A DNA stretch of 64,000 bases from assembly GCF_019967995.1 (NCBI RefSeq), contig NZ_CP065377.1, forward strand, positions 1,426,001 through 1,490,000, read 5' to 3'. This stretch comes from Faecalibacterium prausnitzii (GTDB lineage Bacteria; Bacillota; Clostridia; Oscillospirales; Ruminococcaceae). Positions 1 through 64,000 of the stretch are shown piece after piece. The translations under genes were made by a program, and so were the position numbers. The notes beneath the pieces were generated by a model. The model ran no database searches, had not been told where the DNA came from, and saw only the letters and a list, made by a program, of their open reading frames with translations. Each line of letters opens with the position of its first letter. Within the stretch, counting starts at the first letter, position 1.

Positions 1-1026
1 GCGCTGGATGGCTACCACGACATCCCCGGTGTCGAGATCGCCGTGTTCTTCCCTACGGGCGGCACCAGCGAGATCCAGCGCCTGCAGATGGCCACGCAGG
101 AGGGCGATAATGTCGCCGTCTATGCAGTGCACGGCAACTTTGACGACGCCCAGACCGGCGTGAAGCGGGTCTTCGGCGACACGGCCATTGCTGCCGAGCT
201 GGCAAAGCGAAACATCCGCCTGTCCAGCGCCAACTCCATCAACTGGGGCCGTCTGGTCCCGCAGATCGTCTATTATTTTGCCGCCTACGCTCAGCTTCTC
301 AAGGCGGGGCAGATCGCGCTGGGCGACGCAGTGGATTTCTGCGTCCCCACCGGCAACTTCGGCGACATTCTGGCGGGCTATTACGCCAAGCAAATGGGCC
401 TGCCCGTGGGCAAGCTGGTCTGCGCTTCCAACGAAAACAATGTTCTCACCGACTTCCTCACCACCGGCACTTACACGGCCCGGCGCGCGTTTTACAAGAC
501 CACTTCGCCCAGCATGGACATCTTGGTCTCGTCGAACCTGGAACGCCTGCTGTACCATGTCACCGGCAGCGACACCGAAGTGGCTTCTCTGATGAAGCAG
601 CTGAACGAGACGGGCAGCTACACCGTCCGCCCCGAAACGCTGGCCGCTATCCAGGAGAGCTTCGCCTGCGGCTGGAGCAGCGAAGCGCAGGTGGCAGAGG
701 AGATCCGCGCCCGCTACGAGCGGGACCATTACCTCTGCGATACCCACACCGCCGTGGCGTTCCATGTGGCGTCTCAGCACAAGCGGGATGGGGTGCCGAT
801 GGTGGTGCTCTCTACCGCATCGCCCTTCAAGTTCCCGCGCAGCGTGCTGGAAGCACTGGGCCATGCCGCCCCGGCCAACGATTTCGAGGCCATGCAGCAG
901 CTGGAAGAGGCCACCGGCTGCACCGCTCCGGCCAGCCTGTCGGCACTGCGTCAGAAAGCGGAGCGCTTCCACACCGTCATCGACCCGGAGCAGATCGCAC
1001 AGGTGGCGCTGCGCTATCAGGCGTGA
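1..1026 (+). CDS. thrC: Threonine synthase, C-terminal part (5' end outside window)
   Basis: Threonine synthase converts O-phosphohomoserine to threonine with PLP. The reading frame is open from base 1 and ends at TGA 1024-1026, leaving about 341 residues. The visible part starts in the stretch FFPTGGTSEIQ, which matches the family's F(Y/F)P..G.S.IQ motif, followed by GNFGD (phosphate-binding, FVCPTGNFGD type), NENNVL and the C-terminal TASPFKFP segment typical of ThrC. The N-terminal part with the PLP lysine lies upstream of the window. In-frame GTG at 43 is internal, not a start. The next gene begins 25 bases downstream, so it may be co-transcribed. Confidence 0.93.
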   Translation, partial: ALDGYHDIPGVEIAVFFPTGGTSEIQRLQMATQEGDNVAVYAVHGNFDDAQTGVKRVFGDTAIAAELAKRNIRLSSANSINWGRLVPQIVYYFAAYAQLLKAGQIALGDAVDFCVPTGNFGDILAGYYAKQMGLPVGKLVCASNENNVLTDFLTTGTYTARRAFYKTTSPSMDILVSSNLERLLYHVTGSDTEVASLMKQLNETGSYTVRPETLAAIQESFACGWSSEAQVAEEIRARYERDHYLCDTHTAVAFHVASQHKRDGVPMVVLSTASPFKFPRSVLEALGHAAPANDFEAMQQLEEATGCTAPASLSALRQKAERFHTVIDPEQIAQVALRYQA

Positions 1027-1051
1027 TCCGACCTAGAACAGGAGTAACAGA

Positions 1052-1735
1052 ATGGCACTTTATGTGCTTGGCGATACCCATCTTTCCCTCGGCGCATCCA
1101 AGCCCATGGATATTTTTCCGGGGTGGGACAATTACGTAGAGCGGCTGGAGCGCAGCTGGCGCAAGCTCATCACCCCGCAGGACACCATCGTGCTGGCGGG
1201 GGATATCAGCTGGGCCATGCGCCTGACCGATACCCGCAGAGATTTCGCGTTTTTGCAGCAGCTTCCAGGCCAGAAGCTCATCATGAAGGGCAACCACGAT
1301 TACTGGTGGAGCACGGCCAACAAAATGAACGCCTACCTGAAAGCGGAGGGCTTCGATACCCTGCACATCCTGCACAACAACTCCTACACGGTGGAGGGCT
1401 ACGCCCTCTGCGGCACACGGGGCTGGCTGTTCGATGTGGGGGAGCCGCATGACGAAAAGGTCATGAACCGCGAGATCGGGCGGCTGAAAATGAGCCTGGA
1501 CGCTGCGGAACCGGGGCTGGAAAAGCTCGTGTTCCTGCATTATCCGCCGGTCTACACCGGCACCAGCGCCCCGGAGATCGTGGCGACGCTGAAGGACTAC
1601 GGCATCCGGCGCTGCTTCTATGGCCATCTGCACGGAAATGCCATCCGCTATGCCGTGCAGGGCGATGTGGACGGCATCCGCTACAAGCTCGTCAGTGCCG
1701 ACGGCCTGCGTTTCTGCCCGTACCGCATCAATTAA
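1052..1735 (+). CDS. Predicted metallophosphoesterase (calcineurin-like)
   Basis: A 227-residue protein with the full metallophosphoesterase motif set in order: GDTHLS near residue 7 (metal ligands D, H), GDISW near 50, GNHDYWW near 80, HYPP near 162 and GHLHG near 191. These residues bind a dinuclear metal centre that hydrolyses phosphoesters. It resembles the COG1768 group of cytosolic predicted phosphohydrolases. The substrate cannot be read from sequence. There is a good ribosome binding site (AGGAG) about 10 bases before the ATG. No signal peptide or membrane segment is seen. It follows thrC closely and has no clear terminator before the tig promoter. Confidence 0.85.
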   Translation: MALYVLGDTHLSLGASKPMDIFPGWDNYVERLERSWRKLITPQDTIVLAGDISWAMRLTDTRRDFAFLQQLPGQKLIMKGNHDYWWSTANKMNAYLKAEGFDTLHILHNNSYTVEGYALCGTRGWLFDVGEPHDEKVMNREIGRLKMSLDAAEPGLEKLVFLHYPPVYTGTSAPEIVATLKDYGIRRCFYGHLHGNAIRYAVQGDVDGIRYKLVSADGLRFCPYRIN

Positions 1736-1779
1736 AGGCGGACAGAGTGGGCAAAAAGAACAAAAAGTCAAAATTTGGT

Positions 1780-1809
1780 CTGGCAATTGTGTCTGGAACG
1801 TGCTATAAT
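1780..1809 (+). promoter_or_regulatory. Sigma-A promoter of tig
   Basis: CTGGCA (1780-1785), an 18-base spacer and a perfect TATAAT (1804-1809). The transcript would start near 1816 and carry a leader of about 135 bases before tig. Confidence 0.6.
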
Positions 1810-1842
1810 AAGTTTTGACGCGATTGTTGCACCCAATTGAGC

Positions 1843-1916
1843 GCGCGCGTCCCCGCATTTCGCAAACAGCAAGGACGCGGTGCGCGGTTGCAGGGGAGGG
1901 GGAACACCCCGCTCCC
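1843..1916 (+). other. GC-rich structured 5' leader of tig
   Basis: Two hairpins can be drawn in the tig leader: CGCGTCC (1846-1852) with GGACGCG (1873-1879), extendable by further GC pairs, and GGGAG (1894-1898) with CTCCC (1912-1916) enclosing a G4/C4 inner stem. Neither is followed by a U-run, so they are not terminators. They could affect mRNA stability or be incidental in a GC-rich leader. Confidence 0.35.
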
Positions 1917-1950
1917 AACGCAATAGAATTTTTGAGTGGAGGATACACAA

Positions 1951-3267
1951 ATGAATTTCATCAAGTGCGAAAAGCTCGAAAAGAGCATGGCAGAGCTGCA
2001 GTTCTCCATCGACGCTGAGGCCTTCAAGGCCGCAGTTGCCGATGTCTTCAAGAAGGAGGGCAAGAAGTACGCAGTTCCCGGCTTCCGCAAGGGCAAGGCT
2101 CCCCGCGCTCTGATCGAGAAGATGTACGGCGCTGATGTCTTTACCTACGATGCCATCAACGAGCTGTTCCCCGACGCATACGAGGCAGCTGTCAAGGAAG
2201 CTGGCATCGAGCCCGTTGGCCGCCCGGAGGTCAGCGTGGATTCTGCAAACGAGACCGAGGGCGTGACCCTGACTGTCAAGGTCGCCGTCAAGCCCGAAGT
2301 CAAGGTCGGCAACTACAACGGTCTGACCGTTGAGAAGACGGTCCATACTGTTACCGACGAGACTGTCGATGCCGAGCTGAAGCGTGTGCAGGAGCGCAAC
2401 GCCCGTGAGCTGACCCGTGAGGGCGCTGCTGAGAACGGCGACATCGTTGATATCGACTTCGAGGGCTTCGTCGATGGCGTTGCATTCGAGGGCGGCAAGG
2501 CAGAGCACTACAGCCTGACCCTGGGCAGCGGCTCCTTCATCCCCGGCTTCGAGGATCAGATCGTCGGCCACTCTGCTGGCGAAGAGTTCGACGTCAACGT
2601 CACCTTCCCCACCGAGTATCAGGCTGCTGAGCTGGCTGGCAAGGAAGCTGTCTTCAAGATCAAGCTGCACGAGGTCAAGTACAAGGAGCTGCCCGCTCTG
2701 GACGACGAGCTGGCAAAGGACTGCTCTGAGTATGACACGCTGGAGGCCTTCAAGGAGTCCATCCGCAAGAACAACCAGGAGCAGCTGGACAAGCAGGATG
2801 ACCTGGCTGTCGAGAACGCTCTGGTCGATCAGGTCATCGAGAGCATGGAGGCTGAGATCCCCCAGGCCATGTATGACACCCGTATGGACGAGATGGTCAA
2901 CGACTTTGCCTTCCGTGTGGAGCAGCAGGGTCTGCGCCTGGAAGACTACCTGAAGTATATGGGCCAGACCGTGGAGCAGTTCCGCGCTTCCTTCATGCCC
3001 CAGGCTGAGAAGCAGGTCAAGATCCGTCTGGCTCTGGAGGCTGTTGCTGCCGCTGAGAACATCGAGGCTTCTGAGGAAGAGGTCTCTGCTGAGATCAAGC
3101 GCATCGCAGACCAGTACAAGATGGAAGAGGACAAGGTCCGTGAGCTGGTCAACGTCGATGACCTGAAGAAGGATCTGGCCATCAATAAGGCCATCGACTT
3201 CATCAAGAGCCACGCCAACGTCGTGGAGAAGGCTGCGGAAGCCGAGAAGACCGAGGACGCTGAGTAA
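1951..3267 (+). CDS. tig: Trigger factor (ribosome-associated chaperone)
   Basis: Trigger factor binds ribosomal protein L23 at the exit tunnel and shields nascent chains. The 438-residue product has the three expected parts: an N-terminal ribosome-binding domain with the signature GFRKGKAPR near residue 45, a middle FKBP-type prolyl isomerase domain (about 150-245, with GSGSFIPGFEDQIVG), and a helical C-terminal chaperone domain rich in Glu, Lys and Ala. I start it at ATG 1951, preceded by GGAGG at 1938-1942; an in-frame GTG at 1936 overlaps that ribosome binding site and is less likely. Own promoter upstream; clpP and clpX follow, the common Firmicute order. Confidence 0.97.
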   Translation: MNFIKCEKLEKSMAELQFSIDAEAFKAAVADVFKKEGKKYAVPGFRKGKAPRALIEKMYGADVFTYDAINELFPDAYEAAVKEAGIEPVGRPEVSVDSANETEGVTLTVKVAVKPEVKVGNYNGLTVEKTVHTVTDETVDAELKRVQERNARELTREGAAENGDIVDIDFEGFVDGVAFEGGKAEHYSLTLGSGSFIPGFEDQIVGHSAGEEFDVNVTFPTEYQAAELAGKEAVFKIKLHEVKYKELPALDDELAKDCSEYDTLEAFKESIRKNNQEQLDKQDDLAVENALVDQVIESMEAEIPQAMYDTRMDEMVNDFAFRVEQQGLRLEDYLKYMGQTVEQFRASFMPQAEKQVKIRLALEAVAAAENIEASEEEVSAEIKRIADQYKMEEDKVRELVNVDDLKKDLAINKAIDFIKSHANVVEKAAEAEKTEDAE

Positions 3268-3331
3268 GCTCAGCCTCCAAGGCCGCCATCGCAAAAACGG
3301 TACTTCACCGCTTTTGTGAGCAAAGGTTGTT

Positions 3332-3379
3332 AAAATTGACCGATACGGCCCTGTTTCTTTTGCCGTATCGGTCAATTTT
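3332..3379 (+). terminator. Perfect 18-bp inverted repeat between tig and clpP
   Basis: Left arm 3332-3349 and right arm 3362-3379 are perfectly complementary across a 12-base loop. The left arm begins with AAAA and the right arm ends with TTTT, so in either direction the stem ends in a short U-run, like a bidirectional intrinsic terminator. No promoter is obvious between it and clpP, so partial read-through or mRNA processing is also possible. Confidence 0.6.
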
Positions 3380-3417
3380 GCAAATACCAAACATTTTCAA
3401 TCCAGGAGGCGAACTTT

Positions 3418-4017
3418 ATGAGTTTTGTTCCTTATGTTGTGGAACAGTCGGCACACGGCGAGCGTTCCTACGATATCTTCTCCCGTCTGCTGAATGACCG
3501 CATCATCGTGCTGAGCGAGGATGTCAACGATACCACGGCCAGCCTTGTTGTGGCACAGCTGCTGTATCTGGAAGGGCAGGACCCGGATAAGGATATCAGC
3601 CTGTATATCAACAGCCCCGGCGGCTCCATCAGTGCGGGCATGGCCATCCACGATACCATGCGGTATATCAAGTGCGATGTCTCCACCATCTGCATGGGCA
3701 TGGCAGCCTCCATGGGCGCGTTCCTGCTGGCCAGCGGCACCAAGGGCAAGCGCTTTGCGCTGCCCAACGCCGAGATCATGATCCACCAGCCCCTCATCGC
3801 AGGCGGTCAGGGCGGCGGCCTTTCCGGCCAGACCACGGATATCAAGATCCATGCCGAGCACATGGTCTATATCCGCGATAAGATGAACCGGATGCTGAGC
3901 GAGTACACCGGCCAGCCGCTGGAAAAGCTCCAGCTGGATACCGAGCGCGACAACTATATGTCTGCGCAGCAAGCAAAGGAATACGGCCTGATCGATGAGG
4001 TCATCACCCACCGCTGA
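3418..4017 (+). CDS. clpP: ATP-dependent Clp protease proteolytic subunit
   Basis: ClpP forms the 14-mer proteolytic chamber that works with ClpX. The 199-residue protein has the serine-protease triad: Ser98 in GMAASMGAF, His123 in EIMIHQPL, and Asp178 in the TERDNY segment (placed by counting back from the conserved C-terminus). The oxyanion-site motif SPGGS is at 66-70. Between His123 and Asp178 the spacing is about six residues longer than in E. coli ClpP because of a glycine-rich insert ([11 protein letters not shown]) in the handle region. The ribosome binding site AGGAGG precedes the ATG by 8 bases. clpX follows after 76 bases. Confidence 0.97.
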
Positions 4018-4093
4018 GGGATCGCTGAAATCAATCGGCGCAGCAGGGGAGAACCCCGCTGCGTCTGACGACCCAGAATAAGGAAAAACGGCT

Positions 4094-5419
4094 ATGGCAA
4101 ACAACAATTCCGGCAGAGACAAAAACGAAAAAGATCTGGTTTGCAGCTTCTGCGGTAAGCATCAGGACGAAGTGGAGCGGATGATCATCGGCCCCGGCGT
4201 CAACATCTGCAGCGAGTGCATCGGCCTGTGTTACGACCTGCTCGCGGACAAGCCGGAGCATCCTGGCTCGAACCGCCCCAGCCGCGGCAATGCAAGCCGC
4301 GCCCATGTGCAGGCTGCGGACGACCTCTCGGTCAACATCCTGACCCCGGAGGAGATCAAAGACGGCCTGGACCAGTATGTCATCGGGCAGGACGAGGCCA
4401 AGCGTGTGCTGGCGGTCTCTGTCTACAACCACTACAAGCGCATCCTGAGCGGCAAGGGTTCGGACGTGGAGCTGCAGAAGTCCAACGTCCTGCTCCTCGG
4501 CCCCTCCGGTGTCGGCAAGACCCTGCTGGCCCAGACGTTGGCCAAGATGCTGGGGGTGCCCTTCGCCATCGCGGATGCCACCACCCTCACCGAGGCAGGC
4601 TATGTCGGCGAGGACGTCGAGAACATCCTGCTCAAGCTCATCCAGGCGGCCGATTTTGATGTGCAGAAGGCACAGATCGGCATCATCTACATTGATGAGA
4701 TCGACAAGATCACCCGCAAGAGCGAGAACCCCTCCATCACCCGCGATGTGGGCGGCGAGGGTGTGCAGCAGGCCCTGCTGAAGATCCTGGAAGGCACGGT
4801 CAGCAATGTCCCGCCCCAGGGCGGCCGCAAGCACCCCCAGCAGGAGTTCATCCAGATCGACACCACCAACATCCTCTTCATCTGCGGCGGTGCCTTTGAC
4901 GGCCTGGACAAGTACATCCAGCGCCGCACCGATAAGTCCGCACTGGGCTTCGGCAGCTCCCTGAAGGACAACTCCGACGATGCCCAGAAGGCGCTGCTGC
5001 GCAAGGTGGAGCCGCACGATCTGGTCAAGTTCGGCCTCATCCCGGAGCTGATCGGCCGTCTGCCGGTCATCACCGTGCTGGATGATCTGGACGAGGACGC
5101 TCTGGTCCGTGTGCTCAAGGAGCCCCGCAACAGCCTGGTCAAGCAGTACAAAGAGCTGCTCAACATGGACAGTGTGGAGCTGGAGATCACCGATGAGGCC
5201 CTCCATGCGATCGCCCGCAAGACCATCGAGCGCAAGACCGGTGCGCGCGGCCTGCGCAGCGTGATGGAAAGCATCCTGATGCCCATCATGTACAAGGTGC
5301 CCAGCGATGCCACCATCATCCGCGTGACCATTGATGCGGACACCGTCGAGGGCGGCGAACCGAAGCTGGAATACGGCGCGGTCCGCAAGCGCTATAAGAA
5401 TCAGACGTCCCTGAGCTGA
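4094..5419 (+). CDS. clpX: ATP-dependent Clp protease ATP-binding subunit ClpX
   Basis: ClpX is the AAA+ unfoldase that feeds ClpP. The 441-residue product has the N-terminal C4 zinc-binding domain (Cys17, Cys20, Cys39, Cys42), Walker A GPSGVGKT at 136-143, Walker B IIYIDEID, the [12 protein letters not shown] pore segment, the sensor region and the C-terminal GARGLR motif (sensor 2). The IGL/IGF-type ClpP-docking loop region follows the SALGFG stretch. Length matches the family. Own terminator downstream, so clpP-clpX end a transcription unit here. Confidence 0.97.
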
Positions 5420-5451
5420 TCTGCCCACCCGGCAGGCTGCTCCGGGCCGCT

Positions 5452-5490
5452 GCCCCGCTGAAAGCTATGACTTTTGGCGGGGCTTTTTTT
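5452..5490 (+). terminator. Rho-independent terminator after clpX
   Basis: GCCCCGC (5452-5458) pairs with GCGGGGC (5477-5483), followed by seven T's (5484-5490). Confidence 0.85.
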
Positions 5491-5499
5491 GAGATATGC

Positions 5500-5528
5500 T
5501 TGTTTTAAGAGCAGATATGAGCTATAAT
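5500..5528 (+). promoter_or_regulatory. Sigma-A promoter of the aminotransferase gene
   Basis: TTGTTT (5500-5505), a 17-base spacer and TATAAT (5523-5528), immediately after the clpX terminator. The leader is about 100 bases. Confidence 0.6.
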
Positions 5529-5637
5529 ATTAAAGTCTGGACGGCTGGGCTGCGGCTCTCTCTGGCAGGAAGCTTCTTTTCAAAGCCCGGCGCGGACACT
5601 GTGGGAACAGGAAGTACGATAAAGGAGTGTGTTTTCA

Positions 5638-6921
5638 ATGGCGAATTATTTTGAGATGAACCGCGACGAACTCGTAGCCGAAAAGGCAAAACTGGAAGAG
5701 CAGTACAAAAACTTTCAGGCAATGGGCCTGAAGCTGAATATGGCCCGCGGTAAGCCCGGCCCTCACCAGATGGATCTGGCCATGGGCCTGCTGCAGATGA
5801 CCGATTATACCACCGATGCCGGCACCGACGCCCGCAACTACGGCGACCTGGAGGGTCTGCATGAGGCCCGCGTCCTGTTTGCGGATGTCTTCGGCGTCAA
5901 GCCTGCAGAAGTCTTCGTGGGCGGCAACTCCAGCCTGCAGCTGATGTACAACCTCATCAACATCGGCTATGTGTTCGGCTTCCCGGAGTCTCCCTGCCCC
6001 TGGTCTCAGGTGGAAAAGCGCAAGTTCCTCTGCCCGGTGCCCGGCTATGACCGCCACTTTGCCATCACCGAGGAGTTCGGCTTTGAGCTCATCAGCGTGC
6101 CCATGACCCCGAACGGCCCCGATATGGATGTGGTCGAGAAGCTGGTGGCCGAGGATGACACCATCAAGGGCATCTGGTGTGTGCCGCAGTATTCCAACCC
6201 CGACGGCTACACCTACAGTGACGAAACGATCGAGCGTTTTGCTAAGATGAAGACGGCCGCTCCCGATTTCAAGATCTTCTGGGATGAGGCCTACATCGTC
6301 CACCATCTGACCGATGAGATCATCGAGACCCCCGTTCTGCTGAACGAGTGCAAGAAGTACGGTACGCAGGACCGTGTCTTCATGTTCACCTCCACCAGTA
6401 AGATCACCTTCCCCGGTGCAGGCGTCTCCGCGATCGCCTGCAGCGAGAACTCCATGAAGTACATCTGCAAGCGCTTCTCGGTCATGATCATCAGCTACGA
6501 TAAGATGAACCAGCTGCGCCACGTCCGTTTCCTGAAGAACAAGGAAGGCGTCCTGGCCCACATGGCCAAGCACCGCCGCCGCCTGATCCCCTGCTTCGAT
6601 GCAGTGAAGACGGCCTTCTCCGAGGAGCTGACGCCCTGCGGCGATATCGCCCACTGGACCAACCCCAAGGGCGGCTACTTCATCAGCCTGTACGTGATGC
6701 CCGGCTGTGCCAAGCGTGTGGCAGCTCTGTGCAAGGAGTGCGGCCTGACCCTGACGGGTGCCGGTTCCGCTTACCCCTACCACAAAGACCCGGAAGATTC
6801 CCATCTGCGCATTGCGCCCACCTATCCCAGCCTGGACGAGGTGGAGACCGCTTCGGACCTGCTGTGCGTCTGCGTAAAGCTGGCCACGGTGGAAAAGCTG
6901 CTTGCGGATCAGAAAGCGTAA
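5638..6921 (+). CDS. PLP-dependent aminotransferase, aspartate aminotransferase type Ic-like
   Basis: A 427-residue fold-type I aminotransferase. It resembles the PF12897 group (described as type Ic aspartate aminotransferases, e.g. in corynebacteria): MARGKPGPHQMDL near the N-terminus, GGNSSLQLMYN (PLP phosphate region), QYSNPDGYTY, FWDEAYIVHHL (Asp/Tyr contacting the PLP ring) and STSKITFPGAG with the PLP-binding lysine, then HLRIAPTYPS with the substrate-binding arginine. Start is ATG 5638 behind AAAGGAG; an in-frame GTG nine bases earlier is too close to that site. Expected to interconvert an amino acid (probably aspartate or alanine) and 2-oxoglutarate; exact substrate is not readable. 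Confidence 0.85.
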   Translation: MANYFEMNRDELVAEKAKLEEQYKNFQAMGLKLNMARGKPGPHQMDLAMGLLQMTDYTTDAGTDARNYGDLEGLHEARVLFADVFGVKPAEVFVGGNSSLQLMYNLINIGYVFGFPESPCPWSQVEKRKFLCPVPGYDRHFAITEEFGFELISVPMTPNGPDMDVVEKLVAEDDTIKGIWCVPQYSNPDGYTYSDETIERFAKMKTAAPDFKIFWDEAYIVHHLTDEIIETPVLLNECKKYGTQDRVFMFTSTSKITFPGAGVSAIACSENSMKYICKRFSVMIISYDKMNQLRHVRFLKNKEGVLAHMAKHRRRLIPCFDAVKTAFSEELTPCGDIAHWTNPKGGYFISLYVMPGCAKRVAALCKECGLTLTGAGSAYPYHKDPEDSHLRIAPTYPSLDEVETASDLLCVCVKLATVEKLLADQKA

Positions 6922-7008
6922 GCGTCCCCGTTGTTGAAGATCTCCCCGCGCGGCGGAACTCTGCCGCACGGCGGAGGTTTATTATATTTTGGAGGTTTCC
7001 CGATTTTT

Positions 7009-9345
7009 ATGAAGACGAAAGGCAAAGCATGGCAGCTTGTTGTCACAGTGCTTCTGATCGCGGCGTTTGTCTACACGGCATTCTTCGGCGTTGCGGTCAA
7101 ATATGGCGATGTGACCCGGACCTATATCAAGGGCGCGCAGGATATACGCTTCGGCGTGGATATCAAGGGCGGCGTCAACGTGACGTTTGCACCCTCGGAC
7201 GGCTACGATGCCACCGATGAGCAGCTGGACGCCGCGCAGCTCGTCATTGAGAACCGTCTGGTCGGTTTGAACGTGACCGACTACGAGCTGTATGTGGACT
7301 ATGATTCCGACCGTCTGATCCTCGAATTTCCGTGGCAGTCCGGCGAGACGGATTTCGACCCCGAAGCTGCCATCGAAGAGATCGGCACCACCGCCTACCT
7401 GACCTTCCGGGAGGGGAGCAGCGCGGACGGTGAGCTGATCCTGGACGGCTCCATGGTCGAGAGCGCAGCAGCGCAGTACGGCCCGGTGAGCGGCAGCTCT
7501 TCGGAGTATTATGTGGCCCTCAAGTTCACCGATGCGGGTGCCAAAGCCTTTGGCGATGCCACCACCCGGCTCTACCAGAGCAGCGGCACCATCAGCATCT
7601 GGCTGGATGACGAGAATGTCAGCACGGCCACGGTCCATGCGGCCATTACCGACGGTGCTGCCATCATCACAAGCTCGGCATCCAACCCCTTCACGCAGGA
7701 CGATGTCGTCAAGATGGCCCGCCAGATCAACTCCGGCTCGCTGCCTTTTGCGCTGACCGTGGACAGCTACTCCACCATCAGCCCCAGCCTGGGCGAGAAC
7801 AGCCTGAGCGCTATGGTGCTGGCCGGTCTCATCGCTTTTGCCCTCATCGTGGTCCTGATGACAGCGCTGTACCGTCTGCCCGGTTTCCTGGCCTGCATCG
7901 CACTGGCCGGTCAGGTGGCGGCTACGCTGGCCTTCGTCTCCGGTTATTTCCCGGTGTTTGAGAGCTTCACCCTGACGCTGCCCGGCATTGCCGGTATCAT
8001 CCTGGCCATCGGCATGGGTGTGGACGCCAACGTCATCACCGCCGAGCGCATCAAGGAAGAGCTGCGCAGCGGCAAGTCTCTGGATGGTGCCCTCAAGAGC
8101 GGCTTTGCCCGCGGCCTGACGCCCATCATCGACGGCAACGTGACCATCGTCATCGTGGCGGTCGTGCTGATGGGTGCCTTCGGCCCCTCGGACGGCTTCT
8201 TTGCAAAGATGCTCCACTTCGTCTTCTTTGCCTTTGGCCCGTCCACTGCGGGCACCATCTATGCCTTCGGCTACACGCTGCTCACCGGTGTGCTGCTCAA
8301 CTTCGTGTTCGGCGTCTTCGCCACCCGCGTGATGATCCGCGGGGCAGCGGCCATCAAGGCCCTGCGCGACCCCTGGCTCTACGGTGCAGACCGCCCCGGC
8401 AAGGAGCCTGCGGAGAAGAAGCCCATCGACTTTGTGGGCCTGCGCAAGCGCTTCCTGACCATTTCCTCCTGCCTGATGGCAGTCATCCTGCTCTGCGCGG
8501 TGGTGTTTGGCGTCCGGCTGGATACCGAGTTCACCGGCGGTGCGATGATCACCCTGAGCTATGAGGGCGAGTTCACCACGGCCGATGTGCAGAAGACTGC
8601 TTCTGCCGCACTGGGCAGCAAGGACCTGACCCTCCAGACCGGCGAGAACGTCGCCACCGGGGAGCAGACCCTGAAGATCTCCATGCCCGGCAACGAGACC
8701 GTGACCACCGATCAGGTGGAGAACCTGCTGGATTCCCTGAACGAGACCTACCCGGACAACGGCTTCGTTCAGTTGTCGCTGAGCAACGTCAGCGCGGCCA
8801 TGGGTACCAAGTTCCTGCAGAAGAGTCTGGTCGCCGTTCTCTTTGCGCTGGTGCTCATCCTGCTGTATATCGGCTTCCGTTTCCAGAAGATCGGCGGCCT
8901 GACCGGCGGCATGATGGCCGTTCTGGCCCTGCTGAACGACCTGATGGTCGTGTTTGGCACCTTCGTGCTGCTGCGCACCCCGCTGGACGGCAACTTTATC
9001 GCCGCCATGCTGACCATTCTGGGCTACTCCATCAACGATACCGTCGTCGTGTACGACCGCATCCGCGAGAACCGCACCCTGATGGAGAAGAAGATCTCCT
9101 TCGAAGAATTGGTCAACCACTCGGTCAACCAGTCGGCCCGCCGCACCATCATCACCACCGTCACCACCGTGATGGCGCTGGGCGTGATGTGCATCATCTC
9201 TAAACTCTACGGCCTGGACAGCATCTTCACCTTTGCGTTCCCGCTGATGATGGGCATGATCAGTGGTGTTTACACCTCGCTGTGCGTGTCCACTTCCGCG
9301 TGGGTGCTGTGGAGCGAGCGCAAGACCGGCAAAAAGAAAGCGTGA
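7009..9345 (+). CDS. secDF: Fused protein-export membrane protein SecD/SecF
   Basis: SecDF uses the proton gradient to help pull proteins through SecYEG. The 778-residue protein is a single-chain fusion: the SecD half has an N-terminal membrane helix, the FGVDIKGG motif, a periplasm-equivalent domain and the membrane motif GIGMGVDANVITAERIKEE; the SecF half has DTEFTGG, GGLTGGMMAVLALLND and GYSINDTVVVYDRIREN. About 12 membrane helices are apparent. Fusion is known from Bacillus. I start at ATG 7009 with GGAGG at 6991-6995; an upstream in-frame TTG at 6931 lacks such a site and would add 26 non-conserved residues. Confidence 0.95.
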   Translation: MKTKGKAWQLVVTVLLIAAFVYTAFFGVAVKYGDVTRTYIKGAQDIRFGVDIKGGVNVTFAPSDGYDATDEQLDAAQLVIENRLVGLNVTDYELYVDYDSDRLILEFPWQSGETDFDPEAAIEEIGTTAYLTFREGSSADGELILDGSMVESAAAQYGPVSGSSSEYYVALKFTDAGAKAFGDATTRLYQSSGTISIWLDDENVSTATVHAAITDGAAIITSSASNPFTQDDVVKMARQINSGSLPFALTVDSYSTISPSLGENSLSAMVLAGLIAFALIVVLMTALYRLPGFLACIALAGQVAATLAFVSGYFPVFESFTLTLPGIAGIILAIGMGVDANVITAERIKEELRSGKSLDGALKSGFARGLTPIIDGNVTIVIVAVVLMGAFGPSDGFFAKMLHFVFFAFGPSTAGTIYAFGYTLLTGVLLNFVFGVFATRVMIRGAAAIKALRDPWLYGADRPGKEPAEKKPIDFVGLRKRFLTISSCLMAVILLCAVVFGVRLDTEFTGGAMITLSYEGEFTTADVQKTASAALGSKDLTLQTGENVATGEQTLKISMPGNETVTTDQVENLLDSLNETYPDNGFVQLSLSNVSAAMGTKFLQKSLVAVLFALVLILLYIGFRFQKIGGLTGGMMAVLALLNDLMVVFGTFVLLRTPLDGNFIAAMLTILGYSINDTVVVYDRIRENRTLMEKKISFEELVNHSVNQSARRTIITTVTTVMALGVMCIISKLYGLDSIFTFAFPLMMGMISGVYTSLCVSTSAWVLWSERKTGKKKA

Positions 9346-9389
9346 GCTTCGCCCGAACGTGAACATGACCAAATCAGGAGGAACAAACC

Positions 9390-9851
9390 ATGAAATGTCC
9401 CTATTGCGGCGATGAAGAATCCAAGGTCATCGATTCCCGCCCGACCGAAGATGGCGAGCGCATCCGCCGCCGCCGGGAGTGCCTGCGCTGCCACATGCGG
9501 TTCACGACCTATGAGGTGGTGGAGACGGTCCCGCTGATCGTCATCAAAAAGGATAATTCCCGCGAACCCTTTGATCGGCAGAAGGTGCTCAACGCCATGC
9601 TGCGCGCCTGCGCCAAGCGCCCGGTCAGCTACGAGTCGCTGGAACGTGCCGTCAGCAGCATTGAGCAGACGCTGATGAGCTCCTACGACCGGGAAGTGAC
9701 CAGCGTCCGCATCGGCGAGCTGACCATGCAGGAGCTGAAAAAGATCGACGAAGTGGCCTATGTCCGCTTTGCGTCGGTCTACCAGCAGTTTGCCGACGTC
9801 GAGAGCTTTTTCACCGAGCTGCAAAAGCTGATGGGCGACCGGAAAAAGTAA
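9390..9851 (+). CDS. nrdR: Transcriptional repressor NrdR
   Basis: NrdR is a nucleotide-sensing repressor of ribonucleotide reductase genes. The 153-residue product has the N-terminal zinc ribbon (CPYCG at 3-7 and CLRCHMRF near 31-38), the basic stretch RIRRRRE between them, and the ATP-cone domain (about 49-139) beginning [15 protein letters not shown]. Length is exactly typical. The ribosome binding site AGGAGG sits 8 bases before the ATG. It lies 44 bases after secDF and ends at a strong terminator. No NrdR boxes or nrd genes are seen in the window, so its targets lie elsewhere. Confidence 0.96.
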
Positions 9852-9863
9852 AAGGATCCTTCC

Positions 9864-9915
9864 AAAAAGCGCACAGCCTCCGCCTGGATTTGGGCGGCAG
9901 GGCTGTGCGCTTTTT
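9864..9915. terminator. Bidirectional terminator between nrdR and the DUF4363 gene
   Basis: A 15-base arm beginning AAAAAGCGCAC (9864-9878) pairs with the arm ending GTGCGCTTTTT (9901-9915), with an inner CCGCC/GGCGG stem. T-runs flank it on both strands, so it can end nrdR and the convergent DUF421-DUF4363 transcript. Confidence 0.85.
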
Positions 9916-9930
9916 CGTTGCAGCAGATCG

Positions 9931-9954
9931 TTCGCATAAGTTTGATTATGCGAA
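9931..9954. repeat. Perfect inverted repeat TTCGCATAA-N6-TTATGCGAA
   Basis: Nine-base arms (9931-9939 and 9946-9954) just past the stop codon of the minus-strand DUF4363 gene. No U-run follows in either direction, so it is not a standard terminator. Function unknown. Confidence 0.5.
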
Positions 9955-9967
9955 ATGTTGAATTGCC

Positions 9968-10336
9968 TCAGAGGATGCGACGGGAGAGCCAGGCCAGCGT
10001 TTCGACCTGGACCTGAGCGCGGCGCAGCTCCCCGAACGCTTCTTCGGGGGCGTTCCATTCCAGATGGCCGTCGGCGGCGCGGAGGGCCGCTTCCAGTTCG
10101 GTGAAGTCTTCCGTTTTGAGCAGGTGGTTCATCCCTTCGCGCATCCGGTCGCAGAGGTCGGCTCCTTCGGCAAGGGCCTGCCGGGCCCCGGTCAGGTCAT
10201 CCTCCCGGATGGCTTCCATCGCATGGTCGATGTCGCCGGAGATGTCTTCGGCGAACATCTGCACCCGGAAGCTGCTGTAAAAGGCCACCGCGAGCAGGGC
10301 GGCCACGATGCCGAGGCAGGCGTAGATGCGTTTCAT
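9968..10336 (-). CDS. DUF4363-like small membrane-anchored protein
   Basis: A 122-residue protein with one N-terminal membrane helix (about residues 5-20) followed by an amphipathic helical, acidic domain. Length, layout and position next to a DUF421 gene fit the DUF4363 family, which is of unknown function. The start is ATG at 10336 with AAAGGAGG upstream; longer in-frame extensions run backwards through the neighbouring gene and are not coding. Its ATG overlaps the DUF421 stop by four bases (ATGA), showing translational coupling. Assignment rests on context plus general shape. Confidence 0.6.
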   Translation of the reverse strand: MKRIYACLGIVAALLAVAFYSSFRVQMFAEDISGDIDHAMEAIREDDLTGARQALAEGADLCDRMREGMNHLLKTEDFTELEAALRAADGHLEWNAPEEAFGELRRAQVQVETLAWLSRRIL

Positions 10337-11040
10337 GCGTCCTCCTTTCTGAGCGGGCGGGCCGTGCGGCGCGGCTCTTTCTTCAGCAGAAAGTAATCTT
10401 CGGTGTCGTTGCCGATCAGAAGCAGAATCTCCTCCACCAGCAGGGTATTGGCCTGTGCCGTCCGTTCCAGCCAGGCGTGGTCCTTGCCGCACCAGTGGAG
10501 GTTGTCGTCCAGCACCTGCCCATCCAGCACAAAGGGGATGGTCGCCTGACCGTGCTGGACCTTGAGTGCCAGGTCGGAGAGGGTGGCAGGCTCTCTTTCG
10601 GGGCGCAGCGCCACCGAAAGGCTGCCGTTCGTCTCCACAACGGCGTAGGAGACATCCCGTGGGTCAAAGACGTCCTTGCCGCGCAGGGCCTCCATCAGGT
10701 CGGCCGTCGTCAGCCGCAGAGTGCGCAGGGCATTCTGATCGATCTGTCCATCCAGAATGACCGTCTTGGGCCGGCCGGACATCAGGTTGAAAAATTTCTG
10801 GCTCTGGAAGCTGAGAATGGACCCCAGAAGCTCCAGCGCCGCAATGAGAAAGAGCGGGATGAGGCTGGCGGTCACGGGGACTTCCTCCGATTCGATGGAG
10901 ATGGACGCCAGATTGGAGATGAGGATGGTCGAGACCAGCTCTTCCGGCTGCAGCTCACCCAGCTGGCGCTTGCCCATCAGCCGCATGGCAAACAGGACAC
11001 AGAGATAGATCAAAACGGTGCGAACAATCAAGAGCTTCAA
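10333..11040 (-). CDS. DUF421 / YetF-family membrane protein
   Basis: A 235-residue protein matching the YetF (COG2323) family: three N-terminal membrane helices with the motif FAMRLMGKRQLGELQPEELV, then NLASI, and a cytoplasmic domain with SGRPKTVILDGQID, LRGKDVFDPRDVSYAVVETNG-type sequence. In Bacillus, relatives such as SpoVAE-associated YetF/YhcV-group proteins are sporulation-linked in some cases, but the molecular role is unknown. Divergent from the gerA-like operon by 69 bases, and coupled to DUF4363 downstream. The shared intergenic region suggests a germination or spore-membrane context; that is inference. Confidence 0.85.
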   Translation of the reverse strand: MKLLIVRTVLIYLCVLFAMRLMGKRQLGELQPEELVSTILISNLASISIESEEVPVTASLIPLFLIAALELLGSILSFQSQKFFNLMSGRPKTVILDGQIDQNALRTLRLTTADLMEALRGKDVFDPRDVSYAVVETNGSLSVALRPEREPATLSDLALKVQHGQATIPFVLDGQVLDDNLHWCGKDHAWLERTAQANTLLVEEILLLIGNDTEDYFLLKKEPRRTARPLRKEDA

Positions 11041-11059
11041 GTCGGAACACCTCCTGCGG

Positions 11060-11088
11060 GAATAACCGGCGCGGCGGCGGGTATCCTA
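11060..11088 (+). promoter_or_regulatory. Forespore-sigma-like (sigma-G type) promoter of the gerA-like operon
   Basis: GAATA (11060-11064), a 17-base spacer and TATCCTA (11082-11088). The sigma-G consensus of Bacillus is roughly GHATR-N18-CATNNTA; only the first base of the -10 differs. No sigma-A promoter is apparent in this 69-base gap. Confidence 0.4.
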
Positions 11089-11109
11089 CTGCAAAAGGGG
11101 GATGGGACC

Positions 11110-12561
11110 ATGCAGCTTTCCGAACATTTGGAAACAAACCTCGCGGCGCTCAACGCTAGGTTGGGCAGCTCCGCAGATTTTTATGCGAAGCGCATCGAGC
11201 TTTACCACATTCGGGGTGCCATTCTGCTCTTTGACGGGATGGCCAGCCTCGAATCTCTGTGGGCACTTCTGCTGGACGCCGCCAGCCGTCAGACACCGCC
11301 GCTGCGGCTGGGCGCGCTGCCGAGCGGGGAACAGGTCTATGAGCTGCTCAGCCGCCACTCGGCATTGCCCGCCGAGAGCAGCCCTGTGGAGAACTGGGAT
11401 GATCTGATGCAGCGCCTGACCGCCGGAATGGCGGTCTTACTGCTGGACGGCAGTGCGAAAGGACTGGCATTTTCGGTGCAGAGCCTGAAATTCCGCTCGG
11501 TGGGGGAGCCATCCGGTGAAGGAGATCTGCGCGGCTCCCGCGAGGGATTTTCCGACCTGCTGCGGGTCAATCTGAGCCTGCTGCGACGGCTCATCCGAAC
11601 CGAAGCGCTGGTGATGGAAGTGCAGCAGGCAGACTGCGCGATGAAAACGGAATATGCCGTCTGCTACTGCAAAGATAAGGCCTCGCCCGCCGCCGTGGAG
11701 CAGGTAAAAGAGACGCTGCGCCGCGCAAAGCCGCAGCTGCTGTTGGATTCGAGCTACTTTCTGCCCTGGCTGTTTCCCTGCCGGGTGCGCACAGCGTCTC
11801 CGGTGAGCTATACCGAGCGTCCCGCCGTGGCCTCCGCGAAGCTCTGTGAGGGGAAGATCGTCGTTCTCGTCAACGGGAGCCCATCCGCGATGGTCCTGCC
11901 GACCCTCTTCGGCGAAAACTTCGAGTGTCTGGACGACTACGCCCAGCCTGCGTTTTTTGCGTCCTTTCTGCGCCTTCTGAAATATGGTTCCTTCTACCTG
12001 AGCATCTTTCTGCCGGGGGTGTTCGTCTGCCTGGCGGTCTACCTGCCGGAACTGCTCCCGCCGCAGCTGCTCTTCAAGATCGAAGCTGCTGAGCGGGCCA
12101 CTCCGTTCCCGCTGTTTGGGGAGATGGTGCTGGTCATCCTGCTGCTGGAGATCATCCGGGAGGCAGGGCTTCGGATGCCGCAGACGCTGGGGCACTCGGT
12201 CAGTCTGGTTGCGGCGCTCATCATCGGGGACGCGGCCATCGCCACCGGTCTGCTGAGCACACCCGTCATTCTCATTGCAGCGGTTGCATCCATCGCTGTC
12301 TTCGTGGTGCCGTCCCTCTACGAAATGGCCACGGCTTTCCGCTTTCTGGTCCTGCTGGCGGCGGGAGTGGCAGGCCCTGTGGGGCTTGTGTGCGCGGCGT
12401 TGGTCGTTCTGCTCGCTCTGGCGCAGGTGTCAGCGCTGGGGGTGCCCTATTGTGCACCGGTGCGTTTCCCGCAAACCGCACTTTCTCCGGACGGTGTGAC
12501 CCGCCGGACCTACCGCACCCTGTCCGCACATCCTTTTTCCATCTGGCAGAAACGGAGGTGA
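11110..12561 (+). CDS. GerA-family spore germination protein (A subunit)
   Basis: A 483-residue protein of the GerA/SpoVAF family, the A subunit of germinant receptors in the spore inner membrane. The N-terminal soluble half is followed by the signature GSPSAMVLPTLF, LLKYGSFYLSIFLPG and YLPELLP, then about five membrane helices with GLRMPQTLGHSVSLV and GLLSTPV-type stretches. Start is ATG 11110 behind AAAAGGGGG; the frame stays open far upstream only because it runs antisense through DUF421. The B- and C-like genes follow at once, giving the classic ABC order. Germinant unknown. Confidence 0.88.
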   Translation: MQLSEHLETNLAALNARLGSSADFYAKRIELYHIRGAILLFDGMASLESLWALLLDAASRQTPPLRLGALPSGEQVYELLSRHSALPAESSPVENWDDLMQRLTAGMAVLLLDGSAKGLAFSVQSLKFRSVGEPSGEGDLRGSREGFSDLLRVNLSLLRRLIRTEALVMEVQQADCAMKTEYAVCYCKDKASPAAVEQVKETLRRAKPQLLLDSSYFLPWLFPCRVRTASPVSYTERPAVASAKLCEGKIVVLVNGSPSAMVLPTLFGENFECLDDYAQPAFFASFLRLLKYGSFYLSIFLPGVFVCLAVYLPELLPPQLLFKIEAAERATPFPLFGEMVLVILLLEIIREAGLRMPQTLGHSVSLVAALIIGDAAIATGLLSTPVILIAAVASIAVFVVPSLYEMATAFRFLVLLAAGVAGPVGLVCAALVVLLALAQVSALGVPYCAPVRFPQTALSPDGVTRRTYRTLSAHPFSIWQKRR

Positions 12562-12565
12562 GCCA

Positions 12566-13390
12566 ATGGAGCAAACCGGATCGTTCCGTGCCGCCGTGCC
12601 GCTCAGCGTTCTGACCGCGGTGCTGGGGCAGTGCATCACTTCCGGCAGCGCTATGCCAGCTCGGCTGTTGCTGCTGCAGGGGTTCCCCATGGCGCTGGGC
12701 ATCGGCCTGCTTTCGGCCTGCTTGGTGCCTGCCGAAGGGGAAGAGGAGCTTCGTTCCGAAACCGGCATCCGCCCCCGGCTGCTCTGCCTGCTTTTATCCG
12801 TGTGGTTTGCCGCAGAGCTGTGGGAGACGCTTTGGCAGGCACAGCAGGTGTGCCGGGAGCAGTTTTCGTCCATGGCAGTCCTCGGCGTTCTGCCGCTGTT
12901 GCTGTGGGCGGGCTGGCAGCTGAAGCCGGACGTCTTTTCCCGCAGTGCGGGGGTCTTGTGGTGGGCACTGGCGCTGGCGGGTCTTGCCTGCGTTGGAAGC
13001 CTGCATGGCCAGCTCCACTGGGAAAATCTTTTCCCCGCAGCGGAACCTACAGGGAATCTCCGTTTCCCGCTTTATGCGGAATCCATCGCGTGGCCCCTTC
13101 TGTTTGGAAAACGCGGATGCACCGGGAGGCGCTGCTTCCTGCTGCCGTTTCTGACGCTGGCGGGGCTGTTCAGCTTTGCGCTGGGGCGGGAACTTCTGTT
13201 TGGGTCCGGCCGTCCGCTTCCGGGAAATGAGCTGCTGCGCGCCAGGACGCTGGGACGTGTCTCCCGGCTGGATGCAGCCTTTCTGCTCGTCTGGCTGGCA
13301 GCGGCATTGTTCCGGGGCTGCTTTCTGGTGCGGGTCCTGCGGGAACTGCTCTGCCGCCCGGAGGAGCAGGAAAAGGGGGTACCGGAATGA
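12566..13390 (+). CDS. GerAB-like membrane protein (divergent, short)
   Basis: A 274-residue, very hydrophobic protein with about 7-8 membrane helices. By position between the GerA-type A and C genes it should be the permease-like B subunit, but at 274 residues it is clearly shorter than usual GerAB proteins (about 360 residues, 10 helices) and the familiar GerAB motifs are hard to see. It may be a reduced or fast-evolving B subunit. Ribosome binding site GGAGGTGAG precedes the ATG; it starts 4 bases after the A gene and overlaps the C gene by 4 bases. Confidence 0.5.
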   Translation: MEQTGSFRAAVPLSVLTAVLGQCITSGSAMPARLLLLQGFPMALGIGLLSACLVPAEGEEELRSETGIRPRLLCLLLSVWFAAELWETLWQAQQVCREQFSSMAVLGVLPLLLWAGWQLKPDVFSRSAGVLWWALALAGLACVGSLHGQLHWENLFPAAEPTGNLRFPLYAESIAWPLLFGKRGCTGRRCFLLPFLTLAGLFSFALGRELLFGSGRPLPGNELLRARTLGRVSRLDAAFLLVWLAAALFRGCFLVRVLRELLCRPEEQEKGVPE

Positions 13391-14403
13391 GAGCTTCCCA
13401 TGCACTGCGCTGGCTGGCAGGGGGTATTCTGGTGCTCTGGTGCGGCGTCTTTCTGCGGATGGAGACCACCGAGAAAAGCATGGTGCGGGCACTCATCGTC
13501 CAGCCGAACCGCAGCGGCTGGGCGGTGCAGCTGCTCTATCAGTTCCCGGAAGCAGCTGCGGATGCCTCCGACGCCGTGGCAGAAATCCGAAGCTGTTCGG
13601 CCGAGGATGCCACGCTGCCGCTCGCGCTGCACAAGGCCGAACGGGAACTGCCCAAAACTGCAAATTACCGGCTGTGTGAATATCTTCTCTTTGACGAAAC
13701 AGCGTCACAAACCGATGTCCTGGAGCTGGAGGAGTTTCTGCAAACGGAACCCGTCAGCCGCCTGTCGGCGCGGGTGCTCTTTGTCGCTGGTAGCGGGGCG
13801 CTGGCGGAAGAAACTCCGCCGGACGGTCTGCCGGGCGGCGGGGCGGAACTGGAAGAGACCGATGCGGCCCCGGAAACGCTTCCGGGAGCGCTTTTACAGG
13901 CCGCCGAAGATACCGCTGCGTGGGCACCGCATCTGTACGAGTGCGCAGCGGGGGCCGTGATCCCCATCTTAAAAATTGGGGAGAACGGGGTGACATGGCA
14001 GAAGGAGAGCTGCCTTTTGACGGCGCAGGGAAGCACCCGACTTTCCCCGAACGAGACGGCCATGGCGCAGCTCTTGCAGGAACGGACGATGCCGGTGGAG
14101 TTCGCACTGGAAGGGGAGACTGTCACCCTCCGGCGCTGTGTCGTTTCGGTGGAAGCGGATGGAAACGGGTTTGCGGTCACGCTGACCGGCCAACGCAGGG
14201 CGGGCACACCGCCGGTTGCAGAAGGCGTGTGCCGCCAGCTGGAGTCGCTCTGCGAAGAGACCATCGTCCGGGCCTGGCAGTCGGGCGCAGACCTTCTCCG
14301 GCTGGGCGCAGTCCGTGCGCTGAAGGAAGGGCTGGGTGCCTTTTTTACAACAAAAAACGCCTGCCCGGAAGTGCGGGCAAGCGTGAAAATGCTGGATCTT
14401 TAA
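13387..14403 (+). CDS. GerAC-like protein (divergent, no clear lipobox)
   Basis: A 338-residue protein with an N-terminal hydrophobic segment (about 8-22, ending in LVLWCGVFL) followed by a soluble domain. The beginning ETTEKSMVRALIVQ recalls the strand near the start of GerAC proteins, and its place as third gene in a gerA operon supports a C-subunit role. GerAC proteins are normally lipoproteins; here the only cysteine is in LVLWC, which lacks small residues at -1 and -3, so lipidation is doubtful. Its stop codon overlaps the stop of the convergent phoR gene by a few bases. Confidence 0.45.
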   Translation: MRASHALRWLAGGILVLWCGVFLRMETTEKSMVRALIVQPNRSGWAVQLLYQFPEAAADASDAVAEIRSCSAEDATLPLALHKAERELPKTANYRLCEYLLFDETASQTDVLELEEFLQTEPVSRLSARVLFVAGSGALAEETPPDGLPGGGAELEETDAAPETLPGALLQAAEDTAAWAPHLYECAAGAVIPILKIGENGVTWQKESCLLTAQGSTRLSPNETAMAQLLQERTMPVEFALEGETVTLRRCVVSVEADGNGFAVTLTGQRRAGTPPVAEGVCRQLESLCEETIVRAWQSGADLLRLGAVRALKEGLGAFFTTKNACPEVRASVKMLDL

Positions 14404-15749
14404 TGGGCGGTCTCAAAGATGACGGTGATGGTCGTGCCGACATTGATCTCGCTTTCCAGCCGAATGCGGGCGTTGTGGATGCGGGCAATGTGCTTGACGA
14501 TGGCCAGCCCCAGCCCGGTGCCGCCAGTGGCCTTGCTCCGGCTCTTATCGACCCGGTAGAACCGCTCGAACACGCTGGACTGGGCTTCTTTCGGGATGCC
14601 GATGCCATTGTCCTTGACGGTCAGGGTGCAGTGCCCATCCCGTGCGCAGGCGGTGATGAGCTGGACCTTTCCGCCGGGGCGGTTGTACCGGATGGCGTTG
14701 TCGCAAAGGTTCTGGCACAGCTCATCCAGCAGGCTCCGGCTGCCCAGCACAGGGGCGCTCTCGCCGAGGTAGGTCAGGGAGATGAACGACTTCTGCGCGT
14801 TCACCTTCTGGCGCTCGACGCACTCTTTGGCCACATCCAGCAGATCGACCGTCTCCATCTGGGGAGTGTCGTTGGTCTCCGAAACGTTGTCCAGATGGGA
14901 CAGCTGCAAGATATCGTTGACCAGCTGGATCATCCGGCTGGCTTCTACATGGATCTTCCGGCCGAACTCCGGCACATCCGCAGACTTGGCGATGCCGGTC
15001 TCAATGAGTTCGGCATAACCGGAAATGCTGGTCAGGGGTGTTTTCAGCTCGTGGCTGACATTGGCCGTAAACTCCTGCCGCATCTTTTCGTTGTTCTCGC
15101 GGAGCAGGCGGTCCGAGTGGATGCTCTCGGCAAAGGGGATCAGCTCCTTGTACGGCACATTTTCCTGGATGTGTTCCAGATCGTCCGTCATCTTCAGAAT
15201 GGGCTGGATGAGGCTCCGGGTCAGCAGACCGGCCATCATGGCAGCTGCGCCCATCATTACGATGCAGCTCAGCACGATGGCCGGCAGGGCCGCATCGTAG
15301 ATGGACCAGATGGTCTCGGAATCCTGCGCCACACGGAGGATGTCGCCATCCGGCAGGAGCATGGCGTAGTAATACGTCTCAAACCCCAGCGTCTGGGAGT
15401 CGCGGCGGTTGCGGCCGATGCCCTCCTGCTTGGCCTGTTGGATCTCCGGGCGGCTCAGGTGGTTCTCCATCTGCTGGCTGGTCGCGGATTCGAACAGGAC
15501 ACTGCCGTCCGAGGCAATGAGCGTGATGCGCAGATCGCCGTTGACATAGGCGGAGAGCTGGGCCGGATCGTCGATCTGTTCACACCCGGCAGCAACGAGG
15601 CTGGCCTCGTTTTCCAGCGCCGCCCATGCCTGCTCCCGGAAGGCTCTGTGAAATACGGAGATGCAGAGCACGGCGGTGCAGATCAGCCCGACAAAGCCCA
15701 TCCAGAACAGCCGATAACTGATTTTTTCTTCCATGCTCCGTGGTTTCAT
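14400..15749 (-). CDS. phoR: PhoR-type sensor histidine kinase
   Basis: A 449-residue kinase: membrane helix at about 10-32, an extracytoplasmic sensor region, second helix near 150-175, a HAMP/PAS-like linker, H-box VSHELKTPLTSISGYAE with the phospho-accepting histidine, N-box NLCDNAIRYNRPGG, G1 DNGIGIPKE and G2 GGTGLGLAIVKH. The start is ATG 15749 overlapping the response-regulator stop by four bases. The coupling to a Na/phosphate transporter and the Pho-box repeats upstream support phosphate sensing. It ends convergently against the GerAC-like gene. Confidence 0.9.
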   Translation of the reverse strand: MKPRSMEEKISYRLFWMGFVGLICTAVLCISVFHRAFREQAWAALENEASLVAAGCEQIDDPAQLSAYVNGDLRITLIASDGSVLFESATSQQMENHLSRPEIQQAKQEGIGRNRRDSQTLGFETYYYAMLLPDGDILRVAQDSETIWSIYDAALPAIVLSCIVMMGAAAMMAGLLTRSLIQPILKMTDDLEHIQENVPYKELIPFAESIHSDRLLRENNEKMRQEFTANVSHELKTPLTSISGYAELIETGIAKSADVPEFGRKIHVEASRMIQLVNDILQLSHLDNVSETNDTPQMETVDLLDVAKECVERQKVNAQKSFISLTYLGESAPVLGSRSLLDELCQNLCDNAIRYNRPGGKVQLITACARDGHCTLTVKDNGIGIPKEAQSSVFERFYRVDKSRSKATGGTGLGLAIVKHIARIHNARIRLESEINVGTTITVIFETAH

Positions 15750-16435
15750 TCTTCGTTTTCCTCCTCGTTGTCGGCCAGCTTGTAGCCGACTTTCCGCACG
15801 GTGCAGATGTACTTTCCGGCATCGCCCAGCTTTTTGCGCAGGGTGCGGATGTGCATATCCACGGTGCGGCTTTCCACTGAGATGTCGGTGCCCCACACCA
15901 CCTGCAAAATGGTCTCGCGGGTCACAACCAGGTTGGTGTTTTCCAGCAGCAGGCGGAGCAGGCTGTATTCCTTGTAGGTCAGGTCGATGTGGGCGTCGTT
16001 CACCGTCACGATGTGGCGGGCGTTGTCCAGCAGGATCTCATGGAAGGCGTAGACGTTCGTCTTTTCCTCCGGGGCCGAGCGGCGCAGCGCAGCCCGCACC
16101 CGGCTCAAAAACTCCATGATGCCAAACGGCTTGGTGATGTAATCGTCTGCACCGCAGTCCAGCCCGCGCACGGTGTCCAGCTCGCTGGATTTGGCCGTGA
16201 CCATGATGATGGGCAGGCGCCGCAGGGAAGGGGTGTTGCGCAGCTTTTTCAGGATGGAGAAGCCATCCTCACCGGGAAGCATGACGTCCAGGATGACAAG
16301 CTCCGGCACGGCAACATTCATGGCCTGCCAGAAACTCTCGGACGATTCAAAGCTCTGCACGTCGTACCCGCTGGACTGGAGCGCATACTGCTCCAGCTCC
16401 CGAATGGCGGCGTCGTCTTCTACGATATAGATCAT
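15746..16435 (-). CDS. phoB: PhoB/PhoP-type OmpR-family response regulator
   Basis: A 229-residue two-domain regulator. The receiver domain (1-118) has the acidic pair DD at 7-8, phosphorylation site Asp50 in LVILDVMLP, and the switch lysine in DYITKPFG. The C-terminal winged-helix DNA-binding domain (about 130-225) shows LTYKEYSLLRLLLEN and VDMHIRTLRKKLGD, with VRKVGYKL at the end. It overlaps the upstream transporter gene and the downstream kinase gene by four bases each, so the three are translated together. Predicted to activate its own operon through TTTACA repeats. Confidence 0.92.
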   Translation of the reverse strand: MIYIVEDDAAIRELEQYALQSSGYDVQSFESSESFWQAMNVAVPELVILDVMLPGEDGFSILKKLRNTPSLRRLPIIMVTAKSSELDTVRGLDCGADDYITKPFGIMEFLSRVRAALRRSAPEEKTNVYAFHEILLDNARHIVTVNDAHIDLTYKEYSLLRLLLENTNLVVTRETILQVVWGTDISVESRTVDMHIRTLRKKLGDAGKYICTVRKVGYKLADNEEENEE

Positions 16436-18234
16436 GCCTTGGGGTCCTCCTTTTCGCTTGCCACGGCGGGTTCACCGTCCGGGAAGAGATACCGCTCGCG
16501 GTAACGGTCCAGGCGGCGGCGGAACTGTTCGCTCTCCTTGGTGTCGTTGCCGTAGCGGAGATCGTTCAGATAGGCGTGGGTATCAAAGCTGTCCTGTGCG
16601 ACTTCGATCTGGGCAACGGCAACGTTGCTGCAGTGGTCGCAGACACGCTCATAGTTGGTCAGCAGGTCTTCCAGCACGAAGCCGTATTCGATGGAGCAAC
16701 TGCCAGCCTGCAGGCGGGCCACATGCCGTGCCTTGATGGCGCGGACCAGTTCGTCCACAACGGTCTCCATGGGTTCGACCTTGCTGGCCAGATGCAGGTC
16801 GGCCTTGCGGAACGCATCGGTCGTGCGGCTCAGCACATCCTGCACCGCGCCTTCCAGAACCTGCAGCTCCTCGTGCGCATCCTGGGAGAACACGATGTTC
16901 TTGGCGTGAATCTCTTCGGCAGAGCTGAGCAGATTCACGGAATGGTCGCTGATTCGCTCGAAATCGCTGATGGTGTGGAGCAGGGTGTTCACGCTCTGGC
17001 TGTCGGCGTGGCTCAGCTCCCGGCTGGACAGCTTGACCAGATAGGTGCCGAGGGCATCTTCGTACTGGTCTACCTTGGCCTCTTCGTCCCGGACTTTCTG
17101 GGCCAGGGTGTCGTCCCACTGGTGGGTCAGGCTCATGGCCTGCACCACACCCACGCGGGCCAGCTCGGCCATATCCGCCGTGGCGGCGCGGGCGCGCTCC
17201 ACAGCAACGGCGGGCGTCTTGAGCAGACGCTCATCCAGCAGGGCGAAGCTCTCTTTCTCGGCATCGTCCGGGATGGTGAGGATGGCCAGCTTTTCCAGAA
17301 CGTTGGCGAACGGCAGCAGGACCGCCGTGGCCGCAATGTTGAACACAGAGTGGATGACAGCGATGCCCCACGCCGTGACGGTATCGTTGACAAAGGTGAA
17401 GTGCAGGACCAGATTCAGGCCATAGTACATTGCCAGAAAGAGGGTCACACCGATGATGTTGAAGTACAGATGCACCATAGCGGCGCGGCGGGCATTTTTG
17501 TTGGCGCCCACAGAGGAGATCAGCGCGGTGACGCAGGTGCCGATGTTCTGGCCCATGATGATGGGGATGGCGCTGCCGTAGGTGATGACGCCGGTGGAGC
17601 TGAGTGCCTGCAGGATGCCGACGCTGGCGCTGGAGCTCTGGATGATGCCGGTGACGAGTGCGCCGACCAGAACACCCAGCAGCGGGTTGGAGAAGCGGAT
17701 GAAGAGGTTGGTGAACCAGACTTCATCCTGCAGCGGGGTGACTGCATTGGACATGGCGGTCATGCCGGTCATCAGAACGGCAAAGCCGATGAGGATGGTG
17801 CCGATGCCCTTCCGCTTTTCGCTCTTGCCCATGTAGAGCAGGATGCCGATGAAGGCCAGCAGGGGGCTGAACGAGGTGGGCTTGAGCAGCTGGATGAAGA
17901 AGCTGTCGCCCTGCAGGCCGGAAAGGCTCAGGATCCAGCTGGTGACGGTGGTGCCCACGTTGCTGCCCATGATGATGCCGATGGCCTGGTGCAGCTCCAT
18001 GATGCCGCTGTTGACGAAACCGACCACCATGACGGTGGTGGCGCTGGAAGACTGGATCACGGCGGTGACGCCGAGGCCCAGGAAAAAGCCCTTGAGCGGG
18101 TTATCGGTCAGCTTGCTCAGGATCTTTTGCAGCTGGCCGCCCGCCTGCTTTTCCAGAGCCTTGCCCATGATGTCCATGCCGAACAGGAACAGGGCCAGGC
18201 CGCCCAGGAGCGAAAAAACGTTGAAGATTGTCAT
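16432..18234 (-). CDS. Na/phosphate cotransporter with C-terminal PhoU-like domain
   Basis: A 600-residue protein of the NptA/YjbB (PF02690) family: two inverted repeats carrying the hallmark QSSSATT (near 60) and QSSSASVG (near 200) and about eight membrane helices in the first 310 residues, then a helical PhoU-like domain (about 340-560) with repeated metal-contact motifs such as E..SDH and ERVCDH. It imports inorganic phosphate with sodium. I start at ATG 18234 because GAGGA at 18241-18247 is a well-spaced ribosome binding site; an upstream GTG (18249) overlaps that site. First gene of the phosphate operon. Confidence 0.92.
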   Translation of the reverse strand: MTIFNVFSLLGGLALFLFGMDIMGKALEKQAGGQLQKILSKLTDNPLKGFFLGLGVTAVIQSSSATTVMVVGFVNSGIMELHQAIGIIMGSNVGTTVTSWILSLSGLQGDSFFIQLLKPTSFSPLLAFIGILLYMGKSEKRKGIGTILIGFAVLMTGMTAMSNAVTPLQDEVWFTNLFIRFSNPLLGVLVGALVTGIIQSSSASVGILQALSSTGVITYGSAIPIIMGQNIGTCVTALISSVGANKNARRAAMVHLYFNIIGVTLFLAMYYGLNLVLHFTFVNDTVTAWGIAVIHSVFNIAATAVLLPFANVLEKLAILTIPDDAEKESFALLDERLLKTPAVAVERARAATADMAELARVGVVQAMSLTHQWDDTLAQKVRDEEAKVDQYEDALGTYLVKLSSRELSHADSQSVNTLLHTISDFERISDHSVNLLSSAEEIHAKNIVFSQDAHEELQVLEGAVQDVLSRTTDAFRKADLHLASKVEPMETVVDELVRAIKARHVARLQAGSCSIEYGFVLEDLLTNYERVCDHCSNVAVAQIEVAQDSFDTHAYLNDLRYGNDTKESEQFRRRLDRYRERYLFPDGEPAVASEKEDPKA

Positions 18235-18280
18235 ATGTGCGTTCCTCACTTTTCATTGACGTGAAATTCTCCTGATTCTG

Positions 18281-18335
18281 AGTATAGACACGCAATGTAA
18301 AATTGGAAATCGGCAGAGTGTAAAATTCATGTAAA
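18281..18335 (-). promoter_or_regulatory. Pho-box repeats and promoter of the phosphate operon
   Basis: On the minus strand three TTTACA hexamers occur at 18335-18330, 18324-18319 and 18301-18296, the first two exactly 11 bases apart (TTTACA-N5-TTTACA), the layout of Bacillus PhoP boxes. Downstream is TATACT (18286-18281), with a poor -35 (TTTCCA at 18309-18304), as expected for an activator-dependent promoter. Confidence 0.6.
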
Positions 18336-18372
18336 GTGACAGACTTTTTCCGCTCTTCGGGGCTTACCTCCT

Positions 18373-18400
18373 ATTATAAAGGAAAATCGGGTGGATGCAA
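18373..18400 (-). promoter_or_regulatory. Possible second, constitutive promoter of the phosphate operon
   Basis: On the minus strand TTGCAT (18400-18395), a 16-base spacer and TATAAT (18378-18373), about 40 bases upstream of the Pho boxes. Confidence 0.4.
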
Positions 18401-18465
18401 GGTACGCATCCGGAAAAGCAGTAAAAACAAAACCAGTCCGGTGGAATCTCCGCCAGGCTGGTTGG

Positions 18466-18693
18466 TTAGGGTGTTTTCGGATATGGTTTCGGTTCATCGG
18501 TCAAGCCGAGAATATAATCTACGCTGGTATCGTAATATATGGCGAGTGCTTTGAGAACGTCTGTTGGAATATCGCGCTTCCCCATCTCATAATTGGAGTA
18601 ACAGACCTGTGTGCATTTCAAATAGGCCGCAAGGTCTTTCTGCATCAAATCCCGGTCTTCTCGCAAATCGCGGATGCGTTGGTACATAAGCAT
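18466..18693 (-). CDS. Small XRE-family helix-turn-helix repressor
   Basis: A 75-residue protein that is almost entirely one Cro/CI-type HTH domain: RIRDLREDRDLMQKDLAAYL, then the recognition helix region CTQVCYSNYEMGKRDIP and the hydrophobic core LKALAIYYDTSVDYILGLTD. Start could be ATG 18693 or ATG 18687 two codons later (GAGG spacing favours the latter). It is divergent from a 30-residue membrane peptide gene, and a perfect palindromic site lies between the two promoters. Its local GC is visibly lower than that of neighbours, hinting at transfer. Likely an autorepressor that also silences the peptide. Confidence 0.85.
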   Translation of the reverse strand: MLMYQRIRDLREDRDLMQKDLAAYLKCTQVCYSNYEMGKRDIPTDVLKALAIYYDTSVDYILGLTDEPKPYPKTP

Positions 18694-18723
18694 ACACCTC
18701 TACTCATGGATGCCGTTAACAAA

Positions 18724-18752
18724 AGTATAGGGAAAACATTTTGTTATATTGA
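18724..18752 (-). promoter_or_regulatory. Probable promoter of the XRE gene
   Basis: On the minus strand TATACT (18729-18724) with a weak -35 TCAATA (18752-18747) at 17 bases. The left operator arm (18735-18745) falls between the two elements. Confidence 0.45.
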
Positions 18753-18770
18753 CATATAAAACAAAATGTT
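18735..18770. promoter_or_regulatory. Palindromic operator between XRE gene and micropeptide gene
   Basis: AACATTTTGTT (18735-18745) and AACAAAATGTT (18760-18770) are perfect reverse complements, 14 bases apart, and each arm is itself nearly palindromic. One arm sits in the spacer of each divergent promoter, so bound repressor would block both. Confidence 0.7.
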
Positions 18771-18777
18771 ATATAAT
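18749..18777 (+). promoter_or_regulatory. Consensus sigma-A promoter of the micropeptide gene
   Basis: TTGACA (18749-18754), exactly 17 bases, TATAAT (18772-18777): a perfect consensus. The right operator arm fills most of its spacer. Such a strong promoter is typically kept under tight repression. Confidence 0.85.
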
Positions 18778-18844
18778 GGCGGCATGAAAAGATGATTGGA
18801 GCTCGAAATCATTAAAAAGTAAAATTGCTTGGAGGAGTAATCTT

Positions 18845-18937
18845 ATGACTTTGAACGAACTGTTTGTGTCTGCGCTCTTTTTGCTTCCGCCGATTCTCAT
18901 CGTGGTAGCGTTGGTGAAGTTTATTTTCAAAAAGTAA
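18845..18937 (+). CDS. 30-residue single-helix membrane peptide
   Basis: ATG 18845 follows GGAGGAG by 9 bases and opens a 30-codon frame ending TAA at 18935-18937. The peptide has a short polar start (MTLNEL), an unbroken hydrophobic core of about 20 residues containing PP, and a basic end KFIFKK, which predicts one membrane helix with the C-terminus inside. A perfect promoter and a strong terminator bracket it, so it is a real transcription unit. The shape recalls type I toxin peptides (Ldr/Fst-like), but no homologue is recognised; a regulatory or signalling micropeptide is equally possible. Confidence 0.7.
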   Translation: MTLNELFVSALFLLPPILIVVALVKFIFKK

Positions 18938-18962
18938 ATAAACCAACGAACTCGGAAGTGCG

Positions 18963-19017
18963 AAACACCCTGTTCACTGCACAGTAGAAACTGTGCAGCG
19001 AGCAGGGTGTTTTGCTG
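18963..19017 (+). terminator. Strong terminator after the micropeptide
   Basis: AAACACCCTG (18963-18972) pairs with CAGGGTGTTT (19004-19013), with an inner ACTGCACAG/CTGTGCAG stem, followed by a T-rich tract. Confidence 0.85.
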
Positions 19018-19075
19018 TTTTGGATCATATCAGGAAGATGTCAACATTTGATAGGAACTTTTCCCAAAAGAATCA

Positions 19076-19104
19076 TTGTAATCCGAAACCATCTCGTTTA
19101 TAAT
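19076..19104 (+). promoter_or_regulatory. Sigma-A promoter of the hprK operon
   Basis: TTGTAA (19076-19081), 17-base spacer, TATAAT (19099-19104); start codon 65 bases further on. Confidence 0.7.
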
Positions 19105-19168
19105 AAGAGAAGGAATGCCTGCGGGAGGGTCTGCCCGCAGTTGAGGAATACACGCAGGAGGAAGAACG

Positions 19169-20104
19169 ATGGCGAATTTTACCGTTTCGCTCAAGAAGCT
19201 GACCGAAAAGGTCAGCATGGATGTGGTCTACGCTCCGCAGGACCTCGAAAACATCAGCGTCGAGATCGCGGAAGTCAACCGTCCGGGTCTGTTCCTGGCG
19301 GGCTATTACGATTACTTTGATAAACTGCGGCTGCAGATCATGGGTCTGGCCGAGATGAACTTCCTGTCCGGCCTTTCGCCGGAAAAGCGCTACGAAGCGC
19401 TGGACCAGCTGTTCCGTCAGCAGCCGCCGGCTGTCATCGTGAGCCGCAGCGAGGAGCTGAAACCGTTCCCGGAGATGCAGGAGCTGGCCAGAAAGCACGG
19501 CGTGGCGCTGCTGCGCTCCAACGAAACGACCTGCACCCTGATGGGCAGCATCATCAGTGTGCTGAACCTGGAGCTGGCCCCCCGCATCACCCGCCACGGT
19601 GTGCTGGTTGAGGTGTACGGCGAGGGCATCCTCATTCTGGGCGACAGCGGCATCGGCAAGAGCGAGCTGGCGATCGAGCTGGTCAAGCGCGGCCACCGCC
19701 TTGTGGCCGACGATGCTGTGGAGCTGCGCAAGGTCTCGAACCGCCAGATCATGGGCACGGCCCCGGAGAACATCCGCCACTTCATTGAGCTGCGCGGCAT
19801 CGGCATCGTCAATGTGGCCCGCGTGTTCGGTGTGGGCGCGGTCAAGGTGAGCGAGAGTCTGGATCTCGTGGTCCAGCTGGAAGCCTGGGACCCCACCAAA
19901 AACTATCAGCGCACCGGTCTCGAAAGCGAGTATTACGAGATCCTGGGCGTCAACATCCCCAGCACCAGCATCCCGGTCTCGCCGGGACGCAACCTCGCCG
20001 TTGTGCTGGAAACGGCGGCCATCAACAACCGCCAGAAGAAGATGGGCTACAACGCCGCCAAGGAGCTGCTCATCCGTCTGGGCCTCGAAGGCACCATCGA
20101 ATAA
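19169..20104 (+). CDS. hprK: HPr kinase/phosphorylase
   Basis: HprK phosphorylates HPr on Ser46 and reverses it, driving carbon catabolite control in Firmicutes. The 311-residue protein has an N-terminal regulatory domain and a C-terminal catalytic domain with Walker A GDSGIGKS at 158-165, the acid/base region HRLVADDAVELR, and the HprK signature ELRGIGIVNVARVFG. The end region (VSPGRNLAVVLETAAINNRQKKMGYNA) matches the allosteric C-terminus. Ribosome binding site GGAGGAAG before the ATG. It heads a tight operon with murB, rapZ, whiA and dnaE. Confidence 0.96.
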   Translation: MANFTVSLKKLTEKVSMDVVYAPQDLENISVEIAEVNRPGLFLAGYYDYFDKLRLQIMGLAEMNFLSGLSPEKRYEALDQLFRQQPPAVIVSRSEELKPFPEMQELARKHGVALLRSNETTCTLMGSIISVLNLELAPRITRHGVLVEVYGEGILILGDSGIGKSELAIELVKRGHRLVADDAVELRKVSNRQIMGTAPENIRHFIELRGIGIVNVARVFGVGAVKVSESLDLVVQLEAWDPTKNYQRTGLESEYYEILGVNIPSTSIPVSPGRNLAVVLETAAINNRQKKMGYNAAKELLIRLGLEGTIE

Positions 20105-20134
20105 GATTCTCATACGAAAAGGAACGAAGCGTTT

Positions 20135-21073
20135 ATGGAACGATTGAAACAACAGCTGCAGGCCGAAGGCATTGCCTACCGGGCAGACGAGCCGCTGGCA
20201 GCCCACTGCACCTTTAAGATCGGCGGCCCGGCGGATGTGTTCGCCCTGCCGGAGACCGAAGAGCAGCTCTGCCGCGCGATCGCACTCTGCAAAGAGCAGG
20301 GCGTGAAGTACTACCTGCTGGGCAACGGCAGCAACATTCTGTTTGAGGATGCCGGTTACCGGGGCGTGGTCATTGATACCATGGCCCTGAAAATGGGCAT
20401 CGGCTTTCTGGAACAGGTCGCGCATCCGGGGGCAGCGCCGGGCGAGGTCTATGATGCTGTGGTTGCCGGTGCGGGCCTGAAGCTTTCGAGCCTGTGCACC
20501 GCCGCACTGGAAAACAGCCTGACCGGGCTGGAATTTGCCTACGGCATCCCCGGCACGGTGGGCGGTGCGGTCTATATGAACGCCGGAGCCTACGGCGGCG
20601 AGATGAAGGATGTGCTGCAATCGGTGCGGTATCTGACGCAGGACGGCGATGTCGTGGAGGCAGAGGCTGCCGTGCTCGACCTTTCCTACCGGCACAGCAT
20701 CTTTGAGGAAAACGGCGGCTGCATCCTGAGCGCACAGTTCCATCTGAAGCGGGGCGACCCGGACGCCATCAAAGCCCGGATGAACGAGCTGATGGCAAAG
20801 CGGGTAGAAAAGCAGCCGCTTGACAAGCCCAGCGCCGGCAGCACCTTCAAGCGCCCGGCGGGCGCGTTTGCGGCGGCCCTCATCGACCAGTGCGGCTTGC
20901 GTGGTTTCCGCCACGGCGGCGCGGCTGTCAGCGAGAAGCACTGCGGCTTCGTGGTGAACCTGGGCGGCGCGACCTGTGCTGATGTGCTGGCCCTGTGCGA
21001 CGAGGTGCGGGCCATCGTAAAGGAAAAGACCGGGTTCGACCTGGAAAAAGAGATTCGTGTCGTGAAAGCATAA
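20135..21073 (+). CDS. murB: UDP-N-acetylenolpyruvoylglucosamine reductase
   Basis: MurB reduces UDP-GlcNAc-enolpyruvate to UDP-MurNAc with NADPH and FAD, the second committed step of peptidoglycan synthesis. The 312-residue product shows the FAD-binding motifs GNGSNILF near 67 and GIPGTVGGAVYMNAGAYGGEM near 143, the catalytic-serine segment SAGSTFKRP near 230 and the C-terminal acid region. The layout fits the shorter Firmicute-type MurB. Start ATG 20135 is 30 bases after hprK; rapZ begins 12 bases after its stop. Confidence 0.95.
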   Translation: MERLKQQLQAEGIAYRADEPLAAHCTFKIGGPADVFALPETEEQLCRAIALCKEQGVKYYLLGNGSNILFEDAGYRGVVIDTMALKMGIGFLEQVAHPGAAPGEVYDAVVAGAGLKLSSLCTAALENSLTGLEFAYGIPGTVGGAVYMNAGAYGGEMKDVLQSVRYLTQDGDVVEAEAAVLDLSYRHSIFEENGGCILSAQFHLKRGDPDAIKARMNELMAKRVEKQPLDKPSAGSTFKRPAGAFAAALIDQCGLRGFRHGGAAVSEKHCGFVVNLGGATCADVLALCDEVRAIVKEKTGFDLEKEIRVVKA

Positions 21074-21085
21074 GAGGGAAGAGAA

Positions 21086-21949
21086 ATGGATCTGCTGATC
21101 GTAAGCGGGCTTTCCGGCGCAGGAAAGTCTGTGGCTATGAATGCGCTGGAAGATATCGGCTTTTTCTGCATCGACAATGTCCCGGCGGAACTGCTGCCGA
21201 GCATCACCGCATTCTCCAAAGCCGGTGACAACAAGCTGAAGCGGGTGGCGCTGTCCATGGACGTGCGCGGCTGCCGTTCCAGCGAGGAGATCGAAAAGGC
21301 GCTCGACCTGCTGGACCAGCAGGGGATCGCCTACGAGATCCTCTTCCTCGACGCACCGGACGATGTGCTGATGCGCCGTTACAGCGAGACCCGCCGCCGC
21401 CACCCGATCAGCATTGCGGAGGGCATCTCCACGCGGGAAGCCTTTCAGAAGGAGCACCAGATCCTCCGCCCTTTTAAGGAGCGTGCGAATTATATCGTGG
21501 ATACGGCGCTGCTCTCCACCGCGCAGAACAAGGAGCGCATCTGCGAACTCTTTGTGCAGAACGGCGGGGCGCGGAGTGCGATGCGGCTGACGGTGATGTC
21601 GTTCGGCTTCAAGTTCGGCGTCCCGGCGGACGCAGACCTGGTGCTGGATGTGCGCTGCCTGCCCAATCCGTTCTATGTCCCGGATCTGAAGTTCAAGACC
21701 GGCCTGGATCAGGAGGTCGTGGATTTCGTCATGGGCAAACCGGAGGCGCAGGAACTGCTGCGCCGGTACGAAGCATTTCTGGAATATGCCCTGCCGCTCT
21801 ACGTCAAGGAGGGCAAGAGCCAGCTGACCATTGCCGTGGGGTGCACGGGCGGCAAACACCGCTCCATCACCTTTGCGCGGAAGATCGCGGAATACTGCGA
21901 GGGCCTGGGCTACCAGCCCGGCGTCCAGCACCGCGATGCCTCCCGCTGA
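21086..21949 (+). CDS. rapZ: RapZ/YvcJ family nucleotide-binding protein
   Basis: A 287-residue P-loop protein: Walker A GLSGAGKS at about 8-15, IDNVPAELLP, LFLDAPDDVLMRRYSETRR, the family signature DVRCLPNPFY near 188 and the C-terminal GCTGGKHRS motif that in E. coli RapZ contributes to RNA and metabolite binding. In E. coli it targets small RNAs to RNase E; in Firmicutes (YvcJ) the role is less clear, and the protein hydrolyses nucleotides. Sits between murB and whiA, as in many Firmicutes, although the usual yvcK gene is missing. Confidence 0.95.
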   Translation: MDLLIVSGLSGAGKSVAMNALEDIGFFCIDNVPAELLPSITAFSKAGDNKLKRVALSMDVRGCRSSEEIEKALDLLDQQGIAYEILFLDAPDDVLMRRYSETRRRHPISIAEGISTREAFQKEHQILRPFKERANYIVDTALLSTAQNKERICELFVQNGGARSAMRLTVMSFGFKFGVPADADLVLDVRCLPNPFYVPDLKFKTGLDQEVVDFVMGKPEAQELLRRYEAFLEYALPLYVKEGKSQLTIAVGCTGGKHRSITFARKIAEYCEGLGYQPGVQHRDASR

Positions 21950-21977
21950 ACGGCCAGATCAAAGAAGGAACGACAAG

Positions 21978-22910
21978 ATGAGTTTTGCATCCCAGGCACG
22001 GGAAGAGATCGCGCAGCACAGCCTGCAATTGCAGAAAGACTGCTGCGTCCGCGCGGCGGCCTACGGCATCGCCTGCTTTGCCAAATATTTCGACGCCAAG
22101 GGCCTTGTGCTCCAGACGGAGCAGGAGCTGACCGCCCGCATGGCCGAGCAGCTGTTTGCCCGCTGCGGCGTCCGGGGCACCATTCTGGAAAAGAGCCGCC
22201 CCAGCGGGGTGGTGTACGAGTTTGGCATCCGGGAGCCTGAACAGGTGGCGCGGCTGCATGAACTGTTCGGCACCACCGGCAGTGAGACGAGCTTGCAGAT
22301 CGACCCCCGGATGATCCGCTGTCAGACCTGCGTCAGCGCCTACATCGGCATGGCGTTTCTCTGCGGCGGAACCGTCACAGACCCAAAAAAAGAATACAAC
22401 ATCGAATTTTTAACGAGCCGCACCAATCTCGCCAGAGACTTTGAAGCGTTGCTGGCCGAGCACGAGTTTGCGCCCCACCGCACCCGCCGCAACGGCGTGA
22501 ACCTGGTTTACGTCAAGAGCTGCGCCAACGTGGAGCGCATTCTGGCGTTTATGGGGGCGGCCCAGGCGGCAGCGCAGATCAATGCGCAGAAAGCCGTGAA
22601 GCAGATGCGGAACCAGATCAACCGCCACACCAACTGCGATACCGCCAACCTCGGCAAAACAGCCCGCGCCAACGCGCAGACGCTGAAAGCCATCCGCTTT
22701 TTGCAGGAGCAGAATGCGCTGGAGACCCTGCCGGAGGTGCTGCAGCAGGCAGCAGCAAAGCGGCTGGAAAATCCGGATCTCTCGTTGACGGCGCTCTGTG
22801 CCTGCTTTGACCCGCCGGTCAGCAAATCGGGGCTGTCGCATCGGATGAAAAAGCTGGAACTGCTGGCGCAGACCATGCGGGAACGGTTGGAACAGGAGGC
22901 AACGAAGTGA
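21978..22910 (+). CDS. whiA: WhiA family DNA-binding protein
   Basis: WhiA proteins combine a degenerate LAGLIDADG homing-endonuclease-like fold with a C-terminal helix-turn-helix; they affect chromosome segregation and division in Bacillus and sporulation in Streptomyces. The 310-residue protein has the WhiA N-terminal start SFASQAREEIA, the middle FLCGGTVTDPKKEYNIEF segment and the C-terminal HTH (LSLTALCACFDPPVSKSGLSHRMKKL, near 265-295). I start at ATG 21978; upstream codons in frame overlap rapZ and are not conserved. The stop overlaps the dnaE start by four bases. Confidence 0.95.
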   Translation: MSFASQAREEIAQHSLQLQKDCCVRAAAYGIACFAKYFDAKGLVLQTEQELTARMAEQLFARCGVRGTILEKSRPSGVVYEFGIREPEQVARLHELFGTTGSETSLQIDPRMIRCQTCVSAYIGMAFLCGGTVTDPKKEYNIEFLTSRTNLARDFEALLAEHEFAPHRTRRNGVNLVYVKSCANVERILAFMGAAQAAAQINAQKAVKQMRNQINRHTNCDTANLGKTARANAQTLKAIRFLQEQNALETLPEVLQQAAAKRLENPDLSLTALCACFDPPVSKSGLSHRMKKLELLAQTMRERLEQEATK

Positions 22911-25900
22911 GCGAGATCAGCGAAAACAATCACCTGGGGCGGGATTTCGTCCACCTCCATATCCACACGGAGTACAGCCTGTTGGACGGTGCCTGTCGCA
23001 TCGACCAGCTGATGGACCGCGTGAAGGAGTGCGGGCAGACGGCCATCGCCTGCACCGACCACGGTGTCATGTACGGCTGTGTGCAGTTTTACAAAGCGGC
23101 CCAAAAAGCGGGCATCAAGCCCATCATCGGCTGCGAAGTCTACGTTGCCACCCGCACCCGGTTCGATAAGGTCAACAAGATCGACGGCAACAACCATCTG
23201 ATCCTGCTGTGCAAAAATGAGACCGGCTACAAGAACCTCATCAAGATGGTCTCCGCAGCCTTCACCGAGGGGTTTTACTCCAAGCCCCGCGTTGATAAGC
23301 AGCTGCTCGAACAATACCACGAAGGGCTTATCTGCCTTTCGGCCTGTCTGGCGGGCGAGATCCCGCAGGCCATTCTGGCGGGGGACTACGAGCGGGCAAA
23401 AAACGCGGCGCTGTGGTACCGGGACCTGTTTGGCGAAGGCAATTACTACATTGAGCTGCAGGACCACGGCCTGGAAGAGGACACCATCGTTCTGCCCCAG
23501 CTCATCAAGCTGGCGCGGGAGACGGGCATCCCCATGGCCGCCACCAACGACTCCCACTATCTGCGCAGGGAAGACGCCAAGATGCAGAGCATCCTTCTCT
23601 GCATCCAGACCGGCAAGACGATGCAGGACGCCGATAAGATGGAGTTCCAGACCGATGAGTTTTACGTCAAGACGACGGATGAAATGTACGATCTGTTCGC
23701 CATGGTGCCAGAGGCCTGCGAAAACACCCAGAAGATCGCGGACCAGTGTAACTTTGATTTTGACTTCGGCCACACCAAGATCCCCTACTACAAAGCACCC
23801 AACGGGATGGACAATCAGGCCTTTTTTGAAAAGCTCTGCTGGGAGGGTCTGGAGCGCCGCTACGGCCCCGATGTCCCGCAGGCCAACAAAGACCGCCTGA
23901 CCTACGAGATCGGCGTGGTCAAGACGATGGGCTACACGAACTACTATCTGATCGTCTGGGATTATATCAACTACGCCAAGAGCCAGGGCATCCCGGTGGG
24001 GCCGGGCCGTGGTTCCGGTGCGGGCAGCATTGCGGCCTACAGCGTCGGCATCACCGACATCGACCCCATCCGCTACAACCTCATCTTCGAGCGTTTCCTG
24101 AACCCCGAACGTGTCAGTATGCCCGACTTCGATGTGGACTTCTGCTATGAACGCCGTCAGGAAGTCATCGACTACGTCAACCGGAAATACGGTGCTGACC
24201 ATGTGGCGCAGATCGTCACCTTTGGCACCATGGCCGCCCGCAACGCCATCCGTGACGTGGGCCGTGTGATGGGGATGCCCTATCAGGACGTGGATGTGGT
24301 CGCAAAGCAGGTCCCGATGGAACTGAAGATGACGCTGAAGCGCGCATTGGAAGTCTCGGCTGAGCTGAAGCGGATGTACGACACCGACCCGAAGGTCCAG
24401 GAACTGATCGACACGGCCCTCAAGGTGGAGGGAATGCCGCGCCATGCGTCCACCCACGCGGCGGGCGTCGTCATCACCCCGGAACCGACCGACTACTATC
24501 TGCCCCTCGCCACCAACGACGGTCTGCCTGTGACCCAGTTCAACATGACCGAGATCGAGGAGCTTGGCCTGCTGAAGATGGACTTCCTCGGTCTGCGCAC
24601 ACTGACGGTCATTCGGGATGCGGAAACGGCCATCCAGAAAAAAGAGCCGGATTTCTCCGTTGCAGCGCTCGATTACGATGACCCGGAGACCTACAAAATG
24701 CTGGGTCAGGGCGAGACGGAGGGCGTGTTCCAGCTCGAATCTTCGGGCATGAAGCAGGTCCTCGTAGGGCTGCAGCCGCAGAACCTGGAAGATGTCATCG
24801 CACTCATCAGTCTGTACCGCCCCGGCCCGATGGATTCCATCCCGACCTATCTGCGCAACCGCCACGAGCCGGAAAAGATCAGCTACAAGACCCCGCAGCT
24901 GGCCCACATTCTGGATGTGACCAACGGCTGCATCGTCTATCAGGAGCAGGTCATGCAGATCTTCCGTGAGCTGGCAGGCTTTTCGTTCGGGCAGGCAGAC
25001 AATGTCCGCCGCGCCATGAGCAAGAAGAAACATGCGGTCATGGAAGCGGAGCGGGAACACTTTGTTCACGGCTGCACCGAGCCCGGCCACGAATGCCCCG
25101 GCTGCGTGGCCAACGGCATCTCGGAAAAGGTCGCCAACGAGATCTATGACGAAATGTCGAGCTTTGCGTCCTATGCGTTCAACAAGAGCCATGCGGCCTG
25201 CTATGCGTATGTCGCATTCCAGACGGCCTATCTCAAGTGCCATTATCCCAGCGAGTTCATGGCGGCCTTGCTGACCAGTGTGCTCGATAATACCGATAAG
25301 GTCATCGAGTATTCGGGCGAGTGTGCCCGTCTGGGCATCCGGGTGCTCCCGCCGGATATCAACATCTCGAACGGCGGCTTTACGGCGGATGCCAGGGGGC
25401 AGATCCGATTCGGCCTGAACGCGGTCAAGAGCGTGGGCCGCAATCTTGTGGAACGCATCGTGGAAGAGCGTGGGGAAAAGCCCTATGCCAGCCTGTATGA
25501 TTTCTGCAAGCGGCTGTACGGCAACGAAATGAACCGCCGGGCCGTGGAAAGCCTCGTCAAGGCGGGCGCATTCGACAGCATGGGCGAGAACCGCCACAGC
25601 CTCGTGGAGGCCGTGGATGGAATCATCAAGAGCGTGGAGAGTGACTCCCGGCGGAATCTGGACGGGCAGCTCGACCTGTTTTCGCTGATGAGCGGGGGAA
25701 CACAGAGCACGTCGAAGGATGTATATGAGATCCGGCACCTCGAAGAATATTCCCATACCGAACTGCTGCAGCAGGAAAAAGAGGTCAGCGGCCTGTACCT
25801 GTCCGGCCACCCGCTGGATGCGTACCGGGAGCAGTCGGCAAAGTTTGCGACCCATTCCATCAAGGCCCTGACCGGCGAGGAAGCGCATGGGCTGGACAAC

Positions 25901-26422
25901 GCCCATGTCCGCATCGTCTGCACCATTGTCAAGAGCCGGATGATGACCACCAAGTCGAACAGCCTGATGGCCTTTACCAGCGTGGAAGACCTGACCGGCA
26001 CGATGGAGGTCATCGTCTTCCCGAAGGTGCTGGAGGTCTTCCGGGATGCCATCCGGGAAAATGCCGTTGTGGTCATCGAGGGGCGTCTGTCGGTCCGCGA
26101 GGACGAGCCGTCCAAGCTGATGGCCGAAAGCATCTCGCCCATTGAAGGCTACGACCCCAAGCACCCGCAGGCGAACCGTCCGGACCGGATGCGGGATGCG
26201 GCCCAGCGGCTCTATATCCGTCTGCCGTCGCGCAGCTGCCCGCAGTATGCAAAAGTCGTCAACCTGCTGGAGATTTTTGACGGTGATATGCCGGTCATCT
26301 TTTATCTGGAGGACACCAAACAGAAGCTTGCGGCCCCCCGCAGGCTGTATACCTCCGGCCATCCGCTCTTCTTCCAGGAGCTGCGGCGTCTGGTCGGCGA
26401 AAAGAATGTTGCAACAAAATAA
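22907..26422 (+). CDS. dnaE: DNA polymerase III alpha subunit, DnaE type
   Basis: A 1171-residue replicative-type polymerase. The N-terminal PHP domain starts HIHTEYSLLDGACRI with TDHGVMYG; the polymerase core has GPGRGSGAGSI and the catalytic aspartates in PDFDVDFCYERR; the helix-hairpin-helix and OB-fold parts lie at the C-terminus (SLMAFTSVEDLTG). It lacks the exonuclease insert of PolC, so it is the DnaE (lagging-strand/primer-extending) class in Firmicutes. GTG start at 22907 overlaps the whiA stop (GTGA) and follows GGAGG, so the two are coupled. Confidence 0.96.
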   Translation: MSEISENNHLGRDFVHLHIHTEYSLLDGACRIDQLMDRVKECGQTAIACTDHGVMYGCVQFYKAAQKAGIKPIIGCEVYVATRTRFDKVNKIDGNNHLILLCKNETGYKNLIKMVSAAFTEGFYSKPRVDKQLLEQYHEGLICLSACLAGEIPQAILAGDYERAKNAALWYRDLFGEGNYYIELQDHGLEEDTIVLPQLIKLARETGIPMAATNDSHYLRREDAKMQSILLCIQTGKTMQDADKMEFQTDEFYVKTTDEMYDLFAMVPEACENTQKIADQCNFDFDFGHTKIPYYKAPNGMDNQAFFEKLCWEGLERRYGPDVPQANKDRLTYEIGVVKTMGYTNYYLIVWDYINYAKSQGIPVGPGRGSGAGSIAAYSVGITDIDPIRYNLIFERFLNPERVSMPDFDVDFCYERRQEVIDYVNRKYGADHVAQIVTFGTMAARNAIRDVGRVMGMPYQDVDVVAKQVPMELKMTLKRALEVSAELKRMYDTDPKVQELIDTALKVEGMPRHASTHAAGVVITPEPTDYYLPLATNDGLPVTQFNMTEIEELGLLKMDFLGLRTLTVIRDAETAIQKKEPDFSVAALDYDDPETYKMLGQGETEGVFQLESSGMKQVLVGLQPQNLEDVIALISLYRPGPMDSIPTYLRNRHEPEKISYKTPQLAHILDVTNGCIVYQEQVMQIFRELAGFSFGQADNVRRAMSKKKHAVMEAEREHFVHGCTEPGHECPGCVANGISEKVANEIYDEMSSFASYAFNKSHAACYAYVAFQTAYLKCHYPSEFMAALLTSVLDNTDKVIEYSGECARLGIRVLPPDINISNGGFTADARGQIRFGLNAVKSVGRNLVERIVEERGEKPYASLYDFCKRLYGNEMNRRAVESLVKAGAFDSMGENRHSLVEAVDGIIKSVESDSRRNLDGQLDLFSLMSGGTQSTSKDVYEIRHLEEYSHTELLQQEKEVSGLYLSGHPLDAYREQSAKFATHSIKALTGEEAHGLDNAHVRIVCTIVKSRMMTTKSNSLMAFTSVEDLTGTMEVIVFPKVLEVFRDAIRENAVVVIEGRLSVREDEPSKLMAESISPIEGYDPKHPQANRPDRMRDAAQRLYIRLPSRSCPQYAKVVNLLEIFDGDMPVIFYLEDTKQKLAAPRRLYTSGHPLFFQELRRLVGEKNVATK

Positions 26423-26525
26423 CATGCCATGGAACGAATCGTGCAGATGCAACTTTCATAAAAATCATCGCATCTTCGCAGCAAAGCATACTTTAACAAA
26501 ATTTTAACAGAGTTTCAAAAAGGTA

Positions 26526-26624
26526 TTGGATTCACAGGAAAACTGTGCTATAATAATTCAAGGCAAGTCGTATCAGAAATGAGCAAAGCAATGGAGCAGT
26601 GTCAGGAAGAAGGGGCACTGCTCC
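26526..26624 (+). promoter_or_regulatory. pfkA promoter and leader hairpin
   Basis: TTGGAT (26526-26531), 17 bases, TATAAT (26549-26554). In the leader, GGAGCAGTG (26593-26601) and CACTGCTCC (26616-26624) form a perfect 9-bp stem ending directly at the first ribosome binding-like GAGGTGA. No U-run follows. The rest of the 240-base dnaE-pfkA gap shows no gene and no clear dnaE terminator. Confidence 0.6.
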
Positions 26625-26661
26625 GAGGTGAATGAAGAAACAATTGGAGGGAATCTCTCTT

Positions 26662-27636
26662 ATGGAAAAGCAAATCAAAACGATTGGTGTCTTGACCAGC
26701 GGCGGCGACGCTCCCGGCATGAATGCTGCAGTGCGCGCTGTGGTTCGTACCGGCCTGCACAAGGGATTTCGGATGATCGGCATTCAGCGCGGCTACAACG
26801 GCCTGCTGAACGGCGAGTGCTTTGAAATGAACCTGCGCAGTGTTTCCAACATCATCCAGGCCGGCGGCACCATCCTGTACACCGCCCGCTGCCTGGAGTT
26901 CAAGACCAAAGAGGGCCAGGACAAGGGTGCTGCCAAGTGCCGCGAGCTCGGCATTGATGCGCTGGTCGTCATCGGCGGCGACGGCTCCTACCGTGGTGCC
27001 CGTGAGCTGGCACACCGCGGCATCCCGATGATCGGCCTGCCCGGCACCATCGACAATGATATTGCCTGCACCGATTACACCATCGGCTACGATACTGCGA
27101 TGAACACCGCTCTGGAAATGATCGACAAACTGCGCGACACCACCCAGAGCCACGACCGCTGCAGCGTTGTCGAGGTCATGGGCCGCAATGCGGGTTACAT
27201 CGCTCTGAACGTCGCCATCGCCTCTGGTGCAATGGCGGTCCTGCTGCCGGAGAAGGAATTCGACATGCAGCACGACATCCTCGATAAGATCACCGAGACG
27301 CAGCGCACCGGCAAGCGCCACTTCATCGTCATCGTTGCCGAGGGCATCGGCCACTCGCAGGAGATCGCCAACGAGATCCAGGCCCGCACCGGCATTGATA
27401 CCCGCGCCACCATCCTGGGCCACGTCCAGCGCGGCGGCTCGCCCACTCTGCGCGACCGCGTAAACGCTTCCGCCATGGGCTACCACGCTGTCTGCCTGCT
27501 GGAAGAGGGAAAGTACAACCGCATCGTCGGCATGAAGGGAGAGCACCTCGTGGATTACCCCGTCGATGAGGCTCTTGAAATGACCAAGACCCTCGACCCG
27601 GTGCTGATCGACGTTTGCAACACGATCTCTATCTAA
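26662..27636 (+). CDS. pfkA: ATP-dependent 6-phosphofructokinase
   Basis: PfkA phosphorylates fructose 6-phosphate, the control step of glycolysis. The 324-residue product has GVLTSGGDAPGMNAA (ATP site), GGDGSYRGA where glycine after GGD marks an ATP- rather than PPi-user, PGTIDNDI with the catalytic aspartate, MGRNAGYIAL and GHVQRGGSP (effector/substrate arginine). I start at ATG 26662 with GGAGG at 26646-26650, which gives family length; ATG 26632, ten codons upstream, has its own weak site and cannot be excluded. Following dnaE is the common clostridial order. Confidence 0.95.
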   Translation: MEKQIKTIGVLTSGGDAPGMNAAVRAVVRTGLHKGFRMIGIQRGYNGLLNGECFEMNLRSVSNIIQAGGTILYTARCLEFKTKEGQDKGAAKCRELGIDALVVIGGDGSYRGARELAHRGIPMIGLPGTIDNDIACTDYTIGYDTAMNTALEMIDKLRDTTQSHDRCSVVEVMGRNAGYIALNVAIASGAMAVLLPEKEFDMQHDILDKITETQRTGKRHFIVIVAEGIGHSQEIANEIQARTGIDTRATILGHVQRGGSPTLRDRVNASAMGYHAVCLLEEGKYNRIVGMKGEHLVDYPVDEALEMTKTLDPVLIDVCNTISI

Positions 27637-27711
27637 ATAAAAGAGAAAGCCCCTGTTGAGTGTACGTGAATTTGCGGTAAGCGTTTGACCCCAACTGGTT
27701 TTACAAAGCTG

Positions 27712-27757
27712 AAAAGCGGGAATGGATCGGAATCGTCCGGTCCATTCCCGCTTTTTT
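27712..27757. terminator. Bidirectional terminator between pfkA and the ttcA-like gene
   Basis: The arm AAAAGCGGGAATGGA from 27712 pairs with the arm TCCATTCCCGCTTTT from 27741, followed by more T's; the leading A-run supplies the U-run for the opposite strand. Confidence 0.85.
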
Positions 27758-27811
27758 AGTGAAACAGCTTGTTTATGATACCACCGGTGCTGCATGATTT
27801 TTCGCAGAAGC

Positions 27812-28681
27812 TCACAGCTCAACGTCAGCTGCTGCTTCCATCGCATGAAACCGTTCCAGAAAGCTGTGCTCCACGCCCTCGGATTTATAGCCCGGCATGG
27901 TGTCCAGCGCGACGGCATGGATGCTGCGGAAAATGCTGTTTTCGATGTTGGGGTTGTCGCGCTTGAGGCGGCGGAGCAGGAGCTTGGTCTCCTGCCGCTT
28001 GGAACCGCCGCCGCCATTGTCGCACATGGTGCAGTTCTCGGTGAAGCGGCAGGCGCACTGGATGAATTCTAGGTCGTTGTACCGCTTCCAGGCCAGAATG
28101 TCCTCCTCGCGGATGCAGTACATCGGGCGGATGAGGGTCATGCCAGGGAAGCTGGTGCTGTGGAGCTTGGGCGGCATGGCCTGCAGCTGGGAGCCGTAGA
28201 ACATGCTCATGACGGTCGTCTCAATGACATCGTTGAAGTGGTGGCCCAGCGCGATCTTGTTGCAGCCGAACTCCTTGGCCTTGCTGTACAGGTGGCCGCG
28301 GCGCATCCGGGCGCAGAGGTAGCAGGGATTCTTGTCGGTGTTGTTGGCCACCGAGAAGATGTTGCTCTCAAAGATGGTCACCGGGATGTGCAGCAGTGCC
28401 GCGTTGGATTCGATCTTCTGGCGATTGAGCTCATTGTAGCCGGGGTCCATCACGAGGAAGACCAGCTCAAAGGGGACATCGCTGTGCTTTTGCAGTTCCT
28501 GCATGAGCTTTGCCATCAGCATGGAGTCTTTGCCGCCGGAGATGCAGACGGCGATCCTGTCGCCTGCCTGGATGAGCTCATACCGTTTGACGGCTACGAT
28601 GAAGGGGGTCCAAAGCTCTTTTCGGTATTTTTTGATGATGCTGCGTTCGATCATCTGATAGGGTTCGAGTTCGCGTTTCAT
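27812..28681 (-). CDS. TtcA-like tRNA thiolation enzyme (PP-loop ATPase)
   Basis: A 289-residue adenylating enzyme with the PP-loop SGGKDS at 48-53. Cysteines at 120 and 123 (CYLC) and 211 match the three-cysteine Fe-S ligand pattern known for E. coli TtcA, which makes 2-thiocytidine at tRNA position 32; GHHFNDVIETT follows the fold. More cysteines (209, 217, 220) lie nearby. Several Firmicute paralogues share this COG0037 architecture, so the exact tRNA position is not certain. It is 9 bases downstream of a cysteine desulfurase that could supply its sulfur. Confidence 0.82.
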   Translation of the reverse strand: MKRELEPYQMIERSIIKKYRKELWTPFIVAVKRYELIQAGDRIAVCISGGKDSMLMAKLMQELQKHSDVPFELVFLVMDPGYNELNRQKIESNAALLHIPVTIFESNIFSVANNTDKNPCYLCARMRRGHLYSKAKEFGCNKIALGHHFNDVIETTVMSMFYGSQLQAMPPKLHSTSFPGMTLIRPMYCIREEDILAWKRYNDLEFIQCACRFTENCTMCDNGGGGSKRQETKLLLRRLKRDNPNIENSIFRSIHAVALDTMPGYKSEGVEHSFLERFHAMEAAADVEL

Positions 28682-28690
28682 GATTTCTCC

Positions 28691-29827
28691 TTATCGATCT
28701 CCGTGTGCGGCGGTCAGCTGCTGGCAGCAGACGTCGAACACCCGTAAAAATTCCTGGATCTCTGCCTCGGTGGTCAGATGGCTCAGACTGATGCGCCAGG
28801 ACGAGAGGGCATTGCGGCGGTCCCGGCTGACGGCAAACACTGCGCGGGAGGGCAGGCCGTCCGACGAGCAGGCCGATTTGACCGAGACGCAGACGCCGTG
28901 GGCGTCCAGTTCCCGCTGAAAGACCGTGCCCTTCACGTTCTGGACGCTGAGGTTCAGGATGTGCGGGATGGCATTTTCGGGGCTGTTGATGCGCACCTCC
29001 GGGTGCTGGCACAGGGCCGCGCGGAGTTCCGCGTTCCGCTTTTGGACAGAGGCAGAGCGTTCCGGCAGGTTTTCCACGGCAAGTTCCAATGCACAGGCCA
29101 GGGAAGACGCCAGCGCCACCGTAGGGGTGCCGCTGCGGTAGATGGTGGTGCTCTCGCCGCCGTGGATGAGCGGCTCCAGTGCCAGATTCCGCCGCTTGAG
29201 CAGCAGACCAATGCCGTTCAGACCATAGAATTTGTGGGCCGTCAGGCTCATGGTGTCCACCCCTTCAAACGAGACGGGGATCTTTCCAACGGCCTGGGTG
29301 GCATCGACATGCAGGTGGCAGTTGGGGTAGTCCTTCAGGATGGCGGCGATCTCCTCCACCGGCTGCACGACGCCAAGTTCGCTGTCTACCAGCGTGACCG
29401 CCACGGCGATGGTGTCCGGCCGCAGCAGCTCTTTCAGATGGTCGAGGTCTACGGTTCCGTCCCGCCGGATGTCCAGCAGGTCGATCTCATAGCCCTGCTC
29501 CTGCAGCGCGGTCAGAGTGCCGCTGACGGACGAATGCTCCAGCGGGGTGGAGATGATGTGCCTGCCCGCATGGCGGGAGAGCCGGGCCAGCCCCTTGAGC
29601 GCGAAGTTGTTGGATTCGCTGGCACCGGAGGTATAGATGATCTCGGCAGGCTGTACGCCCAGCAAAGCGGCGATCTTCAGCGTGGCAGCGTCGATCTCGG
29701 CTCTGGCGGCGGTGCCTGCCTGATGATGGGAGTTGGCGTTGCCGATGCAGCGCCGCTCTACGGAGCAGAACCGGTCGAGTACCTGCGGGTCGGCCGGGGT
29801 ATTGGCGGAATAATCCAGATAGATCAT
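28691..29827 (-). CDS. Cysteine desulfurase (NifS/IscS type)
   Basis: A 378-residue fold-type I PLP enzyme that takes sulfur from cysteine. It begins MIYLDYSANTPADP, has TSGASESNN, the cofactor-stacking histidine in EHSS (98), HVDATQAVGK and the PLP lysine 199 in LTAHKFYG. The persulfide cysteine is Cys320 in SVKSACSS, on the short loop characteristic of group II-like or NifS-type enzymes with a following CSSDGLPS. First gene of a two-gene operon with the TtcA-like thiolase, which suggests a dedicated sulfur donor for tRNA rather than general Fe-S assembly; that is inference. Confidence 0.9.
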   Translation of the reverse strand: MIYLDYSANTPADPQVLDRFCSVERRCIGNANSHHQAGTAARAEIDAATLKIAALLGVQPAEIIYTSGASESNNFALKGLARLSRHAGRHIISTPLEHSSVSGTLTALQEQGYEIDLLDIRRDGTVDLDHLKELLRPDTIAVAVTLVDSELGVVQPVEEIAAILKDYPNCHLHVDATQAVGKIPVSFEGVDTMSLTAHKFYGLNGIGLLLKRRNLALEPLIHGGESTTIYRSGTPTVALASSLACALELAVENLPERSASVQKRNAELRAALCQHPEVRINSPENAIPHILNLSVQNVKGTVFQRELDAHGVCVSVKSACSSDGLPSRAVFAVSRDRRNALSSWRISLSHLTTEAEIQEFLRVFDVCCQQLTAAHGDR

Positions 29828-29864
29828 AGGGTCTCCTTAAATCTCAATCCATTTAATCGGTATT

Positions 29865-29893
29865 ATTATAGTGCGCAGGGGGCCGGATTGCAA
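29865..29893 (-). promoter_or_regulatory. Sigma-A promoter of the desulfurase-thiolase operon
   Basis: On the minus strand TTGCAA (29893-29888), 17 bases, TATAAT (29870-29865); the start codon is about 40 bases downstream. Confidence 0.65.
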
Positions 29894-29980
29894 GATGCAG
29901 GTGCAAAATGCTGCCGCAGGGGAATAAGACCTGAAAAAGAAAGCAATCGCAGAAAGAATGCCAAAAAAACCGGAAATCCA

Positions 29981-30009
29981 TTGCAGAACGGGGTGGTTTC
30001 TGATATACT
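29981..30009 (+). promoter_or_regulatory. Promoter of the uracil permease leader
   Basis: TTGCAG (29981-29986), 17 bases, TATACT (30004-30009). Transcription would start near 30016, 25 bases before the leader peptide. Confidence 0.55.
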
Positions 30010-30040
30010 TTACAACGTACGAAGGGAAGGGGAGAGCAGA

Positions 30041-30112
30041 ATGCACGGTTTTACTTTGCGGAGCACGGAGGCTGCTCTTCCGTCCCGAATGTTTTTTCTT
30101 CCCGAAAGCTGA
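30041..30112 (+). CDS. 23-residue leader peptide ahead of uraA
   Basis: ATG 30041 is preceded by GGGAAGGGGAG and opens 23 codons ending with TGA at 30110-30112. The sequence begins MHGFTLRSTE and ends RMFFLPES. Its codons for MFFL span a run of six T's (30092-30097), and the stop codon coincides with the first base of a terminator stem (30111). A small GAGCA/TGCTC hairpin lies before the T-run. This layout (coding leader, pause hairpin, U-tract, terminator at the end of the leader) is that of pyrimidine attenuators such as E. coli pyrBI, fitting the uracil permease downstream. Translation itself is not proven. Confidence 0.55.
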   Translation: MHGFTLRSTEAALPSRMFFLPES

Positions 30113-30149
30113 GGCACTGTCGCTTTTTTGCGGCAATGCCTCTTTTTTT
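30111..30149 (+). terminator. Attenuator-like terminator between leader peptide and uraA
   Basis: GAGGCA (30111-30116) pairs with TGCCTC (30137-30142), extended by an inner TGTCGC/GCGGCA-type stem, followed by seven T's (30143-30149). It lies 30 bases before the uraA start, with no promoter between them, so it must be read through for uraA expression. Confidence 0.8.
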
Positions 30150-30179
30150 GGAAGTAAAACGCGAAAGGAGAACTCTTTT

Positions 30180-31541
30180 ATGAGTGAAAAAATCGACTAC
30201 TCCAAAGGCATTTACGACGCGCGCCAGCTGGGCACGGGTCGGATGCTGATCCTCGGCGTACAGCACATGTTCGCCATGTTCGGTGCCACGGTGCTGGTGC
30301 CGCTGCTGACGGGCCTGAGCGTCTCCACCACGCTGCTCTGCGCAGGTCTTGGTACGCTGCTGTTCCATCTGGTCACCAGAGGCAAGGTTCCGGCTTTTCT
30401 TGGCTCGTCGTTTGCCTATCTGGGCGGCTTTTCCATCGTGGCCCCTATGCTGGCAGATGCCAACGGCAACCTGACCGTTGCCAACACGAAGATGCTGCCC
30501 TATGCCTGCGCAGGCGTTGCCTTTTCCGGCATCCTGTATCTGGTGGTCAGCCTGCTCATCTCCACCTTCGGCATCCGCCGCATCATGAAGTTCTTCCCGC
30601 CGGTGGTCACGGGCCCCATCATCATCTCCATCGGTCTGATCCTGGCGCCCTCTGCCATCACCAACTGTGAGTCGAACTGGCTGCTGGCCTTTGTGGCACT
30701 GGGCACAGTCATCGTCTGCAACATCTGGGGCAAGGGCATGGTCAAGATCCTGCCCATCCTCATCGGTGTTCTGGTCTCCTATGCGGTCGCTCTCGTGACC
30801 GGTGCCGTGGATTTCCAGGCCATCGCTGCCGCCGACTGGTTCGGCATCCCGCTGCACCAGAACGCCATGGGCTTGTTCGCCATCGACGGCAGCCCGGAGT
30901 TCATCAGCGCCCTCTTCACCATCCTGCCCATCGCACTGGCGACCATGATGGAGCACGTCGGCGATATCGCCGCCATCAGCGCCACCGTCGGCCACAACTA
31001 TATCAACGACCCCGGCCTGAACCGCACCCTGATGGGCGACGGTCTTGCGACCGCCATGGCCGGCCTGTTGGGCGGCCCGGCCAACACCACCTACGGCGAG
31101 AACACCGGCGTTCTCGCGCTGAGCCGTATCTACGACCCGCTGGTCATCCGCATCGCTGCGGTACTGGCCATCATCCTGAGCTTCAGCCCCAAGTTTGAGG
31201 CAGTTATCAACACCATCCCCACCGGCATCATCGGCGGCATCAGCTTCGTGCTGTACGGAATGATCTCTGCCATCGGTGTCCGCAACGTGGTCGAGAACCG
31301 GGTGGACTTCACCAACAGCCGCAACCTGATCGTTGCTGCCGTCATTCTGGTGTCCGCGCTGGGCTTCAACTCGGTGGGCGGCCTGACCTTCATGGTGGGC
31401 AGCGTTTCCATCAATCTGTCCGGTCTGGCCATCGCCGCCATCGTCGGCATCCTGCTCAACGCTATCCTGCCCGGCAACGATTATGAGTTCGACGCAGCCG
31501 ACGGTTCTGACGCTGCAACCAGCGGCAACCTCCAGGTGTAA
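30180..31541 (+). CDS. uraA: Uracil permease (NCS2 family)
   Basis: A 453-residue proton symporter with about 14 membrane segments. Signatures are GVQHMFAMFGATVLVPLLTG near the start, GSSFAYLG (substrate loop), a glutamate in MEHVGD and the string GGPANTTYGENTGVLALSR, which is characteristic of uracil rather than xanthine permeases. Start ATG 30180 follows AAAGGAG; the long frame upstream covers the leader and is not coding. Expression appears to depend on read-through of an attenuator. No pyr biosynthesis gene is adjacent. Confidence 0.92.
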   Translation: MSEKIDYSKGIYDARQLGTGRMLILGVQHMFAMFGATVLVPLLTGLSVSTTLLCAGLGTLLFHLVTRGKVPAFLGSSFAYLGGFSIVAPMLADANGNLTVANTKMLPYACAGVAFSGILYLVVSLLISTFGIRRIMKFFPPVVTGPIIISIGLILAPSAITNCESNWLLAFVALGTVIVCNIWGKGMVKILPILIGVLVSYAVALVTGAVDFQAIAAADWFGIPLHQNAMGLFAIDGSPEFISALFTILPIALATMMEHVGDIAAISATVGHNYINDPGLNRTLMGDGLATAMAGLLGGPANTTYGENTGVLALSRIYDPLVIRIAAVLAIILSFSPKFEAVINTIPTGIIGGISFVLYGMISAIGVRNVVENRVDFTNSRNLIVAAVILVSALGFNSVGGLTFMVGSVSINLSGLAIAAIVGILLNAILPGNDYEFDAADGSDAATSGNLQV

Positions 31542-31579
31542 ATAAACCGTTAAATAGGAATGATTCTTAAAAATTATCC

Positions 31580-31608
31580 TTGACTAACCTAGGAATCGTT
31601 GCTATAAT
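31580..31608 (+). promoter_or_regulatory. Strong sigma-A promoter of the rubrerythrin gene
   Basis: TTGACT (31580-31585), 17 bases, TATAAT (31603-31608); start codon 74 bases downstream. Confidence 0.8.
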
Positions 31609-31681
31609 AGGCTCAGAAACCAAGGCCGACCGTACCAGGGGCGGCCAAAAGAATAACTGAGAAATTATGGAGGTCTATCGT

Positions 31682-32233
31682 ATGAAAAAGTATGTCTGCA
31701 CCGTTTGTGGTTATATCGCTGAAGGCTCCATCCCGGAGCAGTGCCCCGTCTGCAAGGCTCCCGCTTCTGCATTCGTGGAGAAGACCGGCAACACCTATGT
31801 GACCGAACATGTCGTCGGCATCGGCAAGGCTGAGGGCGTCCCCCAGGAGATCGTAGACGGTCTGCGCGCAAACTTCGAGGGTGAGTGCAGCGAGGTCGGC
31901 ATGTATCTGGCCATGGCCCGCGTCGCAGAGCGCGAGGGCTACCCGGAGATCGCTGAGGCTTACAAGCGCTACGCTTACGAGGAAGCCGACCACGCATCCC
32001 GCTTCGCCGAGCTGCTGGGTGAGGTCGTCACCGACAGCACCAAGAAGAACCTGATGATGCGCGCTGAGGCCGAGTGCGGTGCCTGCGCTGGCAAGATGGA
32101 TCTGGCCAAGAAGGCAAAGGCTCTGAATCTGGATGCCATCCACGACACCGTCCATGAGATGGCGAAGGACGAAGCACGGCATGGCCGTGGCTTCGAGGGC
32201 CTGCTGAAGCGCTACTTCAACACCGAGGTCTGA
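31682..32233 (+). CDS. rbr: Rubrerythrin with N-terminal rubredoxin domain (reverse type)
   Basis: Rubrerythrins reduce hydrogen peroxide in anaerobes. This 183-residue form has the rubredoxin-like FeS4 domain first (CTVCGY near 6-11 and CPVCKAP near 22-28), then the ferritin-like diiron domain with [26 protein letters not shown] and DEARHGRGF supplying Glu and His ligands. The order is opposite to classical rubrerythrin, as in clostridial reverse rubrerythrins that are induced by oxygen. Start ATG 31682 follows GGAGG. Own strong promoter and terminator make it a single-gene unit. Confidence 0.93.
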
Positions 32234-32246
32234 TCCCGTTTTTTCA

Positions 32247-32286
32247 AAGGCTGCTGTGTGGCTCAGGCTGCACAGCAGCTTTTTTG
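32247..32286 (+). terminator. Terminator after rubrerythrin
   Basis: AAGGCTGCTGTG (from 32247) pairs with CACAGCAGCTTTT (from 32271), followed by a T-run to 32286. Confidence 0.85.
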
Positions 32287-32346
32287 CTTGACGCACCCGG
32301 CGGCAAAGCGTACAATGAGACAAAAAATGAAAAAGGAAGTTTCCTT

Positions 32347-33099
32347 ATGAAATCGTCTTCATCCCGTTACGCGCTGCTGGACGAGCTGCGCGGGCTTGAC
32401 CTCATCAGCATGATGCTCTACCATGGCATGTGGGATGCCGTGTATCTGTTCGGGGTCGTGGTGCCGTGGTATTCCGCCGGGCAGGGGCGGCTGTGGCAGC
32501 AATCCATCTGCTGGGTGTTCATCCTGCTGTCCGGCTTCTGTCTGCCGCTGGGGCATCATCCGCTCAAACGCGGCGCGGCGGTCTTTGGTGCCGGAGCGCT
32601 GGTCACAGCGGTGACGCTGCTGTTCATGCCGGAAAATGTGGTCTGGTTTGGAGTGCTGACTCTGCTGGGCTCGGCCATGCTCCTGACGGGCCTTGTGCAG
32701 AAGTGGCTGCAAAAGATCCCGCCGGCGGTGGGGCTGGCGGTCAGTTTGATCCTGTTCGCGCTGACCGATCACACGATGGACGGCTATTGGGGGCTTGGCG
32801 CGCTGCGCTGGGCGCTGCCGCAGGGGCTTTATGCCAACTACCTCACGGCATACCTCGGCTTTTATCCGGTCTCCTTTTACTCCTCCGATTACTTCCCGCT
32901 GCTGCCGTGGCTGTTTTTGTTCTGGGCGGGGTACTATCTGCATCCTCTTGTCGGCCGCAAACGGATGGAGCCGCTGCGCCGGTCGGTCTGCCCGCCGCTG
33001 GGCTGGCTGGGGCGGCACTCGCTGGTGCTGTATCTGCTCCATCAGCCGGTCATTTTCGGTGTGCTGACGCTGGTGTTCACCGTTCCGCAGCTGCTTTGA
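32347..33099 (+). CDS. DUF1624 / heparan-alpha-glucosaminide N-acetyltransferase-like membrane protein
   Basis: A 250-residue protein with about seven membrane helices. The start RYALLDELRGLDLISMMLYH matches the R..(E/D)..RG..(L/I)..M...H signature of the DUF1624 family (PF07786), whose histidine is thought to be acetylated during transmembrane acyl transfer. The end LGWLGRHSLVLYLLHQPVIF is also typical. The substrate in bacteria is unknown. Start ATG 32347 lies after AAAAAGGAAG. It sits right after the rubrerythrin terminator; a promoter was not pinned down. Confidence 0.75.
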   Translation: MKSSSSRYALLDELRGLDLISMMLYHGMWDAVYLFGVVVPWYSAGQGRLWQQSICWVFILLSGFCLPLGHHPLKRGAAVFGAGALVTAVTLLFMPENVVWFGVLTLLGSAMLLTGLVQKWLQKIPPAVGLAVSLILFALTDHTMDGYWGLGALRWALPQGLYANYLTAYLGFYPVSFYSSDYFPLLPWLFLFWAGYYLHPLVGRKRMEPLRRSVCPPLGWLGRHSLVLYLLHQPVIFGVLTLVFTVPQLL

Positions 33100-33130
33100 G
33101 CAGGGGAGTGGAAAAATCTGCAAAAGAACC

Positions 33131-33183
33131 TTGACAACCCTGCCGCATTGTGGTATCCTGTCTATGGTTAGAGAAACCTAACC
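33131..33183 (+). promoter_or_regulatory. Flavodoxin promoter P1 with operator-like dyad at the start site
   Basis: TTGACA (33131-33136), 17 bases, TATCCT (33154-33159). The dyad GGTTAG-AGAAAC-CTAACC occupies 33166-33183, exactly where transcription should start. Confidence 0.6.
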
Positions 33184-33185
33184 GT

Positions 33186-33220
33186 GAAAATGCGCATCCG
33201 TTTTGGATGACGCATTTTCC
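33186..33220 (+). other. Stable hairpin in the flavodoxin leader
   Basis: GAAAATGCG (33186-33194) pairs with CGCATTTTC (33211-33219) and ATCC with GGAT inside. No U-run follows, so termination is not assured; it could be an RNA stability or attenuation element between the two promoter-like regions. Confidence 0.45.
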
Positions 33221-33230
33221 TGATGATAAA

Positions 33231-33253
33231 AGTTAGAAAATACTAACTATAAT
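33231..33253 (+). promoter_or_regulatory. Second dyad and -10 element ahead of flavodoxin (possible P2)
   Basis: AGTTAG-AAAATA-CTAACT (33231-33248) has the same 6-6-6 layout as the first dyad, and TATAAT (33248-33253) begins at its last base. The -35 is poor (GATAAA). Two matched dyads suggest one regulator acting at both sites. Confidence 0.5.
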
Positions 33254-33273
33254 TGAAAGAGAGGTTCTTCTTT

Positions 33274-33696
33274 ATGAGCAAAGTAGCAATCGTATTCTGG
33301 AGCGCGACCGGCAACACCGAGACCATGGCAAACTGCATCGCTGAAGGGGCAGGTGCTGCCGCCACCATCGTTCCCTGTGGCGAGATGAATGCTGCCAAGC
33401 TGGGCGAATATGACGTCGTGGCATTCGGCTGCCCCGCAATGGGCGCTGAGCAGCTGGAGGAGAGCGAGTTCGAGCCGATGTTCGCTTCTCTGGAAGGTTC
33501 CCTGAACGGCAAGAAGGTCGCCCTGTTCGGCTCCTACGGCTGGGGCGACGGCCAGTGGATGCGCGATTGGTGCGAGCGTGTCAAGGAGGACGGCGCGGTC
33601 CTGTTCAGCGAAGAGGGCCTCATCTGCAACGAGACGCCCGACGACGATGTCCAGGCTGCCTGCCGCAAGCTGGGCGCTGACCTGGCTGCATGGTAA
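33274..33696 (+). CDS. Flavodoxin (short chain)
   Basis: A 140-residue FMN electron carrier. The phosphate-binding loop is WSATGNTETM (about 10-19), followed by the isoalloxazine loops near GCPAMGAEQLEE and FGSYGWGDGQWM. It lacks the long-chain insert. Flavodoxins replace ferredoxin under iron limitation in many anaerobes, which fits the strong, apparently controlled promoter region with two matching dyads. Start ATG 33274 lies after GAGAGG; in-frame codons upstream fall in the regulatory region. A terminator follows 60 bases after the stop. Confidence 0.93.
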   Translation: MSKVAIVFWSATGNTETMANCIAEGAGAAATIVPCGEMNAAKLGEYDVVAFGCPAMGAEQLEESEFEPMFASLEGSLNGKKVALFGSYGWGDGQWMRDWCERVKEDGAVLFSEEGLICNETPDDDVQAACRKLGADLAAW

Positions 33697-33706
33697 GCCT
33701 TTTCTC

Positions 33707-33735
33707 TTGACAAAATGAGTTTGTCTTGATAAACT
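33707..33735 (+). promoter_or_regulatory. Promoter-like sequence between flavodoxin and next gene
   Basis: TTGACA (33707-33712), 17 bases, TAAACT (33730-33735). It lies just upstream of a terminator, so its transcript would meet the terminator within about 40 bases. Confidence 0.5.
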
Positions 33736-33757
33736 AACCGACAGAGAACCGAACGAC

Positions 33758-33779
33758 ACCGGCTTTCTGCCGGTTTTTT
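33758..33779 (+). terminator. Terminator or attenuator after flavodoxin
   Basis: ACCGG (33758-33762) pairs with CCGGT (33770-33774), followed by a T-run to 33779. Confidence 0.7.
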
Positions 33780-33798
33780 GTTGTATCTGGAGGAACGC

Positions 33799-34158
33799 AT
33801 GAAACAGACTACCCCGAAAGACCTTGCGAAAAAGCGCGCGGAGGAACAACTTCTGGTGAGCGAGATGATCGCGCTCTACTGCCGCAGGCAGCACAGCACA
33901 CCCAAAGGCTCGCTCTGCCCGGAATGTCAGGAGCTTCGCGATTATGCGCTGGCCCGCATCGACCATTGCCCGTTCATGGAGACGAAGACCTTCTGTTCGG
34001 CCTGCAAAGTCCACTGCTACAAGCCTGCCATGCGGGAGCAGATCCGCACTGTCATGCGCTGGGCCGGGCCGCGGATGCTGCCGGTGCACCCCGTTCTCTC
34101 CATCCGGCATGTGATCGTGACCATCCGGGCCAAACGCAAGGCCGGGGCAGAGAAGTGA
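33799..34158 (+). CDS. Nitrous oxide-stimulated promoter family protein
   Basis: A 119-residue cysteine-rich protein. Features are an N-terminal helix, the zinc- or metal-binding-looking pattern CPECQEL near 46, RIDHCPFMETKTFCSACKVHCYKPAMREQIR-type sequence with five cysteines, and the C-terminal HPVLSIRHVI, which together mark the PF11756 family. The family name comes from regulation in one organism; biochemical function is unknown. Start ATG 33799 follows GGAGG. Upstream is a promoter followed by a short terminator. Confidence 0.75.
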   Translation: MKQTTPKDLAKKRAEEQLLVSEMIALYCRRQHSTPKGSLCPECQELRDYALARIDHCPFMETKTFCSACKVHCYKPAMREQIRTVMRWAGPRMLPVHPVLSIRHVIVTIRAKRKAGAEK

Positions 34159-34225
34159 CCGGTGTATAAATCTCACGGAATGGGGGCATCCTAGAAGCAT
34201 CCCAGATTCAAAGAGGTGAGAACGA

Positions 34226-34384
34226 ATGGAAAATACCGGTGTTGTCTGCGATGTCTGCAAGTGCCGCCACAATGTGGAGAGCTGCAAGTGTGACCTGCCG
34301 CAGATCAAGGTGACGGAGCACTGCTCCTGCACCACCCAGCAGATCGAGACCCCGCACTTCTGCCAGAATTACGAAGCCAAGTAA
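34226..34384 (+). CDS. Small cysteine-rich DUF1540-like protein
   Basis: A 52-residue frame beginning MENTGVVCDVCKCRHN after GAGGTGAG. Eight cysteines occur in the spacing C..C.C.......C.C, then C.C, then a final C near the end (HFCQNYEAK). This follows the DUF1540 pattern (C.V..C.YN....C.A..I.V...........C.TF), seen in many clostridial genomes as small presumed metal-binding proteins. Function unknown. It is followed by a strong terminator. It is too short for many gene finders but has good codon use and a good ribosome binding site. Confidence 0.75.
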   Translation: MENTGVVCDVCKCRHNVESCKCDLPQIKVTEHCSCTTQQIETPHFCQNYEAK

Positions 34385-34406
34385 CTTCGTAACTTCTACG
34401 CGCAGA

Positions 34407-34452
34407 AAACCGCCCGGTTCCGTGCCGAAAACAGCATGGAACCGGGCGGTTT
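34407..34452. terminator. Bidirectional terminator between DUF1540-like and HAD genes
   Basis: AAACCGCCCGGTTCC (34407-34421) pairs with GGAACCGGGCGGTTT (34438-34452). A and T runs flank both sides, so it can serve the convergent HAD gene as well. Confidence 0.85.
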
Positions 34453-34467
34453 GTGTTTTGGTGTGGC

Positions 34468-35082
34468 TCAGCGCAGGGCCACGCCGCAGGTGGCAAGGCT
34501 GCGCACCAGTGTGCCGACGCTCTCCTTCATCTGGATGCCGGCGAAACCCAGCCGGAAGGCCGCCTGCACATTGTCCAGCCGGTCGTCGATGAAGACGCTC
34601 TCCTGCGCCTTGAGGTGGTATTTTTCCAGCAGCGCCTTGTAGATGCGGGGGTCCGGCTTGTTGATGTGGACCTCGCAGGAGGCCACGCCGCCGTCGAACA
34701 GGCCCTTCATGTCCCGGTTCATCAGCAGGTCGAGCACATCTTCCGGAATATTGCTCAGGTAATAAACGCAGTAGCCGTGGGCTTTCAGCTTCTGCACCAG
34801 CTCCTGCATCCGGCGGCGGGGGCGCAGGATGTGCATCCAGTCATCCAGAACGCCCTGCACCTCAAAGGCGCAGCCCTGTTCTCTGGCTTTGGCCAGCATC
34901 CGCTGGTTGGCCTCGAACCGGGTGATGAGCCCGGCGTCCAGCAGCTTCCACTCTTCGCTGTCAAAGGTCAGTGCACTGACCTGCTCCTCCACATCGGCGT
35001 TGCAGAAACGGTCCACCAGATACTCCTTGGGGTCAAAATCGACCATGACGCCGCCGAAATCAAACACGATATTTTTATACAT
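34468..35082 (-). CDS. HAD-superfamily hydrolase, YihX-like
   Basis: A 204-residue HAD subfamily IA phosphatase: motif I FDFGGVMVDFDP near 8-19 (catalytic aspartates), a four-helix cap, motif II YYLSN near 110, motif III with the lysine in INKPDPRIY, and motif IV FIDDRLDNV. The GG before V/M in motif I resembles YihX-type sugar phosphatases. Substrate unknown. I choose ATG 35082 (GAGG nine bases upstream) over GTG 35088. Convergent with the DUF1540-like gene and divergent from the PRC-barrel gene. Confidence 0.85.
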   Translation of the reverse strand: MYKNIVFDFGGVMVDFDPKEYLVDRFCNADVEEQVSALTFDSEEWKLLDAGLITRFEANQRMLAKAREQGCAFEVQGVLDDWMHILRPRRRMQELVQKLKAHGYCVYYLSNIPEDVLDLLMNRDMKGLFDGGVASCEVHINKPDPRIYKALLEKYHLKAQESVFIDDRLDNVQAAFRLGFAGIQMKESVGTLVRSLATCGVALR

Positions 35083-35217
35083 CGACACATACCTCGATCT
35101 GAATGGGTGAGTTTTCCAATTGGTCGCTGCACTCAGTATAACACAAGGGACCGGTCTGCATCAAGCGCCGCTCTGCCGCATACAGTAAAAGAGAACATAC
35201 AGCGGGGAGGGGAGCCG

Positions 35218-35511
35218 ATGACATTCCGGGAGCTTTGCGCCAAAGAGGTCGTGCAGCTGTCCAATGGGGCCTGCCTGGGCAGGGCCGATGATCTGGAACT
35301 TGACCCGCAGACCGCGCAGGTCCGGAGCCTGCTTTTGCTGGGCAGGCCGCATCTGTTCGGGCTGCTGGGGCGGGACGAGACGCTGACCATCCCCTGGGAG
35401 GAGATCGACAAGATCGGGCTGGATGCCGTTCTGGTGCGCACAGAACTGCCTTTGCCGGAGCAAAAAAGTGCTTCGTTCTGGCAAAAGCTGCGCCGCTGGC
35501 TGGATGGATGA
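35218..35511 (+). CDS. YlmC/YmxH-family PRC-barrel protein
   Basis: A 97-residue protein with a single PRC-barrel-like beta domain: FRELCAKEVVQLSNGACLGRADDLELD, then LLLLGRPHLFGLLGRDETLTIPWEEIDKIG and VLVRTELP. This matches the small YlmC/YmxH family found in endospore formers, associated with sporulation gene sets but with unknown function. The start ATG 35218 follows GGGGAGGGG. A short basic tail (WQKLRRWLDG) ends the protein. No clear sigma-A promoter was found in the 135-base gap shared with the HAD gene. Confidence 0.75.
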   Translation: MTFRELCAKEVVQLSNGACLGRADDLELDPQTAQVRSLLLLGRPHLFGLLGRDETLTIPWEEIDKIGLDAVLVRTELPLPEQKSASFWQKLRRWLDG

Positions 35512-35543
35512 AAGTTTTTCATCTGTTTTTCCGGAATTAGGGT

Positions 35544-35571
35544 TTGATTTTACAGAAAACAGGATTATAAT
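35544..35571 (+). promoter_or_regulatory. Promoter of the LTA-synthase-like gene
   Basis: TTGATT (35544-35549), 16 bases, TATAAT (35566-35571); start codon about 90 bases downstream. Confidence 0.6.
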
Positions 35572-35659
35572 AGGGAACCGTGGGCCATGATTTGTGCTCG
35601 CAAACTCAAAGATCATCGCCCCATTGGGGCGCTCAGGAAGTGAAAGGAACGGTTCTTGT

Positions 35660-37612
35660 ATGAATAAACGCGCATCCCGCACTCCGGCCAGGCTCCATGC
35701 GCTGCGGCTGGCTTTCCCGCCGGTCGTCACGCTGGTGCTTGTGGTGCTCACGGAGTGGATCGCCCGCGGCAGTCTGACCGTGGACACTCTGACCCAATAC
35801 ATTTTTCCCCACGCTGAAGCCTATCTTCTGGCATGGGCGCTGCTTTTCCTCATCTGGCTGATGGTGGACTGGCTGACTCGGTTCGCGCCGCTGGCCACCC
35901 TGATCGCGGCCATTCTCGGCTGTGTCCCGGCGGCGGTGGATTTCTACACGCTGCAGCTGCGCGGTGAGCCGTTTCTCCCGTGGGATCTGGCGCAGGTCTC
36001 GGAAGCGGCGGGCGTTGCTTCCGCTGCCGGGATCCATATCCAGACCAGCATGGTGGTCTCCACCGTTATCATTCTGCTGCTGCTCGTGGCCAGCTTCTTC
36101 CTCTACCGCGGACGGAAAAAGCTGAACTGGAAGCCCCGCGTGTTGGGTTTTGCGGCCAGCGCTGCGGCCGTCTGCGGTCTGCTTTTCGGTGTCTTCCTGC
36201 AGCCCGCAGTCACCCAGGCCATCGGCATCCTGCCTGACGCCTGGATGCAGGATCGCTATTATCGCTACTACGGCGTCACCACCAGTTTTCTGACCAACCT
36301 CACCAATCTGGAGATCTCGAAACCGGACAACTACTCGGAAGATGCCGTGAACGAGATTTTGGACGACACCGCCGCAGCCGGGAACTACCAGACGGCACCG
36401 CTTTACCCGGCGTCCTATGGGGCGGTCACGCCTGCCGGGGAGACCGAACAGAACCCCACTATCATCTACGTGATGGACGAGTCCTACTGGGATGTCTCGG
36501 AGCTGGAGCAGTATGGCTTTGCATTTGATACAGATGTCTCCGCCAACCTCCATCGCCTGCAGGAGACCAGCGCTTCCGGCCGGGCTTACAGCCCCAGCTT
36601 CGGCGGCGGCACCTGCGATGTGGAGTTTGAGGCGCTGACCGGCTATTCCGTCTCCTATCTGCCCAACGGCAGCAAGCCCTATCAGCAGCATGTGACCCGG
36701 CCCATGTTCTCTCTGCCGAATTACCTCAAGACGCAGGGCTATCAGACCGCCGCCGTCCACTGCTTCTGGGCCAAATACTGGAGCCGCGACACGGCCTATC
36801 CGAATCTGGGTCTGGACACCTTCCTCAGTCTGGAAAAGATGACCCACGTCAACAAGGTGCGCAGGCACTACTGGACTTCCGGCCTTGTCACGGACGACTC
36901 CATGGCCGACCAGATCATCCAGCAGTACGAGAGCATGAAGGCCTCCTCCGATGCGCCGGTCTTCCTCCATGCCGTCACGATGCAGAATCACACCAATTAT
37001 AATAAGGACAACTACCCCGACGACCAGCGCGTCAAGGTGCTGAACGCTCCGTCTGGCATCAGCCGGAGCACGCTGGGGGCGCTCGAAGACTTTGCTACCG
37101 GTATCCGGGATGCCGACGCCATGCTGGGCCGCCTGACCGACTACTTCTCTCAGGTGGACGAGCCGGTCGTCCTCGTGTTCTGGGGCGACCATTACAACCC
37201 CATTGATTCCAACTACGACGTCTTCACGAAGAGCGGCTATGCCAGTGATTCCAGCGCCGACCCCCGCCTCCACCAGACGACCCTGCTCATGTGGTCGAAC
37301 TATTCGCAGCAGCCTGTGGACCTTGGCACCATCGCTGCCTACGACATTTCGCCGGTCATGATGAACATCTACGGCCTGAAGCAGCCGCTCTATTTCCAGT
37401 ATCTGAACCGCCAGCTGCAGGTGGCGTACCGCACGAACACCCGCGGCACCGTCATGAACCGGAATGGCACCACCACCCAGGAGCCTACTGCATTGCAGCA
37501 GCAGTGGAGCGCCAACCACTGGCTGCTCCAATACGACCTGATGTTCGGCAAGGGCTATGCCCTCAGCCGGATGGGGATGGAGGGCCTGGAAGCGGCACCG
37601 ACCGGCAAATAA
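35660..37612 (+). CDS. LTA synthase-like sulfatase-family membrane protein
   Basis: A 650-residue protein with five N-terminal membrane helices (about 15-185) and a large extracytoplasmic sulfatase domain. The catalytic threonine is Thr318 in SFGGGTCDVEFE; metal ligands include Glu274 in VMDESYWD and the FWGDHYNP motif near 530; AVHCFWAKYWSR and AVTMQNHTNY are also family-like. These enzymes transfer glycerol phosphate or other phospho-groups from lipids to cell-surface polymers. Whether it makes true lipoteichoic acid or modifies another glycopolymer is not readable. Start ATG 35660; single-gene unit with its own promoter. Confidence 0.9.
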   Translation: MNKRASRTPARLHALRLAFPPVVTLVLVVLTEWIARGSLTVDTLTQYIFPHAEAYLLAWALLFLIWLMVDWLTRFAPLATLIAAILGCVPAAVDFYTLQLRGEPFLPWDLAQVSEAAGVASAAGIHIQTSMVVSTVIILLLLVASFFLYRGRKKLNWKPRVLGFAASAAAVCGLLFGVFLQPAVTQAIGILPDAWMQDRYYRYYGVTTSFLTNLTNLEISKPDNYSEDAVNEILDDTAAAGNYQTAPLYPASYGAVTPAGETEQNPTIIYVMDESYWDVSELEQYGFAFDTDVSANLHRLQETSASGRAYSPSFGGGTCDVEFEALTGYSVSYLPNGSKPYQQHVTRPMFSLPNYLKTQGYQTAAVHCFWAKYWSRDTAYPNLGLDTFLSLEKMTHVNKVRRHYWTSGLVTDDSMADQIIQQYESMKASSDAPVFLHAVTMQNHTNYNKDNYPDDQRVKVLNAPSGISRSTLGALEDFATGIRDADAMLGRLTDYFSQVDEPVVLVFWGDHYNPIDSNYDVFTKSGYASDSSADPRLHQTTLLMWSNYSQQPVDLGTIAAYDISPVMMNIYGLKQPLYFQYLNRQLQVAYRTNTRGTVMNRNGTTTQEPTALQQQWSANHWLLQYDLMFGKGYALSRMGMEGLEAAPTGK

Positions 37613-37655
37613 GAGAAGATCGCAAAATCTTTTTGTAAAAAACACCGAAAAGCTC

Positions 37656-37684
37656 TTGAATCCGCGTCCTTTTTGTGCTATTAT
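37656..37684 (+). promoter_or_regulatory. Promoter of rpsB-tsf
   Basis: TTGAAT (37656-37661), 17 bases, TATTAT (37679-37684); an overlapping TATAAT (37682-37687) would give a 20-base spacer. The leader to rpsB is about 120 bases and includes a GGGCA/TGCCC hairpin (37737-37766). Confidence 0.6.
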
Positions 37685-37812
37685 AATTCAGCATTACACA
37701 CGCATCACTATGCCCTTTTGTGCCCATCCGGGTGGAGGGCAGTCAGGCCCGTCCGATACGGTGCCCTGATCACGGTGTGCGGAGGCAAAACAATATCTGG
37801 AGGTATTTTACT

Positions 37813-38529
37813 ATGGCAGTCGTTTCTATGAAGCAGCTTCTCGAAGCAGGTGTGCACTTCGGTCACCAGACCCGTCGCTGGAACCCCAAGATGGCGAAGT
37901 ATATCTTCACCGAGCGCAACGGCATCTATATCATCGATCTGCAGAAGACCGTGAAGAAGCTGGACGAGGCTTACAACTACGTGAAGGAAGTTGCAGCTGA
38001 GGGCGGCGACATCCTGTTCGTCGGCACCAAGAAGCAGGCTCAGGAGTCCATCCGTGATGAGGCTCTGCGCTGCGGCATGCACTATGTCAACGCTCGCTGG
38101 CTGGGCGGTATGCTGACCAACTTCCGTACCATCCGCAAGCGTATCGACCGCATGGATCAGCTGGCTAAGATGCAGGAGAACGGCACCTTCGAGCTGCTGC
38201 CCAAGAAGGAAGTGGCAAAACTGGAGCTGGAGATGGAGAAGCTGGACAAGTACCTGGGCGGCGTCAAGAACATGAAGACCCTGCCGAAAGCCATGTTCAT
38301 CGTCGATCCTCACAAGGAGCGCATCGCTGTTGCTGAGGCCCGCAAGCTGAACATCCCCATCGTTGCAATCGTCGATACCAACTGCAACCCCGATGAGATC
38401 GATTACGTGATCCCCGGCAACGACGACGCAATCCGCGCTGTCAAGCTGATCGCCGGTGCAATGGCCGACGCTGTTCTGGAAGGCAAGCAGGGCAACCAGG
38501 AAGCTCCCGCTGAGGAAGCAAACGCCTGA
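37813..38529 (+). CDS. rpsB: 30S ribosomal protein S2
   Basis: A 238-residue S2 protein: it starts [27 protein letters not shown], has [25 protein letters not shown], the coiled-coil helices ([22 protein letters not shown]) and the C-terminal part with [16 protein letters not shown] and GNDDAIRA. S2 completes the 30S platform. Start ATG 37813 follows GGAGG. Codon use is strongly biased as expected for a highly expressed gene. tsf follows after 51 bases, the almost universal bacterial pairing. Confidence 0.98.
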
Positions 38530-38580
38530 TTTTCCGTATTCCGAACAAACCCGTTTAGTAACGTGTAAGGGAGAATAAAA

Positions 38581-39504
38581 ATGGCTATTACTGCAAAAGA
38601 CGTTATGGAGCTGCGCAAGCAGACCGACTGCGGCATGATGGAGTGCAAGAAGGCTCTGACTGAGGCTGACGGCAACTTCGAGAAGGCAATCGAGATCCTG
38701 CGTGAGCGTGGTCTGGCTACCGCTGCAAAGAAGGCAAGCCGTACCGCTGCTGAGGGCATGGTCTACGCGGATTACTGCCCGCAGTGCAAGGTCGGCGTTG
38801 TCATCGAAGTCAACGCTGAGACCGACTTCGTTGCCAAGAACGACAAGTTCGTTGCTTTCGTCAAGGAGGCAACTCAGGTCATCATGAAGCAGAACCCTGC
38901 TGACGTTGAGGCTCTGATGGCTTGCAAGACCGAGTCCGGCGAGACCGTGGACGAGGCTCTGAAGAACCTGATCCTGGTCATCAAGGAGAACATCAAGGTC
39001 CGTCGTTTCGTCCGTTACGAGGGCGTCTGCTCTGCTTACGTCCACGGCGGCGGCACCCACGGCATCCTGGTCAACTTCGAGACCACCAACGGCATCGACG
39101 CAAAGGACGAGTTCGTTGCTTACGGCAAGGACATCGCCATGCAGGTCGCTGCTGCAAACCCCAGCTATGTGGACGAGGCTTCTGTCCCTGCTGAGGTCGT
39201 GGCCAAGGAGAAGGAGATCATGCTCGCTCAGATGGCTGGAGATCCGAAGACCGCCAACAAGCCGGATGCAGTCAAGCAGAAGATGATCGAGGGCAAGATC
39301 AAGAAGTTCTTCAAGGAGAACTGCCTGGTCGATCAGGAGTTCGTCAAGGACGGCGACCTGTCTGTTGCTCAGTACACCGCTAAGGTCGCTAAGGACCTGG
39401 GCGGCGACATCAAGATCGTCAAGTTCACCCGCTTCCAGAAGGGCGAGGGCCTGGAGAAGCGCGCTGACGACTTCGCTGCTGAAGTCGCAAGCATGGTGAA
39501 GTAA
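38581..39504 (+). CDS. tsf: Translation elongation factor Ts
   Basis: EF-Ts exchanges GDP for GTP on EF-Tu. The 307-residue protein has the N-terminal UBA-like domain ([19 protein letters not shown]), the core motif [13 protein letters not shown] that contacts EF-Tu, and two core subdomains. The end ([22 protein letters not shown]) is typical. A somewhat unusual cysteine pair (YCPQCK, near residue 63) lies just before the TDFV motif, where many EF-Ts proteins have a histidine-containing loop. Start ATG 38581 after AAGGGAG. Terminator downstream. Confidence 0.97.
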
Positions 39505-39526
39505 TTCAAGCTTCCAGGCTGAAAAT

Positions 39527-39569
39527 GGGAGCCGCAGTGCCTGTCACAGGGCGCTACGGCTCCTTTTTT
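39527..39569 (+). terminator. Terminator after tsf
   Basis: GGGAGCCG (39527-39534) pairs with CGGCTCC (39557-39563), followed by six T's. Confidence 0.85.
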
Positions 39570-39580
39570 GCGTTCCGGGG

Positions 39581-39609
39581 TTGTAAAACCTGACCGAAGA
39601 TGTTATGAT
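39581..39609 (+). promoter_or_regulatory. Promoter of the acetyltransferase-hydrolase pair
   Basis: TTGTAA (39581-39586), 17 bases, TATGAT (39604-39609), directly after the tsf terminator. Confidence 0.6.
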
Positions 39610-39641
39610 AGACCCATTCCAAACAGAAAGAAGTGCTGATT

Positions 39642-40187
39642 ATGAAAATCGTCCCGTGTGCGTTCCAACTGCCCAACGGAGAAATGCTGACGGTGCGCAG
39701 TCTGTGCGCAGACGACGCCGAAGCGCTCAACGCATTCCGCCTTGCAACCTACCGCGAAACCCATTTTATGGCGCGTTATCCAGAGGATGGAGCGAGTCTG
39801 GAAGAGATGCAAAAGGGGCTGGCAGGCTCTGAAGCCAGCGCGCTGAATTTTGAGGTCGGTGCTTTTGCCGGAGAAAAGCTGGTGGGGGAGTTTGGTGTGA
39901 CACAGGTGCGGCCGCACATCAAGTATCGCCATCGTGCAGTCATGGGGATCTCTGTGTTGAAAGAAGCCTGGGGCTGCGGTCTGGGCAGTTATCTGATGCA
40001 GCTGGCCATTGACCAGACCCGCACCAACGGTTTCGAACAACTGGAACTGGGGGTGTACAGCGATAACACCCGTGCCATCCACCTCTATGAAAAGTTTGGC
40101 TTTGAACGCTGCGGCACCATGCCCCATGCCTTCAAACTCAAGGATGGAACCTACCGCGACGAGATCATGATGGTGAAGATGCTATGA
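39642..40187 (+). CDS. GNAT-family N-acetyltransferase
   Basis: A 181-residue acetyltransferase. The acetyl-CoA site is visible as the motif A region VMGISVLKEAWGCGLGSYLMQLAI, with the pyrophosphate-loop pattern (Q/R)-x-x-G-x-G/A as WGCGLG, and motif B is NTRAIHLYEKFGFERCG. The overall layout is like the RimI/RimJ-related enzymes of small-molecule or protein acetylation; the substrate cannot be told. Start ATG 39642 follows AGAAAGAAG. The stop overlaps the next start (ATGA), so both products are made together. Confidence 0.88.
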   Translation: MKIVPCAFQLPNGEMLTVRSLCADDAEALNAFRLATYRETHFMARYPEDGASLEEMQKGLAGSEASALNFEVGAFAGEKLVGEFGVTQVRPHIKYRHRAVMGISVLKEAWGCGLGSYLMQLAIDQTRTNGFEQLELGVYSDNTRAIHLYEKFGFERCGTMPHAFKLKDGTYRDEIMMVKML

Positions 40188-40876
40188 AAACAGAACGCAT
40201 TACCCTGAAGGGCATCCCCGCGCTCCTCATCGGCGAGCCTTCCCACAAGGTGTATCTCTACGTCCACGGAAAAATGGGCAGCAAGGAGGAAGCTCTTGCA
40301 TTTGCAGAGCAGGCCTGCCCGGCAGGTTATCAGGTGCTGGCCATCGACCTGCCCGAACATGGCGAGCGGAAGAACGGCCCGGAACGGCTCCTGCCATGGG
40401 TGGTCGTTCCGGAGCTACAATTTATGGATCAGTATGCAAGAGTGCACTGGCGGCAGGTCTCGCTGCGGGCCACGAGCATCGGTGCGTGGTTTTCCATGCT
40501 GGCGTTACAGGAGAAGGCACTGCGCCGTGCGCTCTTCGTTTCGCCCATCGTGGATATGGAAGACCTCATCGGCAGGATGATGCAGCAGGCCAACGTGACC
40601 GAAGAGCAGCTGAAGGCGGCAGGGGAGATCCCCACAACTTTCGGGGAGACGCTTTCGTGGCCGTATCTCTGCTGGGTGCGGGAGCATCCGCTCCGCTGGC
40701 GCACCCCCACGCAGGTGCTCTATGGCGAAGCCGACGAGCTGACTTCCTATGCTGTACTCGACCGCTTCAAGCGCGCGACCGGGGCACAGTTGACCCTTCT
40801 GGCCGACGGGGAGCACTGGTTCCACACCGAGACGCAGCTGGCCGTGCTGCAGGCTTGGGAAGGTGCGCATCTATAA
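40184..40876 (+). CDS. Alpha/beta hydrolase
   Basis: A 230-residue alpha/beta-hydrolase-fold protein: the oxyanion-loop HGKMGSK follows the first strand VYLYVHG, the nucleophile elbow is ATSIGAWFS (serine near residue 98), an acidic residue occurs in YGEADELTS and the general base histidine in DGEHWFHTE. The elbow has alanine in the first position where glycine is usual. The closest shape is the small esterase/YitV-like group. Coupled to the preceding acetyltransferase; no substrate is suggested by context. Confidence 0.82.
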   Translation: MKTERITLKGIPALLIGEPSHKVYLYVHGKMGSKEEALAFAEQACPAGYQVLAIDLPEHGERKNGPERLLPWVVVPELQFMDQYARVHWRQVSLRATSIGAWFSMLALQEKALRRALFVSPIVDMEDLIGRMMQQANVTEEQLKAAGEIPTTFGETLSWPYLCWVREHPLRWRTPTQVLYGEADELTSYAVLDRFKRATGAQLTLLADGEHWFHTETQLAVLQAWEGAHL

Positions 40877-40886
40877 GCGCAGAAAA

Positions 40887-40942
40887 ACAGAGATCCCCGC
40901 TGACGGGTTCGATGACGTCAGCGGGGATCTCTTTCTGTTTTT
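40887..40942. terminator. Bidirectional terminator between the hydrolase and cstA
   Basis: AGAGATCCCCGCTGACG (40889-40905) pairs with CGTCAGCGGGGATCTCT (40916-40932), with T-rich flanks on both strands; serves the convergent cstA gene too. Confidence 0.85.
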
Positions 40943-40972
40943 ACGAACGAATCGTGAAAACCGCAGTTGTTT

Positions 40973-42700
40973 TTAGACTTTTGCTTCGCTGTTGTGCTCC
41001 GCGTTGGAGTAAGCCTTGAAGGAGTGGAAGACGATGTTCAGGCCCAGAACGATCAACAGGACAGCTAGGATCAGCTGCAGGCCGTTGGCGATGAACACAG
41101 CGCCCCAGGTGGTCTCACCAGCAGGGATGCCCACCGAAGCGGCAGCGCTGATGGCCTTGACCATCGCGATCAGACGCTGGACCAGCGCGGTGAAGGTGAC
41201 GCACAGCATGATGACCAGCGGGGGGAAGAGCATCTTGTTGTTGCGGCCGGTGACCTTCAGGAAGACGCACAGGGTGGCCAGAACCAGAGCGCTCAGCAGC
41301 TGGTTGGCGGAACCGAACAGCGGCCAGATGTTGGCGTAGCCGATCTTGGTCAGGATGAAGCCGAACACCAGCGTGATGAAGGTGGAGAAGTAGACGTTGC
41401 AGAACAGCTTGCGCCAGCCCTCTGCATGCTCCATGTCATCGACGCTGAACAGCTCCTGGAAGCTCATGCGGCCGATACGCGCAACGGCATCCAGGCTGGT
41501 CAGAGCCAGAGCAGAAACGCACATGGTCATGAAGACGGTAGCAGCGTAGGCGGGGATGCCGAACATCTCAAAGAAACCGGCAACGCCGCAGCTGAAGATC
41601 TGGAACGGGGTGCCTGCGGCGGGGGTGCCATCCGCAGCGGCAGCAGCGCCTGCAACGCACAGGGCCAGAACAGCCAGCAGGCTTTCGAGGATCATAGCAC
41701 CATAGCCGACTTTCAGCATATCCTTTTCGTTCTCCACGGTCTTGGAAGAAGTGCCGGAAGAGACCAGGCTGTGGAAACCGGAAACGGCACCGCAGGCCAC
41801 GGTAACGAACAGGATGGGGAACATGGTACCCAGCTTCTCATTGGTGAAACCGGTGAAAACGGGCAGGTTCATGGTGGGGTGTGCGACCAGCAGGCCGACC
41901 ACAGCACCTGCAATCATGGCCACGAACATGAAGGTGGTCATGTGGTCACGGGGCTGCTTCAGCAGCCACATGGGCAGGACGGCTGCAAAGAAGATGTAGA
42001 TGAAGGTGATGTAGCTCCATGCAGCCTTGCCCAGGATGATGGGGAAGTTTGCACCGATCACGAAAGACAGAACGATGAAGACGATGCTGATGACGCTCTC
42101 CTTCCAGCCGGAGAAGTTGAACTTCTTCTGGATCAGGCCGAAGACGACGGCGAACACCATGAACATGATGGAGACCATACCGGCAGCACCGTTGGTCTGT
42201 GCGGCCTCGACCAGAGCACCATCGGTGCCAAAGGCATTGAAGGTGCCGGCGACCATGTCAGCAAACGCTGCGATGACGATGCCGCAGAACAGCCAGCAGA
42301 ACAGCAGGAACAGCTTGCGGCCGGTCTTGCCGATGTACTTCTCGATCAGCATACCCATGGACTTGCCGTCGTTCTTGACGGAAGCATACAGCGCGCCGAA
42401 GTCGGTCACAGCACCAAAGAAGATGCCGCCGATCAGGACCCACAGCAGAACGGGCAGCCAGCCGAATGCGGCAGCCTGGATGGCACCGGTGACAGGGCCG
42501 GCACCTGCGATGGAACTGAACTGATGGGCAAAAACGGTCCAGCCGTTGGTGGGGACGTAGTCGCGGCCGTCCTCGTGGACGACTGCGGGGGTCTTAGCCT
42601 TGGGGTCGATGCCCCACTTGTTTGCCAGCCAGCGTCCATAGAAGGTGTAAGCTCCTAACAGACACACGGCTGCAATCAAAACGATGACCAGCGTGTTCAT
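40973..42700 (-). CDS. cstA: CstA-family carbon starvation/pyruvate-peptide transporter
   Basis: A 575-residue membrane protein with about 16 helices. Family marks are GRWLANKWGIDPKAKTPA near the start, DGRDYVPTNGWTVFAHQFSSIAGAGPVTGA-type sequence (HQFSSIAGAGP is the hallmark), GALYASVKNDGKSMG, GFHSLVSSGTSSKTV and FGSANQLLSALVL. CstA proteins were linked to peptide use and later to pyruvate uptake (BtsT/CstA). It lacks the C-terminal extension of the E. coli form. Start ATG 42700 follows AGAGGTAAAAG. A T-box riboswitch precedes it, so expression responds to an uncharged tRNA, favouring an amino-acid or peptide substrate here. Confidence 0.92.
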   Translation of the reverse strand: MNTLVIVLIAAVCLLGAYTFYGRWLANKWGIDPKAKTPAVVHEDGRDYVPTNGWTVFAHQFSSIAGAGPVTGAIQAAAFGWLPVLLWVLIGGIFFGAVTDFGALYASVKNDGKSMGMLIEKYIGKTGRKLFLLFCWLFCGIVIAAFADMVAGTFNAFGTDGALVEAAQTNGAAGMVSIMFMVFAVVFGLIQKKFNFSGWKESVISIVFIVLSFVIGANFPIILGKAAWSYITFIYIFFAAVLPMWLLKQPRDHMTTFMFVAMIAGAVVGLLVAHPTMNLPVFTGFTNEKLGTMFPILFVTVACGAVSGFHSLVSSGTSSKTVENEKDMLKVGYGAMILESLLAVLALCVAGAAAAADGTPAAGTPFQIFSCGVAGFFEMFGIPAYAATVFMTMCVSALALTSLDAVARIGRMSFQELFSVDDMEHAEGWRKLFCNVYFSTFITLVFGFILTKIGYANIWPLFGSANQLLSALVLATLCVFLKVTGRNNKMLFPPLVIMLCVTFTALVQRLIAMVKAISAAASVGIPAGETTWGAVFIANGLQLILAVLLIVLGLNIVFHSFKAYSNAEHNSEAKV

Positions 42701-42798
42701 TTCTTTTACCTCTTTCCTTTCTTTCCAAACGGCAAAGCGGCCAGGGTCCATCTGGCGGCTGCACTCAAAAACCACAAGCGGCCGGGCGGCAGGGGATG

Positions 42799-43135
42799 AA
42801 AAAAGCCTCCATCTTCGTTCTGGATGCAGACCGCATCCACCCGAAGACGAAGGCCTGACAACCGGTCTCCCGGCTGCAATTCTCCGCGGTACCACTTCGC
42901 TTGCTGCTTTTGAGGGCAGCCACTTTCTGCCCGCTCCGGGAGAACCTCACCGGAGCGGGACGCCCTGTAACGGGGGCGGATCGGCCAGGTACTACTGTTC
43001 GGTTCGCACCGGCTGCTCGCAGGGGATAACCTTTCTCTCTTTGCTGCCGTCTTACACCAAAACCGACAGCTCTCTGGGAGCAGGTGTGGGAAAAGGTCGT
43101 GTCCTGTTCACTGCATTTGCCGAATGATTGTGTAT
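42799..43135 (-). promoter_or_regulatory. T-box riboswitch controlling cstA
   Basis: Read on the minus strand: a Stem I region with the conserved AGAGAGCTG (near 43076-43068) and GGTTTTGGTG, a strong Stem III-like hairpin (CCCGCTCCGG with CCGGAGCGGG), the T-box core AAGTGGTACCGCGG (42897-42884) and a terminator: the arm at 42854-42842 pairs over 13 bp with 42817-42805, followed by U's to 42799. The bulge UGGU pairs with a tRNA ending A-CCA, so the discriminator base is predicted to be A. The specifier codon is unresolved; CCG in GAACCG (43002-43000) is one candidate. About 100 bases separate the terminator from cstA. Confidence 0.85.
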
Positions 43136-43164
43136 ACTTTAGTCCCGATTTCATAATTTGTCAA
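43136..43164 (-). promoter_or_regulatory. Promoter of the T-box-cstA transcript
   Basis: On the minus strand TTGACA (43164-43159), 17 bases, TAAAGT (43141-43136). Confidence 0.6.
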
Positions 43165-43302
43165 TATATTTTGGGCAAGTTAGGAGGATGTGCCAATTCG
43201 GGAAAAATGCTGGTAAAAATTTTTAGATGATTTTTGTTCATGTGTGAAGAGAAGAAAACTATGCACGTTAAAATATGAAAATCACTCACGTTGTAAAAAG
43301 AC

Positions 43303-43331
43303 TTGACTTTCACGCTTTCGTGTGCTAAAGT
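43303..43331 (+). promoter_or_regulatory. Promoter of the YerC-like gene with palindrome in the spacer
   Basis: TTGACT (43303-43308), 17 bases, TAAAGT (43326-43331). CACG-CTTT-CGTG (43311-43322) lies in the spacer and extends imperfectly to ACTTT/AAAGT outside, an operator-like arrangement. The AT-rich stretch 43165-43300 upstream shows no gene. Confidence 0.55.
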
Positions 43332-43390
43332 GATAATACAAACTCATAAAATCTTCCAAATACCCGGCGCTTGCCGCAAAGGAGGCCGCT

Positions 43391-43708
43391 ATGGCTGAGA
43401 AAAACCCCAGAAAGAACCCGACCACGGACGCACTGTTCGATGCGATCCTGAGCCTTGAAACACGGGAAGAATGCTACAATTTCTTTGAGGACCTGTGCAC
43501 CGTAAAGGAAATCTCCGATATGGCGCAGCGCCTGGAAGCGGCCAAGCTGCTTTTGGGTGGCAGCACCTATGACCAGATCGTCAAAGCGGTGGAGATCAGC
43601 ACGGCCACCATCAGCCGGATCAACCGCTGCATCCAGTACGGCAGCGGCGGCTACCGCGACGTCATCGAAAAAGTCTCTGCGAAGGAAGCAGCCGATTCCG
43701 CCGAGTGA
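43391..43708 (+). CDS. YerC/YecD family TrpR-related regulator
   Basis: A 105-residue helical protein of the TrpR-like YerC/YecD family. LFDAILSLETREECYNFFEDLCTVKEI forms the dimer helices, SDMAQRLEAAKLLLGGSTYDQIVKAVEISTATISRINRC contains the helix-turn-helix with recognition helix ISTATISRINR. Family members are thought to be transcriptional regulators, but ligand and targets are unknown. Start ATG 43391 after AAAGGAGG. The next gene follows after 62 bases with no terminator between, and a palindrome in its own promoter suggests autoregulation. Confidence 0.88.
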   Translation: MAEKNPRKNPTTDALFDAILSLETREECYNFFEDLCTVKEISDMAQRLEAAKLLLGGSTYDQIVKAVEISTATISRINRCIQYGSGGYRDVIEKVSAKEAADSAE

Positions 43709-43770
43709 CACAGGCGGCGGCCCGGACATACAATGGGGCATACCTTATATAAGAAAGGATGACCCGATTT

Positions 43771-44097
43771 ATGATCACGGAAACCAACTGCACGCCTACG
43801 CTGGAATGCCCCGCACTGCCCCGCGTCACCCTCGACCAGGCCGTCATCGACCTGCTGGAGAGCATTGCGCTGCAGGAGTCTGCCCTCAGCCACATCCTCT
43901 GCGCGGAGAGCCAGAAGATGAAGACCGCGATGGCCATGAAGGAAGTGGACCTGTGCAAGCTGCTGGAGATCAACGACTCGGCCACCAACATGGTCCATGC
44001 CGTAGCCAATCTGGAACTGGCACTCAAAGATAAGCTGGAATTTATCTCCAACAATCTCTATTACCCCTCGACGGAAAACACCACCACCGCGCAATAA
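43771..44097 (+). CDS. Conserved-looking hypothetical protein, helical
   Basis: A 108-residue protein that I do not recognise. After a short cysteine-containing start (ITETNCTPTLECPALPRV) it is predicted to be nearly all helix: LDQAVIDLLESIALQESALSHILCAESQKMKTAM, DLCKLLEINDSATNMVHAVANLELALKDKLEFI. Amphipathic heptad-like patterns suggest a helical bundle or coiled coil, much like small proteins often found in clostridial spore-former genomes. No membrane segment. ATG 43771 has AAGAAAGGA 11 bases upstream; ATG 43759, four codons earlier, is too close to it. It is co-transcribed with the YerC-like gene and ends at a strong terminator. Confidence 0.6.
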   Translation: MITETNCTPTLECPALPRVTLDQAVIDLLESIALQESALSHILCAESQKMKTAMAMKEVDLCKLLEINDSATNMVHAVANLELALKDKLEFISNNLYYPSTENTTTAQ

Positions 44098-44112
44098 CCG
44101 GCGGTTGCCCCT

Positions 44113-44143
44113 GCCTGCCCGCACTTTGCCGGGCAGGCTTTTT
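44113..44143 (+). terminator. Terminator after the helical hypothetical gene
   Basis: GCCTGCCCG (44113-44121) pairs with CGGGCAGGC (44130-44138), then five T's. Confidence 0.9.
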
Positions 44144-44203
44144 GTGTTTGTGGCTATTCTATGAACAATCTAGCCAAAAGATGAAAAAACGTTTTGTGCG
44201 GAA

Positions 44204-44232
44204 TTGCTGAATACAGAAAACTGTGCTATACT
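44204..44232 (+). promoter_or_regulatory. Promoter of the HAD phosphatase-SGNH pair
   Basis: TTGCTG (44204-44209), 17 bases, TATACT (44227-44232). Confidence 0.6.
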
Positions 44233-44268
44233 ATACACTGTATATGTGTGAAAGAGAGGAAATGAACC

Positions 44269-44928
44269 TTGCAGCACTATGACGTGATCTTATTCGACGT
44301 GGACGGAACGCTCATTGATTCCGCACCCGGCATCCTGAATACACTGGAAGAGGTCTTCCGCAAGATGAACGTAGATATCACCGGTGTGGACCTGCACCGC
44401 TACCTCGGCCCGCCGCTGCGCAAGACGTTCGCAGAGCACTTCACCGACCCGGCCAAGGTCGAGGAAGCCGCCGGGCTTTACCGTGCCAGCTATGCCGTCA
44501 AGGGCAGCCACGAGTGCCGCGTGTTCCCCGGTGCGGCAGAGATGCTCCGCCGCCTGAAGGAAGCGGGCTTTGTACTCTGCACGGCGACCTCCAAGCCCAC
44601 TCAGGTGGTGACGCCCATTCTCAAGGAGCAGGGCCTTGCCCCATACTTCGATTTCATCGGCGGTGCCTCCATGGACGAGAGCCGTGATACCAAGACCGAG
44701 GTCGTCCGCTACGTGCTGGAGCAGCCCTGCGTCAAGGGCAAACGGGTCCTGATGGTCGGGGACCGCAACGACGATATGCGCGGTGCGGCAGACTGCGGTC
44801 TGGATGCTGCCGGTGCGCTGTACGGCTATGGCAGCCGGGAAGAGCTGGAACCGTTCCACCCAGTCTTTCTGGCCGAGAGCTGCGCTGCCCTCGCGGACGC
44901 CCTTGTGAACGCCTGGCCGGACCGCTGA
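44269..44928 (+). CDS. HAD phosphatase, phosphoglycolate phosphatase-like
   Basis: A 219-residue HAD subfamily IA enzyme: motif I FDVDGTLIDSAPG at 9-21, cap helices with YLGPPLRKTF, motif II CTATSKP near 105, the motif III lysine near TKTEVVRYVL and motif IV VGDRNDDMRGA. The LGPPL(R) cap motif is shared by Gph/5'-nucleotidase-type HADs, so phosphoglycolate or nucleotide monophosphate are candidate substrates. The start is TTG 44269, eight bases after AGAGAGGA; the nearby ATG 44262 is in another frame and stops after six codons. A secreted SGNH hydrolase follows after 25 bases. Confidence 0.88.
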   Translation: MQHYDVILFDVDGTLIDSAPGILNTLEEVFRKMNVDITGVDLHRYLGPPLRKTFAEHFTDPAKVEEAAGLYRASYAVKGSHECRVFPGAAEMLRRLKEAGFVLCTATSKPTQVVTPILKEQGLAPYFDFIGGASMDESRDTKTEVVRYVLEQPCVKGKRVLMVGDRNDDMRGAADCGLDAAGALYGYGSREELEPFHPVFLAESCAALADALVNAWPDR

Positions 44929-44953
44929 TTGAGAATGAAAATGGTGAATCATT

Positions 44954-46855
44954 ATGAATCGTAGGACACAATCGGACAAGCAATCTATGACTCCTTTGCA
45001 GCGGCAGGCTGTTCTGGTCTGCGTTGTGTGTGCGCTGGCGGCGCTGCTGACCATCGGCATCACCCTGACCCTGCTCAGGCGGGGCAAAGTGGACGCCCCG
45101 AATGTACCCGATGCAGACTCCGTCTCCTCGGAAACGCCCGCGGGTGGCGAAGATCTGGCAGAGCACTATCAAATCGACAATTCATCGGCTTCTCTGTTGG
45201 CAGAAACGGCCGATGCGGGGCAGTCCTACCAGGACGAGACCCTCTTCATCGGCGACTCCAACACGGTGCGCCTGTACAACAACGGCCTGATCTCCCTGCA
45301 GCAGTTCTGCGCCAAGGAGGGCATCGGCACACAGGTGGCCCTGAATGAGGGCATCGTCACTTTTAAGAAGGACAGCAATGCCTATCCCATTGCCCAGGCT
45401 GTCGCCATGATGAAACCCCGCCGCGTGGTCATCACCCTCGGCACCAACGACAACGGCATGGAAGTGGCCGACTTTATCGCGAATTATACCGCTCTGGTCC
45501 AGGCCATCCAGGCCAGCTATCCCTATACCGATATCATCGTCAACACCATCCCGCCCATCCCGGCGGATCATTCGACCTACCCTCACATGGATCAGGCCAG
45601 GATCGACGATATGAACATGGCACTGCTCAATCTGTGCGAGCAGCTGGGCCTCAAGTTTCTGAACACCGCCGAGATCCTCAAGGGGGAGGATGGCTACGGC
45701 AAGCCGGACTACTACACAAACGGCGACATCCACCTGAAGAGTGCGGGCCTCAAGGCAGCGCTGAGCTATCTGCGCACCCACGCCTACACCACCGATGACC
45801 GCCGCCCGGATACCGCCAACATCCCGACCCGCACACTGGAGTATGTTTCCAACCCCAGTTCTGCGGTCCAGGCTCCCAGCTCGGAGTCTGCCAGCGAGAG
45901 CGCCAGCAGTTCCACCGCTGAGCCTGTTCACTATGAAGCGCACTATCGGGTCGAAAAGAAGGGCGGCGGTACGCTGACCTCCGGCGGTGAGTCCGACAAG
46001 ACCTCCCTGAGCTACACCGTGACCGATGCGTCTCAGACCATCAGTGTGACGGCAGTTCCCGCCGAGGGCTATGTCTTCGTCAAGTGGAGCGACGGTGTCA
46101 CCACCCGCACCCGCACCGACGACAAGTTCCAGCAGAACATTGACGTCACGGCCGTGTTTGCCGCAGTGTCCGTCGAGATCTCCAACGAGGGCAAGGGCCT
46201 GTTCGGCAGCTCCTATATCTTCAAGGCAAAGCTCGGCGGCAAGTATGCCAGCAGCGACAACCTCCGCTGGTACGCCAACGGGGAAGAGGTCAAGGCCGCT
46301 GCAGGCCAGACGACCGTGACCGTTCCGGTCTCCTCCATGGCCGTCGGCAGCTATAAGATCTACGCCGTCGTCACCTACAACGACTGCACCGTGAAGAGCA
46401 ACACGCTGACCTTGACCGTCCACAGCGAATCGTCCAGTTCGAGCACATCGAGCAGCAGTTCGTCTTCCAGCTCTTCGAGTTCGGGCAGCTCGTCTTCGTC
46501 CGGAGCTTCCTCCGGCAGTACATCCGGTTCCTCCGCTTCGTCCAAAGAAGAAGCCGCCTCTTCCGGCAGCTCCAGCTCGTCCCACAGCACCTCCGGCAGC
46601 AGCTCGGAGCACTCCTCCAGCTCTGCTTCCAGCGCATCGGCGTCTACGAGCGAGTCGAAAGCCGAGTCCAAGGCAGAATCGGCCAGCGCTTCGCAGAGTG
46701 AGTCCAAAGAGGAAAGCGCTTCTTCCCACAGCGAGTCGAAGGCGGAATCAAAAACCGAATCGAAGACCGAAGCCTCGGAAAGCAAGGCTGAGAACGATCT
46801 GCCCGCTTCCAGCGAGACGAGCGCAGAGAACACCGAGGCCGCAGCAAGCCGCTGA
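44954..46855 (+). CDS. Membrane-anchored SGNH hydrolase with Ser-rich tail
   Basis: A 633-residue surface protein. One signal-anchor helix (about 18-41) is followed by an SGNH/GDSL hydrolase domain (about 92-275): catalytic Ser102 in FIGDSNTVRLY, Asn165 in GTNDNGM, Asp258 and His260 in GDIHLKSAG. Next come an InlB-type B-repeat (about 320-400, AVPAEGYVFVKWSDG) and a beta-rich domain (about 400-485), then about 145 residues made almost only of Ser, Ala, Glu and Lys (SKAESKAES-like). No LPXTG sorting signal is present. It is probably an esterase acting on cell-wall polymers, with the tail as a flexible or glycosylated stalk. Confidence 0.85.
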   Translation: MNRRTQSDKQSMTPLQRQAVLVCVVCALAALLTIGITLTLLRRGKVDAPNVPDADSVSSETPAGGEDLAEHYQIDNSSASLLAETADAGQSYQDETLFIGDSNTVRLYNNGLISLQQFCAKEGIGTQVALNEGIVTFKKDSNAYPIAQAVAMMKPRRVVITLGTNDNGMEVADFIANYTALVQAIQASYPYTDIIVNTIPPIPADHSTYPHMDQARIDDMNMALLNLCEQLGLKFLNTAEILKGEDGYGKPDYYTNGDIHLKSAGLKAALSYLRTHAYTTDDRRPDTANIPTRTLEYVSNPSSAVQAPSSESASESASSSTAEPVHYEAHYRVEKKGGGTLTSGGESDKTSLSYTVTDASQTISVTAVPAEGYVFVKWSDGVTTRTRTDDKFQQNIDVTAVFAAVSVEISNEGKGLFGSSYIFKAKLGGKYASSDNLRWYANGEEVKAAAGQTTVTVPVSSMAVGSYKIYAVVTYNDCTVKSNTLTLTVHSESSSSSTSSSSSSSSSSSSGSSSSSGASSGSTSGSSASSKEEAASSGSSSSSHSTSGSSSEHSSSSASSASASTSESKAESKAESASASQSESKEESASSHSESKAESKTESKTEASESKAENDLPASSETSAENTEAAASR

Positions 46856-46903
46856 CACTTTTCCACTTCGCTGCATAGGCTGTTCCGAAGGGAGCGTGAG
46901 TGG

Positions 46904-47125
46904 ATGTTCTATGAGAAGATCCGTGTTCCGGGGCTTCCCGGTGAGGAAGATGTGACCGACGGCAGTGTGGACTGGTATGAGATGGACTGGGAGAATGTGG
47001 ACAATGGCGTTTTGGAATCCGAGATGCCCAAATGCCCGGAAACGCCCTGTTCCGCCGCTTCCCGCTGCGAGGACAACACCCCGGAACAAACCGACGATGA
47101 AACGTATGAAGTAGTCGAGGAATAA
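46904..47125 (+). CDS. Small acidic hypothetical protein
   Basis: A 73-residue frame with start ATG 46904 behind AGGGAGCG. The product is very acidic (Asp/Glu throughout, ending ETYEVVEE) with aromatic residues early (MFYEKIRVPG, VDWYEMDWENV) and three cysteines mid-chain. I do not recognise it. It lies 48 bases after the SGNH gene and is followed by a stem-loop, which supports reality, but its composition gives little to compare. Confidence 0.45.
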   Translation: MFYEKIRVPGLPGEEDVTDGSVDWYEMDWENVDNGVLESEMPKCPETPCSAASRCEDNTPEQTDDETYEVVEE

Positions 47126-47128
47126 GGC

Positions 47129-47165
47129 GAAGCCAGCTCTGCCGGGGCGGGGCTGGCTTCTCGCT
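47129..47165 (+). terminator. Probable terminator after the small acidic gene
   Basis: GAAGCCAGC (47129-47137) pairs with GCTGGCTTC (47152-47160), followed by only a weak T-rich tract. Confidence 0.5.
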
Positions 47166-47213
47166 GTTCTTACGATCCGGCAAATCCGGCGATCCGGAAG
47201 CGACCGGCTCCGG

Positions 47214-47235
47214 CCGGGGAGGACAAGCTCCCCGG
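47214..47235 (+). repeat. GC-rich hairpin in the leader of the YjjG-like gene
   Basis: CCGGGGAG (47214-47221) and CTCCCCGG (47228-47235) are perfect complements with a six-base loop; no T-run follows. It lies about 30 bases before the next start codon. Confidence 0.4.
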
Positions 47236-47265
47236 AACATGCAACAAGAGAGGGGAAACTGAACC

Positions 47266-48006
47266 ATGGCAAAATACTATTGCATCCTGTTCGATGCAGA
47301 CAATACGCTGCTGGATTTTGATGCAGCCGAAAGCAAGGCGCTGGCCGATACGCTCCGCAACTACGGCATCGAGCCGGATGCTGAGACGGTGCAGACCTAC
47401 CGCACCATCAATGGGGAGCTGTGGCGTCAGCTGGAAAAAGGCCAGATCCGCCGCGACAAGCTGATGGCGGAGCGCTTCACCCGCTTCCTGAAGGCTGTGA
47501 ATGCCGCAGGCAGCGGTGCCGAGATGAATCAATATTATCTCGACCAGCTCGCCACCCACCCGGACCTCGCCGCGCCCAATGTGCTGGACGTGATGAAAGA
47601 GCTGGCCGAGGTGGCAACGCTGGCCGTTGTGACAAACGGCTTCGACCGGGTGCAGTCCCGCCGTGTGGCCGAGTCCGGCCTGAAGGAGTTCGTCGAAGAG
47701 GTCTTTGTCTCCGAGAAACTCGACAGTGAAAAGCCGAACCGCAAGATCTTTGACACTGCGCTCCGTTCGCTGGGGGTGGAGAACCGCGAGCGTGTCCTGA
47801 TGGTGGGCGACAGCCTCACCAGCGACATCCAGGGCGGCATCAACGCCGGGCTGGATACCTGCTGGTACAACCCGAACCACGCCGAAAATCCGGGCAAGGT
47901 CTGCCCGACTTACGAGATCTCGAACCTCGAAGAGCTGTATCAGCTGGTCATGGAGCCGGAAGAACTGGCCAATGTCGGGCTGAAGAACCGCCGCCATCAG
48001 CTCTGA
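47266..48006 (+). CDS. HAD hydrolase, YjjG-like nucleotidase family
   Basis: A 246-residue HAD enzyme: motif I FDADNTLLDFDAAE at 9-22 (the DADNTLLDF form is typical of YjjG), helical cap with RTINGELWRQLEKGQI, motif II VTNGFDRVQ near 121, the lysine in SEKPNRKIFD and motif IV MVGDSLTSDIQGGINAG. YjjG-type enzymes remove phosphate from pyrimidine nucleoside monophosphates, including non-canonical ones. Start ATG 47266 follows GAGGGGAA. The ABC-F gene starts 49 bases after its stop, so it may head the long downstream operon. Confidence 0.87.
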   Translation: MAKYYCILFDADNTLLDFDAAESKALADTLRNYGIEPDAETVQTYRTINGELWRQLEKGQIRRDKLMAERFTRFLKAVNAAGSGAEMNQYYLDQLATHPDLAAPNVLDVMKELAEVATLAVVTNGFDRVQSRRVAESGLKEFVEEVFVSEKLDSEKPNRKIFDTALRSLGVENRERVLMVGDSLTSDIQGGINAGLDTCWYNPNHAENPGKVCPTYEISNLEELYQLVMEPEELANVGLKNRRHQL

Positions 48007-48055
48007 GCTCCTGCGCTGTGCGGCAAGTGGGAACAAAAAGATTGGATGAACAACA

Positions 48056-49951
48056 ATGCTGATACATTTGGAAAAACTGGGCAAGACCTTCGGCGAGAAG
48101 ATCGTCCTGCATGATGTCACGGCCAGCGTCGAGCGGGAGGACCGCATCGGCATCGTGGGCCAGAACGGTGCAGGCAAGACCACCCTTCTGAAGATCCTGA
48201 CCGGGGAATATACCGACTATGAGGGCGAGTTCAGTGTGACCCATGGCGTCACCCTTGGGTATCTGGAACAGAACGCGAAGCTGGACCCCACGCTGGATAT
48301 CTACGGCGAGATGCGCTCCTGCTTCGCCCATGTGCTGGATGCCATGGCACAGATGCAGATCCTGGAGCGCCGGATGGCGGCTTCGCCGGAGGATGCCTCT
48401 CTGCTGGAGCAGCACGATGCACTGCAGAACATCATCGACGCAGCCGATGGATACAATATGGACGTCAACATCAAAAAGGTGTTGTCCGGCATGGGCTTCG
48501 CACAGGATACCTGGACCAAGAACATCGCAGTCCTGTCCGGCGGCGAGCTGACCCGCCTGCGGCTGGCAAAGCTGCTGCTGCAAAAGCCGGACGTCCTCAT
48601 TCTGGACGAGCCCACCAACCACCTCGATTTTGCGACGATGGAATGGCTGGAAACCTACCTCAAGGGCTATTCCGGCGCGGTCCTCGTCGTCAGCCATGAT
48701 CGCTACTTCCTCGATAACGTCTGTACGAAGATCTGGGAAGTTTCGTTCCAGACCATGACGACCTACAAGGGCAATTTCTCGGCCTATCTGCCCCAGAAGG
48801 AAGCCGCCGATGCCCTGCGCCAGAAGCAGCACGACGCCGATGTGGCACTGGCCGAAAAATTGCAGGATTACGTGGACCGCAATCTGGTCCGCGCTTCCAC
48901 GACCAAAATGGCCCAGAGCCGCCGCAGGCAGCTGGAAAAGCTGGAGATCACCGAGGCCCCCAGAGATGAGACGAACCAGCTCAAATTCCGCTTCGAATAC
49001 GACGTGGAACCGTGGAACGAGCTGGTGCTGATGAAGAATCTGACCATCCGCATCGGGGAGCGCACCCTGCTGGAGCCGTTCACCTACACAGTCTGCCGCG
49101 GGCAGCGGCTCGTCATCGCAGGCCCCAACGGCGCCGGCAAATCGACCCTGATGCAGGTGCTGGACGGCAAGCGCCGCCCCTCCGGCGGCATGGTCCGGCT
49201 GGGCACCGGTGCCCGGCCCAGCATCTTTGCCCAGCAGCAGAACCGCCTGGGGCAGGGCCGGGTCATCGACGTCATCTGGAACAAATACCCCCGGATGACG
49301 GAGCTGGAAGTCCGCAGCCATCTGGCCAAGCTGGGCTTCCGGGGCGAGACGGTCTTCAAACCCTGCGAGGCGCTGTCCGGCGGCGAGCTGGCCCGCCTGC
49401 GCTTTGCCGAGATCGTGCTGGAACGCCCGAACCTGCTCTTCCTGGACGAGCCGACGAACCATCTGGACATCTACACCCGCGAGAACCTGACCGAGGCGCT
49501 GATGGCCTATACCGGGACGCTGCTCATGGTCACCCACGACCGGCACCTGATGAACAGCCTCGGATGCCCCATCCTCTATCTGGAGGACGGCAAGGCGACG
49601 CTCTACCCCAGCTACGATGCCCTGATGGGCCGCAGCGCGCCCGCCGTCGCGCAGCCGGCCAAAGCCGCCGAGCCTGCCAGGGCCGGTTACGGCAAGGAGC
49701 AGCGCCGCCGCCGCGCCGAGCTGCGGGCGAAGATCAAGGCCTGCGAGGACGAGATGGAAGCCTGCGGTGCCCGCGAGGTCGAGCTTGACAACGAGATCAA
49801 CTCGCCGGAAGTCTACAACGACCCGCAGCTGCTGCGGGAAAAAAGCGATGAGCTTGCCGATCTGCGCTTCCATCAGGAAGAACTGTTCGCCGCCTGGGAA
49901 AAGGCCATGGAGGAACAGGAGCAGTACGAGCAGAGCAGCACCGAAGAATGA
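48056..49951 (+). CDS. ABC-F family ATPase
   Basis: A 631-residue soluble protein with two ABC ATPase domains and no membrane part. Domain 1: Walker A GQNGAGKTT near 37, signature LSGGELTRLRLAKLL, Walker B LILDEPTNHLD. Domain 2: GPNGAGKST near 358, LSGGELARLRFAEIV, LFLDEPTNHLD. A charged linker (about 230-320) and a C-terminal coiled coil (about 555-630) complete the ABC-F pattern. Such proteins act on ribosomes to relieve stalling or give antibiotic resistance. The linker lacks an obvious long resistance-type insertion, so a housekeeping YdiF/Uup-like role is more likely; that is inference. Confidence 0.92.
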   Translation: MLIHLEKLGKTFGEKIVLHDVTASVEREDRIGIVGQNGAGKTTLLKILTGEYTDYEGEFSVTHGVTLGYLEQNAKLDPTLDIYGEMRSCFAHVLDAMAQMQILERRMAASPEDASLLEQHDALQNIIDAADGYNMDVNIKKVLSGMGFAQDTWTKNIAVLSGGELTRLRLAKLLLQKPDVLILDEPTNHLDFATMEWLETYLKGYSGAVLVVSHDRYFLDNVCTKIWEVSFQTMTTYKGNFSAYLPQKEAADALRQKQHDADVALAEKLQDYVDRNLVRASTTKMAQSRRRQLEKLEITEAPRDETNQLKFRFEYDVEPWNELVLMKNLTIRIGERTLLEPFTYTVCRGQRLVIAGPNGAGKSTLMQVLDGKRRPSGGMVRLGTGARPSIFAQQQNRLGQGRVIDVIWNKYPRMTELEVRSHLAKLGFRGETVFKPCEALSGGELARLRFAEIVLERPNLLFLDEPTNHLDIYTRENLTEALMAYTGTLLMVTHDRHLMNSLGCPILYLEDGKATLYPSYDALMGRSAPAVAQPAKAAEPARAGYGKEQRRRRAELRAKIKACEDEMEACGAREVELDNEINSPEVYNDPQLLREKSDELADLRFHQEELFAAWEKAMEEQEQYEQSSTEE

Positions 49952-49972
49952 CCACCCGAAGGAGGCCCTTTC

Positions 49973-50509
49973 ATGCCGAACCACCGCCGCAACGATTCCA
50001 AGACCCACAGCATCGCCCTTTCGGGGCTGCTGTTTGCGCTGGCCATGGCGCTCTCATTCGTTGAGGGCACACTGGTGCTTCCTGGCCTTTTGCCGGGCAT
50101 GAAGCTGGGGCTGGCGAATATTGTGGTGATGTACGCATTGTTCTTTATGGGGCCGAAGCAGGCGCTCGTGCTGGATCTCCTGAAAGCGCTGTTCGTCTTT
50201 CTGGTCTCCGGCTGGACGGCGGGGTTCCTCTCGCTGTGCGGCGGTCTGCTCTCGCTGCTGGTGATGTGGCTGCTGTATTACCACGCACCGGTGCGCCCCA
50301 CCTGGTACATCCTCTCGGTATGCGGTGCGCTGTTCCACAACATCGGCCAGCTTCTGGGTGCCAGTGTGATCTTATCCTCGGCGGTCTCCCTCTATTATGC
50401 GCCGGTGATGCTGGTGCTCGGCCTCGTGATGGGCGCACTGACGTCCATCACGCTCCGGGCGCTGCTGCCGGCTCTGGGCCGCCTGGGCTACAATATAAAA
50501 GAAAAATAA
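49973..50509 (+). CDS. Gx transporter family protein (PF07456-like)
   Basis: A 178-residue membrane protein with five or six helices, starting after GGAGG. The segment LSGLLFALAMALSFVEGTLVLPGLLPGMKLGLANIVVMYALFF, GPKQALVLDLLKALFV and FHNIGQLLGASVIL match the family once annotated as heptaprenyl diphosphate synthase component I and now called Gx transporters. These are S-component-like proteins (ECF style) of unknown substrate, often near electron-transfer or thiamine/ApbE genes. Here it lies between the ABC-F gene and lon, with short gaps. Confidence 0.82.
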   Translation: MPNHRRNDSKTHSIALSGLLFALAMALSFVEGTLVLPGLLPGMKLGLANIVVMYALFFMGPKQALVLDLLKALFVFLVSGWTAGFLSLCGGLLSLLVMWLLYYHAPVRPTWYILSVCGALFHNIGQLLGASVILSSAVSLYYAPVMLVLGLVMGALTSITLRALLPALGRLGYNIKEK

Positions 50510-50521
50510 GAGGTTTTGTAT

Positions 50522-52978
<2,457 letters not shown>

Positions 52979-52993
52979 AAAAGGAGTGCAGCT

Positions 52994-53590
52994 ATGAACT
53001 ACAACAAAGCGGATTTTATCGCCAGCTATGGCATTTCCAGCCAGCTGCCGGACAGTGACCGCCCGGAGCTGAGCTTCTCCGGCCGCTCCAACGTGGGCAA
53101 GTCCAGCCTCATCAACAAGCTGTGCAACCGCAAAAACTTGGCTCGTGTGTCCAGCACACCGGGCAAAACGGCCACCATCAATTTCTATTCGGTGGACGAC
53201 TGCTATTTTGTGGACCTGCCCGGCTATGGCTACGCTAAGGTCAGCAACGCCGACCGCGAGCGCTGGGACGACCTCATCAACAGCTACTTCGAGGCACCCC
53301 GCCACCACACCCTGCTGGTGCAGCTCATCGACTGCCGCCACGCCCCCAGCGCGGACGATCTGCAGATGCTGAAATATCTGCACTACCATGAGATCCCGTT
53401 CATCGTGGCGCTGACCAAGGCAGACAAGCTCAAAAAGAGCCAGCTGGCCAAGACGCAGGCGGAGTTCGAAACGCTCTGCCTGCCCTACGGCTGCCGGAAG
53501 GTCGTTCTGACCAGCGGCGAAAATGGCTACGGCATCCCGGAGCTGCAGGCCGTTCTGAACGAGGCCGTCGCCGAAGAGGATGCGGAGTAA
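52994..53590 (+). CDS. engB: Ribosome biogenesis GTP-binding protein YsxC/EngB
   Basis: A 198-residue TRAFAC GTPase: G1 GRSNVGKSSL near 31-40, G2 threonine in TPGKTATINFY, G3 DLPGYGYAKV, G4 TKADK and G5 VVLTSGENGYG. EngB binds the late 50S precursor and is essential in Bacillus. It follows lon directly, the widely conserved lon-ysxC pairing. Start ATG 52994 after AAGGAG. The methyltransferase begins four bases after its stop. Confidence 0.96.
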   Translation: MNYNKADFIASYGISSQLPDSDRPELSFSGRSNVGKSSLINKLCNRKNLARVSSTPGKTATINFYSVDDCYFVDLPGYGYAKVSNADRERWDDLINSYFEAPRHHTLLVQLIDCRHAPSADDLQMLKYLHYHEIPFIVALTKADKLKKSQLAKTQAEFETLCLPYGCRKVVLTSGENGYGIPELQAVLNEAVAEEDAE

Positions 53591-53594
53591 CGCC

Positions 53595-54347
53595 ATGGCT
53601 TACAATGAATTTGCCTATTTCTACGATGAATTCAACGGGGAAGCCGACTACGATGCCCTCTATGCCCATATCCACAAGGAACTGACCGCCCACGGCATTG
53701 CGGACGGCATCCTGGCAGACCTGGGCTGCGGCACGGGCGAGTTGACCCTGATGCTGACCCAGGCGGGCTATGATATGATCGGCATCGACCAGTCGGAAGA
53801 GATGCTCTGCGTCGTGCGGGACAAAGCCGAACAGCTGGGCCTTTCGGGCAGGCTGCTGCTGTTGCAGCAGGACCTGCTCAAGCTCGACCTCTACGGCACC
53901 ATCCGGGGTGCTGTGTCCACCTTCGATACCTTTAACCATATCCCGGACCTCGACACGGCCATTGCCAACGCCGGGTTCTTTATGGAAGAGGGCGGCGTCT
54001 TCCTTTTTGATATGAACACCCCGTACAAGCACCAGCAGGTGCTGGGGGAGAATGCCTTCACCTTTGAGGAAGAGGACGCAAGCTGTGTCTGGCGCAACCA
54101 TTACAGCGCCGAGGACCGCCGGGTGGAGATCACTGTGGACATCGACTACCGGGAGACCGGGGAGCATTTCCACGAGCAGTTCTACGAATACACCTACGAC
54201 CTCGCTGCCATCCGTGCGGCGCTGGAGCGGCACGGTTTTGTGCTGGAAAGCGTCTGTGACGGCGAGACGTTCGGCCCGCTGACCGAGGAAAGCGAGCGCT
54301 ATTTCTTCTGCGCTGTCAAGCAGTATACCCAATTGGAGGAACAATAA
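53595..54347 (+). CDS. Class I SAM-dependent methyltransferase
   Basis: A 250-residue methyltransferase with motif I LADLGCGTGELTLMLTQAGYDMIGIDQSEEML (motif start near residue 42) and later DTFNHI and GGVFLFDMNTPYK, as in small-molecule methyltransferases of the UbiE/BioC/YxbB type. The N-terminal YNEFAYFYDEFNGEADYDAL matches a frequent Firmicute group of unknown substrate. Start ATG 53595; upstream in-frame codons overlap engB. It is followed two bases later by hslO, so transcription and probably translation are shared. Confidence 0.85.
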   Translation: MAYNEFAYFYDEFNGEADYDALYAHIHKELTAHGIADGILADLGCGTGELTLMLTQAGYDMIGIDQSEEMLCVVRDKAEQLGLSGRLLLLQQDLLKLDLYGTIRGAVSTFDTFNHIPDLDTAIANAGFFMEEGGVFLFDMNTPYKHQQVLGENAFTFEEEDASCVWRNHYSAEDRRVEITVDIDYRETGEHFHEQFYEYTYDLAAIRAALERHGFVLESVCDGETFGPLTEESERYFFCAVKQYTQLEEQ

Positions 54348-54349
54348 TT

Positions 54350-55252
54350 ATGTCGAATCTGATCCGCGGCCTGTCGGAAAACGGCGGTGTCGTCTTCTGC
54401 GGTGTGGACTCTACCGCGATCGTCCGCAAGGCCGAACAGCTCCACAAGACCAGTGCGACCTGCAGCGCCGCCCTTGGCCGTCTACTGACGGGAGCCGCCC
54501 TGATGGGCTCCATGCTCAAGGATGACCGGGACACCATCACCCTGCGCGTTTCGGGCAGCGGCCCGGCGGGCGTCCTCATCGCCTGCACCGATGGCACCGG
54601 CAACGTGAAGGGCTGCATCGACAACCCGCTGGTGGAGCTTCCGCTCAAAGAAAACGGCCATCTGGATGTCGGCGGTGCCGTCGGCAGGGACGGTGTGCTG
54701 ACCGTCATCCGGGATAACCGCCTGCAAAAAGAACCGACCGTCGGCCAGGTGCCTCTTGTCTCCGGTGAGATCGCCGAAGACCTGACCAGCTACTATGCTT
54801 ACAGTGAGCAGGTGCCCACCGTCTGTGCACTGGGCGTTCTGGTCGATAAAGACCTGACCATCGCCTGCGCAGGCGGCTATCTCATCCAGCTGCTGCCCGG
54901 TGCCACCGATGCTGAGATCACCCAGCTGGAACAAAACATTGCCGCCATGCCCTCCGTCACCGAAATGCTCCGCGCGGGCAAGACGCCGGAGGATATGATG
55001 CAGCTGGCTTTGAAGGGCTTTGAGCCCAACGTCCTCGACGAGCGGGATGTCGCATACCAGTGCGATTGCAGCCAGGAGCGCACCGAAGAGATGCTGCTCA
55101 GCCTCGGCAAAAAGGAGCTGGAAAAGCTCCGTGACGAGGACCCCAACTGCGAGGTCGTCTGCCATTTCTGCCACACCAAGTATCAGTTCGACCTGAACGA
55201 GCTGGTCCAAAAGGCTGTGGACAAGCAGAGCGCCCCGGCAGAAGAACACTGA
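54350..55252 (+). CDS. hslO: Redox-regulated chaperone Hsp33
   Basis: A 300-residue Hsp33. It begins with the domain marked by RGLSENGGVVFCGVDST, then GRLLTGAALMGSMLKDDRDTITLRVSG and GPAGVL, and the C-terminal zinc switch has YQCDCSQER near 240 and VVCHFCHTKYQF near 272, the C-X-C and C-X2-C cysteines that release zinc on oxidation. The chaperone protects proteins during oxidative unfolding. It ends the operon with a stem-loop that overlaps the end of the convergent yqfD gene. Confidence 0.96.
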   Translation: MSNLIRGLSENGGVVFCGVDSTAIVRKAEQLHKTSATCSAALGRLLTGAALMGSMLKDDRDTITLRVSGSGPAGVLIACTDGTGNVKGCIDNPLVELPLKENGHLDVGGAVGRDGVLTVIRDNRLQKEPTVGQVPLVSGEIAEDLTSYYAYSEQVPTVCALGVLVDKDLTIACAGGYLIQLLPGATDAEITQLEQNIAAMPSVTEMLRAGKTPEDMMQLALKGFEPNVLDERDVAYQCDCSQERTEEMLLSLGKKELEKLRDEDPNCEVVCHFCHTKYQFDLNELVQKAVDKQSAPAEEH

Positions 55253-55266
55253 AACAAGCATAAGCG

Positions 55267-55299
55267 GCGGCAGAGAGCGAGAAACTCTCTGCCGCTGTT
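55267..55299 (+). terminator. Terminator after hslO
   Basis: GCGGCAGAGAG (55267-55277) pairs with CTCTCTGCCGC (55285-55295), followed by TGTTT. It reaches the stop codon of the convergent yqfD gene. Confidence 0.7.
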
Positions 55300-56447
55300 T
55301 ACTCTGCGCAGATATTGGCAACGATGGTATAAACGACCCGGTAATAGAGAATGTTGTTTTCGACGGAAATGTCCTCTTTCTGTGCCACAAACGCGGCGTC
55401 CGGATAGGCGTTGAAAAGTGCCTGCAAACTGTGCAGTTTCGCAAGCGCGAGCGCCTGCTCTTCGGTGTAAGGAATTTCCTGCTCTGTTTGTTCGGAATAC
55501 GTTGTCTCTTCCACCGAAAAGGGAAGGCCAAACCCAAGAATATCCGGTTGGATATGCCGTGTCGTCACAAGTGCAGTTTCTTCTGAAAAAGGCTTCCATG
55601 ATGGAAGTGAAATGCGCTGCCCATTTGTTGAGATCACCCGTTTTGAAACGTGCTTTCCTGTCAGCCGCTTTGCAGTAATTTTCAGCGGTTCCTCCTGCGT
55701 ATGTTCCCACTCCAATTGGGCAAAAACGCTCCCGGCGGCAGGCTCATAGATCAACGTTCCGTCCCGCTCGGTGCGGGAGGTGCCAATGAGCAATTGCCCG
55801 GCCTCCACAGCCTGTCCCGGTGCAGCAAGCATCGTCCCGCTGACAAGATTGGTGCGGACCACCGTTCCGGCCGCTTTGGCAAAGACGCCGTCTGCCTTCC
55901 CGGCGGCGATGTCGGGCACCGGTTTTGCGGCGGCTGCTTCCACCACGAGCCGCCCGTCCAGAAAGTTCAGGCTTGCCCAGGAAAACTCGCCGCTCTGCAA
56001 AAGAGCGTATTCGCCTGCGGTCAGTTTTTCCTGCGTGACTGCGCTTCCGGGCATCAGCTGCACCTGCTCCCGCAGGATCGCCTCAGCCCGCGCTCGCTGC
56101 CCGGTGGTCAGGCTGCCTGCATCAACGGCCCAGACAAGATCCTGCGACCAGACCAGCAGGGGAACGAACAGTAAAACACCCACCCACAGCCCGCGCCGCC
56201 GCAGAAAGGGCCGCAGCTGGAAGTACAGCCCGGTGCGGGTCTGAATGCGCAGCCGTACCCGCCGCTTTCGGGCCAGTGCCGCAAGGCTCCGGTACTGCCA
56301 GGCCGCGCACTGGCCCGAAAAGCCGCCGGGTGCAGGGGAGACCGCTGAGAGATGCAGGCCCGTCCGCGCTGCTTCGGAGAGCAGGCTTTCGGCATCGCCG
56401 TTTTGCGCTGTGAACCATACCCCCGCCCAGAGCAGCCGTACATCCAT
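55299..56447 (-). CDS. yqfD: YqfD-family sporulation protein
   Basis: A 382-residue protein. After an N-terminal domain there is one membrane helix near residue 90 (GLWVGVLLFVPLLVWSQ), then a large extracytoplasmic region with the pattern LNFLDGRLVVEAAAAKPVP and GVFAKAAGTVVRTNLVSGTMLAAPGQAV, and a C-terminal EEQALALAKLHSL segment, as in YqfD, a mother-cell sporulation protein under sigma-E in Bacillus. Start ATG 56447 follows AGGAGGAAG. It lies 12 bases downstream of yqfC, the same pair and order as in Bacillus. Confidence 0.85.
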   Translation of the reverse strand: MDVRLLWAGVWFTAQNGDAESLLSEAARTGLHLSAVSPAPGGFSGQCAAWQYRSLAALARKRRVRLRIQTRTGLYFQLRPFLRRRGLWVGVLLFVPLLVWSQDLVWAVDAGSLTTGQRARAEAILREQVQLMPGSAVTQEKLTAGEYALLQSGEFSWASLNFLDGRLVVEAAAAKPVPDIAAGKADGVFAKAAGTVVRTNLVSGTMLAAPGQAVEAGQLLIGTSRTERDGTLIYEPAAGSVFAQLEWEHTQEEPLKITAKRLTGKHVSKRVISTNGQRISLPSWKPFSEETALVTTRHIQPDILGFGLPFSVEETTYSEQTEQEIPYTEEQALALAKLHSLQALFNAYPDAAFVAQKEDISVENNILYYRVVYTIVANICAE

Positions 56448-56459
56448 CGTCTCTTCCTC

Positions 56460-56756
56460 CTAATGCCCGCCGTCGCCGTCAAATTCGGTGCGCAGAACGC
56501 ACCCCCGCAAAGTGATGCGGTGCGCGGCCAGCGTTTCGATGTGCAGTTCGTCTCCGTAGACCGTGAACCGCCCCCGCCGGAATTCCAGACAGAGCTTTTC
56601 TTCATCGTAGGTCAGGATGCGCCGGAACTGCTCGATCTCCATCCGGTCGCCGCTGCGGTAGACCGACGGCTGACCGTAAAACCCGCGCGGCGGCTGGCGG
56701 AACATCCGCCAGAGCCATTCGCGCAGGGAAAGCCGCCCGCTCCGCTGTTTTTTCAC
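56460..56756 (-). CDS. yqfC: YqfC-family sporulation protein
   Basis: A 98-residue protein with the beta-strand pattern of YqfC: RMEIEQFRRILTYDEEKLCLEFRRGRFTVYGDELHIETLAAHRITLRGCVLRTEF, preceded by a short basic start and QPPRGFYGQPSV. The start is GTG 56756 with GGGAGGGAGC upstream; the long open frame continuing beyond it is antisense to the next gene and not coding. Paired with yqfD, as in endospore formers. The function is unknown, and it is made during sporulation in Bacillus. Confidence 0.7.
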   Translation of the reverse strand: MKKQRSGRLSLREWLWRMFRQPPRGFYGQPSVYRSGDRMEIEQFRRILTYDEEKLCLEFRRGRFTVYGDELHIETLAAHRITLRGCVLRTEFDGDGGH

Positions 56757-56800
56757 GCCCGCTCCCTCCCCATACCTGCTGTGCAAGGCAACGCCCCTTG

Positions 56801-56816
56801 TTCCATATATATGGAA
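56801..56816. repeat. 16-base perfect palindrome TTCCATATATATGGAA
   Basis: It lies between the divergent yqfC and ylbJ-like genes, about 15 bases before the ylbJ-like start. Each strand reads CATATATA, close to the -10 of sigma-E/sigma-G promoters, but no good -35 partner was found. Confidence 0.5.
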
Positions 56817-56831
56817 GCGGAGGGGTTGCGT

Positions 56832-57905
56832 ATGTATCAGATCGGTCTGTTTTTGCTGGCGGTTCTGGCGGGCGCACTGCCGTTTGCGGTGCCGCAGGCC
56901 TGCGGGCAGGCGCTTCGGGAGGGTCTGGCCCTCTGCGCCGGGCCGCTGCTGCTCTCGCTTTTTCCGTTTCTGGTGGTGTCGTCGCTGCTGGTCCAGTGCC
57001 CGGCGGGCGACCTGTTGGCCATCCCGCTCCGGCCCGCGGCGTGGTGCATCGGGGTGCAGGCTCCCTGTGCGGCGCGGGTCCTGCTCATCGGTCTGTTCGG
57101 CGGCTTTGCCCCGGCAGCAAACGCGGCGGCACAGGCCGTCCGCACCGGGCAGCTCACCCCGCGCCAGGCAGATGCGCTCCTGCCCGCCTGCGTCTGTTCC
57201 GGGCCGTCGTTCGTGGTCCTGACGGTCGGGCAGACGCTGCTCCACAGCACGGAGCTTGGCATCCTGCTGTTTCTGGCGCAGGGGAGTGCCGGGTATCTTA
57301 CGGCCGCGCTGCTGAACCGGCTTTCGAGGGCAGAGCAGCCGGCTACGTGCACAGCCCCGCCGCCCGAAGCCCCGCCGCCACGGCTGACCGACCTTCTCAC
57401 GAATGCGACCATGGCGTATCTGAAGCTCTGCGGCTTCGTGCTCTTCTTCCGGATGCTGGCGGCGGGGGTGGGCGCTGTGTTCCCGCCTGCCGTGGGCACC
57501 GTGTGCGCCATGCTGCTGGAAGTCTGCTCCGGCTGCGACCTTGCCGCCCGCACCGGGCCGTGGGGCAGTCTGCTCTGCTGCGCCGCCCTCAGTGTGCAGG
57601 GGCTTTCGGTCCTGCTGCAGGTCCGTGCGCTCTGCCCGCCCGAAATGACTCTGCGGCCCCTGCTTGCGGGGCGGCTGCTCCACCTGCCGTTTTCGGTGGG
57701 GCTGTTCTGGCTGCTTTTGCCGCAGGGGGAGCAGAGCGTCTTCAGCACCCTGCCGCCGCAGGTGGTCCCGATGCGCCGTCTGCCGCCGGACTGCCTGCTG
57801 CTGGTGTTCTTTGTGTGCTGCCTTGCCGTCTGCCAGCTGACCCGCCTTTTGCAAAAGCCAGACCCGGAACCAAAAGAAACAGTTGTGAATCGGGCCGAAA
57901 GATGA
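56832..57905 (+). CDS. YlbJ-like sporulation integral membrane protein
   Basis: A 357-residue membrane protein with about eight helices. It carries nucleoside-recognition-type repeats: LSLFPFLVVSSLLVQ, GLFGGFAPAANAAAQAV and CVCSGPSFVVLTVG in the first half and similar features in the second. YlbJ is a sporulation protein of Bacillus (sigma-E regulon). Here several motifs are eroded and the proline-rich middle loop (TAPPPEAPPP) is unusual. Start ATG 56832 behind GCGGAGGGG. The Asp23 promoter lies in its last codons. Confidence 0.6.
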   Translation: MYQIGLFLLAVLAGALPFAVPQACGQALREGLALCAGPLLLSLFPFLVVSSLLVQCPAGDLLAIPLRPAAWCIGVQAPCAARVLLIGLFGGFAPAANAAAQAVRTGQLTPRQADALLPACVCSGPSFVVLTVGQTLLHSTELGILLFLAQGSAGYLTAALLNRLSRAEQPATCTAPPPEAPPPRLTDLLTNATMAYLKLCGFVLFFRMLAAGVGAVFPPAVGTVCAMLLEVCSGCDLAARTGPWGSLLCCAALSVQGLSVLLQVRALCPPEMTLRPLLAGRLLHLPFSVGLFWLLLPQGEQSVFSTLPPQVVPMRRLPPDCLLLVFFVCCLAVCQLTRLLQKPDPEPKETVVNRAER

Positions 57906-57911
57906 TATAAT
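57883..57911 (+). promoter_or_regulatory. Promoter of the Asp23-nusB operon
   Basis: TTGTGA (57883-57888), 17 bases, TATAAT (57906-57911), overlapping the end of the ylbJ-like gene. Confidence 0.7.
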
Positions 57912-57965
57912 AAGCATAAGCATTCAATGGCAGGGAACGCTCCCTGCAAAGATGGAAATAAAAAG

Positions 57966-57983
57966 AATGAGCGAACGCTCATT
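57966..57983 (+). promoter_or_regulatory. Perfect palindrome AATGAGCG-AA-CGCTCATT in the Asp23 leader
   Basis: Eight-base arms (57966-57973 and 57976-57983), 55 bases after the -10 and 20 bases before the start codon. The sequence looks like a TetR-type operator or a short RNA hairpin that could shield the ribosome binding site (57990-57994). Confidence 0.55.
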
Positions 57984-58002
57984 TCAGATGGAGGACCATA
58001 GA

Positions 58003-58368
58003 ATGGATTTACAGAATATGGATCTTAACGGCGGGACCCTGCAGATTTCCACCGAGGTCATTGGCAAGATCGCGCGCTGCGCTGCACTGGAAGTGGACGG
58101 TGTGTCCGAGGTCTCCTGCGGCAAGCAGAACAAAAAAGTGAAGGACTTGCTGGAAGCCGCCAGCATCCAGTCGGCCGTTACCGTGGAAATGCGGGACGGC
58201 ACCGCAGAGCTGACCCTGAATCTGGTGGTCGCTTTTGGTGCGCGCATCCCGGCCGTGGCCGAAAAAGTACAGGAAAACGTGAAGACTGCTGTTCAGAACA
58301 TGACCAACGTGACCGTGAGCCGCGTCAATCTGGTCATTGCGGGTGTTGCCGCCGAAGAACAGGAATAA
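58003..58368 (+). CDS. Asp23/Gls24 family protein (YqhY-like)
   Basis: A 121-residue Asp23-domain protein: GGTLQISTEVIGKIARCAALEVDGVSEVS, then VTVEMRDGTAELTLNLVVAFGARIPAVAEKVQENVKTAVQNMTNVTVSRVNLVI. YqhY in Bacillus, beside nusB and linked to fatty-acid synthesis control, is the closest match by context; no accBC genes are next to it here. Start ATG 58003 follows GGAGG at 57990-57994; three upstream in-frame ATGs lack such a site and one overlaps the palindrome. nusB follows after 15 bases. Confidence 0.88.
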   Translation: MDLQNMDLNGGTLQISTEVIGKIARCAALEVDGVSEVSCGKQNKKVKDLLEAASIQSAVTVEMRDGTAELTLNLVVAFGARIPAVAEKVQENVKTAVQNMTNVTVSRVNLVIAGVAAEEQE

Positions 58369-58383
58369 GGTGAGAGGAATACT

Positions 58384-58827
58384 ATGGAAAATATTTTGCC
58401 CCGTCGTGAAGCCCGCGAGAATGCGTTTCTGCTGGCTTTTTCGCAGACGTTTGGTGACGTGCCCCTGCGGGAGGCTCTGCTCAACAACACCGAGAATGAA
58501 GAGCATCCCGTGGATGTGTTCGGCAAGCGGTTGCTGAACGCTTACTATGACCATTCTGCTGAGGTGGACGACCTCATCAGCAGCCATCTGCGCAACTGGA
58601 CCATGTCCCGTCTGCCCCGCGTGAGCCTGACGGTGCTGCGCCTGGCTCTGGCAGAGATGCTGTACGGCGACGAGAAAAAGGTCGGCGTCGTCATCAACGA
58701 GGCGGTCGAACTGACCAAGAAATACGGAGCAGATGAGGATTACCAGTTCGTCAACGGCCTGCTGGGCACCGTCGCGCGGGAGCAGGGTCTGGACACTGCC
58801 GAAGATGCAGCGTCCGAAGAGCCGTGA
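58384..58827 (+). CDS. nusB: Transcription antitermination factor NusB
   Basis: A 147-residue all-helical RNA-binding protein: RREARENAFLLAFSQTF at the start, then RNWTMSRLPRVSLTVLRLALAEMLY and VVINEAVELTKKYGADEDYQFVNGLLG, the most conserved NusB region. NusB with S10 binds boxA RNA and promotes rRNA antitermination. It is slightly longer than usual through an acidic tail. The stop overlaps the GTG start of the next gene. Confidence 0.95.
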   Translation: MENILPRREARENAFLLAFSQTFGDVPLREALLNNTENEEHPVDVFGKRLLNAYYDHSAEVDDLISSHLRNWTMSRLPRVSLTVLRLALAEMLYGDEKKVGVVINEAVELTKKYGADEDYQFVNGLLGTVAREQGLDTAEDAASEEP

Positions 58828-59765
58828 GCCGCTATACACTGGGCATCGACACAAGCAATTATGCAACCTCTCTGGCAGTTTTTGACACAGCCGGAGAGGT
58901 TGTTTGTGCAAAGAAAAGGTTTCTTCCGGTCAAGGAGGGCCAGCTGGGCCTCCGCCAGAGCGATGCGCTGTTCCACCACACCACCGCTCTGCCCGAAATG
59001 CTGGAGGAACTGAGCCGGGAGTTCGACCTGACGCGGATCGCGGCGGTGGGCGTTTCGCAGAAACCCCGCCCCGTGGAGGGAAGCTACATGCCCTGCTTCC
59101 TGGCGGGCGTCAGTGCAGCCACGGCTTTTGCCAGAGCGCGGGGCATCCCGCTCGTCCACACGACCCATCAGCAGGGGCATGCCGCCGCTGCTCTGTTCGC
59201 CGCCAAAGGGGAGGAGCTGTTCTGCCAGAAGGTGCTGCTCTTCCACATTTCCGGCGGCACCACTGACCTGCTGCTCTGCGACGGGGTCCGGCAGATCACG
59301 ACGCTGGGCACCAGCAGCGATCTCTACGCCGGGCAGGCCGTGGACCGCGTGGGCGTCAAACTGGGCTTTCCGTTCCCGGCAGGTGCCGAGGTCTCCCGCC
59401 TGGCAGCGCTGTGCGAAGAGCCCATCCGGCCAAAGTCCAGCGTCAAAGGGATGACATGCAGCCTTTCCGGCCTGGAAAATCAGTGCAATGCGCTGCTGCA
59501 AACTGGAAAAAGCCCGGAGTATGTCTGCAAATACTGCCTGCTCTGCGTGGCTGATACCGTCGTCCGGATGACGAAGGCGGCGCAGAAGGAATACCCCGGC
59601 CTGCCGGTGGTCTGCGCAGGCGGCGTCATGAGCAGCGACATCATCCGCGTGTGGGTGCAGCAGCGTCTGCCGCAGGTGTATTTCGTGCCGGGCCGGTATT
59701 CCAGCGACAACGCCATCGGTGTGTCCATCCTTGCCGCACGGGAGGCCGGATTATGGCTGAAGTGA
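58824..59765 (+). CDS. TsaD/Gcp paralogue (peptidase M22 family), function unknown
   Basis: A 313-residue ASKHA-fold protein of the Kae1/TsaD/Qri7 family (COG0533). The start MSRYTLGIDTSNYATSLAVFD replaces the canonical ETSCD(E/D)T of TsaD, and metal-binding histidines are still present in HTTHQQGHAAAAL; ISGGTTDLLL, TSSDLYAGQAVDRVGVKLGFPFPAG and CAGGVMSSD follow TsaD. The changed signature suggests a paralogue with a different role rather than the tRNA t6A enzyme. GTG start 58824 overlaps nusB; xseA starts inside its end by 13 bases. Confidence 0.85.
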   Translation: MSRYTLGIDTSNYATSLAVFDTAGEVVCAKKRFLPVKEGQLGLRQSDALFHHTTALPEMLEELSREFDLTRIAAVGVSQKPRPVEGSYMPCFLAGVSAATAFARARGIPLVHTTHQQGHAAAALFAAKGEELFCQKVLLFHISGGTTDLLLCDGVRQITTLGTSSDLYAGQAVDRVGVKLGFPFPAGAEVSRLAALCEEPIRPKSSVKGMTCSLSGLENQCNALLQTGKSPEYVCKYCLLCVADTVVRMTKAAQKEYPGLPVVCAGGVMSSDIIRVWVQQRLPQVYFVPGRYSSDNAIGVSILAAREAGLWLK

Positions 59766-60976
59766 TCTCCGTCTCGGCGCTGAACCAATATGTCAAGACC
59801 CTGCTGGATGCCAACGATCTCCTGTTCGACCTTGCTCTCCGGGGCGAGATCGCGAACTTTGTTCAGAACGCCCGCAGCGGCCACTGTTATTTTTCGCTGC
59901 GGGACGAGACGAGCAGCGTCAAAGCGGTGATGTTCCGGTCAGACGCGCGGCGGCTCGGTTTCCGCCCCGAAGAGGGGATGAAGGTCATCGTCCGCTGCCG
60001 CGCCACCCTGTACGAGCGAGACGGTGCGTTCCAGGTCTACGTCAACGACATGTTCCCGGACGGCATCGGCTCGGCGCAGCTCGCCTTTGAGCAACTGAAA
60101 GCGAAACTCGACCGGGAGGGCCTGTTTGCCGCCGAACGCAAAAAGCCGCTGCCCCGGTTCCCGAAGTGCATCGGCCTTGTCACCAGCAAGACGGGGGCTG
60201 CGCTGCAGGATATCCGGAACGTCATCGGGCGGCGGTGGCCAGCCGTGCGGCTGCTGCTCTGCCCGGTCAGTGTGCAGGGATTTGAAGCGGCTGACGAGAT
60301 TGCCGCAGCCATCGACCGGCTGGACAAGTCCGGTCAGGTGGACGAGATCATCGTGGCGCGCGGCGGCGGAAGCCGGGAAGACCTCTGGGTCTTCAATGCC
60401 GAGCGCATCGCGCGGGCCGCATCCCGCTGCAAAACACCGCTCATCAGCGCCATCGGTCACGAGATCGACTTTACGATCCTGGACTTTGTGGCAGACCAGC
60501 GCGCCCCGACCCCCTCGGCGGCGGCAGAGCTTGCCGTGCCCGACCGGGCCGAATTTTCACGAAAAATATGCAATTTGGAAGAAAATATTCACATTTCTAT
60601 CCAAAACAGGCTGAGTTTATGCTATAATAGGCTGGACGAAACGGTGCAGCCGCTTTCCCGGCAGAACATGCAGGCGCAGCTTGCAGGCCGACAGCAGCAG
60701 TTGGAGGCAGTTTCCGGGCAGCTGCAAACGGCCGCGCGGGAAAAGCAGCAGGACGCCGGGCTGCGTCTGCGCCATGCGTCTGCGCTGGCTGCAACGCTGA
60801 ACCCGTATGGCGTCCTCGCGCGGGGCTATGCGCTCGTGCAGGACGAAAAAGGCCGCATCTGTGCGCCGGATGCCCTTCGCGAAGGGCAGAAGATGACGCT
60901 CTGCGGCGCAGTGAACCGCATCCATTGTACCGTGGATGCCGTGGAGGGACCCAATGAGAGCACCCAAGAGCTTTGA
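59753..60976 (+). CDS. xseA: Exodeoxyribonuclease VII large subunit
   Basis: A 407-residue XseA: N-terminal OB-fold (about 10-105, RGEIANFVQNARSGHCYFSLRDE), the catalytic domain with FPKCIGLVTSKTGAALQDI, IIVARGGGSREDLWVFN and ISAIGHEIDFTILDFVADQRAPTPSAAAEL, then a long coiled-coil region that binds XseB and a C-terminal RGYALV segment. The enzyme digests single-stranded DNA from both ends. Start ATG 59753 overlaps the TsaD-paralogue stop, and xseB starts inside its end. Confidence 0.95.
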   Translation: MAEVISVSALNQYVKTLLDANDLLFDLALRGEIANFVQNARSGHCYFSLRDETSSVKAVMFRSDARRLGFRPEEGMKVIVRCRATLYERDGAFQVYVNDMFPDGIGSAQLAFEQLKAKLDREGLFAAERKKPLPRFPKCIGLVTSKTGAALQDIRNVIGRRWPAVRLLLCPVSVQGFEAADEIAAAIDRLDKSGQVDEIIVARGGGSREDLWVFNAERIARAASRCKTPLISAIGHEIDFTILDFVADQRAPTPSAAAELAVPDRAEFSRKICNLEENIHISIQNRLSLCYNRLDETVQPLSRQNMQAQLAGRQQQLEAVSGQLQTAAREKQQDAGLRLRHASALAATLNPYGVLARGYALVQDEKGRICAPDALREGQKMTLCGAVNRIHCTVDAVEGPNESTQEL

Positions 60977-61175
60977 AGAAGGAATGGACCGGCTGGAAGG
61001 CATCCTTGACCAGATGCAGCAGCCGGAAACGACGCTGGCGGAATCGGTCAAGCTCTATGCGGAGGCCGCATCCCTGACCGATTACTGCCGCGCAACGTTG
61101 GAAAAGGCTTCGCTGCAGCTGGACGAGATCGACGCCAAGCGCACCGCCGCCCCGCAGCCGGAAGCAGACAACTAA
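60954..61175 (+). CDS. xseB: Exodeoxyribonuclease VII small subunit
   Basis: A 73-residue helical protein, SFEEGMDRLEGILDQMQQPETTLAESVKLYAEAASLTDYCRATLEKA, the characteristic XseB helix pair. Start ATG 60954 with GGAGGGA upstream overlaps the last 23 bases of xseA, so the two subunits are co-translated; the subunit ratio in the active complex is several small per large. The tail is short and Pro/Ala-rich. Confidence 0.95.
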   Translation: MRAPKSFEEGMDRLEGILDQMQQPETTLAESVKLYAEAASLTDYCRATLEKASLQLDEIDAKRTAAPQPEADN

Positions 61176-61188
61176 GGAGGATCTATCA

Positions 61189-62070
61189 ATGGATTACGCA
61201 AAGCAGTATCAGGAGTATCTGGTGCGGGTCAATGCTGCGCTGGAGACTGCCTGCAACACCTATCTGCCCGAAGAGTCGGACGTCTGCCGTGCGGCCCGCT
61301 ACAGCCTGCTGGGCGGCGGAAAGCGCATCCGTGCTGTACTGGTGCTGGCCGTCTGCGATATGCTGAACGGCGATGCCGCCGCTGCCGACCAGTTTGCCGC
61401 CGCTGTGGAGATGCTGCACTGCTATTCGCTGATCCACGACGATCTGCCCTGCATGGACAACGACGACCTGCGCCGGGGCAAGCCCTCCTGCCACAAGGCA
61501 TTTGGCGAGGCCACGGCTATGCTGGCCGGTGATGTCCTGCTGACCGAGGCGTTTGATGTCATCGCCAACGTCGAAGCCCCTGCCATCGTCAATGTACGGG
61601 CGGCCAGGGCGCTGGGAGCCGGTGCGGGCAGCCGCGGCATGGTCTACGGCCAGGAGCTGGATCTGAAATATGAGGCTCTGGCTGCGACCGAAGAGCAGTT
61701 GCGCCTCATCCACCGCAACAAGACCGGCGCGCTCATCAACGCAGCCGTCCAGATGGGCGCTGCCGCTGCGCAGGCCAACGAGACCCAGTGCCGGGAGCTG
61801 GAGGGCTACGCCTATGGCATCGGTCTGGTGTTCCAGATCGTGGACGATGTGCTGGATGTCATCGGCTCGCAGGAGCAGCTGGGCAAGCCCATCGGCAGCG
61901 ACAGCGAGAACGGCAAGAGCACCTTCGTCACCCTCTACGGTACCGAGGGTGCGATGGAGCTGGCCCGCAGGCTGAACGAGCAGACCTGCGCGTCTCTGCG
62001 CGCAGAATTTGGCGAAAAGAGCGCCTTCCTGGAGCAGCTTGCCAGGGAACTGCTGGTCCGCCGCAGCTGA
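61189..62070 (+). CDS. ispA: Farnesyl diphosphate synthase (IspA-type prenyltransferase)
   Basis: A 293-residue trans-prenyl diphosphate synthase: GGGKRIRAVLVLA near 43, first Asp-rich motif DDLPCMDNDD near 84 (DDxxxxD form, chain-length determining region of FPP/GPP type), KTGALINAAV, and second motif FQIVDDVLDV near 214. It condenses IPP with allylic diphosphates to give farnesyl diphosphate. Start ATG 61189 follows AAGGAGG. It is in the xseA-xseB-ispA-dxs order found in many Firmicutes, where dxs supplies precursor. Confidence 0.95.
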   Translation: MDYAKQYQEYLVRVNAALETACNTYLPEESDVCRAARYSLLGGGKRIRAVLVLAVCDMLNGDAAAADQFAAAVEMLHCYSLIHDDLPCMDNDDLRRGKPSCHKAFGEATAMLAGDVLLTEAFDVIANVEAPAIVNVRAARALGAGAGSRGMVYGQELDLKYEALAATEEQLRLIHRNKTGALINAAVQMGAAAAQANETQCRELEGYAYGIGLVFQIVDDVLDVIGSQEQLGKPIGSDSENGKSTFVTLYGTEGAMELARRLNEQTCASLRAEFGEKSAFLEQLARELLVRRS

Positions 62071-62096
62071 ACAAACAAAAAGAAAGAGAGCATAAC

Positions 62097-62567
62097 ATGC
62101 AACTGATCCGCGATGTTTTGAACCTGAATCCGATCCTGACGGTGGCGCTTCTGGCGTGGTTCGTCGCGCAGGTATTGAAGACCCTCATCAATTTTATCCT
62201 GCTGGGCAAGTTCCAGCTGGAGCGGATGTGGGGAGACGGCGGTATGCCCAGCGCCCACAGCGCGACCGTCTGCGCCATGGTCATCGCCACGGCCCGGAGC
62301 GAGGGCTTCGGCTCGGCGATCTTTGCGGTGGCCGCAGTCGTCGCCATCATCACGATGCACGACGCCATGGGTGTCCGCCGCGAGACCGGCGAACAGGCCA
62401 AGGTGCTGAACAAGATGATCGAGCAGTGGATCGACGTAACGGAAAAGAACGCCCCCTTCCTCCAGAACATGCACCTGAAGGAAATGGTCGGCCACACTCC
62501 GCTGCAGGTCCTGGCCGGTTTTGTGGTCGGCTGCGTGGTCGGGGCGTTGTACCCGATGGCGCTCTGA
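62097..62567 (+). CDS. Divergent PAP2-family membrane protein (DUF212/YuiD-like)
   Basis: A 156-residue protein with about four membrane helices. The signature is GDGGMPSAHSATVCAMVIA near 46, followed by ITMHDAMGVRRETGEQAKVLN near 85 and GHTPLQVLAGFVVG near 130, as in the DUF212 (YuiD) family, related to PAP2 phosphatases. The histidines of SAHS and GHTPLQV suggest a lipid-diphosphate phosphatase activity, possibly on isoprenoid diphosphates given its place between ispA and dxs; this is inference. Start ATG 62097 after AAAGAGAG. Confidence 0.9.
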   Translation: MQLIRDVLNLNPILTVALLAWFVAQVLKTLINFILLGKFQLERMWGDGGMPSAHSATVCAMVIATARSEGFGSAIFAVAAVVAIITMHDAMGVRRETGEQAKVLNKMIEQWIDVTEKNAPFLQNMHLKEMVGHTPLQVLAGFVVGCVVGALYPMAL

Positions 62568-62623
62568 GTCGATTTCTGGCGGGCAGTCCCGCCGATTCCA
62601 AATTGTGAGAAGGACGTGAATCT

Positions 62624-64000
62624 ATGAATTCGCCTTTGCTGGAAAAAATCTCGCAGCCCAGCGATCTCAAAAAGCTCTCCGGCCAGCAGGTCGAGCAGCT
62701 TTGTGCGGACATCCGCGAATTTTTATTGGAAAACGTATCCAAGACCGGTGGCCATCTGGCCTCCAACCTGGGGGCTGTGGAGCTGACGGTAGCGCTGCAC
62801 CGCGTCTTTGCGACCCCGCAGGACGAGATCGTGTTCGATGTGGGCCACCAGTGTTATACGCACAAGCTGCTGACCGGCCGCCGCGAGGGCTTTGCAAAGC
62901 TCCGCCAGCTCGACGGCCTGTCCGGTTTCCCGAACCCCAACGAGAGTGAACATGACGCCTTCATTTCCGGCCACGGCAACACCGCGCTGTCGGTCGGCAT
63001 CGGCATTGCGTGGGCCAAAAAGCTGCGGGGGGAGCCGGGGCAGGTGATCGTGCTCATCGGCGACGGTGCCTTTACTGGCGGCATGGTCTACGAGGGGATG
63101 AACAACATCGGCAGCCTGGACAATCTGCTCGTCGTTCTGAACGACAACAAGATGTCCATCTCCAAAAATGTAGGCGCGCTGTCCCGCTATCTCAAGCGTC
63201 TGCGCACCACCAATCGCTACTTCGATGCCAAGGAGAACGTGCGCAGCTTTCTGGACCACGTGCCTGTGGTCGGCACACCGCTCAAGGTGGCCATCCAGAA
63301 CAGCAAGGCCATGGTGCGCCGCGCTATGTACCACTCCACCATGTTTGAGGATATGGGCTTCCATTACTACGGCCCCTTTGACGGCAACAATGAGCAGGAA
63401 GTCGAACGGATCCTGCGCAGCATCCATAAGCAGCCCGGCCCGCACTTCCTGCATGTCGTCACGAAAAAGGGCAAGGGTTACGCGCCCGCCGAGAGCAACC
63501 CCGGCAACTTCCATGGGGTCTCGAAGTTCGACCTCATCGACAGCATCCCGGACCCGGAGGTCGCCCCGAAGGAATCGTTCTCGACCGTATTCGGCAACCT
63601 GCTGAATCAGGAGGGAGCAGCGGACAAAACCATCTGCGCCATCACGGCAGCGATGAAGTACGGCACCGGTCTGCAATTCTTTGCACACACGCACCCGGAG
63701 CGGTTCTTTGATGTAGGCATGGCCGAGCAGCACGCAGTGACCTTTGCCGCCGGTCTTGCCAGCCAAGGGATGCTGCCGGTGGTCTGCATTTATTCCACTT
63801 TTTTACAGCGCTCCTATGACCAGATCATCCACGACGTCAATCTGCTCAATGAGAACGTCGTCTTCGCCATCGACCGTGCCGGTTTTGTCCCGGCCGATGG
63901 TGAGACCCATCAGGGCATCTTTGACCCGGCTTTCCTGAGCCAGGTCGGCATCCCCATCTATTCGCCGTCGAACTATGCGGAGCTGCGGCACTGGCTGCCG
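62624..64000 (+). CDS. dxs: 1-deoxy-D-xylulose-5-phosphate synthase, N-terminal part (3' end outside window)
   Basis: The first 459 residues of DXS, which makes the C5 precursor for isoprenoids (MEP pathway) and thiamine/PLP. ThDP features: VGHQCYTHKLLTGR, FISGHGNTALSVGIG, the Mg/ThDP motif GDGAFTGGM...NN (near 146-175) and, in the second domain, the conserved glutamate in DVGMAEQHAVTFAAGLA. The frame is open to the last base; the C-terminal transketolase-like domain is cut off. Start ATG 62624 follows AGAAGGACG. Together with ispA it links precursor supply and prenyl chain synthesis. Confidence 0.96.
   Translation, partial: MNSPLLEKISQPSDLKKLSGQQVEQLCADIREFLLENVSKTGGHLASNLGAVELTVALHRVFATPQDEIVFDVGHQCYTHKLLTGRREGFAKLRQLDGLSGFPNPNESEHDAFISGHGNTALSVGIGIAWAKKLRGEPGQVIVLIGDGAFTGGMVYEGMNNIGSLDNLLVVLNDNKMSISKNVGALSRYLKRLRTTNRYFDAKENVRSFLDHVPVVGTPLKVAIQNSKAMVRRAMYHSTMFEDMGFHYYGPFDGNNEQEVERILRSIHKQPGPHFLHVVTKKGKGYAPAESNPGNFHGVSKFDLIDSIPDPEVAPKESFSTVFGNLLNQEGAADKTICAITAAMKYGTGLQFFAHTHPERFFDVGMAEQHAVTFAAGLASQGMLPVVCIYSTFLQRSYDQIIHDVNLLNENVVFAIDRAGFVPADGETHQGIFDPAFLSQVGIPIYSPSNYAELRHWLP

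What the first reader, a model, noticed from the sequence alone, without database searches (positions are those of the whole stretch)
18466..19017. XRE repressor and a 30-residue membrane peptide sharing a palindromic operator
Seen: a 75-residue XRE gene (-) faces a 30-codon frame (+) whose product is one hydrophobic helix with a KK end. The peptide has a perfect TTGACA-N17-TATAAT promoter, a good ribosome binding site and a strong terminator. Identical arms AACATTTTGTT and AACAAAATGTT fall in the spacers of both divergent promoters. The islet has lower GC than its surroundings. Inference: the repressor shuts off itself and a potentially toxic or signalling micropeptide; this could be a two-gene module not annotated by standard gene finders, in which a transcriptional repressor takes the place of an antisense RNA.
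Basis: partly seen in the sequence, partly recalled or inferred. Interest (0 to 1): 0.75.

Follow-up and report, generated by a model that had tools for sequence, protein, structure and literature searches.

The report
Swappable repressor switch driving membrane micropeptide
A small self-controlling DNA-binding switch, found in many gut bacteria in front of many unrelated genes, here sits in front of a predicted 30-residue membrane peptide inside a short inserted piece of DNA; what the peptide does is unknown.

Summary
The anatomy is real. An XRE repressor gene (true start probably 18687, 73 aa) diverges from a 30-codon frame with a 12/12 promoter, Shine-Dalgarno site and strong terminator. 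Two 11-bp palindromes (AACAWWWTGTT, 14-nt gap) lie at the divergent promoters; the pair occurs once in the 2.94-Mb genome and in none of 100 shuffles. By comparison, repressor, operator pair and bidirectional promoter form one conserved unit: 54 of 85 sequences (84 XRE loci plus the window) carry the pair at exactly 14-nt spacing, and operator-first searches led to an intact XRE gene at 15 of 18 places (three of the 18 repeat loci already known). The downstream gene is not conserved: 46 partners form 30 groups, and DNA similarity to three same-genus genomes ends at the -10 box. No such unit lies at 29 of 29 other hprK loci of the genus. The peptide has no significant homologue, but stand-alone membrane micropeptides recur behind this operator (3 of 54). 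Best reading: a portable autorepressed switch whose output gene is exchanged, here driving a membrane micropeptide. Toxicity, or the repressor acting as an antitoxin, is untested; RacR/YdaS is a published precedent for that arrangement.

The parts
18403..19050 (.). approximate extent of the inserted islet between a Na/Pi-cotransporter gene and hprK
   Evidence: blastn to the nearest relative L147 stops at 18402 and resumes at 19051, leaving 8 nt between (alignment); no XRE of this family or operator pair at 29 of 29 other hprK loci of the genus
18431..18463 (-). terminator-like hairpin after XRE
   Evidence: -16.6 kcal/mol followed by TTGTTTTT; not found by the scan
18466..18687 (-).
   Evidence: Pfam HTH_3 39.7 bits against cut-off 23; start codon from alignment
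18724..18729 (-). -10 element (TATACT) of the XRE promoter
   Evidence: conserved in the 54 operator-bearing sequences, 45 to 49 of 54 at each position; no good -35
18735..18745 (.). operator 1, AACATTTTGTT
18749..18777 (+). peptide promoter TTGACA-N17-TATAAT
   Evidence: 12 of 12
18760..18770 (.). operator 2, AACAAAATGTT, inside the peptide promoter's spacer
18845..18937 (+). 30-residue hydrophobic peptide gene
   Evidence: no Pfam or NCBIfam match; only a weak PHROG match, E 0.079
18960..19015 (+). terminator of the peptide transcript
   Evidence: -44.3 kcal/mol; not found by the scan

Best explanation
A portable, autorepressed genetic switch. A sensorless 73-aa XRE protein, presumably a dimer, binds two identical palindromes, one at each of two divergent promoters, and shuts down its own gene and the opposite gene (inferred from anatomy and conservation; binding not shown). 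Across Oscillospirales and other gut Clostridia the repressor, operators and both promoters stay together while the output gene is replaced just downstream of the -10 box (shown by comparison). In this genome the switch carries a stand-alone 30-residue predicted membrane peptide on a ~650-bp islet inserted between a Na/Pi-cotransporter gene and hprK. The peptide would be nearly silent while XRE is present and made in a burst when XRE falls; its most likely action is on the membrane or a membrane protein (inferred). What lowers XRE is unknown.
For: Operator pair at exactly 14-nt spacing, at most 3 mismatches, in 54 of 85 sequences against 1 of 382 background tiles, with both promoters conserved. 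Operator-first searches led to 18 other places: an intact XRE gene faces 15, a remnant a 16th; L185, L191 and L201 are the same DNA as L078, L080 and L074, so 12 of 15 without repeats; the reversed control pattern gave 0 in the three searches. Partner turnover: 46 partners in 30 groups; XRE pairs share a partner group in 10 of 20 cases at 90% identity or more, 12 of 101 at 80-89%, 1 of 673 at 70-79%, 0 of 187 at 60-69%, 2 of 54 at 50-59%. DNA similarity to G309, G310 and G321 runs from 18494 or 18497 to 18777-18779, the end of the -10 (sequences), with a 95-aa partner there in a different blastp group. No XRE or operator at 29 of 29 other hprK loci. Membrane micropeptides stand alone behind the operator in 3 of 54 (window, L061, L081), each followed by a terminator-like hairpin.
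Against: No binding, transcript or protein data. The peptide has no homologue, so its translation rests on Shine-Dalgarno site, promoter, terminator and a shuffle test. The XRE -35 is weak. The 54 sequences include close relatives (for example L083 and L084; L088 and L091; L102 and L104; L143-L145), so they are not 54 independent cases. 31 of 85 sequences lack the strict pair: three have it with a 13- or 15-nt gap (L079, L087, L090), and most of the rest are the weaker-scoring homologues L117-L140, of which only L117, L120 and L126 keep it, so these probably use other operators. One operator-like place, L195, has no XRE gene.
Confidence: 0.72

Rival explanations
1. Toxin-repressor (addiction-like) module: the membrane peptide is toxic and the XRE protein is its only antidote, acting at transcription as RacR does for YdaS.
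For: Hydrophobic 30-residue peptide with basic end, strong promoter, complete self-contained islet; membrane micropeptides recur behind the operator; published precedent for a divergent repressor whose loss is lethal (PMC5700373, passages).
Against: Many partners do not look like toxins (zinc ribbons, WG, RCC1 and BspA-type repeats, DUF5067, HlyD-like); peptide not conserved; toxicity not testable here.
Confidence: 0.17
2. The output is an RNA: the ~230-nt transcript from about 18784 to 19015 acts as a small RNA and the 30-codon frame is incidental.
For: Compact transcript with very stable terminator; no peptide homologue.
Against: A hydrophobic frame with a Shine-Dalgarno site is in 0 of 4000 shuffles; no Rfam match near a gathering score; partners elsewhere are mostly protein-coding.
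Confidence: 0.07
3. Decayed phage remnant: repressor and control region of a filamentous or other phage left behind with a chance frame.
For: Inovirus repressors of this fold exist; the bajarodino virus 42 repressor is 54% identical and also divergent; PHROG regulator matches.
Against: No phage gene recognised in the islet; promoter, Shine-Dalgarno site and terminator intact; the operator pattern has no exact match in viral contigs; the 80 relatives lie on genome contigs.
Confidence: 0.08

Closest known systems
RacR-YdaS/YdaT of the E. coli rac prophage (PMC5700373; passages read)
   Same: Repressor and a divergent gene share an intergenic region with palindromic repeats; repression alone silences the output.
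   Different: YdaS/T are not membrane micropeptides (recalled); RacR is in a prophage; toxicity shown there, not here.
CylR2 with CylR1 of Enterococcus faecalis (PMC3709268; passages read)
   Same: Repressor controlling overlapping divergent promoters, with a predicted membrane protein in the system.
   Different: cylR1 and cylR2 are transcribed in the same direction, opposite to the controlled operon; here the membrane peptide is itself the controlled divergent gene.
Inovirus repressors, RstR-like (L182 bajarodino virus 42; Pf4r, PMC8402870, passages read)
   Same: Small XRE/HTH repressor at a divergent control region; 54% identity to the L182 repressor.
   Different: Those control phage genes; the islet holds none that I recognised. 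RstR model score 36.8 is below its cut-off of 80. Pf4r is reported to bind a non-palindromic site.
Type I toxin-antitoxin peptides such as TimP (PMC7667032, passages) and DinQ (PMC3567139, search listing only)
   Same: Single hydrophobic micropeptide under tight control.
   Different: Control there is by a small RNA; here, by inference, by a protein repressor.

Membership tests
HTH_3 / XRE small repressors | HTH_3 domain above the curated cut-off | tested here: met
   39.7 bits against 23
HTH_3 / XRE small repressors | binds its own divergent control region | not testable with these tools
   conserved paired palindromes strongly suggest it
RstR family (NCBIfam NF041951) | score above the curated cut-off | tested here: not met
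   36.8 bits against 80
Type I toxin-antitoxin system | short hydrophobic peptide | tested here: met
Type I toxin-antitoxin system | antisense RNA overlapping or beside the toxin gene | tested here: inconclusive
   consensus scan lists no minus-strand promoter between 18777 and 19017 and Rfam gives two weak matches far below gathering scores; no RNA data
Type I toxin-antitoxin system | toxicity on expression | not testable with these tools
   needs experiment
RacR/YdaS-type toxin-repressor pair | divergent repressor and output sharing palindromic sites | tested here: met
RacR/YdaS-type toxin-repressor pair | output homologous to YdaS | tested here: inconclusive
   no Pfam or NCBIfam family matches the peptide; no direct comparison with YdaS was made
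RacR/YdaS-type toxin-repressor pair | loss of the repressor is lethal unless the output is lost | not testable with these tools
   needs experiment
CylR1/CylR2 | membrane protein encoded in the same direction as the repressor | tested here: not met
   peptide is divergent
Inovirus or other prophage | phage genes next to the repressor | tested here: not met
   islet holds only the two genes described; flanking genes are a Na/Pi cotransporter and HprK

The most novel reading that the evidence does not exclude
A mobile plug-in switch: the repressor-operator-promoter unit is the conserved and transferred part, it picks up new output genes at the transcription start, and in a subset the output is a membrane micropeptide toxin held silent only by the repressor, a protein-repressor counterpart of type I toxin-antitoxin systems.
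Probability: 0.15. Interest if true: 0.78.

Novelty: new variant of a known kind. Interest (0 to 1): 0.52.

Why it matters
Autorepressed divergent switches are textbook, but here the whole control unit stays intact while its output gene is exchanged among unrelated families across one bacterial order. That gives a natural experiment on promoter capture, a ready way to find unannotated micropeptides (read what follows AACAWWWTGTT-N14-AACAWWWTGTT), and a small repressor part from gut anaerobes that could be tested at once. Seven paper searches bearing on it listed no description of this system; I saw listings only, 10 of 10, 10 of 11, 3 of 3, 10 of 21, 9 of 9, 8 of 8 and 0 papers, and the library lacks most subscription journals.

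Tried and rejected
Conserved repressor-peptide module: rejected, no significant peptide homologue; none of the 29 weak family matches L002-L030 lies near the operator pair. Relation of the peptide to the N-terminus of a 163-aa partner (L073 group, MSLSDLF...): shuffle fractions 0.046 (L073), 0.05 (L085) and 0.232 (L093), L097 not among the 12 printed, out of 59 partners compared; two unrelated-looking partners had smaller fractions (L072 0.018, L080 0.032); not significant after multiple comparison. Plasmid or phage origin: no DNA match in plasmids or phages; the XRE protein has distant relatives in 40 plasmid and 95 phage records; viral contigs gave 2 XRE relatives and no exact operator match. 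L181, filed as a phage, was dropped as phage evidence because its frames look bacterial (my reading); it stays in the 85 as an XRE locus. Defence link: the 25 PADLOC families shown of 27 match one member each of 34 proteins, many of them ATPase-type models, best E 1.1e-25. Rfam: two weak matches only. Left out of the 85: L178 (XRE match at the very start of the locus), and the distant XRE loci L179, L182 and L183, never put in; nor were the XRE loci L032-L060 analysed for operators. Eight doubtful partner calls (L066, L069, L072, L075, L080, L096, L101, L111) were dropped before the 46/30 count; with them it is 54 partners in 37 groups. One search was wasted: my pattern had a 15-nt gap instead of 14 (394 genomes), and one search used the same wrong pattern in viral contigs. 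The first empty-site test looked at the wrong side of minus-strand loci and was redone on whole loci; of those 29, L172 and L174 have only about 250 and 1150 nt upstream of hprK and show no cotransporter flank, while 27 do. One of the 31 genomes of the genus gave no hprK match. Paper search served only to find the CylR2 review.

Full report
What is there. The window carries a divergent pair between a Na/Pi-cotransporter gene (16432-18249, minus) and hprK (19169-20104, plus). The minus-strand gene encodes an HTH_3 protein (39.7 bits, cut-off 23). The plus-strand frame 18845-18937 encodes MTLNELFVSALFLLPPILIVVALVKFIFKK. It has a 12 of 12 promoter and a hairpin terminator of -44.3 kcal/mol (the simple scan missed it). 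In 4000 dinucleotide-preserving shuffles of 18784-19030 no comparable hydrophobic frame with a Shine-Dalgarno site arose, and among 1064 tiles of the 64-kb window the only one is this frame.

The operators. AACATTTTGTT (18735-18745) and AACAAAATGTT (18760-18770) are separate near-palindromes and also reverse complements of each other. As a pair with a 14-nt gap they occur once in the window with up to 3 mismatches and in none of 100 shuffles, and once in the 2.94-Mb genome, exact matches with a 12-22 nt gap allowed. The second lies inside the peptide promoter; the first lies behind the -10 of the XRE promoter, whose -35 is weak.

Repressor and operator belong together. From 80 XRE homologues in named genome contigs (the best 80 of 108), three same-genus loci and one record filed as phage (L181), plus the window, 54 of 85 sequences have the pair with exactly 14 nt and at most 3 mismatches in total; 1 of 382 background tiles scores that low. 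In these 54 the partner's -35 and -10 and the XRE -10 are conserved, and conservation fades just after the partner's -10. Operator-first searches, blind to the protein, give the same link: 2 other places among 297 family genomes (exact), 13 among 325 order genomes (up to 2 mismatches) and 3 new ones among 63 genomes of another family, with zero hits for the reversed control pattern. Of these 18 places 15 have an intact XRE gene beside the operator; L187 has a remnant, L196 is a second operator on the same contig as L187 in front of a related partner gene, and L195 has none. Three of the 18 (L185, L191, L201) are DNA already held as L078, L080 and L074; without them it is 12 of 15. Four of the 15 XRE proteins (L176, L177, L186, L190) have a different-looking recognition helix.

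The output gene is exchanged. Partners were called by Shine-Dalgarno site, start codon and distance. Of 54, eight were doubtful and dropped; the remaining 46 form 30 groups by blastp. XRE pairs share a partner group in 10 of 20 cases at 90% identity or more, 12 of 101 at 80-89%, 1 of 673 at 70-79%, 0 of 187 at 60-69% and 2 of 54 at 50-59%. Pfam domains among 33 partners and the window peptide (34 scanned; 25 of 43 families shown) include zinc ribbons, DUF5067, ribbon-helix-helix, WG, LRR_5 (BspA type) and RCC1 repeats, ABC ATPase, TM2, GRAM and HlyD. In three genomes of the window's own genus a homologous XRE-operator unit lies elsewhere; DNA identity of 72-74% runs from 18494 or 18497 to 18777-18779, that is to the end of the -10, after which the sequences look unrelated and the output is a 95-aa protein.

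The islet is an insertion. The nearest relative by HprK (G303, 99%) has 8 nt where the window has about 648 nt (18403-19050). No XRE gene of this family and no operator pair lies at any of 29 other hprK loci of the genus; 27 of the 29 also show the cotransporter flank, and L172 and L174 are cut short upstream. G+C is 0.41 in the islet against about 0.60 around it. I recognised no target duplication or mobility gene, so how it arrived is open.

The peptide. No Pfam or NCBIfam match, a weak PHROG match (E 0.079), and no significant homologue in 297 family genomes or in the 30 other genomes of the genus. Yet stand-alone membrane micropeptides recur behind the same operator: 44 aa in L061 and 26 aa in L081, each alone in its blastp group and followed by a terminator-like hairpin; 3 of 54 in all. 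A fourth, 34 aa in L114, has a poor second operator and no good terminator, and a frame in L099 is cut by the contig end. Overall 27 of 59 partners, the window not counted, have a strongly hydrophobic segment.

Mechanism. Inferred: XRE dimers on both palindromes exclude RNA polymerase from both promoters. This gives negative autoregulation and near-silence of the output, with a burst when repressor is lost or diluted. The protein has no sensor domain. A cysteine two residues before the conserved Gln-Val of the recognition-helix region is present in 54 of 54, but these were chosen by similarity, and five of the 15 operator-first XREs lack it (L176, L177, L186, L190, L202), so redox sensing is only an idea.

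Comparison. CylR2/CylR1 (PMC3709268, passages) is similar in parts but wired differently. Inovirus repressors are relatives of the protein, but I recognised no phage gene here. The exchange of outputs behind a conserved repressor-operator unit is the part I found no report of, in the searches named under why it matters.

Noticed in passing
L187 and L196 (G534 contig C224, 322-357 and 1777-1812): Two operator pairs on one contig stand before two related large genes; only a remnant of an XRE gene stands before the first, so the operator can spread to a second gene or outlive its neighbour.
   Followed up: partly
L176, L177, L186, L190: XRE proteins with a different recognition helix (PQRTY instead of SQVCY) use nearly the same half-sites, extended to GAACAWWWTGTTC-like ends.
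   Followed up: no
L068 and L094; L073 and L124; L085 and L126: The same assembly carries two XRE loci with different outputs; cross-talk is possible in POC01 (L068, L094), whose two loci share the operator type.
   Followed up: no
G217 contig C13, 2004-2953: Three matches to this XRE family in a row on one contig.
   Followed up: no
L181 (MT838774.1): Record filed as a phage, but its frames look like bacterial metabolic genes beside an XRE-operator unit with a 51-aa partner; probably a mislabelled bacterial contig (my reading of translations).
   Followed up: partly
L073, L085, L093, L097: A 163-164-aa partner group begins MSLSDLF or similar plus a membrane helix, faintly like the window peptide; not significant.
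   Followed up: yes
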